Made by a program: the position numbers and the translations under genes. Of a stretch of DNA of 23,654 nt, positions 1-23,654 are shown piece by piece. The notes under the pieces were generated by a model. That model searched no databases. It saw only the letters and a list, made by a program, of their open reading frames with translations, and was not told the origin of the DNA. The number at the start of each line of letters is the position of its first letter. Position 1 is the stretch's first letter. The stretch comes from a virus: the IMG/VR virus record IMGVR_UViG_3300021185_002226, positions 1 to 23,654 of that record; one strand, 5' to 3'.

Positions 1-1741
1 TTTCTGGTCCCAACAACACTCGAACCCCATCATAATTTCTTGTTTGTCCCTCGAGTCGAGCGCCAAGGTTGACGGCATCTCCAATGACGGAATAGTCAAA
101 TCTAGATTCGCTTCCCATGTTTCCGACGATGCATGTACCGGTATTGATACCAATACCAATATCAATCCTAGGTAAACCTTGGTCTTCAAGTTGTTGTATA
201 AGTTCATCTGCTGCCTCGCATATTTCAATCGATGTTTGAACAGCTTTATCCGCATGGTTTTTACATGGTAATGGTGCGTTCCAAAATGCCATGATACAAT
301 CACCCATGAATTTATCTATTGTTCCGCCGTTCTTAAGAACAATCTTTGTCATCGTATCTAAATAATTATTTATAAGAATTACTAATCCTTCTGGGTCGTC
401 ATTGTTTTTATAATGTTCTGATATTGGAGTAAATCCACATATATCCATAAACATAAATGTCATTTCTTTTCTTTCACCACCAAGCTTTAAGAGTGATGGG
501 TCCTTCTGTAATTGTTTTACTAAATCTGGTGATACATATGTACCAAATTGTTTCTTTACTTGTTGTCTTAATACAAATTGTTTATAAAAATTATTGAAAC
601 TCGCTGAGGTGAGTAAAAGTATATATATTATTAGAGTAGCTGATAAATCGAGGAGTATAGAAAATTCGTACCAGGCGTAATAAGAAGCAAAGCTTACAGC
701 GATTGCAGAGGCAACGAAGGATACAGCACCGACCCATATCGGAAGATAGTATACCGTTAATACAATCAGAAGAGAACCAATCAGAATCATTGCAAGTTCA
801 GCAAGATAAGTCCATTGAGGCCGTGATATAGGTTTATCTGATATTATTGTCTGTAAAGCATTTGCTTGTATTTCATGAGGATATAACAACCCAGCTGGCG
901 TAGATACTTGTGGTACAATACCTTTTGCTGTTACTCCTATAATAGCTGTCTTTCCTTTTAAATCTGGTAAAGGTTTTCCATCGTAATCAATAGATTCAAA
1001 CTGTGTATTCCATTTTAACCATATACTTCCTCTCTCATCAGTTGGTATTATAAAAGGTCTTAATACTATACTTTCTATTCCAGCTTCATTTAACTTTATT
1101 GTATATGATTTTTTATCCTGCATTGCTCTTACAGTTTCTAATGCAAATGATGGATATAAATCTCCGTTAACTTGAGACATTAATGGTATTCTTCTCGTAA
1201 GATTATCTACTTCAGGAGCTCCATTTAATAATCCTGCTCCCCAAGCTTCTGATTCTAGTTTATCGATATTAGTTATCAATCCACCATATCGATATGTTAA
1301 ATCTAATACATCGCCTGAATAACCAAACGTGGCATAACCGACATAAGGAGCTTTTGATGACCTACCATTAGAATCTGCATCTTGAGATAGTATAACACCA
1401 TTATTTTTTATCCACGAGGCAAAGATATCATCACCGCCGAAACGGTCATCTTCTGGGAACATAATAGTGAACCCTATCATGCCAGCGTTCGAGTTCCGTA
1501 AATCAGATATCACCGCTGCGTGATTCTGACGTGGCCAAGGGTATTGACCATAGGCTTCGAGTGAAGACTCGGATATGTTAATCAACACTATATCGTTTGA
1601 TTGTTCTACTGGTATTGATTGTATATATTGGTCAAATATACTAAGTCTAAATTGTTCTAATAACTGAGGGTCTGATATTCTTACTCCTAAAAGTGTAATA
1701 CCAATTAATATAGTAGTCCATATTGAAGTTAAATATTTCAT
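1..1741 (-). CDS. CHASE2-domain class III adenylate cyclase (3' end cut by window edge)
   Basis: Open reading frame of at least 580 codons, starting at ATG 1741 and leaving the window before its stop. It has an N-terminal membrane segment (about residues 4-22), a long extracytoplasmic region of CHASE2 type (about 25-305), a membrane block of about three helices (310-395), then a class III cyclase domain. Visible catalytic residues are the metal aspartates D433 (FMDICGFT) and D481 (DKFMGD), the purine-specifying pair K477 and D549 (FDYSVIGD), and the transition-state pair N558 and R562 (VNLGAR). Lys plus Asp at the specificity positions predicts ATP, so cAMP, rather than GTP. Last gene of the curli/FecR cluster seen here. 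The start lacks a clear Shine-Dalgarno and lies 21 bases after the Fe-S carrier gene. CHASE2 cyclases are often found beside FecR-domain proteins in bacteria, and one lies three genes upstream here. Not visible: the last stretch of the cyclase domain. Confidence 0.93.
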   Translation of the reverse strand, partial: MKYLTSIWTTILIGITLLGVRISDPQLLEQFRLSIFDQYIQSIPVEQSNDIVLINISESSLEAYGQYPWPRQNHAAVISDLRNSNAGMIGFTIMFPEDDRFGGDDIFASWIKNNGVILSQDADSNGRSSKAPYVGYATFGYSGDVLDLTYRYGGLITNIDKLESEAWGAGLLNGAPEVDNLTRRIPLMSQVNGDLYPSFALETVRAMQDKKSYTIKLNEAGIESIVLRPFIIPTDERGSIWLKWNTQFESIDYDGKPLPDLKGKTAIIGVTAKGIVPQVSTPAGLLYPHEIQANALQTIISDKPISRPQWTYLAELAMILIGSLLIVLTVYYLPIWVGAVSFVASAIAVSFASYYAWYEFSILLDLSATLIIYILLLTSASFNNFYKQFVLRQQVKKQFGTYVSPDLVKQLQKDPSLLKLGGERKEMTFMFMDICGFTPISEHYKNNDDPEGLVILINNYLDTMTKIVLKNGGTIDKFMGDCIMAFWNAPLPCKNHADKAVQTSIEICEAADELIQQLEDQGLPRIDIGIGINTGTCIVGNMGSESRFDYSVIGDAVNLGARLEGQTRNYDGVRVLLGPE

Positions 1742-1762
1742 AAAGTGTTATACTGTGTAATA

Positions 1763-2074
1763 CTAAAACTGAACTGAAATGCCACATCCACAGGATGATT
1801 TTTCAGCTGGGTTAATTATTTTAAATTGTTCGTTAATGCCTTCTATAATATAATCTAATGTTGCATTGTCAAAATAGGGCAGTGATAAATCATCAATGAC
1901 GATTGTAAACTTTCCATAGTCGAACACGTGGTCATTACTGTTAACTCTGGATTCATAATCGAATATATATTCAAAGCCAGCACACCCGCCACCAGTAAGA
2001 CCAATCCTAATCGTATCATTACCGTTTTTAGTTTTTTCAATAAGTTGTTTAATTGCTGCATCTGTAAGTTCCAT
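1763..2074 (-). CDS. iscA: A-type Fe-S cluster carrier protein (IscA/ErpA family)
   Basis: 103 aa, the usual length of the family. The three conserved cysteines are present: C31 in the GGGCAGFEY motif and C95/C97 in SSCGCGISVQF at the C-terminus. Such proteins accept Fe-S clusters from the IscU scaffold and deliver them to target apoproteins in the cytoplasm. The start overlaps the IscU stop in a TAATG junction, so the two are translationally coupled and stoichiometric production is likely. No cysteine desulfurase, ferredoxin or HscAB is visible here, so the phage pair must use host partners or only top up scaffold and carrier. IscA, ErpA and SufA cannot be separated from sequence alone; the family call is secure. 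Confidence 0.93.
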   Translation of the reverse strand: MELTDAAIKQLIEKTKNGNDTIRIGLTGGGCAGFEYIFDYESRVNSNDHVFDYGKFTIVIDDLSLPYFDNATLDYIIEGINEQFKIINPAEKSSCGCGISVQF

Positions 2075-2493
2075 TATTCTGGTGGATTATTATGACCCAT
2101 CATCGTATCGGGTTCCCAGTTTGATATTGCTTGTCTTATTGCATCTTCAGCTAATACAGAACAATGCAATTTGATTGGAGGTAATTGTAAAGCTTTTGCT
2201 ATATCTTTATCTTTAATAGCTTGTGCTTCTTCTATTGTTTTACCTTTTAGCATTTCTACGAAAAGAGTTGATGATGCTATTGCTGAACCACAGCCGTATG
2301 TTTTAAACTTAACATCTTCTATTACATTACCTTTCATTTTTAAATCTAGTTTCATTACATCACCACACGCTGGAGCACCAACCATACCTGTGATTACTGT
2401 TTTATCATTAGGGTCAAATCTTCCAACTGAATGTTTTTCTGGATTTGCTAATACAGATTCGAACCTATCTACTACTTCTTTTGAATATGCCAT
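2074..2493 (-). CDS. iscU: Fe-S cluster assembly scaffold IscU
   Basis: 139 aa from ATG 2493, chosen over an upstream in-frame start at 2541 because family homology begins at MAYSKEVVDRFE and this ATG sits in a TAATG junction with the preceding curlin-like gene. It carries the three scaffold cysteines C43 (APACGD), C68 (YGCGSA) and C111 (LHC), the conserved D45, and an LPPIK motif (105-109) matching the HscA-chaperone recognition motif LPPVK of bacterial IscU. It should therefore assemble 2Fe-2S clusters with host IscS and be serviced by host HscA/HscB. It is oddly placed between a secreted curlin-like protein and an A-type carrier in what looks like a late-transcribed phage operon. Confidence 0.95.
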   Translation of the reverse strand: MAYSKEVVDRFESVLANPEKHSVGRFDPNDKTVITGMVGAPACGDVMKLDLKMKGNVIEDVKFKTYGCGSAIASSTLFVEMLKGKTIEEAQAIKDKDIAKALQLPPIKLHCSVLAEDAIRQAISNWEPDTMMGHNNPPE

Positions 2494-3209
2494 TAGTTTC
2501 CTTGTGTTACTGAAACTGTACATCCGCCTACGGTAAAGCAATTTTGAGTTAAACTATAAGTTTGATTTGTTCCACCTTGTTGAGTAAGATTTAAAGTTGT
2601 TGGTTGATTACCTTGTAATCTTATTTGTGAATTATGAGAACCAGTACCTGATTGAACAATTGTTGTTTCTGATGTAGAAGTACTTCCATAAAAATATGTA
2701 TGGTTATAATGACTTCCTGTTCCTGATTGATTTATATCATGTACAACATCACTCGCATGAATATCTAAATTATGTGTATGTGTTCCACTTTGATATACAT
2801 CAACATCATTATTATTTCCTAATATATGTCGACCATACGTTGCACCGTTATATTGTCGTACATATTCATTATTATTATAACCATCTACATCACCACCCCA
2901 AGCTTTTCCTGAGCCCCAATATGAAACCCATGAAATGGAATTACCATTTCCTGATTGTAAAAAATCAAATGTATTATTTTGATGTGCAAATGAAAAATTA
3001 ATTTCATTACCAAATCCTATTTGTGTGATATTAATGTTTGCATTATCGCCACTTGCTACTTGTTCAACATGAACATGATTATCATCACTAGGACCTGCAT
3101 ATATTGGCATAGCTAAAAGAAAACATGCACCCCAAGGTAATATCCAATATTTATAAAATTTATCTTTAATTCGTTTGATTAATGTATATTTCAATTCCAT
3201 CTCCGTCAT
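2493..3209 (-). CDS. Secreted curlin-like repeat protein (second of two)
   Basis: 238 aa. A basic N-terminus (KRIKDKFYK) leads into a hydrophobic core ending in AMPIYAG, consistent with a signal peptide cleaved near residue 38. The mature part is rich in Asn, Gln, Gly, Ser, His and Tyr, with curlin-type Q-x-G strands at Q63 (QIGFGN), Q85 (QSGNGN), Q140, Q161, Q186 and Q210; most are 21-25 residues apart, like the CsgA/CsgB repeat. A cysteine pair, C224 and C230, lies near the C-terminus, and the protein ends in TQGN. The start overlaps the FecR-domain gene by 35-44 bases; M4 (3200) is next to a GGAG and may be the true start. Likely an amyloid fibre or adhesin subunit exported by the neighbouring CsgG/CsgF. 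Whether it is the major subunit or nucleator is unknown. Confidence 0.8.
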   Translation of the reverse strand: MTEMELKYTLIKRIKDKFYKYWILPWGACFLLAMPIYAGPSDDNHVHVEQVASGDNANINITQIGFGNEINFSFAHQNNTFDFLQSGNGNSISWVSYWGSGKAWGGDVDGYNNNEYVRQYNGATYGRHILGNNNDVDVYQSGTHTHNLDIHASDVVHDINQSGTGSHYNHTYFYGSTSTSETTIVQSGTGSHNSQIRLQGNQPTTLNLTQQGGTNQTYSLTQNCFTVGGCTVSVTQGN

Positions 3210-4317
3210 TAAATTGCATTACACCTTCGTAATCGTTAGTGACAACATCTATAAATCCACTGCCACCAGCTCCTATTATTATATTTATAACTCCATTTAC
3301 GCTACGAAAGAAAACTAAATTACCATCTTGTTCAAAAACATTAAATTGTGAATCCTTATTGAATCCTACTGCTGCACCTTTCAGTGTAAATCCACTTAGA
3401 TTTCCACCACCTTGAGCATCTCCTAATGATACCTTTGTTTTTTCCAAAGCTTCTATAACATCTAGTAAGTCCTTCAGAAAATCCACATCTAATAAATCAA
3501 TATCCAATTCAGAAAATTCTAAATCCTCTTCTGTATCAGCCAATGCGTCTGATTCCAATTCATTAAACTCTAAAAAATCTACATCTAGCATTCCACTATC
3601 TTGGTCCTGTTCATCAGCTGCGGCATCTTCAATTGCCTGTTTTACCTCAGTTGGTGGATTAACAATAAACATGTTATCAATTAAATTAGGTGTAATACCA
3701 TTAATTGTGACCGGACTTGTAGGAGAAGTATCCGTTGTGCTGACCATTGTTGCCTGGTAAGCTTCTGTTAATATAACTGTTCCACCTAAATTTGATACAC
3801 TTATTTCTCCAGATGGTAAGCCATTTTCATCTGGTAGCAATACGATTAAACTTCTTCCTAATTCATCTATCGTTGTTGTAAAATCTGTTCCTCTAATACC
3901 AATCGTGGCAGTAGGTGTTTGTATATCTATATTTGCTTTATTTACTAAACCAAGAGAACCTGAAGCAAATCTTGCTGTTCCCATAGTAAATTTCATTGAC
4001 ATTTTGGATAATGATGGGTCAGGGTCATAATATATTTCGTCTATTAAAACCTCTGAATGTTCCTTTAGTGATAATTGAGCCTTATCCAAAAACTCAATTA
4101 GCATACTACCTGCTGCTGTTTCAGCCACATCGTTTAGTTCAATAGGAAGGAATGCACCTGTTACTACAATATCTTCTTGTTGGCGTACTATTTTGCCTAC
4201 GCCTGTGGATTCCACAATATCACCAATGGAGTCTGCATAAACAGACCCCACTAGTAATAAACTACTAACTATCGTTAGCTGCGTCTTTTTGATTAATTTG
4301 AATGACACTATTATCAC
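3166..4317 (-). CDS. Secreted FecR-domain protein with an acidic repeat segment
   Basis: 383 aa with a signal peptide (hydrophobic 13-28, cleavage near VYA-D). A FecR domain covers roughly residues 45-190, with the hallmark TPTATIGIRGTDF at about 134-146. Residues 225-291 are strongly acidic and contain the repeated motif LDVDFL (244-249 and 276-281), followed by a Gly-rich segment and a beta-strand-rich C-terminal part. The best start appears to be GTG at 4317 or 4308; no ATG is available, and the start lies inside the preceding curlin-like gene (overlap up to 53 bases). FecR domains outside the classical sigma/anti-sigma setting occur in secreted or periplasmic proteins paired with CHASE2 cyclases, as is the case here. 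A role as ligand or cell-surface partner for the cyclase, or as an accessory to the curli fibre, is inference. Confidence 0.82.
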   Translation of the reverse strand: MIIVSFKLIKKTQLTIVSSLLLVGSVYADSIGDIVESTGVGKIVRQQEDIVVTGAFLPIELNDVAETAAGSMLIEFLDKAQLSLKEHSEVLIDEIYYDPDPSLSKMSMKFTMGTARFASGSLGLVNKANIDIQTPTATIGIRGTDFTTTIDELGRSLIVLLPDENGLPSGEISVSNLGGTVILTEAYQATMVSTTDTSPTSPVTINGITPNLIDNMFIVNPPTEVKQAIEDAAADEQDQDSGMLDVDFLEFNELESDALADTEEDLEFSELDIDLLDVDFLKDLLDVIEALEKTKVSLGDAQGGGNLSGFTLKGAAVGFNKDSQFNVFEQDGNLVFFRSVNGVINIIIGAGGSGFIDVVTNDYEGVMQFNDGDGIEIYINQTN

Positions 4318-4993
4318 TTGTAATGTCTAATGTTATAATAGCATTCGGTGTAGCACAACCGCCACCAGAAGCTGCGCATGTTCCTGATATTTGATTGATG
4401 TCTACATCGGCACTATCACCATTTAATTCAACAGTCATTTCATTTGCACCATCTTTTTGCAAAGTGTTAATGTTATTTGAAGCACCGGTTATATCCCAGT
4501 TCCAAACTACATCATCACTTTCCCAATCGATGTCAAATACATTCGAACTACCAATGAGTACTAAATCGGCGTTTAAACGTTCTGCACTAAATGCTGTACC
4601 CTGGTCTAAGTCAAAAGTATTGCTTGAACCAGTAACATTAAAGTTTATATCAGAATCATCTGAACTGCCTGTACTACCAACACTCCAATCTATTATATTT
4701 GAACTTCCAGTAAAATCAAGCTTATAGTCTGAACTATCAGCTGTGACTGGACCAAATAAAATATTTGAATTGCCAGTGAAATCTAAATCAAATTCAAGTG
4801 TTGCACCAGTTATTAACATTGCAGTTCCAGAAGATTGAAAATTATTACCTCCAATCTTATTACCAAAACCTTCTTGGTCAATGTATAATTTTAGTGTATC
4901 ACCAACTTGAGTCATTATGATTTCGTTATCATCGGTATCGGCGAAAATGGTTGTTGTCGACAATAATAAAATTAAACTAATTAGTTTCTTCAT
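4265..4993 (-). CDS. Secreted curlin-like repeat protein (first of two, Asp/Ser-rich)
   Basis: 242 aa. Classic signal peptide MKKLISLILLLSTTTIFA followed by an acidic mature part. One canonical curlin-like strand occurs early (DQEGFGN, 39-45), then five related strands of the form hydrophobic-TG-(S/A/N)SN: FTGNSN 72, FTGSSN 94, VTGSSN 120, IGSSN 147 and ITGASN 168, spaced 22-26 residues, followed by NQIS (200) and INQKD (233). This periodicity suggests a beta-solenoid with curlin-length rungs, but with Asp/Ser in place of most Gln/Asn. A cysteine pair, C206 and C213, lies near the C-terminus, as in the downstream curlin-like protein. It directly follows csgG (17-base overlap), so it is probably a CsgG export substrate, fibre subunit or nucleator. 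Its divergence from CsgA/CsgB makes the exact role uncertain. Confidence 0.75.
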   Translation of the reverse strand: MKKLISLILLLSTTTIFADTDDNEIIMTQVGDTLKLYIDQEGFGNKIGGNNFQSSGTAMLITGATLEFDLDFTGNSNILFGPVTADSSDYKLDFTGSSNIIDWSVGSTGSSDDSDINFNVTGSSNTFDLDQGTAFSAERLNADLVLIGSSNVFDIDWESDDVVWNWDITGASNNINTLQKDGANEMTVELNGDSADVDINQISGTCAASGGGCATPNAIITLDITSDNSVIQINQKDAANDS

Positions 4994-5915
4994 TTTCGTT
5001 ATACCCCTCTATTTTCCAATAGCCACGTCTGTGGCCTTGGTATATTAATTCCAACACGGCTGCTTCGATGGCAGACCTTGTTGCATAAGTCACACTCTCA
5101 TTATTAGTCGCTCCGTCCTCGTATTCTACAAGCTCTGTACCCATTTCAATAAACCTGAATATATCGCCTGATTTACCATAGCTTAATATGGTTTTACGAG
5201 TTTGGACATTAAGTAAAACCTCTCCAGTAAGAACCGATACGGCTCTCATTGAAACGGTCACAACATCTTGACGATATTGCTTTGTGTACCCAATACCAAG
5301 ATAACGAGCTCCTCGCCCACCAGTCTTAATATTGGTATCATAACCAATAACACCACCTTCGATAATCATACCAGCGAAGAGTAGTGAATTCAATTCCTGA
5401 AACTTTTCTTGACCCTCTCGTTTAGCAAAATCTTGTCTTGCTGAACGAATAATTTGTCTTTCCCTTACCAAGTGGTCAAGGCCATTTCTTTCAACAACCC
5501 TAAACCATTTACCTTGACCTGCAGTTTTTAATGCATCGATTACTAATTCAACTCCACCTTGTGATATGGCAGTAGAAAAATCAGCAATGTTTTCCTTTGG
5601 TTTTCTTTGACCTGTTTTATCTGCAAATGTATATACAGCAACAACTGGCATTTCTTCGGCGGGTGGTAAATCTAATAATTCTATAAAGGAAGGTAAATTT
5701 ACAACCTCTGGGTCCTCTACACAAATAAATGGTAATGCTCTTTCAAAAGTCCTACCAGATGCTTTTGCATAATTCCATAGGTCGTGGTCATACTGCTCAC
5801 CCCAAGTATCTTTATTACAATCTTGTGGTAATTCAGTATATCGTGGCGACATTGCACAGCCACTTATTAGTAATAAAAATGCTAGACTAGCCGCCGTCGC
5901 TCGTGCCATCACCAT
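4977..5915 (-). CDS. csgG: Curli secretion channel lipoprotein CsgG
   Basis: 312 aa from ATG 5915 (an ATG at 5921 also exists, but lies only two bases from the GGAGG; 5915 has good spacing). Outer-membrane lipoprotein: signal with lipobox LISGC, lipidated Cys at residue 20 from this start. It is collinear with E. coli CsgG across the channel domain: PVVAVYTFADKTGQRKP, then FSTAI, RQIIRSARQ, IIEGGVIGYDTN, GGRGARYLGIG, QYRQDVVTVSMRAVSVLTGE and KTILSYG. It should form the ring-shaped peptide-diffusion pore that exports curlin subunits. The constriction loop is altered: the Phe before STA is kept, the preceding Asn of E. coli is Asp here, the loop has an extra residue, and the eyelet Tyr is not conserved. 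Also, about 40 more residues than E. coli lie between the lipobox and the channel domain. Overlaps csgF upstream. Confidence 0.95.
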   Translation of the reverse strand: MVMARATAASLAFLLLISGCAMSPRYTELPQDCNKDTWGEQYDHDLWNYAKASGRTFERALPFICVEDPEVVNLPSFIELLDLPPAEEMPVVAVYTFADKTGQRKPKENIADFSTAISQGGVELVIDALKTAGQGKWFRVVERNGLDHLVRERQIIRSARQDFAKREGQEKFQELNSLLFAGMIIEGGVIGYDTNIKTGGRGARYLGIGYTKQYRQDVVTVSMRAVSVLTGEVLLNVQTRKTILSYGKSGDIFRFIEMGTELVEYEDGATNNESVTYATRSAIEAAVLELIYQGHRRGYWKIEGYNENEETN

Positions 5916-6426
5916 CAACATCTCCTCCGAAATATCCTGAACCTATTGGTATTTCAATAATGGTAGATGTTCCATTCTCATCGACTATGGTCATTTTAAT
6001 ATATTCTGAACCATCAGCATTTGTTAAAACTTCATATGTCACAGTTGAGCCTTCTAAAACAAAGGAACCAAAGCGTACAGGGTTATCATTTGAAAACATA
6101 CTCTCGACCAGCTGTTTGGCCATCTGAGCATATATTCTACTTTCTAAATTTCGTATAAATTTTGCGAGGGTGGTATTATCTTCAGCTCTTTCGGCAGCCT
6201 TTCTTGCTGATTCAAGTGCTTCTTCTATTGCTTTCTTACGAGAGAATTCTTGGTTTTCAATGGTCAGATAATGTGCACCAGTACCTTGTCCACTGAAGGA
6301 TGGATTTTTAAATTTATGAGTTATTTCTTGTGAATTAATATTAGGAGCTAAAGCAAGGATTGATACCATAAAGATACCAACTAAAAATCCTAGTTCAATC
6401 TTATCTCTATTGTTTCTTTTTTTCAT
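5887..6426 (-). CDS. csgF: Curli assembly factor CsgF
   Basis: 179 aa. The N-terminal hydrophobic segment (11-28) serves as an export signal. The mature start carries HKFKNPSFSGQGTGAHYL (37-54), matching the CsgF FQFRNPNFGG region that plugs the CsgG barrel at the cell surface. A helical middle (65-110) is followed by strands with YEVLTNADGSEYIKMTI and GTSTIIEIPI, matching the C-terminal CsgF sheet. In E. coli CsgF couples CsgG secretion to nucleation of the fibre by CsgB. Unlike the usual ~138-aa CsgF, this one ends in an extra Asp/Gly tail (FGGDVDGDGTSDGG) that looks like a calcium-binding DxDGDG loop. The gene precedes and overlaps csgG, so the two should be made in a fixed ratio. Confidence 0.92.
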   Translation of the reverse strand: MKKRNNRDKIELGFLVGIFMVSILALAPNINSQEITHKFKNPSFSGQGTGAHYLTIENQEFSRKKAIEEALESARKAAERAEDNTTLAKFIRNLESRIYAQMAKQLVESMFSNDNPVRFGSFVLEGSTVTYEVLTNADGSEYIKMTIVDENGTSTIIEIPIGSGYFGGDVDGDGTSDGG

Positions 6427-6664
6427 TTTCTTTATACTCCAATACTGTATCTACTTTCTGTTGTAATCGAATTAAATCTTGGTCCAACATTCTCATTTGG
6501 TCTATTACCTTAATCAGTTGGAAATGCATTTTCTCTATTGCTGGGTCTATATTTTCACTTATAAAATTATAAACAAAATATACAAAATAACCTAATCCAA
6601 TTACCATAACAGTAGGGAATCCATAATCGGATATCGCCTGTGCCACTGTACTCATTTCTTCCAT
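6407..6664 (-). CDS. Small membrane protein with C-terminal coiled coil (copy 2)
   Basis: 85 aa. One membrane helix near the N-terminus (about 15-35, VMVIGLGYFVYFVYNF), then an amphipathic helical region of about 45 residues with heptad-like hydrophobics, ending in KENEKKKQ. It shares its layout with the preceding 98-aa protein: MEE start, Gly-Leu-Pro or Gly-Phe-Pro before the helix, GYF within it, and a coiled-coil tail. The two are probably paralogues. It starts two bases after that gene and overlaps csgF by 20 bases. No known family is recognised with confidence. A phage holin-like or membrane scaffold role is possible, and so is an accessory role in the secretion system, given its tight coupling to csgF. 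Confidence 0.8.
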   Translation of the reverse strand: MEEMSTVAQAISDYGFPTVMVIGLGYFVYFVYNFISENIDPAIEKMHFQLIKVIDQMRMLDQDLIRLQQKVDTVLEYKENEKKKQ

Positions 6665-6666
6665 AA

Positions 6667-6963
6667 TTAATCCCTTCTTACATCAAGTTTTCCATCTTCA
6701 ATGAAATTTTCTGCCCGAGCTATTCTCTCTATATCGGGTCTTAATTCTAATGCACTGCTTACGAGTAAATCTATTTTAATCATTTCGTTACTCATTGTCC
6801 TTGCTCTATTCTCTAAAGATTCACAAAACATTGTAAGAGTGCTGATATCATCTACGATACCTTCAAATATTTGCTTTATTATTATGAATATAAAATAACC
6901 CATTGCCAATGCTCCGGCGATAGGTAATCCTAAATCAGATAATAAAGTTAATGCTTCTTCCAC
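6667..6963 (-). CDS. Small membrane protein with C-terminal coiled coil (copy 1)
   Basis: 98 aa, starting at a GTG (6963) that overlaps the TAG stop of the upstream gene (TAGTG). One predicted membrane helix at about residues 13-35 (LPIAGALAMGYFIFIIIKQIF), then a helical, charged tail (38-98) with coiled-coil character. Apparent paralogue of the following 85-aa protein. Such pairs of short N-in/N-out helices with coiled coils are compatible with phage holin/antiholin or membrane-anchored spacer roles, but neither can be shown here. Lies between a virion-like small protein and the curli genes and shares the late promoter at 7251-7258. Confidence 0.8.
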   Translation of the reverse strand: MEEALTLLSDLGLPIAGALAMGYFIFIIIKQIFEGIVDDISTLTMFCESLENRARTMSNEMIKIDLLVSSALELRPDIERIARAENFIEDGKLDVRRD

Positions 6964-7217
6964 TAGTTGCTATATCCAACTCCAACTGCTAAAGAAGTTG
7001 CGGCACCTGTTAATGTATCAGTAGAAGCTTTTTCAATATAAGCTACTTCGCCTGCTGCTAGTGTTACAGTTCCTATTGTTGCTCCACCTGCATTTTTCCA
7101 GGTAATCACTTGAACTGATGTTTTATTATTCAATACTCTTACCACTTTTGCAAATCCTACATTAGATGCAGAACTTAAATTGCCTTCTGAACCTAATAAT
7201 TTAATTGTACTTGCCAT
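6963..7217 (-). CDS. Small beta-rich phage protein, probable virion component
   Basis: 84 aa, first gene after the late promoter at 7251-7258 and preceded by a GAGGAT ribosome site. Sequence is Ala/Ser/Thr/Val-rich without charged clusters (MASTIKLLGSEGNLSSASNV..., then alternating hydrophobic strands, TVTLAAGEVAYIEK, ending VGVGYSN). This composition and its late promoter are typical of small decoration or structural proteins of marine T4-like phages, and I have the impression of similar proteins annotated as virion structural. No signal peptide or membrane segment. Function is otherwise unknown. Confidence 0.82.
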   Translation of the reverse strand: MASTIKLLGSEGNLSSASNVGFAKVVRVLNNKTSVQVITWKNAGGATIGTVTLAAGEVAYIEKASTDTLTGAATSLAVGVGYSN

Positions 7218-7250
7218 AATTTTTATCCTCGTTAAATTAATTTATGTATC

Positions 7251-7258
7251 TATTTATA
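7251..7258 (-). promoter_or_regulatory. T4-type late promoter for the curli/cyclase cluster
   Basis: The minus strand reads TATAAATA, the exact T4 late promoter core recognised by the gp55/gp33/gp45-modified host polymerase. It lies 34 bases upstream of the ATG at 7217, in one of the few intergenic gaps, and just after the terminator hairpin. Everything downstream to the left edge is joined by overlaps or very short gaps, so this could be the main promoter of the whole cluster. Confidence 0.75.
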
Positions 7259-7261
7259 ACA

Positions 7262-7286
7262 AAAAGGACCTTGAACAGGTCCTTTT
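7262..7286 (-). terminator. Rho-independent terminator hairpin
   Basis: Perfect 9-bp stem AAAAGGACC/GGTCCTTTT with a 7-base loop; on the minus strand the stem is followed by a short T-run (TTTTTG). It lies just after the stop of the basic AT-hook protein gene and directly before the late promoter, separating the lysis block from the curli/cyclase block. The T/A-rich flanks would let it work in both directions. Confidence 0.8.
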
Positions 7287-7304
7287 AGTGAAGTTTTTTA
7301 TTTA

Positions 7305-7547
7305 TTACTTCTTTGTTGTAGCTTTTTTTGGTCTGCCTCTTTTAGCTGGTGCCTTTTTAGGTGCAGCTTTCTTTTTAGCAGGAGCTTTTCTTGGCTTACG
7401 CTTTGGTGTTTTACCATCAGCATATGCTTCGTTAACCTTTGGTGTTGATTTATCATCTGCCACATAGTGTCCTTTTGAGTTTCTAGCTCTAACACCACTA
7501 GCAGGAGTATCATCGCCGCCAAATAGTTTTTTCAACCAATTAAACAT
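7305..7547 (-). CDS. Lys/Ala/Pro-rich basic protein with AT-hook-like motif
   Basis: 80 aa with a strong GGAGG ribosome site. The first 35 residues form a small head (MFNWLKKLFGGDDTP...). From about residue 50 to the end the protein is almost only Lys, Arg, Ala and Pro, with repeated PAKKKAAPKKAPAKRGRPKK-like units (54-75) and an RGRPKK AT-hook core. The NEAYADGK segment (38-45) echoes NEEAYADGW in the 72-aa phage protein at 11584-11802. The tail resembles histone H1 or bacterial H1-like proteins, so DNA or RNA binding is likely; compaction of phage DNA or binding of host nucleoid are open options. Low-complexity composition limits certainty. Ends just before a terminator. Confidence 0.85.
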   Translation of the reverse strand: MFNWLKKLFGGDDTPASGVRARNSKGHYVADDKSTPKVNEAYADGKTPKRKPRKAPAKKKAAPKKAPAKRGRPKKATTKK

Positions 7548-7557
7548 ATTTCCTCCA

Positions 7558-7698
7558 TTACTTATAATAGTTTATAAACTCTTTCCAACGGAAAAAGTCC
7601 TTTCTCTCATGACACCAAAACCAACCTTTATTGGTCTTTATATCTCCTCGAGTCTCTTCATTAACCTTTCGGCTCTGTTCGTTACTTGCTTGTACCAT
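7558..7698 (-). CDS. Possible 46-aa ORF overlapping the endolysin 3' end
   Basis: ATG at 7698 inside the endolysin gene, stop at 7558, covering the 90-base gap that otherwise holds nothing. The part beyond the endolysin stop is rich in Trp and aromatic residues and charged (NKGWFWCHERKDFFRWKEF), which is not what random AT-rich sequence usually gives. No clear ribosome site for this start, and the long out-of-frame overlap (61 bases) argues against it. Could also be a remnant of a larger gene. Listed with low confidence. Confidence 0.3.
   Translation of the reverse strand: MVQASNEQSRKVNEETRGDIKTNKGWFWCHERKDFFRWKEFINYYK
7559..7566 (-). promoter_or_regulatory. Possible variant late promoter (TATAAGTA)
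   Basis: The minus strand reads TATAAGTA, one base from the T4 late consensus TATAAATA, located 12 bases upstream of the ATG of the basic AT-hook protein with a GGAGG between. Position fits a late promoter with a very short leader, but a single-mismatch 8-mer in AT-rich DNA is weak evidence. Confidence 0.35.
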
Positions 7699-8102
7699 CT
7701 AGAATCACGACCTTCTACAGCCGCCTCCTTCCAATCACCACTTTGCAGCGCTGCATTGTGGTTTTTAAATTTACTTAAGCGCGTAAGTCCCATATTAAAC
7801 ATCATGTTTGCAACAATTTGTTTTACCTCTTCTGGGTAACCATCCCAAGCATCATGTAATTTTTTACAATCTTCTATGACATTTTGCAAATCTTTGACAA
7901 AGCATTCGTTAACTCTATCCTTTGACACAGGAGTACCGACCGATAACCCATGTTCTGGTTCTCCTTCAAGAACAAGATGTCCAATTCCAAATGTTGGATA
8001 ACCAAGATGGTCATTATATATTTCATAAACTACTCCTTCGTCAACCATCAAGGTTTCTCTTAATTGTTCAATGTCGATGTCTCTATTTCTAAAAAATTTC
8101 AT
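7638..8102 (-). CDS. Endolysin, T4 lysozyme type (glycoside hydrolase family 24)
   Basis: 154 aa, close to the 164 aa of T4 lysozyme. The catalytic triad is conserved with exact spacing: E22 (VDEG), D31 (YNDHLGYPT) and T37 (PTFGIGHL), equivalent to T4 E11, D20 and T26. Further family sequence includes MMFNMGLTRLSKFKN and the C-terminal RDSRWYKQVTNRAERL. It hydrolyses the MurNAc-GlcNAc bond of peptidoglycan. No signal peptide is visible, so it needs a holin to reach the wall; candidates nearby are the 44-aa membrane peptide upstream and the two membrane/coiled-coil proteins downstream. A TATAAATA motif and an AGAGGA ribosome site precede it, consistent with late expression. Confidence 0.95.
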   Translation of the reverse strand: MKFFRNRDIDIEQLRETLMVDEGVVYEIYNDHLGYPTFGIGHLVLEGEPEHGLSVGTPVSKDRVNECFVKDLQNVIEDCKKLHDAWDGYPEEVKQIVANMMFNMGLTRLSKFKNHNAALQSGDWKEAAVEGRDSRWYKQVTNRAERLMKRLEEI

Positions 8103-8119
8103 ATTTAATTCCTCTATTT

Positions 8120-8833
8120 TTATTTATATGGTTTAATACCTTTATCTATATCAAAGTAATTGTCCGGGTGGGTTTCCTTTACTTTATCAATTGTTTCCTT
8201 TGTATATTTTGAACTTATATTAAAGTTAAAATTAATTACTGTTTTCCTTGCACTAGCTACAGGTGATTTATGTATATAAGATGCTGGGAATATTAATAAC
8301 TGTCCTTCCTTTACATCTGGTTGAAACTCATTACCTTCGTAATCTTGTAAAAGTGTTTGTTCTCCCTCTGGTAAATCAACATAATAGACTCCAACCCATT
8401 GACAATACGAATGGTTATGCCAATTATCGTAATCGCCTTTATCCATTCTATGAAACCACATCATATCAACATTAATCTGATAATTTAATTTGGTTTCTGG
8501 CCTGACTGCGACATCTCTTGCAAATTGTTTTATTAAGGGTGCAATTCTTTCCCAAAAACTTACCTTATATAATTGGTCATATGAATAATCAATTTCTGGG
8601 GGTGGATTATCTTCGTAACCAACTGTAGCTTCTGGGTCGACCCAAGTTAAATAATGTCTTGAATGTTGAAACTCTGGATAATTTATATTAATGGATTTAG
8701 AATGATTATAACCATCATAATGACTCACTGGTTGTTTTTGCGACTGTTTACCAGTAGGTGTAGAATCTATTAAAGCTCTTAGCTTATCATTAAAATCTAT
8801 ATGATTGCTAGGAGTGTATGTCCAATAATTCAT
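8120..8833 (-). CDS. Putative 2OG-Fe(II) oxygenase
   Basis: 237 aa. The C-terminal half has the double-stranded beta-helix pattern of phage 2-oxoglutarate/iron oxygenases: WHNHSYCQWVGVYYVDLPEG (138-157) with candidate iron ligands H139 or H141, then GQLLIFPASYIHKSPV with the distal ligand H188, and R196 (SARKTVINFNF) placed to bind 2-oxoglutarate. This arrangement resembles the 2OG-FeII_Oxy_5 group common in marine T4-like phages. The substrate is unknown. It follows the 44-aa membrane peptide and the ATP-grasp gene with ATGA-type coupling, and a second oxygenase-like gene lies just beyond, so the block may carry out a common modification. Confidence 0.78.
   Translation of the reverse strand: MNYWTYTPSNHIDFNDKLRALIDSTPTGKQSQKQPVSHYDGYNHSKSININYPEFQHSRHYLTWVDPEATVGYEDNPPPEIDYSYDQLYKVSFWERIAPLIKQFARDVAVRPETKLNYQINVDMMWFHRMDKGDYDNWHNHSYCQWVGVYYVDLPEGEQTLLQDYEGNEFQPDVKEGQLLIFPASYIHKSPVASARKTVINFNFNISSKYTKETIDKVKETHPDNYFDIDKGIKPYK
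8121..8128 (-). promoter_or_regulatory. T4-type late promoter for the endolysin
   Basis: The minus strand reads TATAAATA, overlapping the last codons and stop of the oxygenase gene, 18 bases upstream of the endolysin ATG at 8102. The coding overlap (codons for Tyr-Lys-stop) could produce the motif by chance, but the position upstream of a late gene supports it. Confidence 0.6.
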
Positions 8834-8964
8834 TTCTTTTTATTATCGTCTTTATGAGCCAATACAGCCACAATTATTGCGACCATAAATCCAAAAGACC
8901 ATGCTAATAAATAGCCTAACATTGTTGCTTCTGATTCACAGCTAAGTGCTACTAAATTATCCAT
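8830..8964 (-). CDS. 44-aa single-helix membrane peptide
   Basis: Short gene missed by length cut-offs: ATG 8964, TGA stop overlapping the next ATG (ATGA), and start overlapping the ATP-grasp gene stop by eight bases. Predicted helix at about residues 15-36 (MLGYLLAWSFGFMVAIIVAV), then a positively charged tail HKDDNKKK. Layout (short outside N-terminus, one helix, basic cytoplasmic tail) fits a small holin or pinholin-like peptide, and the endolysin gene is only one gene away, but a regulatory or anchoring role with the neighbouring enzymes is equally possible. Tight coupling on both sides supports that it is real. Confidence 0.7.
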   Translation of the reverse strand: MDNLVALSCESEATMLGYLLAWSFGFMVAIIVAVLAHKDDNKKK

Positions 8965-10183
8965 TTGGTTCCTTATTAAATGTCCATGTAGTTGTTTCTT
9001 CGATTTCTTTTATAAACTCTTTGGATATATTGTGGTCAGCAATAATTGTTCCACAACCATCTCCAATATCAACACCATAATCAGAAACAAAGAATTTACC
9101 ATTAATTAATTCTAAGTTATTTGGTATAGATACATTATATTTTTTATGTAAATCAAATGGATATTCTTCGTCTTTATCTACATTTGTAATTAAGAGTTTA
9201 TCACATGTTTTACCTTCCCATGCTTTTTCAAACAGAGATATATCCTCGAACATGCCTTTTATATAATCTTCTCCTGTCATAAATGTTGGAGTACTATTAA
9301 ATACATCAGGTCGTGCATTTAATTCTAAAAAATGCCAATCACCTTCTGAGGTATAAGCACCACAGAAACTGCCTTCATAATTTCCACCAAATTGTGCAAT
9401 ATATTCTAAATATTTTTCAGCTTCTTTTCTTACAATAATATCTACTTCAGGTTTTAATGGTTTAATATATGAACCTATATACCAAACATTTTGGTCTATT
9501 GTTTTATTTAAATTTTCACCTATAATTTCTTGTGTATGTGTAATCCTATATTCGCCATTTACAATTACAAAGAATACATTTGTTTCTATCATATCGCCAA
9601 TATATTCTTCTATAAAATACTCTTCATTAGTGTCGCCACTCTGAGGGTGTAGAGTAGATTTTACTTTTTCAATTGCTCTTTTTGCATCAGCTTCATTAAA
9701 TAAATTTATAGCTGGTGACCACATATGACTTGGTTTTTCTATAGCAGGAAATGTCAGATTAGTACCATAATCATCATCTGAATATTTACCAGTTTTTAAA
9801 ATTTTTGGTGTTTTACATCCAACCTTGATTGCAGTTGCCTTTGCAAACATTTTATCACATTCAAGTTTTGCGGCCTTTTCAGAAGGACCAATATATTTTA
9901 TTTTATCAGCAAAATGTGTATGTAAATAAGCTTTTGTTGGGTCGGCAACTTGAAGTATATCAATGTTATAATAATCAATAAATTTTTCAATATAACCTAT
10001 TACATTTTCTTGTTTACCTTTTATATAACTATTATCCTCTGGTGTTAATGTATAAATTCCACAAGCATTTTCATAGCTAGTTGAACCATGCCAATTGCTA
10101 TATACATTATGCTCTTTATTTTGAGCTAAATGTAATAGTGTATGGAAATGATTTTTAGGTAATTGAATATTCAGTATGTTCAT
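8957..10183 (-). CDS. ATP-grasp family ligase, PurD-like in part
   Basis: 408 aa. The ATP-grasp fold is recognisable: KIKYIGPSEKAAKLECDKMFAK (about 94-115), similar to the region preceding the ATP-binding domain in carboxylate-amine ligases such as PurD; a Lys in FPAIEKPS (about 149) for ATP; EEYFIEEYIGD (adenine hinge, about 187-197); and FLELNARPDVF (about 292-302) with the metal-binding Glu and Asn. About 95 N-terminal residues and 85 C-terminal residues are not recognised. The product is an acyl phosphate-activated ligase, but the substrate is unknown. It is not a clean PurD, as the PurD end motif differs. Sits between two oxygenase-like genes in the late region, suggesting modification of a peptide, wall or virion component rather than purine synthesis. 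Confidence 0.78.
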   Translation of the reverse strand: MNILNIQLPKNHFHTLLHLAQNKEHNVYSNWHGSTSYENACGIYTLTPEDNSYIKGKQENVIGYIEKFIDYYNIDILQVADPTKAYLHTHFADKIKYIGPSEKAAKLECDKMFAKATAIKVGCKTPKILKTGKYSDDDYGTNLTFPAIEKPSHMWSPAINLFNEADAKRAIEKVKSTLHPQSGDTNEEYFIEEYIGDMIETNVFFVIVNGEYRITHTQEIIGENLNKTIDQNVWYIGSYIKPLKPEVDIIVRKEAEKYLEYIAQFGGNYEGSFCGAYTSEGDWHFLELNARPDVFNSTPTFMTGEDYIKGMFEDISLFEKAWEGKTCDKLLITNVDKDEEYPFDLHKKYNVSIPNNLELINGKFFVSDYGVDIGDGCGTIIADHNISKEFIKEIEETTTWTFNKEPNG

Positions 10184-10199
10184 AATAAAAAAGTTTGTG

Positions 10200-10820
10200 T
10201 TACGATGTTTGCATAAAAACAGTAAAGCATAAAGGGCTGTCAGTTACATCTGTTCCCCATTGTGTATTAGAAAGCGGTGCATTTTTATGTGGAGTGCTAG
10301 AATCAAATGCAAGTGATGTATTATATTCAAATGGCATAGTACAGATGTCCTCAAGTTTATCTGCTGTTAAATTTAAATATTCACTCATGTCAGCATCGTC
10401 AGCTAAATATTTTGCGTCATAAAATTCAAACCATGATACTTCTTCTTGGACATCACTTGGTGTAATATAAACATTTGCAATATAATTTATTGGCATTGCA
10501 TCTTCTTTTAAAAGTAAATATTGGTCTGTATGAACATAAGCAGGTCTTGATGCAGCAGTAGTATATTGACAAAAAGTTTTATAATCAATCACAAGTTCAT
10601 TAGTATCCCTTTGCAATTGATTAATTACTTCAATTGTTGCCTCACTTAAAATACCAGAGTCCTTTGATACATCTTTACTTACATGACATACCCAATTTTC
10701 TCCGCCGTCCATTATTTCTGGGTGATTTACATTTGTATAATAATCCAATTTAAGTGCTTCTGCTCTCACATCATTTGGATTTGTAAGTATATTCGCTGTT
10801 GTTTTTAAAAATTTTGCCAT
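10200..10820 (-). CDS. DUF6445-like/2OG-oxygenase-like protein
   Basis: 206 aa. Contains an iron-facial-triad-like pattern: H97-x-D99 (AYVHTDQ), a central strand pair NVYITPSDVQEEVSWFEFYD, then LAFDSSTPHKNAP with H178 and a final strand LCFTVFMQ. This order (HxD, then about 80 residues, then H) is that of 2OG-Fe(II) oxygenases and of the related DUF6445 proteins. The Arg that usually binds 2-oxoglutarate after the distal His is not evident, so activity is uncertain. Starts after an AAGGAA ribosome site, and lies between the adhesin-like protein and the ATP-grasp gene. Substrate unknown. Confidence 0.6.
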   Translation of the reverse strand: MAKFLKTTANILTNPNDVRAEALKLDYYTNVNHPEIMDGGENWVCHVSKDVSKDSGILSEATIEVINQLQRDTNELVIDYKTFCQYTTAASRPAYVHTDQYLLLKEDAMPINYIANVYITPSDVQEEVSWFEFYDAKYLADDADMSEYLNLTADKLEDICTMPFEYNTSLAFDSSTPHKNAPLSNTQWGTDVTDSPLCFTVFMQTS

Positions 10821-10829
10821 GTTAGTTCC

Positions 10830-11315
10830 TTAATATGTAAATGTCCAGGTTCCAGAACCCCAAGAAGCGTACTGAGCATTTGATGCTGGAAAAAGTCCAT
10901 GCGTATATCCATTTACTGTTAATGCAGTTCTATTAAATGTAGTACCATCAGGTAATTCAACACTTGTCCAAGATGTATTTACTCCACCAGACCAAGTCAT
11001 ACGAACATAATTATTATTATCACTTGAACTAAACCCACTTAAATTAATAGTTCCAAAGGGAACATCAGCACCAGATGTAATTGTTCCGGTTCTAAAACCA
11101 ATTTTACCTTGTGGAGAGCCAAAACTAACTACAACATCGTGTGTCTGAATATGATTATATCCTCTAAATTCTCCCATGCCATAAGGCGCACCATCTGCTG
11201 GGTCTGTTCCTGTTGTTGCGGTATCAGATAATGTTTTAAGAGAATTACTTGTTGTCGAGGTATTCTCTGTATTAATAGCAGATATGCTTACATTTGTTTG
11301 TGGTATTGTTGCCAT
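10830..11315 (-). CDS. Probable virion adhesin or short tail-fibre-type protein
   Basis: 161 aa, Ser/Thr/Gly/Asn-rich and beta-strand-like. The N-terminus (MATIPQTNVSISAINTE...SLKTLSDTA...GMGEFRGYNH, about 1-55) matches a head found on many tail-associated proteins of marine phages. The rest alternates Gly with aromatic and polar residues (GFRTGTI, FGTINLSGFSS, SWGSGTWTFTY) as in receptor-binding or decoration domains. No signal peptide. It overlaps the upstream gene at its start (TAATG) and falls under the late promoter at 11606-11613, consistent with a structural role. Exact position in the virion cannot be told. Confidence 0.7.
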   Translation of the reverse strand: MATIPQTNVSISAINTENTSTTSNSLKTLSDTATTGTDPADGAPYGMGEFRGYNHIQTHDVVVSFGSPQGKIGFRTGTITSGADVPFGTINLSGFSSSDNNNYVRMTWSGGVNTSWTSVELPDGTTFNRTALTVNGYTHGLFPASNAQYASWGSGTWTFTY

Positions 11316-11581
11316 TACTTAATTATCCCTGCAATTAAATCTTCAAAGGCTTCTACTTTTTCTGTCCTTTTAGGCCAGTAGATATAATCCTTTTCTGGAT
11401 TTGCTTTTAAATTTGAGAGTAAAGGTAAGATTGCATTATATAAACTATTTAATTTTTCTTCAACCTCTTCAGCTTTACCTGCTGTTGTTTCTAATTTTTG
11501 TGTTTGCTTTTGGACTACTTCCAGTTCATCTTCGTCGACTGCTGTAAATCCAAAATCAAATTTGTCTATATCTATACTCAT
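11315..11581 (-). CDS. Conserved T4-like phage protein, unknown function
   Basis: 88 aa, acidic, no membrane segment. The N-terminal MSIDIDKFDFGFTAVDEDEL is a recognisable start for a family in marine T4-like phages, followed by a helical coiled-coil-like stretch (22-58) and a C-terminal segment YIYWPKRTEKVEAFEDLI (71-88). First gene after the TATAAATA motif at 11606, and translationally coupled to the adhesin-like protein. Function unknown; the late promoter suggests a structural or assembly role. Confidence 0.8.
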   Translation of the reverse strand: MSIDIDKFDFGFTAVDEDELEVVQKQTQKLETTAGKAEEVEEKLNSLYNAILPLLSNLKANPEKDYIYWPKRTEKVEAFEDLIAGIIK

Positions 11582-11583
11582 AT

Positions 11584-11802
11584 TTATTCCTCTACCTTAT
11601 GTTTATATTTATAATGTCTAGGTATTACTTTTGAAGTATCTGTATGAATTTGTGTAATAGAATGCGAAGGTTGAGCTTTACGAGCTTTTACTTCTGGTTT
11701 CTTTTTACCAAATGCCAATTCCCAACCATCAGCATATGCTTCTTCGTTGGAATTTCTTCTCTTCGAACCCTTTCCGCCGTGCCATTGTTTAGACATATCC
11801 AT
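11584..11802 (-). CDS. Small basic phage protein
   Basis: 72 aa (ATG 11802, or ATG 11796 two codons later, which starts at MSKQWHGGKGSKRR). Basic N-terminus and a NEEAYADGWELAFGKKK motif (19-35), seen in small proteins of T4-like phages and partly shared with the basic AT-hook protein at 7305-7547. No membrane segment. Overlaps the upstream one-helix protein by 8-14 bases. Function unknown. Confidence 0.75.
   Translation of the reverse strand: MDMSKQWHGGKGSKRRNSNEEAYADGWELAFGKKKPEVKARKAQPSHSITQIHTDTSKVIPRHYKYKHKVEE
11606..11613 (-). promoter_or_regulatory. T4-type late promoter for the adhesin/ATP-grasp block
   Basis: The minus strand reads TATAAATA, 24 bases upstream of the ATG at 11581, with GAGGAA as ribosome site between. 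It lies in the 3' end of the small basic protein gene. Spacing and the class of genes downstream fit a late promoter. Confidence 0.65.
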
Positions 11803-11953
11803 TATACCACATATATATTACAGCACCAATTAATAAAATAGCTAATACCGTGCTAAGTATTCTTTTCCTAAATAATGTTTTTTGCTTTTTTCTCCAAGCA
11901 TCTAAATCAAGGACCTCCTTAATTCTTTCTAAATTATTCGAAGACAACTCCAC
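11789..11953 (-). CDS. Small protein with C-terminal membrane helix
   Basis: The reading frame is open up to an ATG at 12043 (84 aa), but that start would overlap the well-conserved 64-aa gene by 110 bases. The GTG at 11953 or TTG at 11947, placed after AGGAGAGG, give about 52-54 aa and only a short overlap, so I prefer them. The protein has a helical polar part (NNLERIKEVLDLDAWRKKQK) and a C-terminal membrane helix (ILSTVLAILLIGAVIYMWY), ending NGYV. Function unknown; a tail-anchored peptide. Confidence 0.6.
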   Translation of the reverse strand: MELSSNNLERIKEVLDLDAWRKKQKTLFRKRILSTVLAILLIGAVIYMWYNGYV

Positions 11954-12128
11954 CTCTCCTGACCAATTCGTTTTTAATTTTTTGTTTATCCTTTGGTCTT
12001 GTGTTTGTTGCATTATATTTTTCAATAAGGTCTGCTTTTGCAAACCCTTTGATGTACGGATGTACAGTAGTAGCCTTTTTGGTTACTCTATCAATTGTTG
12101 TGTGTGATTTTCCTAATTTTACTGGCAT
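11934..12128 (-). CDS. Conserved small phage protein, unknown function
   Basis: 64 aa, basic, soluble. The sequence pattern MPVKLGKSHTTIDRVTKK at the start, followed by HPYIKG and a C-terminal KIKNELVRRGG, is familiar from small proteins of T4-like cyanophages and other marine myoviruses. Starts one base after the stop of the 82-aa protein. No known domain. The recognisable pattern is why I give this frame priority over the overlapping long form of the downstream one-helix protein. Confidence 0.8.
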   Translation of the reverse strand: MPVKLGKSHTTIDRVTKKATTVHPYIKGFAKADLIEKYNATNTRPKDKQKIKNELVRRGGVVFE

Positions 12129-12129
12129 C

Positions 12130-12378
12130 TTATAACCTCTCTATTTGTCCTAATATATTATCCACTTCTGGGTCATTTAAATGACCTATCACATCGTTGG
12201 TTATTTCGGTATCATAACATAATTCGCCTTCATGTAATACTGCCAACTCCCACAGACCTTTTTTGTATCCGTAGGAACCTCTGTGTTTAATAACACTCGC
12301 ACCATATCCATTAGGAAATTGATATACCTTTTGTATACCTTCCATGTGATTGTTTGTTTCAGTTAAATATTCATTCAT
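12130..12378 (-). CDS. Conserved phage protein, unknown function
   Basis: 82 aa. The core YQFPNGYGASVIKHRGSYG (19-37) and GLWELAVL...LCYDTEITNDVIGHL (41-67) is a pattern that recurs in small proteins of phages from diverse hosts; no function is known to me. Start is coupled to the HAD phosphatase stop by a TAATG junction. No membrane segment or metal motif. Confidence 0.8.
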   Translation of the reverse strand: MNEYLTETNNHMEGIQKVYQFPNGYGASVIKHRGSYGYKKGLWELAVLHEGELCYDTEITNDVIGHLNDPEVDNILGQIERL

Positions 12379-12986
12379 TATTTTATCCTCTTTACATTAC
12401 CATTTTTATCAGCCAAATAGGCAAACATTTCAACTTGTGGATATTCACGCTTTAAATCTAACAAAGCTTGTAGATTTTCTTTATGGTCATCAAATAATCT
12501 GACCCTTGCATATTCACCTGTATCTAAATATTTTTTAATTACAACTGCTTTATTTTCTGCACTATTTTTACCACCAACATTTCCAGCCCTTTCAATAAAG
12601 ACTTTTTTTAATGGTATACCATGTGAGTCCAATGTTCTTAAAAATAATTTTTTATCGTCCATATCTGCTCTTGCAGTAATAATAATCACTTTACTGCCTT
12701 TCGCAGTTGCATTTTTAACAATGGCTTTTGCCTTTGCTATCATTCTGCCAATTGGTGTTGCTGTTTGATTAAATATTTTAGACGATTTAAATTCACCATA
12801 ATCAAACTCTTCAGAACTTCCTAGTTTATAACTATTAAATTGTTTTGGAGTTAATGGTTTTGTTTTACCAGTTTTTTTATCTTTAACTAATACACGAGCT
12901 TTTGAAACAAATAATGTATCATCAATATCAAAGATTGTTAAACCTTTGCCTGCTCTTTCTGTAATGTAATCGTTAAATTTTAACAT
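12378..12986 (-). CDS. HAD-superfamily phosphatase
   Basis: 202 aa from ATG 12986. An in-frame ATG at 13004 is rejected because it lies upstream of the -10 box. HAD motifs are all visible: motif I FDIDDTLF with the nucleophile and general-acid Asp (about 19-23), motif II IITARAD (Thr; about 99-105), a motif III lysine within KNSAENKAVVIKKYL, and motif IV RLFDDHKENL with the metal-binding Asp pair. Related phage enzymes act on nucleic acid 3' phosphates or on nucleotides; the substrate cannot be read from sequence. The predicted transcription start from the promoter falls on the A of this ATG, so the message should be leaderless. First gene of a run of small genes to 11584. Confidence 0.85.
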   Translation of the reverse strand: MLKFNDYITERAGKGLTIFDIDDTLFVSKARVLVKDKKTGKTKPLTPKQFNSYKLGSSEEFDYGEFKSSKIFNQTATPIGRMIAKAKAIVKNATAKGSKVIIITARADMDDKKLFLRTLDSHGIPLKKVFIERAGNVGGKNSAENKAVVIKKYLDTGEYARVRLFDDHKENLQALLDLKREYPQVEMFAYLADKNGNVKRIK

Positions 12987-12992
12987 AGGTAT

Positions 12993-13021
12993 ATTATAAC
13001 ACATTTCTGTGTAAATGTAAA
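12993..13021 (-). promoter_or_regulatory. Sigma70-type early promoter for the HAD phosphatase gene
   Basis: -35 TTTACA (13016-13021), 17-base spacer, -10 TATAAT (12993-12998), with downstream ATACCT leading straight into the ATG at 12986. One of four promoters of the same form in the window. Inverted arms ACATTT/AAATGT (13001-13018) lie in the spacer region. Confidence 0.85.
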
Positions 13022-13028
13022 CACCTAT

Positions 13029-13036
13029 TATTTATA
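13029..13036 (-). promoter_or_regulatory. T4-type late promoter upstream of the HAD gene
   Basis: The minus strand reads TATAAATA in the 40-base gap between the 65-aa coiled-coil gene and the early promoter. It would give the HAD block a second, late promoter with a normal leader. Being intergenic makes it more credible than copies inside genes. Confidence 0.55.
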
Positions 13037-13044
13037 ATATTTAA

Positions 13045-13242
13045 TTATTTACAATGCGTTTTTATTGCTTCTATCTTATCTTGAGCGTGTGCTATCTTTT
13101 CAACTTCTTTTTCAATGGTTTCCACTATATCAATGTGTTCACCAATACCAACTGGATTTCTTTCGTATACTTTGATATTCGCCTTTGCGACCTCGATTTC
13201 ACCTTCTAATTTTGCTATTAAAGCTTCAAATAAAAAATTCAT
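13045..13242 (-). CDS. Small coiled-coil protein
   Basis: 65 aa from ATG 13242 with GGGAG placed 5 bases before it, preferred over a TTG at 13254. Entirely helical and charged (MNFLFEALIAKLEGEIEVAK, then IDIVETIEKEVEKIAHAQDKIEAIK), ending THCK. Starts one base after the stop of the exonuclease gene, so it may be co-expressed and act as a partner. No family recognised. Confidence 0.75.
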   Translation of the reverse strand: MNFLFEALIAKLEGEIEVAKANIKVYERNPVGIGEHIDIVETIEKEVEKIAHAQDKIEAIKTHCK

Positions 13243-13243
13243 T

Positions 13244-13918
13244 TTATCTCCCAAACATTTTTCTTGTTTTATATTCTTTGATTGTATTTATTAATTCATC
13301 AACCCAATTATCTCTATCCTCTACAAAGACTTGTGAACCTTCATCACCAGCAATACATACAACTAATTGCTTTATTGGCATACCGGTTCTCTCTTCCCAC
13401 ATAATTGCATATGCTGCACATTGCATAAAGTATGAATTAATCCATTCTTTTTTCTTTAATTTACGAGATGTTTTCCAATCGATAACTGAATTAACTCCAC
13501 CCCATTGCCCTACACAATCAACTCTTCCAGCAATACCTAAGTGTTTGGAATATAATGGAACCTCTTGCTGATATACTTTTGTCACACCCTCGTCAATAAC
13601 TCTTTGTACATCTTTAAATGTTTGTATATTATGTGGCATTTCCCCTTTAATATATTCAGGGTCATTCGCGACATATTTTTCAATAATATTATGTACAGTT
13701 GTTCCACGAGTAGAAGCAATCCTAGATATTCTGTTGGCTTCTTCTTCACCTACTCTTGCTCTCCATGCTCTAATACCATCTTCGGATAATATTGAAAGGA
13801 CTGTAGTAATAGATGGATATGTATTACCATCTGGGTCAACATATTGTCTTCCTTTTTTAGTTGTTGTAGTTTCCAGGTCGTTATAACCTAAATCAATTGG
13901 TTCATGTATAAATTTCAT
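13244..13918 (-). CDS. PD-(D/E)XK-superfamily exonuclease (RecB/Cas4-like)
   Basis: 224 aa. Motifs in order: STRGTTVHNIIEKYV (69-83) with the conserved His of RecB-type nucleases, E119 (QEVPLYS), GRVDCVG with D133, VIDWKTS with D147 and K149, and Q166-xxx-Y170 (MQCAAYAIMW). These are the active site and the QxxxY motif of RecB/lambda-exonuclease-like enzymes. Probably a 5'-3' or single-strand exonuclease in phage recombination or repair. Overlaps the upstream 81-aa gene by ATGA and is followed at once by a small coiled-coil protein. In other marine T4-like phages a similar gene is annotated as exonuclease. Confidence 0.88.
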   Translation of the reverse strand: MKFIHEPIDLGYNDLETTTTKKGRQYVDPDGNTYPSITTVLSILSEDGIRAWRARVGEEEANRISRIASTRGTTVHNIIEKYVANDPEYIKGEMPHNIQTFKDVQRVIDEGVTKVYQQEVPLYSKHLGIAGRVDCVGQWGGVNSVIDWKTSRKLKKKEWINSYFMQCAAYAIMWEERTGMPIKQLVVCIAGDEGSQVFVEDRDNWVDELINTIKEYKTRKMFGR

Positions 13919-14160
13919 TTTGTTTTTATTAAGTGTCTATCTTTTGGTGGCATTCCTGATTTGATTCTGTCTTGTACTTCCTTCCAACCAGAACCTGCTT
14001 GTGATAATACTGATTTACCACCATCGTAATCAATATTCATTTTAGTATAATAAGATTTTATATGAGGATTGTCTTTTAAATATTTAACCTTATCATCATA
14101 TTTCATCATTTTTTCAAATACTTCATCTGTTTCTGTATTTTTAAATTCGTATGTCGGCAT
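13915..14160 (-). CDS. Conserved phage protein with FmdB-like N-terminus
   Basis: 81 aa. The start MPTYEFKNTETDEVFEKMM resembles FmdB-type zinc-ribbon regulatory proteins, but no cysteine is present, so zinc binding is not expected. The middle KVKYLKDNPHI and the end KEVQDRIKSGMPPKDRH follow a pattern known from T4-like marine phages. Function unknown. Coupled on both sides: TAATG with the 31-aa peptide, ATGA with the exonuclease. Confidence 0.8.
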   Translation of the reverse strand: MPTYEFKNTETDEVFEKMMKYDDKVKYLKDNPHIKSYYTKMNIDYDGGKSVLSQAGSGWKEVQDRIKSGMPPKDRHLIKTK

Positions 14161-14255
14161 TATAATATTCTCTCTAATATAAAAACTAGTGGAATAAAAA
14201 TGTATAACCCTAATAATAATCTTTCAGCTCTTTTAAATTGTTCATCAGTTGGCAT
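14160..14255 (-). CDS. 31-aa single-helix membrane peptide
   Basis: ATG 14255 overlaps the stop of the polysaccharide-synthesis-like gene (TAATG) and its own TAA overlaps the next ATG (TAATG). Sequence: charged N-terminus PTDEQFKRAERLL, then a helix GLYIFIPLVFILERIL reaching the C-terminus. The double TAATG coupling in a 96-base space is good evidence for translation. Function unknown. Confidence 0.65.
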   Translation of the reverse strand: MPTDEQFKRAERLLLGLYIFIPLVFILERIL

Positions 14256-15127
14256 TATAATAATTCTCCTAATCGTTCGACTGTATTTTCTACATCAGTA
14301 CATAAATAATTATAAACATACCAGCATAAAAAATCTCTACTTTGTTTTTTGTTAAACCATTGTAAGTTATCTATGTAACTATTTAGGCGCGTTAATATTC
14401 TTAAATCCTTTGTTATCCAATGATAATCAGGGTATCCATAGGATATAATTGGAACATCATGCATCATACATTCAATCCCAGCAGTTGAATTATCAATAAT
14501 AGCTACTTTTGTTTTTGGTAATATACTATGTATTGATTCATATCCAGTGATGACTGTATGCCCTGCGTCTTCCCATTTTTTCACTAATACTGGATTTTTA
14601 TATCTTGGGTGTAATTTAATTACGACATTTTTGCCATGTAATTTATCAACAATCATTTTTAATTTTACTATGTGGTCACCAAACCCAAAACCATTCACTG
14701 TTTCATCATCTGGCATTTGACCAACAACCAATATATGGTCATCTGGTATACCTTTTGAATCTTTCCATTTTAATAAAATAGAATCGTCCCATTTATTGGC
14801 TCTCCTTTGTATCATATTTTCAATTTCGTCCCATTGTTCTTTTCTATGATTTACAAAAGCCCACCAACAAGGGTCCTCGAATGTTATTTCAGAAGAGTTT
14901 GCATAACCCCATGAACAAATTTGGAAATGTTTACTTGTAGGGGCTGTTGGTTTTATTATATATGTTCCAGGTGTTTGTTCCTCATTACATATATGATTAT
15001 AAAAATTTATATCAGCTGAAATATCTCCACTTGCTTCAATATGTCCTAATTGAAACATTGCCTCGCGGACAACATCATAGTATCTACCCATGTTATCGAA
15101 TTTGTGATTGTGAAATTTAAATAACAT
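14255..15127 (-). CDS. Capsule polysaccharide synthesis-like protein (KpsS/KpsC type)
   Basis: 290 aa from ATG 15127, preferred over an in-frame start at 15220 that would overlap the upstream gene by 104 bases; AGGGTGG precedes 15127. The C-terminal half has the GT-B-like pattern of capsule polysaccharide synthesis proteins: DHILVVGQMPDD, VVIKLHPRYKN, HTVITGYESIHSILPKTKVAIIDNSTAGIE and HDVPIISYGYPDYHW. In bacteria these enzymes transfer Kdo or handle surface glycans. In a phage it may modify host surface glycan, or a virion or DNA component. The N-terminal half is not recognised. Substrate unknown. Confidence 0.7.
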   Translation of the reverse strand: MLFKFHNHKFDNMGRYYDVVREAMFQLGHIEASGDISADINFYNHICNEEQTPGTYIIKPTAPTSKHFQICSWGYANSSEITFEDPCWWAFVNHRKEQWDEIENMIQRRANKWDDSILLKWKDSKGIPDDHILVVGQMPDDETVNGFGFGDHIVKLKMIVDKLHGKNVVIKLHPRYKNPVLVKKWEDAGHTVITGYESIHSILPKTKVAIIDNSTAGIECMMHDVPIISYGYPDYHWITKDLRILTRLNSYIDNLQWFNKKQSRDFLCWYVYNYLCTDVENTVERLGELL

Positions 15128-15671
15128 TAAACCACCCTGGTATTGGTCTTTGTGACCATTCCATTTTAAATCTTTTTTGTTTTGTTTGATAAAATGCTCT
15201 GTATGCCTCAATAGGGTCACTCAGTGCGATACATTCCGGATTGGACTGCATTGCCAATTTGAATGGAGTTATATCAACAGAAGGCATATTGTGTGGTACT
15301 TTAAACAAAGGGTCTCTTAGTTTAGTATCTGTTGAATGCACTTTACCATAACGATATGTATATTCATCGCATAGAGCAATAAAATGGTCATAATGCCATC
15401 TGTAATTCTCTATTGATTCTCTTGTCCACACAGAACAGGGGTGATTAAAATGCACAGCCTTGTATAATATATCCTCTCGTTCATCTGGAAGTTTCCAATA
15501 GTTAACAGTTGTTTTACCTGATTTTGATGACCTTCTTTCGACTGTACCATCAAGCATACGATGTGCAGTGGATAACATTTGACCTGATTCCACAATCATT
15601 TTAACAACATGTTTATCGCATTGCTCTTGTGCTGCAATAATAGGGTCATTGTTTAATATAAAAATATTCAT
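15117..15671 (-). CDS. Conserved T4-like phage protein, unknown function
   Basis: 184 aa. Strongly patterned sequence: MNIFILNNDPIIAAQEQCDKH (N-terminus), VVKMIVESGQMLSTAHRMLDG, NHPCSVWTRESIENYRW, LCDEYTYRYGKVH, then DPIEAYRAFYQTKQKR. This set recurs in many marine and cyanophage genomes without an assigned function. The conserved Asp, Cys, His and Glu residues suggest an enzyme. It starts one base after the SWIM protein stop, so the pair is co-translated. A DNA-glycosylase link has crossed my mind but I cannot support it. Confidence 0.8.
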   Translation of the reverse strand: MNIFILNNDPIIAAQEQCDKHVVKMIVESGQMLSTAHRMLDGTVERRSSKSGKTTVNYWKLPDEREDILYKAVHFNHPCSVWTRESIENYRWHYDHFIALCDEYTYRYGKVHSTDTKLRDPLFKVPHNMPSVDITPFKLAMQSNPECIALSDPIEAYRAFYQTKQKRFKMEWSQRPIPGWFNVI

Positions 15672-15672
15672 G

Positions 15673-15993
15673 TTAAGCGACTTGTGCTAAGTGTTTACAT
15701 GTGCCTCTGAATTTAAATCCAGGACATGAACACTTTTTATCAATTATTGTATATGTATTACCTTTACTGCCTTGCACAGTAATTGCACCTTCTGGTAATT
15801 CCTCAGGCCATTCACCAATTAGTTTAAACTTTCTCCTTGATTTGGAGAATTGTTTTATTGGTGTTTTAAACTCTTTGTAAGCTTTTCCCTGTGGCATATA
15901 ACCAATTAAGTATCCAGAGCTGTTGACATAATAGTCTCCATTGGATATTTTCTGGTCACCCCAGTCGGTTATTTCTCTTAGTATTTGTATCAT
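15673..15993 (-). CDS. SWIM zinc-finger protein
   Basis: 106 aa. The C-terminus has the SWIM pattern C88-x-C90 ... C99-x-H101 (KCSCPGFKFRGTCKHL), which binds one zinc and usually mediates DNA or protein contacts. The N-terminal part is basic in the middle (QFSKSRRKFKL). First gene under the promoter at 16019-16047 and preceded by a CGAGGA ribosome site. Likely a nucleic-acid-binding accessory of the downstream early genes; partner unknown. Confidence 0.88.
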   Translation of the reverse strand: MIQILREITDWGDQKISNGDYYVNSSGYLIGYMPQGKAYKEFKTPIKQFSKSRRKFKLIGEWPEELPEGAITVQGSKGNTYTIIDKKCSCPGFKFRGTCKHLAQVA

Positions 15994-16010
15994 AATATAA
16001 TCCTCGTCAA

Positions 16011-16029
16011 TATGGTATATTATACCATA
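16011..16029. repeat. Perfect palindrome over the -10 box
   Basis: TATGGTATA-T-TATACCATA: nine-base arms around one central base, covering the -10 box and the predicted transcription start of the SWIM gene promoter. Could be an operator for a dimeric repressor or a 5' hairpin in the message. AT-rich palindromes can arise by chance, but perfect nine-base arms over a promoter are notable. Confidence 0.6.
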
Positions 16030-16047
16030 ACTAGGTTCAAATGTAAA
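16019..16047 (-). promoter_or_regulatory. Sigma70-type early promoter for the SWIM gene block
   Basis: -35 TTTACA (16042-16047), 17-base spacer, -10 TATAAT (16019-16024), then ATACC. Predicted start near 16012, leaving a leader of about 18 bases with a proper Shine-Dalgarno (CGAGGA, 16001-16006). The -35 overlaps the 3' end of the upstream membrane protein gene. Confidence 0.85.
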
Positions 16048-16351
16048 GTGTTTGTGCGAAAGTTCTTAATAATAATGCCAGTCCAATACCATTTAATAAT
16101 ATTAGAGCTCTGTCTTTCCATAGTAGACCAACCCATAACCAACCACTAACACCAAAGATTGATAAAATCAAATCCCATGCTTGTAGTCCGTCAATGCCTC
16201 GTATTGACATTCCTGTCAAGAGCACGGTCGATGCTGCCCACTTTATATACCAGGATAAATCCTGTTTTGGTGTTGCTGATTTATATATCCTTTTGGAATT
16301 AGCTAATTCCTTCGGGTCAAATTTTGTTTCGTTTGCGTTTTTGTTTGGCAT
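16037..16351 (-). CDS. Membrane protein with three predicted helices
   Basis: 104 aa. Polar, basic N-terminus (1-30, NKNANETKFDPKEL...), then about three hydrophobic segments: WYIKWAASTVLLTGMSI (34-50), LILSIFGVSGWLWVGLL (61-77) and ALILLNGIGLALLLRTF (82-98). No known family. Its start overlaps a 48-aa basic protein by 35 bases. Possibly an inner-membrane host-takeover protein; the sequence does not say more. Confidence 0.78.
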   Translation of the reverse strand: MPNKNANETKFDPKELANSKRIYKSATPKQDLSWYIKWAASTVLLTGMSIRGIDGLQAWDLILSIFGVSGWLWVGLLWKDRALILLNGIGLALLLRTFAQTLYI

Positions 16352-16463
16352 AAAATCGGTGTTGCCTAAGTTCCCTTAAATTTTTGATAGATTTCCTGCG
16401 TTTTCTTGCGCGTTCATCTCTGATAATTCTATCTTCATGTTTTGTTATTATTTCCATTTCCAT
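16317..16463 (-). CDS. 48-aa highly basic protein
   Basis: ATG 16463 with a strong AAGGAG Shine-Dalgarno six bases before it; stop TGA at 16317, overlapping the membrane protein start by 35 bases. Very rich in Lys and Arg (RIIRDERARKRRKSIKNLRE, then KQKRKRNKI). Likely binds nucleic acid or an acidic partner. Too short for domain recognition; the ribosome site and position in the operon support it being real. Confidence 0.7.
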   Translation of the reverse strand: MEMEIITKHEDRIIRDERARKRRKSIKNLRELRQHRFYAKQKRKRNKI

Positions 16464-16526
16464 ATCGGTCTCCTTCTTTAAAAAATTGAATAAAACATAA
16501 CAAGGGTTGTCTTATAAGCGTGCCTC

Positions 16527-16955
16527 CTACTTTTTAATTAAATTTGGAAAGGTATCCTGTACAAATTTCTTTGTAATACCTTTATATTTTAGTGATTTAT
16601 CCTTGGCTGCTATAACCAATTCTGCCTCATCACCGTGTAGTGATTCAATAAAAGATAAAAACATTCCTTCTCTTCGTAAAGCTGGTGTTTCATTTGCCAC
16701 CGGACCTTTAAAAAAGTATTTAAATCTTCTATGTCCTCTATGTAAATTTAAATATTCGTGCCCGACAGGTGCGTCGTCCTTTTCATAACTAGGTGCTCCT
16801 GTTGGTAATAGTGAAACCACATCAGCGTCAAAGTTTATTCTGAGAATATCCATTAATGCTGGTGATTTATTTTTTTGCAGATAGGTCATCCTGTCTGCCT
16901 TTTTTGTTATTTTAGAAGCATCTGAAAGTACTTCTGATATTAGTTTTTTAGCCAT
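16527..16955 (-). CDS. DUF6433-like conserved T4-like phage protein
   Basis: 142 aa from ATG 16955 (MAKKLISEVLSDASKI), preferred over 16979 because the family begins here and it gives an eight-base overlap with the rnh stop. Recognisable family segments: LRINFDADVVSLLPTGAP, DDAPVGHEYLNLHRGHRRFKYF (two parts), FFKGPVANE, and LHGDEAELVIAAKDKSLKYKG. This protein often follows rnh in marine T4-like phages. Function unknown; possible role in replication or lagging-strand processing by association only. Confidence 0.85.
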   Translation of the reverse strand: MAKKLISEVLSDASKITKKADRMTYLQKNKSPALMDILRINFDADVVSLLPTGAPSYEKDDAPVGHEYLNLHRGHRRFKYFFKGPVANETPALRREGMFLSFIESLHGDEAELVIAAKDKSLKYKGITKKFVQDTFPNLIKK

Positions 16956-17802
16956 TGTAAAATTCCTCCACTGTATCAATCAAGTTATTACATCTTTTTT
17001 TAATTAGATAATTTAAAACCTTCATTTTCATTGCCGGTTTTTGTCCATTAAAAGTATTTATAATGCTAGTTTGTATATCCTCTGGGATTTCAGCCAAATC
17101 AATAAGTGTTTTATTACGCTGATAATTCCTATAATGTTCCTCTGGCATTACCTCTCTTAATCTCTCTGCATTATGAATCCAATCATCTATTTTGGTTTGT
17201 CTCAAAGGTGTTTGTTTTGCCTCAGTAACAAAGGTATCATCAGCTGATAATACATTTGGCACACCATCGCCACTATCTCCTCTGAATATATGATTCCATA
17301 AATATGTTCTTGGATTATCGTCCTTTACTGTTTTCTTTTGTATAGGACTAAATTGTTTTACATTTTTAAACTTTTGTAATTGAATAAAATCTTTATCTGA
17401 TGATACAATCATAACAGGTTCATTCATACCAAATTCCTGTGTTTGCATTGTGAGCGTACCAATAATATCATCGGCCTCACAACCGTCCATGTGTATCACT
17501 TTATATGGTAAATTTTCTTTGATTTCATCGCGAACCAAATGCAATATTCTGAATATTTCTGTCCAATCTTGGTCAGAGTTATCTCTATGCTTTTTACGAT
17601 GTGCTTTATATTGTGGATAATAATCCTTACGCCATGTATTCATACCATCAGCACATATAACCATTTGGCCATATTCGTCTCTGTATCTTTTATTGTACAT
17701 ACGAATGCTGTTTAGTATCATATGTCGAATCATGGATTCATCATTTAATCCTTGCACTATAATATTTGAAAGTGCGATTTGGCTATAATCAAGTAGTATC
17801 AT
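16948..17802 (-). CDS. rnh: RNase H, FLAP-type 5'-3' exonuclease (T4 Rnh family)
   Basis: 284 aa from ATG 17802; ATGs at 17805 and 17814 are also in frame, but 17802 has the best distance from GGAG. Acidic active-site positions of the FEN/T4 RNase H fold are visible: LLDYSQ at the N-terminus, CADGMNTWRKDYYPQYKAHR with the Asp and basic helix, MDGCEADDIIG, and SSDKDFIQL. The enzyme removes RNA primers and flaps from lagging-strand fragments. It overlaps the 3' end of the preceding unknown gene. Moderately shorter than T4 Rnh (305 aa), but the core is complete. Confidence 0.93.
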   Translation of the reverse strand: MILLDYSQIALSNIIVQGLNDESMIRHMILNSIRMYNKRYRDEYGQMVICADGMNTWRKDYYPQYKAHRKKHRDNSDQDWTEIFRILHLVRDEIKENLPYKVIHMDGCEADDIIGTLTMQTQEFGMNEPVMIVSSDKDFIQLQKFKNVKQFSPIQKKTVKDDNPRTYLWNHIFRGDSGDGVPNVLSADDTFVTEAKQTPLRQTKIDDWIHNAERLREVMPEEHYRNYQRNKTLIDLAEIPEDIQTSIINTFNGQKPAMKMKVLNYLIKKRCNNLIDTVEEFYNG

Positions 17803-18214
17803 CATCTTCTCCATCGTCTGGTGTAAACAATAGTTCGTATTGCTTACTTAATTCATCTTTGGCCTGTGAATTTGTTTTGTCCATTGCTTTTATTGATACA
17901 TATAATCTATCAAAATCTCTGTGGAGTGAATGTGGTATTGAATAATAACGATGAAACATAGCGTTAATCATATTTACAATAACAAACATATCTCTTGATT
18001 CCTGGAATGTTTCGTCACGGAATTGCATATCCATAAAGTCACGAGATACTTCTCCAGTTAAAATAAATTCCTCTAAAACTTCAAGTAAGAATTGTGATGA
18101 CTTAACAGAATTATCTGATGCATCATTAACAACATCATATTCTTCTTGTAGTTTTTTGGCCTTGGCTTTTTGTTTGATTTCCTCGCCAGTTGGAAATTGT
18201 ATTAATTTTCCCAT
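17789..18214 (-). CDS. Conserved phage protein upstream of rnh, unknown function
   Basis: 141 aa. Start MGKLIQFPTGEEIKQKAKAK, a helical centre (SSQFLLEVLEEFILTGEVS, then FRDETFQESRDMFVIVNMIN), HRYYSIPHSLHRDFDRL, and a very acidic end (DDGEDDDTT). No recognisable enzyme motif. It occupies the place next to rnh where T4 keeps small replication and transcription regulators, but I see no clear similarity to gp33, DsbA or gp59. The predicted transcript start lies only three bases before its ATG. Confidence 0.8.
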   Translation of the reverse strand: MGKLIQFPTGEEIKQKAKAKKLQEEYDVVNDASDNSVKSSQFLLEVLEEFILTGEVSRDFMDMQFRDETFQESRDMFVIVNMINAMFHRYYSIPHSLHRDFDRLYVSIKAMDKTNSQAKDELSKQYELLFTPDDGEDDDTT

Positions 18215-18223
18215 AATAGGTAT

Positions 18224-18252
18224 ATTATATCATACTTTTACTGCTTTGTAAA
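18224..18252 (-). promoter_or_regulatory. Sigma70-type early promoter for the rnh block
   Basis: -35 TTTACA (18247-18252), 17-base spacer, -10 TATAAT (18224-18229), then ATACCTATT directly before the ATG at 18214. The -35 lies within the 3' end of the GIY-YIG gene. Predicted leader is about three bases. Confidence 0.85.
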
Positions 18253-18684
18253 CATGTTTTTAACACTATTTGCTCCTATTCTACAGTTGATTATACCGTT
18301 ATAATAATCATCGCTTAATAGTACTTCTCGTTCGAATTGCTCTTTTGTTTCCATATATGCACATTCCCCTTTGGTTTTACATATATGTAGGATTTCCCTA
18401 TGATAAAAATCCTCGCCGTGTTGTTTAACTTCTTCTATTAAATACTTATTGGAACCATAATATGTTCTCCAATCAGATTCAACATAGGTTATTTTTCTGC
18501 GTTTTCTTTTTTTAGTTATAGGAAGTGTTTTCTTTGACCAAAAGAATTTTTTACCAATATACTTTTTATTTGTTCCTCTATGGGTAATGCAATAAACAAA
18601 ACCATACCAATGCGAACCATATTTTTCATATGTAAAAGGTTCGTCTGGTGTAAATGCAATACCTTGATATATCCAGTTATTCAT
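18238..18684 (-). CDS. SegE-like GIY-YIG nuclease family protein
   Basis: 148 aa. GIY-YIG elements: YGFVYCITHRGTNKKYIGKK (27-46) contains the GFVY and YIG strands, R73 in SDWRTYYGSN is the likely catalytic Arg, and E112 in CAYMETKEQFE is the likely metal-binding Glu. A lysine-rich loop (50-65) intervenes. This resembles the SegE-type GIY-YIG proteins of T4-like phages. It may be a homing-type nuclease or a domesticated one; it has no intron nearby and is embedded in the operon by an eight-base overlap, favouring a fixed phage function. Last gene of the nrdA operon. Confidence 0.78.
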   Translation of the reverse strand: MNNWIYQGIAFTPDEPFTYEKYGSHWYGFVYCITHRGTNKKYIGKKFFWSKKTLPITKKRKRRKITYVESDWRTYYGSNKYLIEEVKQHGEDFYHREILHICKTKGECAYMETKEQFEREVLLSDDYYNGIINCRIGANSVKNMFTKQ

Positions 18685-18814
18685 TAAAATTTAATTCGTC
18701 CATATCATCATCTGTGGGTTCGCCACAATGAGGACAGAAGTTTACCTTAACTGGTTCATCATCTGCTGGTTTGATTACTATACGAGAGTAACAATATTGG
18801 CAGTCTAAAATCAT
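18677..18814 (-). CDS. 45-aa zinc-ribbon protein
   Basis: Short gene with ATGA overlap to glutaredoxin (start 18814) and eight-base overlap to the GIY-YIG gene. Two CxxC knuckles, C5-QY-C8 and C27-PH-C30, separated by 18 residues, followed by an acidic tail (TDDDMDELNFNE). Typical rubredoxin-like or zinc-ribbon layout; likely binds zinc and a nucleic acid or protein partner. Function unknown. Confidence 0.78.
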   Translation of the reverse strand: MILDCQYCYSRIVIKPADDEPVKVNFCPHCGEPTDDDMDELNFNE

Positions 18815-19038
18815 AACTCTATGCTAGTTAACTCTTTTAGTTCTGTATATCCACCAATTTTTTGACCATCAACAATGATTTGTGGAAATGTTCTTGCTCC
18901 TGGAAATTTTTCCATTAACTCTTCCCTTGTAAAATCAAAGCCTAATAGTTTATATTCATAATCCATTTTCTTTTGTTCGCATAAAGCTTTTGCCATATCG
19001 CAATATGGACAATTATCCTTTCCATATATCTCTATCAT
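18811..19038 (-). CDS. grx: Glutaredoxin
   Basis: 75 aa, a minimal glutaredoxin. Active site C10-P-Y-C13, cis-Pro motif TFPQI (50-54) and GGYTEL (62-67) for glutathione binding. In T4-like phages such a protein (NrdC equivalent) reduces the ribonucleotide reductase active-site disulfide, and here it shares the nrdA-nrdB operon, consistent with that role. It follows the cytochrome c gene with a four-base ATGA overlap. Confidence 0.95.
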   Translation of the reverse strand: MIEIYGKDNCPYCDMAKALCEQKKMDYEYKLLGFDFTREELMEKFPGARTFPQIIVDGQKIGGYTELKELTSIEL

Positions 19039-19478
19039 TTCATTGTCTCCTCAATAAATTTCCCTATAGTATCTATATCACTATCTGTTAACATACCTGC
19101 TTGAGCCCACATTGTTGAACTCATAGGACCTACTTGTTCTTTGTTTTTATATGCATATAATCTTTGAGATATATACGCTGAATCTCTTCCTGCAAGAGCG
19201 GGGAATACGGCCATACCCTGTCCCTCGTTACCATGGCAAGCGGCACAACCGGCCCAAAGTCCTTTAATGGAACTGAATGGGTCTGTTTCAGCGAGAGCCT
19301 TTTTTCTTTGTTCAATTTCAGATGGCGTACCATTGATTTTAACATATTCTTCATAACATTCTCCCGTACATGAGTGACCTCCGCCAACTCCACTATATTC
19401 TAAATTTGGATATACTTTAGCAACAAAAAATAATCCTATTGCTAAACAACCTAATAAACTCATTCCTAATTCTTTCAT
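19035..19478 (-). CDS. Membrane-anchored class I cytochrome c
   Basis: 147 aa. N-terminal hydrophobic segment (6-22) acts as signal or membrane anchor. Haem motif C78-A-A-C81-H82 within LWAGCAACHGNEGQG, then FPALAGRDSAYISQRL and KNKEQVGPMSSTMW, where M119 is the probable axial Met (M123 an alternative); this is the soluble c553/c5-like pattern of respiratory chains. A segment of about 50 residues before the haem motif holds a second cysteine pair, C37 and C41 (SCTGEC). The mature part lies in the periplasm, where host Ccm machinery attaches haem. Very unusual inside a phage ribonucleotide reductase operon, coupled by overlaps to two 55-aa membrane proteins and to glutaredoxin. It probably shuttles electrons in the host chain during infection; the partner is unknown. 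Confidence 0.93.
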   Translation of the reverse strand: MKELGMSLLGCLAIGLFFVAKVYPNLEYSGVGGGHSCTGECYEEYVKINGTPSEIEQRKKALAETDPFSSIKGLWAGCAACHGNEGQGMAVFPALAGRDSAYISQRLYAYKNKEQVGPMSSTMWAQAGMLTDSDIDTIGKFIEETMK

Positions 19479-19642
19479 ACAAAATTTCCTATTAAATAAA
19501 ATGATAATAACATAAAACCAAATACTAATACTTGCACTACTGACATTACAGCAACTTGTTTCATTGGATGTACATCATGTATCTTTTCTACCCAAGATTC
19601 ACTTGGTGCTAAATTAACTACTTGTAAAACTTTCTTTTCCAT
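19475..19642 (-). CDS. 55-aa membrane protein next to cytochrome c
   Basis: ATG 19642 (TAATG with the previous gene), TGA overlapping the cytochrome c ATG (ATGA). Polar N-terminal half (NLAPSESWVEKIHDVHPMKQ) then one membrane helix VLVFGFMLLSFYLIGNFV to the C-terminus. The order membrane peptide, membrane peptide, cytochrome c suggests a small complex. No family recognised. Not found by length filters, but the tight coupling on both sides is strong support. Confidence 0.75.
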   Translation of the reverse strand: MEKKVLQVVNLAPSESWVEKIHDVHPMKQVAVMSVVQVLVFGFMLLSFYLIGNFV

Positions 19643-19809
19643 TATACTAAATGTTTTTCTCTATCTTTAGTTGCTGTATATACAGTCCCAGTTTTACGAC
19701 CATAATATGGTTTCTTTTCAATTCCTTTTGTTCCTTCGCTTTTGAATAATAATAATATTATACAAAATATACTTATAACAATTCCAAATGTTAATATTGC
19801 TGCTTCCAT
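19642..19809 (-). CDS. 55-aa membrane protein after nrdB
   Basis: ATG 19809 overlaps the nrdB stop (TAATG), TAA overlaps the next ATG. An N-terminal membrane helix (AAILTFGIVISIFCIILLLF) is followed by a basic cytoplasmic tail (EGTKGIEKKPYYGRKTG, YTATKDREKHLV). The layout of one helix and a short polar tail recalls small accessory subunits of respiratory oxidases such as CcoQ, but the similarity is only in layout. Function unknown; likely works with the neighbouring cytochrome c. Confidence 0.75.
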   Translation of the reverse strand: MEAAILTFGIVISIFCIILLLFKSEGTKGIEKKPYYGRKTGTVYTATKDREKHLV

Positions 19810-20882
19810 TATAAACTTAACCCCGATAGTGTTTTATCATCAACATCTTGTTTTACTCCACCAGTTACATAAGATGTGATTTCTGTTTCTTGTGGAGCGA
19901 CTTGTACATTTCCTCCACCAATCCATTTTTCAGTCCATGGTAAAGGATTCATTTGAGGAACAGTATAAGGACATGTTAATCCTACTGCTCTCATTCTTTT
20001 ACAACCAATCCATTCGATATATTGTTTTAATATGGTTTCATTTAATCCAATCATTGAACCATCTTTGAATAAATATGAAGCCCATTCTTTTTCTTGTTCG
20101 ATTACATTAACAAATAATTTTGTGGCGTCTTCTTGTTCTTCTTTTGCTATTTTGGCCATCTGAGGGTCTTCTTCCAATAACCTTTTAATCATTACTGTTG
20201 TACCGGCCAAATGTGTATTTTCATCTCTTGCAATAAATTTAATTATTTTTGCATTACCTTCCATTTTCTTTAATTCAGCAAATGCCCAAGAACATGCAAA
20301 TGAAACATAAAACCTAATTCCTTCTAATGCATTTGCACTCATTAAACACATATATAAGGACCTTTTATGTTCTCTTTTATTTGTAGCATAATTATTATTT
20401 TGTATTAAATCATCGTAATATTTTCCAATCTCATTACCACATTCGACAATTTCTTTTACATCTAGCATCTTATCAAAGACTACACCAGGGTCTGAATATA
20501 TGTTCCTAATAATATGAGTATAAGAACGAGAATGAATCGTCTCAAAAAAAGACCATGTTTCAATCCAGTTTTCAACCTCGGGTAACGAACATATAGGAAG
20601 GAAAGCAAGGTTCGGGGCCCGACCTTGAACAGAGTCCAATAATATTTGACGTTTGAGGTTCGATGTGAAGATGTGTTGTTCGTGCGTCGTAAGCTCATGG
20701 AAATCCTTTTTATCTTTAGAAACATCTACTTCCTCTGGTCTCCAAAAGAATCCTAGTTGCTTTTCTGTTATTTTATCTATCTGTGGATATTTTAATTGGT
20801 CGTATCTTGCTACATCTACACCCTCATCAAAAAACATATTCTTTTTTAGATGTGATTTTTTATTTTTCTTTAGTACTGACAT
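19809..20882 (-). CDS. nrdB: Class Ia ribonucleotide reductase, beta subunit
   Basis: 357 aa, collinear with E. coli NrdB. Di-iron ligands and radical site visible: D83 (LLDSVQGR), E114 and H117 (ETIHSRSY), tyrosyl radical Y121, then ALEGIRFYVSFACSWAF with a Glu ligand, and ARDENTHLAGT with Glu and His. Residues VQVAPQETEITSY and the C-terminal DDKTLSGLSL, the tail that docks on NrdA, are present. Generates and holds the radical needed for deoxynucleotide production. Its start overlaps the 79-aa gene by 23 bases. The di-iron centre and the phage Fe-S genes at the other end may both reflect iron demand in infection, which is inference. Confidence 0.97.
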   Translation of the reverse strand: MSVLKKNKKSHLKKNMFFDEGVDVARYDQLKYPQIDKITEKQLGFFWRPEEVDVSKDKKDFHELTTHEQHIFTSNLKRQILLDSVQGRAPNLAFLPICSLPEVENWIETWSFFETIHSRSYTHIIRNIYSDPGVVFDKMLDVKEIVECGNEIGKYYDDLIQNNNYATNKREHKRSLYMCLMSANALEGIRFYVSFACSWAFAELKKMEGNAKIIKFIARDENTHLAGTTVMIKRLLEEDPQMAKIAKEEQEDATKLFVNVIEQEKEWASYLFKDGSMIGLNETILKQYIEWIGCKRMRAVGLTCPYTVPQMNPLPWTEKWIGGGNVQVAPQETEITSYVTGGVKQDVDDKTLSGLSL

Positions 20883-21099
20883 TAGGCTTTGGCCTCCATG
20901 ATATTGTTGATTTAGTTTCTATTGCGTCTTGCGCACACTGTATATATTCTTTATCTTCTTCTGAGAGTACTGACCAAAATTTACTTATTGTTAAGGTATG
21001 GTCATACACAACCTCAGGCTTTTTCATATGATAATCCTGTTCCATCCAACTTTGTAAGATGTCCATTCTTTGATTTATCTTATCTGTTAAATTTTGCAT
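20860..21099 (-). CDS. Small conserved protein between nrdA and nrdB
   Basis: 79 aa, soluble and helical at the N-terminus (TDKINQRMDILQSWMEQDYH), then HTLTISKFWSVLSEEDKEYIQCAQDAIE (two parts) and a basic end. Overlaps the nrdA 3' end by 13 bases and the nrdB start by 23. No family recognised. Position suggests a partner or regulator of the reductase. Confidence 0.78.
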   Translation of the reverse strand: MQNLTDKINQRMDILQSWMEQDYHMKKPEVVYDHTLTISKFWSVLSEEDKEYIQCAQDAIETKSTISWRPKPNVSTKEK

Positions 21100-23396
21100 G
21101 AATCGCAGTCGTCATCCTCCTCTATTTGTTGTTCCGTTCCTGTATAATATGTATGATGGTCATCTTCCTTCATTTCTCCTGCACCATCGTATGTGTTGAA
21201 ATAATATAATTGTTTTAAACCATACTTATATGCTGTAACAAGGTCAGAGAGCATCGCAGACATAGGTACCTTATGGTCCTCGTAATGTTCTGGATTATAT
21301 GATGTATTAACTGATATACCTTGGTCAATATATTTTTGCAATATACCACAAATCGCAAGGTATCCCTCTGGGGATTTTTGGTCCCACAGTAAATCATATT
21401 TATTTTTCAGATGATGATAACCAGGTACGACCTGTGCCATCACTCCATCTTTACTCTGTTTGTACGATACCAATGCTCTTGGTGGTTCAATACCATTCGT
21501 ACTGTTACTTATCTGAGCGCTAGTTTCAGCCGGCATTAATGCCATAAGAGTAGAGTTACGAATGCCATTCTCTCTGAGTTGTTTTCTCAACCCTTTCCAA
21601 TCGCACAGTTCTCTATGCTTCGTTAAATTATCTATAGCCTCTTTTTTATAAGTATCGATAGGAACTATTCCTTGTGAATATTTCGTATCATTATTATATA
21701 TCACTTTTCCTTTCTCAATAGCCAAATCTGCAGAGGCTTTTATCAAATAATATGACCATGCTTCTGCGTATTCATCTACTATTTCGTATGCAGATTCATC
21801 ATATTTTAAACCTCGTTTCGCTAGGAAATATGCGAGGTTGATGATTCCCACCCCAAGGGGGCGTCTAGATAATGTACCTTGTTCTGCTGCTGGTATAGGA
21901 TACCCTTGATAATCAAGAAGCTCATCAAGAGCCCTAACACAAAGGTCGCAATATTTTTCAAACTCATTTGTTTCATTTATTAATCCCCAATTTATTGCCG
22001 ACAATGTACATAAAGAGATTTCTCCATCTGTATCATCATGGCTGTTTAATGGACTTGTTGGTAAATCGATTTCACAACAAAGGTTGCTCATTCGGATTGG
22101 TGCTCTTCTTGGATTAAATGCTCCATGCTCATTTGCATGGTCAACATTCATTACATATATCCTACCTGTGTCTTTTCTTTCTGTTAAAAACATCTGAAAC
22201 ACTTCAAGAGCTGGTAATGTTTTTTTCCTTATTGATGTTTTCCTTTCATATGTTTCATATAATTCTTTAAATTTTTCCTGGTCATCAAAGAATGATTCAT
22301 ATAAACCTGGCACATCGTTAGGGTCAAAGAAGGTAATATTACCACCTTGTAATAACCTTTCGTACATTAGTTTATTGAACTGAAACGCATAATCCATGTG
22401 CCTCACTCTTGTTTCCTCAACGCCTTTATTGTTCTTTAATACAACTAGGTCCTCAAATTCATAATGCCATATTGGCAGGTAAACCGTTGCTGCACCGCCT
22501 CTAACGCCGCCTTGTGAACAGCTTTTGACAGCCGATTGGAAATATTTCAAAAATGGTATAAGTCCTGTATGTACTACTGAACCATCTCCTATTTTTGCCC
22601 CTAAGGCTCGAATAGAACCTGCACCTATTCCAATCCCTGCTTTCTTACTTATGTATTTAACGATCGAAGTAGCAGTAGCATTAATACTGTCGAGGCTATC
22701 GCCAGACTCGATAAGTACACAACTAGAAAACTGACGCGTCGGCGTTCTAACTCCTGCCATAATCGGTGTAGGTAATGAGATATAAAATTGACTAGTCGCA
22801 TCATAATAATCCTTTACATATTTTAATCTGTTATCTTTATACTTTGCAAACAAAGTCATGGAAATCATCATATATAAAATCTGAGGTGTTTCATATATTT
22901 TCTTTGTTCGTCTGTCCTGAACTAAATATTTACCTCTGAATTGTTCCATACCTGCATATGTAAATGAATCATCTCTATCATGTTTAATATAAGCATCTAA
23001 TTCACATATTTCATCTTCAGTATATTGTTCTAAAATTTCCTCATCATATACTCCTCGTTCAACATTTGTTTCAATGATTTGTGTAAGAGGTGGAACTTGG
23101 AAGTCGCCATAGGCTTCTTTTCTTAGTTTATAAGATATTAAACGCGCTGCAACAAACTGATAGTTTGGAGTGTGTTCAGATATAAGCTCTGCAGCAGATT
23201 TAATTAATAACTCATGAATATCATAAGCTGGGATTTTATCAAATAATTGTATGTTTGATTTAAGTTCTACCTCGGACATTGATACGCCACTGATACCTTC
23301 TACAGCCCACTCGAGGACTTTATGTACCTTTTCTAGGTCGAACTTTTGTATTGAACCGTCACGCTTGGTGACATTTATAATTGTTGAATTCATCAT
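21087..23396 (-). CDS. nrdA: Class Ia ribonucleotide reductase, alpha subunit
   Basis: 769 aa, close to the 761 aa of E. coli NrdA and similar throughout. N-terminal ATP-cone (VTKRDGSIQKFDLEKVHKVL, 9-28), then PTRQFSSCVLIESGDSLDS with an active-site Cys, AGIGIGAGSIRALG, KSCSQGGVRGGAAT, SNLCCEIDLPT with the thiyl-radical region, CTLSAINWG, NSTLMALMPAETSAQISN, and a C-terminal CDSC pair that is re-reduced by glutaredoxin. Reduces ribonucleoside diphosphates for phage DNA synthesis. Two adjacent ATGs (23396, 23393); the predicted transcript begins about three bases before the first. First gene of the operon that runs to 18238. Confidence 0.98.
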   Translation of the reverse strand: MMNSTIINVTKRDGSIQKFDLEKVHKVLEWAVEGISGVSMSEVELKSNIQLFDKIPAYDIHELLIKSAAELISEHTPNYQFVAARLISYKLRKEAYGDFQVPPLTQIIETNVERGVYDEEILEQYTEDEICELDAYIKHDRDDSFTYAGMEQFRGKYLVQDRRTKKIYETPQILYMMISMTLFAKYKDNRLKYVKDYYDATSQFYISLPTPIMAGVRTPTRQFSSCVLIESGDSLDSINATATSIVKYISKKAGIGIGAGSIRALGAKIGDGSVVHTGLIPFLKYFQSAVKSCSQGGVRGGAATVYLPIWHYEFEDLVVLKNNKGVEETRVRHMDYAFQFNKLMYERLLQGGNITFFDPNDVPGLYESFFDDQEKFKELYETYERKTSIRKKTLPALEVFQMFLTERKDTGRIYVMNVDHANEHGAFNPRRAPIRMSNLCCEIDLPTSPLNSHDDTDGEISLCTLSAINWGLINETNEFEKYCDLCVRALDELLDYQGYPIPAAEQGTLSRRPLGVGIINLAYFLAKRGLKYDESAYEIVDEYAEAWSYYLIKASADLAIEKGKVIYNNDTKYSQGIVPIDTYKKEAIDNLTKHRELCDWKGLRKQLRENGIRNSTLMALMPAETSAQISNSTNGIEPPRALVSYKQSKDGVMAQVVPGYHHLKNKYDLLWDQKSPEGYLAICGILQKYIDQGISVNTSYNPEHYEDHKVPMSAMLSDLVTAYKYGLKQLYYFNTYDGAGEMKEDDHHTYYTGTEQQIEEDDDCDSCKI

Positions 23397-23405
23397 AATA
23401 TATAT

Positions 23406-23434
23406 ATTATATCACAAACCAAATGGTTTGTAAA
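23406..23434 (-). promoter_or_regulatory. Sigma70-type early promoter for the nrdA operon
   Basis: -35 TTTACA (23429-23434), 17-base spacer, -10 TATAAT (23406-23411). Nine bases (ATATATATT) separate the -10 from ATG 23396, so the leader is about three bases. Same form as the other three early promoters, but followed by ATATAT rather than ATACC. Confidence 0.87.
23415..23430. repeat. Perfect inverted repeat in the nrdA promoter spacer
   Basis: CAAACCA-AA-TGGTTTG: seven-base arms around two bases, lying wholly between the -10 and -35 boxes and touching the -35. Well placed to act as an operator. It does not match the NrdR box consensus. Confidence 0.6.
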
Positions 23435-23454
23435 CCAAAATTTTATGTTATTTT

Positions 23455-23654
23455 TTAACCGCGAATGTCGGCAGTCGCCTCAGGTGTTTGAATACCTACA
23501 CCCACACCTTTGTCACCGTTAGGCATAGTAACGTTTCTATAATATATAACGACTTCACCTAATTGTTTTATGTATCTTTTAAGTTCTTGCATATCTTCAG
23601 CCATAACTTTATAGTCACCAACTGATGTAGCTACAAAAACTACTTCACCATTAT
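23455..23654 (-). CDS. Phage protein C-terminus (5' end beyond window), unknown function
   Basis: Open frame entering from the right edge and ending at TAA 23455; 65 complete residues are visible. They include YKVMAEDMQELKRYIKQLGE and VVIYYRNVTMPNGDKGVGVG, ending TPEATADIRG. Helix followed by strands, soluble; no family recognised from this fragment. The nrdA promoter region follows 20 bases after its stop, with no clear terminator between. Confidence 0.75.
   Translation of the reverse strand, partial: NGEVVFVATSVGDYKVMAEDMQELKRYIKQLGEVVIYYRNVTMPNGDKGVGVGIQTPEATADIRG

Follow-up and report, generated by a model that had tools for sequence, protein, structure and literature searches.

It is well established that phages control the flow of photosynthetic electrons in cyanobacteria, and cyanophages carry electron-transport genes. 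To our knowledge, there is little equivalent phage steering of electron flow for the heterotrophs that dominate ocean respiration. Among bacterial electron carriers, the membrane-anchored cytochrome cy of the Rhodobacter type combines an N-terminal membrane helix with one class I haem domain. Respiratory genes have been reported from viromes, including cbb3 oxidase subunit I (PMC3474794) and cydA/coxA (PMC3877843), and haem-precursor genes have been reported in phages (PMC11480375). A full-text literature search, with subscription journals mostly outside its coverage, returned no phage cytochrome c carrier, and the cytochrome described here is apparently undescribed as a phage auxiliary gene. 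It was analyzed in a virus record of 23.7 kb, the whole of which is referred to as the window. Relatives of this putatively tethered phage cytochrome c occur in hundreds of marine virus contigs, mostly beside genes for dNTP synthesis and replication.

A candidate membrane-anchored cytochrome in a phage ribonucleotide reductase operon

Positions 18677-23396 of the window hold a minus-strand run of genes in the order nrdA, a 79-aa ORF, nrdB, TM1, TM2, the cytochrome (cytC), a glutaredoxin (grx) and a 45-aa zinc-ribbon-like gene (Table 1). The nrdB/TM1 and TM1/TM2 junctions are both TAATG, and the TM2/cytochrome and cytochrome/grx junctions are both ATGA. A sequence-only reading of this DNA had placed two 55-aa one-helix proteins and a c-type cytochrome, joined by overlaps, between nrdB and the glutaredoxin gene, and this layout proved exact in coordinates and junctions. 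Because of the overlaps, the genes inserted in this slot, hereafter termed cargo, are likely to be co-transcribed with nrdAB. A gene for a SegE-type GIY-YIG endonuclease lies downstream of the cargo slot (18238-18684) at a position conserved in relatives; the enzyme could assist movement of the adjoining cargo genes.

Table 1 Features of the nrd operon in the window; hydropathy refers to the best 19-residue window
Feature	Position	Strand	Basis
nrdA, ribonucleotide reductase large subunit, operon head	21087..23396	-	Pfam Ribonuc_red_lgC, E 2e-121
nrdB, class Ia ribonucleotide reductase small subunit, upstream edge of cargo slot	19809..20882	-	Pfam Ribonuc_red_sm, E 2e-46
TM1, 55-aa single-helix protein with basic tail, rarer cargo gene	19642..19809	-	43 viral loci; hydropathy 3.0 at residues 4-22
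TM2, 55-aa single-helix protein, widespread cargo gene	19475..19642	-	at least 531 viral stretches; AlphaFold; dN/dS 0.24
Predicted membrane-anchored monohaem c-type cytochrome, 147 aa	19035..19478	-	Pfam PF00034, 36 bits; 71-row alignment; AlphaFold
Glutaredoxin (nrdC-like), downstream edge of cargo slot	18811..19038	-	Pfam Glutaredoxin, E 3e-13
45-aa zinc-ribbon-like protein, directly after grx	18677..18814	-	weak zinc-ribbon matches; position conserved among relatives

The Pfam family Cytochrom_C (PF00034) matched the cytochrome at 36 bits against a cut-off of 21.3. The protein contains a transmembrane (TM) helix at residues 4-22, a CxxxC pair (C37 and C41), a single CxxCH haem motif (C78-A-A-C81-H82) and an axial Met (M123) that aligned with a Met of 8yts in the PDB comparison. 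All of C37, C41, C78, C81, H82 and M123 were invariant in the 71 rows of an alignment of distinct, near-full-length sequences with identities down to 48%. The best 19-residue hydropathy window, 2.1 at residues 4-22, indicates that the cytochrome has its own anchor helix, and the AlphaFold model, built without haem (pLDDT 76, moderate pTM of 0.51), contains a helix at residues 2-26. The haem domain spans residues 74-144 and is nearest to cytochrome c546/556 of Thioalkalivibrio, c554 of Vibrio, c552 and c4 domains; a fold search with the AlphaFold model likewise matched cytochromes c546/556, c554 and c552. The protein is accordingly annotated here as a predicted monohaem cytochrome c of class I that has a c4/c554-like fold and is anchored in the membrane by its N-terminal helix. 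The Pfam match, the anchor helix and retention across many viruses uphold the sequence-only reading of a membrane-bound c-type cytochrome in the nrd operon. Its median pairwise dN/dS was 0.22, compared with 0.27 for the glutaredoxin, and the cytochrome is under purifying selection. Given this value and medians of 0.34 for TM1 and 0.24 for TM2, all three are genes and not chance ORFs.

The CxxxC pair in the linker may form a disulphide or a metal site. An origin from a CuA/COX2 protein (caa3-type oxidase subunit II) was considered and rejected, as CxxxC is followed by YEEYV with no H..M, and the region is helical in the model with no cupredoxin domain. Anchoring as a lipoprotein through LLGC at residues 8-11 was also rejected, since its Cys varies among relatives and hydrophobic residues continue beyond it.

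Distribution and genomic settings of the cytochrome

Relatives of the cytochrome were encoded in 492 IMG/VR stretches in a profile-seeded scan and in 244 in a single-sequence scan, and none was detected at E 0.01 among 50,697 phage records. A seeded scan of 84,980 species genomes found the cytochrome in four MAG contigs only, three with the order nrdA-nrdB-(TM1)-cytC-grx and the fourth with nrdA-nrdB-cytC and no grx called beside cytC. Because they share the gene order of the viral nrd operon, these look like virus contigs binned into MAGs. Searches with the cytochrome profile in 198 genomes of the G002 phylum and 199 of the G001 phylum recovered the G001 and G002 copies; all other matches were confined to a portion of the profile, usually the haem domain, and did not extend to the anchor helix. 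Weak bacterial relatives on plasmids adjoin PQQ sugar dehydrogenases. No bacterial source for the cytochrome emerged from the 84,980-genome scan and the two phylum draws, which yielded no full-length bacterial counterpart. Contamination by a bacterial fragment was rejected, as phage genes flank the cytochrome and its family is found again in other contigs.

The cytochrome occupies at least four genomic settings: the T4-like nrdB-grx slot seen in the window; an nrd operon that is more distantly related, with NrdA about 50% identical; a site between uvsW and a gp55-like gene (named by its position and likeness to the T4 order, and without a Pfam match), upstream of gp47-gp46; and a site after ClpX and a cytidylyltransferase-cupin gene. 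Further settings exist, for example in contig L066. In three of four distinct ClpX-type contigs, a ferritin-like gene directly follows the cytochrome (L031:6457-6897, and also L075 and L076). The named settings require at least six changes on the cytochrome tree. Between the window and contig L003, cytC was 97.3% identical at the DNA level, compared with 78.9% for nrdA and 79.6% for segE, and this excess over a background of 79-80% indicates recent exchange of cytC in the nrdB-grx slot. Each virus record carried one cytochrome c. The cytochrome is a cargo gene that uncultured marine phages, mostly T4-like, carry in several slots and exchange between genomes. It has nrd, uvsW, gp47-like and gp46-like genes as neighbours, is under selection and has cellular relatives in PF00034 and the PDB; we classify it as a putative virus-encoded auxiliary metabolic gene.

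The major capsid protein gp23 of two of the longer contigs was nearest to that of phage C48C1, Methylophilales phage Melnitz and Pelagibacter phages HTVC008M and Mosig (60-67% identity). For NrdA and NrdB of the window, the phage records that ranked highest shared about 60% identity. The host may plausibly be a marine proteobacterium. Melnitz, HTVC008M and Mosig, the cultured phages closest by capsid protein, are without the cytochrome, which indicates that it is dispensable for such phages.

Several other genes of the window were recorded. A curli-like locus (2493-6426) encodes CsgG, CsgF, a FecR-domain protein and two secreted proteins. Judged by eye, the repeats of the secreted pair are curlin-like, with no Pfam match; the pair might represent the CsgA/CsgB-like fibre genes reported missing from related phages. 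Adjoining this locus at the contig end (2-1741) is a gene for a CHASE2 sensor and adenylate/guanylate cyclase protein, and in L107 a protein similar to it by eye is encoded upstream of an N-terminally extended TM2 gene. Genes for IscU-like (NifU_N) and IscA-like iron-sulphur assembly proteins are adjacent to each other at 1763-2541.

Arrangement of TM1, TM2 and the cytochrome

TM1 carries the motif GTKGI..PYYGRKTG..YTA, and TM2 the motif LQxxNL(S/A)P...HPM(K/R)Q. The best 19-residue hydropathy window of TM2 is 2.4 at residues 30-48, and its AlphaFold model contains helices at 2-10 and 15-54. Neither protein had a match among the phage records or to a named family above the cut-off, a PDB profile search with TM2 gave nothing significant, and neither did a viral fold search. 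Conservation of the small genes in relatives, on which the sequence-only reading had staked its proposal, was found in viral sequences for both (Table 1), with dN/dS well below one as given above. The cytochrome was present at 20 of 53 fetched TM1 loci. TM2 occurs alone in L090-L092, TM1 alone in L164 and L181, and TM2-TM1 without the cytochrome in L138, L152, L155, L160 and L169. Elsewhere, TM2 is found alone in the nrdB-grx gap, in the uvsW-gp55 gap, next to phoH and close to a CHASE2 gene, and TM1 is found alone in nrd operons, in the gp47-gp46 gap and close to a ferredoxin gene. The ferredoxin-like gene is just upstream of TM1 in L178 (4542-4880) and L179 (4533-4868), where no cytochrome was detected.

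The sequence-only reading had further proposed that the trio forms a small membrane-bound electron-transfer module. A search of viral contigs revealed a widespread cytochrome, but the exact order nrdB-TM1-TM2-cytC-grx was found only in the window and in L001, which represent the same virus because their genes here are 99-100% identical. Uniqueness to one contig, named beforehand as evidence against the proposal, is therefore nearly the case for the cassette and is not the case for the cytochrome. The trio also occurs in the same slot in other orders, as TM2-TM1-cytC (L012 and L021-L023) and TM1-cytC-TM2 (L055). Sampling by NrdB, which is arbitrary as regards cargo, yielded 72 nrdB-grx loci among the matches listed, with cytC in 23, TM2 in 33 and TM1 in none. 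Both cytC and TM2 were present in 12 of these loci, cytC only in 11, TM2 only in 21 and neither in 28 (Fisher p = 0.61). The corresponding counts in a gp47-drawn sample were 4, 2, 17 and 48 (p = 0.059). Some TM2 assignments are uncertain, because several of the short matches in the samples were incomplete and divergent. On the NrdB tree, the slot changed at least seven times for the cytochrome and at least 12 times for TM2, and tree-based independent pairs, which have little power, showed no link between cytC and TM2. The gap between nrdB and grx is a cargo slot with turnover.

A single electron-transfer complex of TM1, TM2 and the cytochrome in the membrane is very unlikely. In the window the three genes overlap, the whole trio reappears in the five contigs with altered order, and TM2 adjoins the cytochrome both in the nrdB-grx slot and in the uvsW-gp55 slot. 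However, gene order varies, TM1 and TM2 are frequently found without the cytochrome, and the association was significant in neither sample nor seen in the tree-based pairs. A conserved three-gene cassette was rejected on the same grounds of order and association; the cassette is a local grouping of cargo genes that are independent of one another. TM1 and TM2 are most likely independent small membrane proteins that share the slot.

Proposed role and comparison with known systems

We consider it moderately probable that the cytochrome is a host-matured, tethered periplasmic electron carrier that sustains respiration during infection. Haem would be attached at the periplasmic face by the export and cytochrome c maturation (Ccm) machinery of the host. 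The tethered protein would then shuttle electrons to the host terminal oxidase, receiving them from host bc1 or from a dehydrogenase in the periplasm, and would thus replace or supplement the host's own carrier. Proton-motive force and ATP could thereby last through phage DNA synthesis, and the position after nrdAB would give co-expression with dNTP synthesis. Among solved structures, its nearest relatives are small carriers of the periplasm; one of them, cytochrome c4, appears in the structure of a bc1-cbb3 supercomplex (8smr). On 15 incomplete virus records with the cytochrome, neither a Ccm-type assembly protein (PF01578) nor oxidase subunit I (PF00115, COX1) was found, so haem attachment and redox partners would come from the host. 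Several points count against this role: the conserved CxxxC at residues 37-41, which a plain carrier leaves unexplained; the absence of the cytochrome from the nearest cultured phages; the failure of the genome scans to yield a full-length bacterial counterpart that would support orthology to a host carrier; and the moderate, haem-free AlphaFold model.

Two other roles take up the CxxxC pair. The phage cytochrome might divert or brake electron flow by occupying the docking site of the host oxidase or bc1, or by feeding another acceptor, and so lower respiration or reset redox state. Its membrane tether and invariant extra CxxxC are unlike plain carriers and a glutaredoxin gene adjoins it, but this role seems unlikely to us, as the haem ligands kept in 71 of 71 rows would be needless for a mere blocker and no alternative acceptor is conserved beside the cytochrome across settings. 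It is quite unlikely that the cytochrome serves in stress, feeding a peroxidase or other detoxifying enzyme or sensing thiol or oxidant state through CxxxC: no peroxidase neighbour was noticed in the nrd or uvsW settings, and the ferritin link, which together with the invariance of C37 and C41 would favour such a role, is limited to one setting. A more far-reaching proposal, which we regard as doubtful, is a widespread and so far undescribed cytochrome c family specific to viruses (anchor helix, CxxxC linker and c554-like domain), traded by marine phages among replication-gene slots, that runs or redirects host respiration with CxxxC as a second redox or metal switch site.

The carrier role suggests that uncultured ocean viruses with their own cytochrome c tend the energy supply of the host during infection. 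One small protein would make viral steering of aerobic respiration in heterotrophic bacteria directly testable.

Among cellular proteins, the cytochrome c4/c554/c552 carriers (PDB 8yts, 2zzs, 1cno, 1h1o and 8smr chain K) share the CxxCH motif and the Met ligand with the phage protein, with profile E-values down to 9e-19 for the haem domain and TM-scores of about 0.7 when normalised on single-domain targets. Cytochrome c4 has two haem domains and the phage protein one, and c4 chains matched in two stretches, one per domain. Unlike these carriers, the phage protein adds an N-terminal anchor helix and a linker of about 50 residues with the invariant CxxxC. It resembles cytochrome cy in having an N-terminal membrane helix followed by one haem domain, but Foldseek gave only a weak match (6xkw_p, E 0.25, probability 0.21), the phage linker is short and contains CxxxC, and no bacterial orthologue was found in the genomes scanned.

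Among phages, the pelagimyophages and methylophage Melnitz (PMC7029224 and PMC9004378) belong to the same broad T4-like group by gp23 and carry ribonucleotide reductase and csgGF. They differ in that relatives of the cytochrome, TM1 and TM2 were not found in phage records, and the word "cytochrome" is absent from the main text of both papers. Like the electron-transport auxiliary genes of marine phages, the cytochrome is phage-borne and would act on host electron transport. The virome reports are virome-level annotations of oxidase subunits, whereas here a putative tethered carrier is described with its gene context and family evidence.
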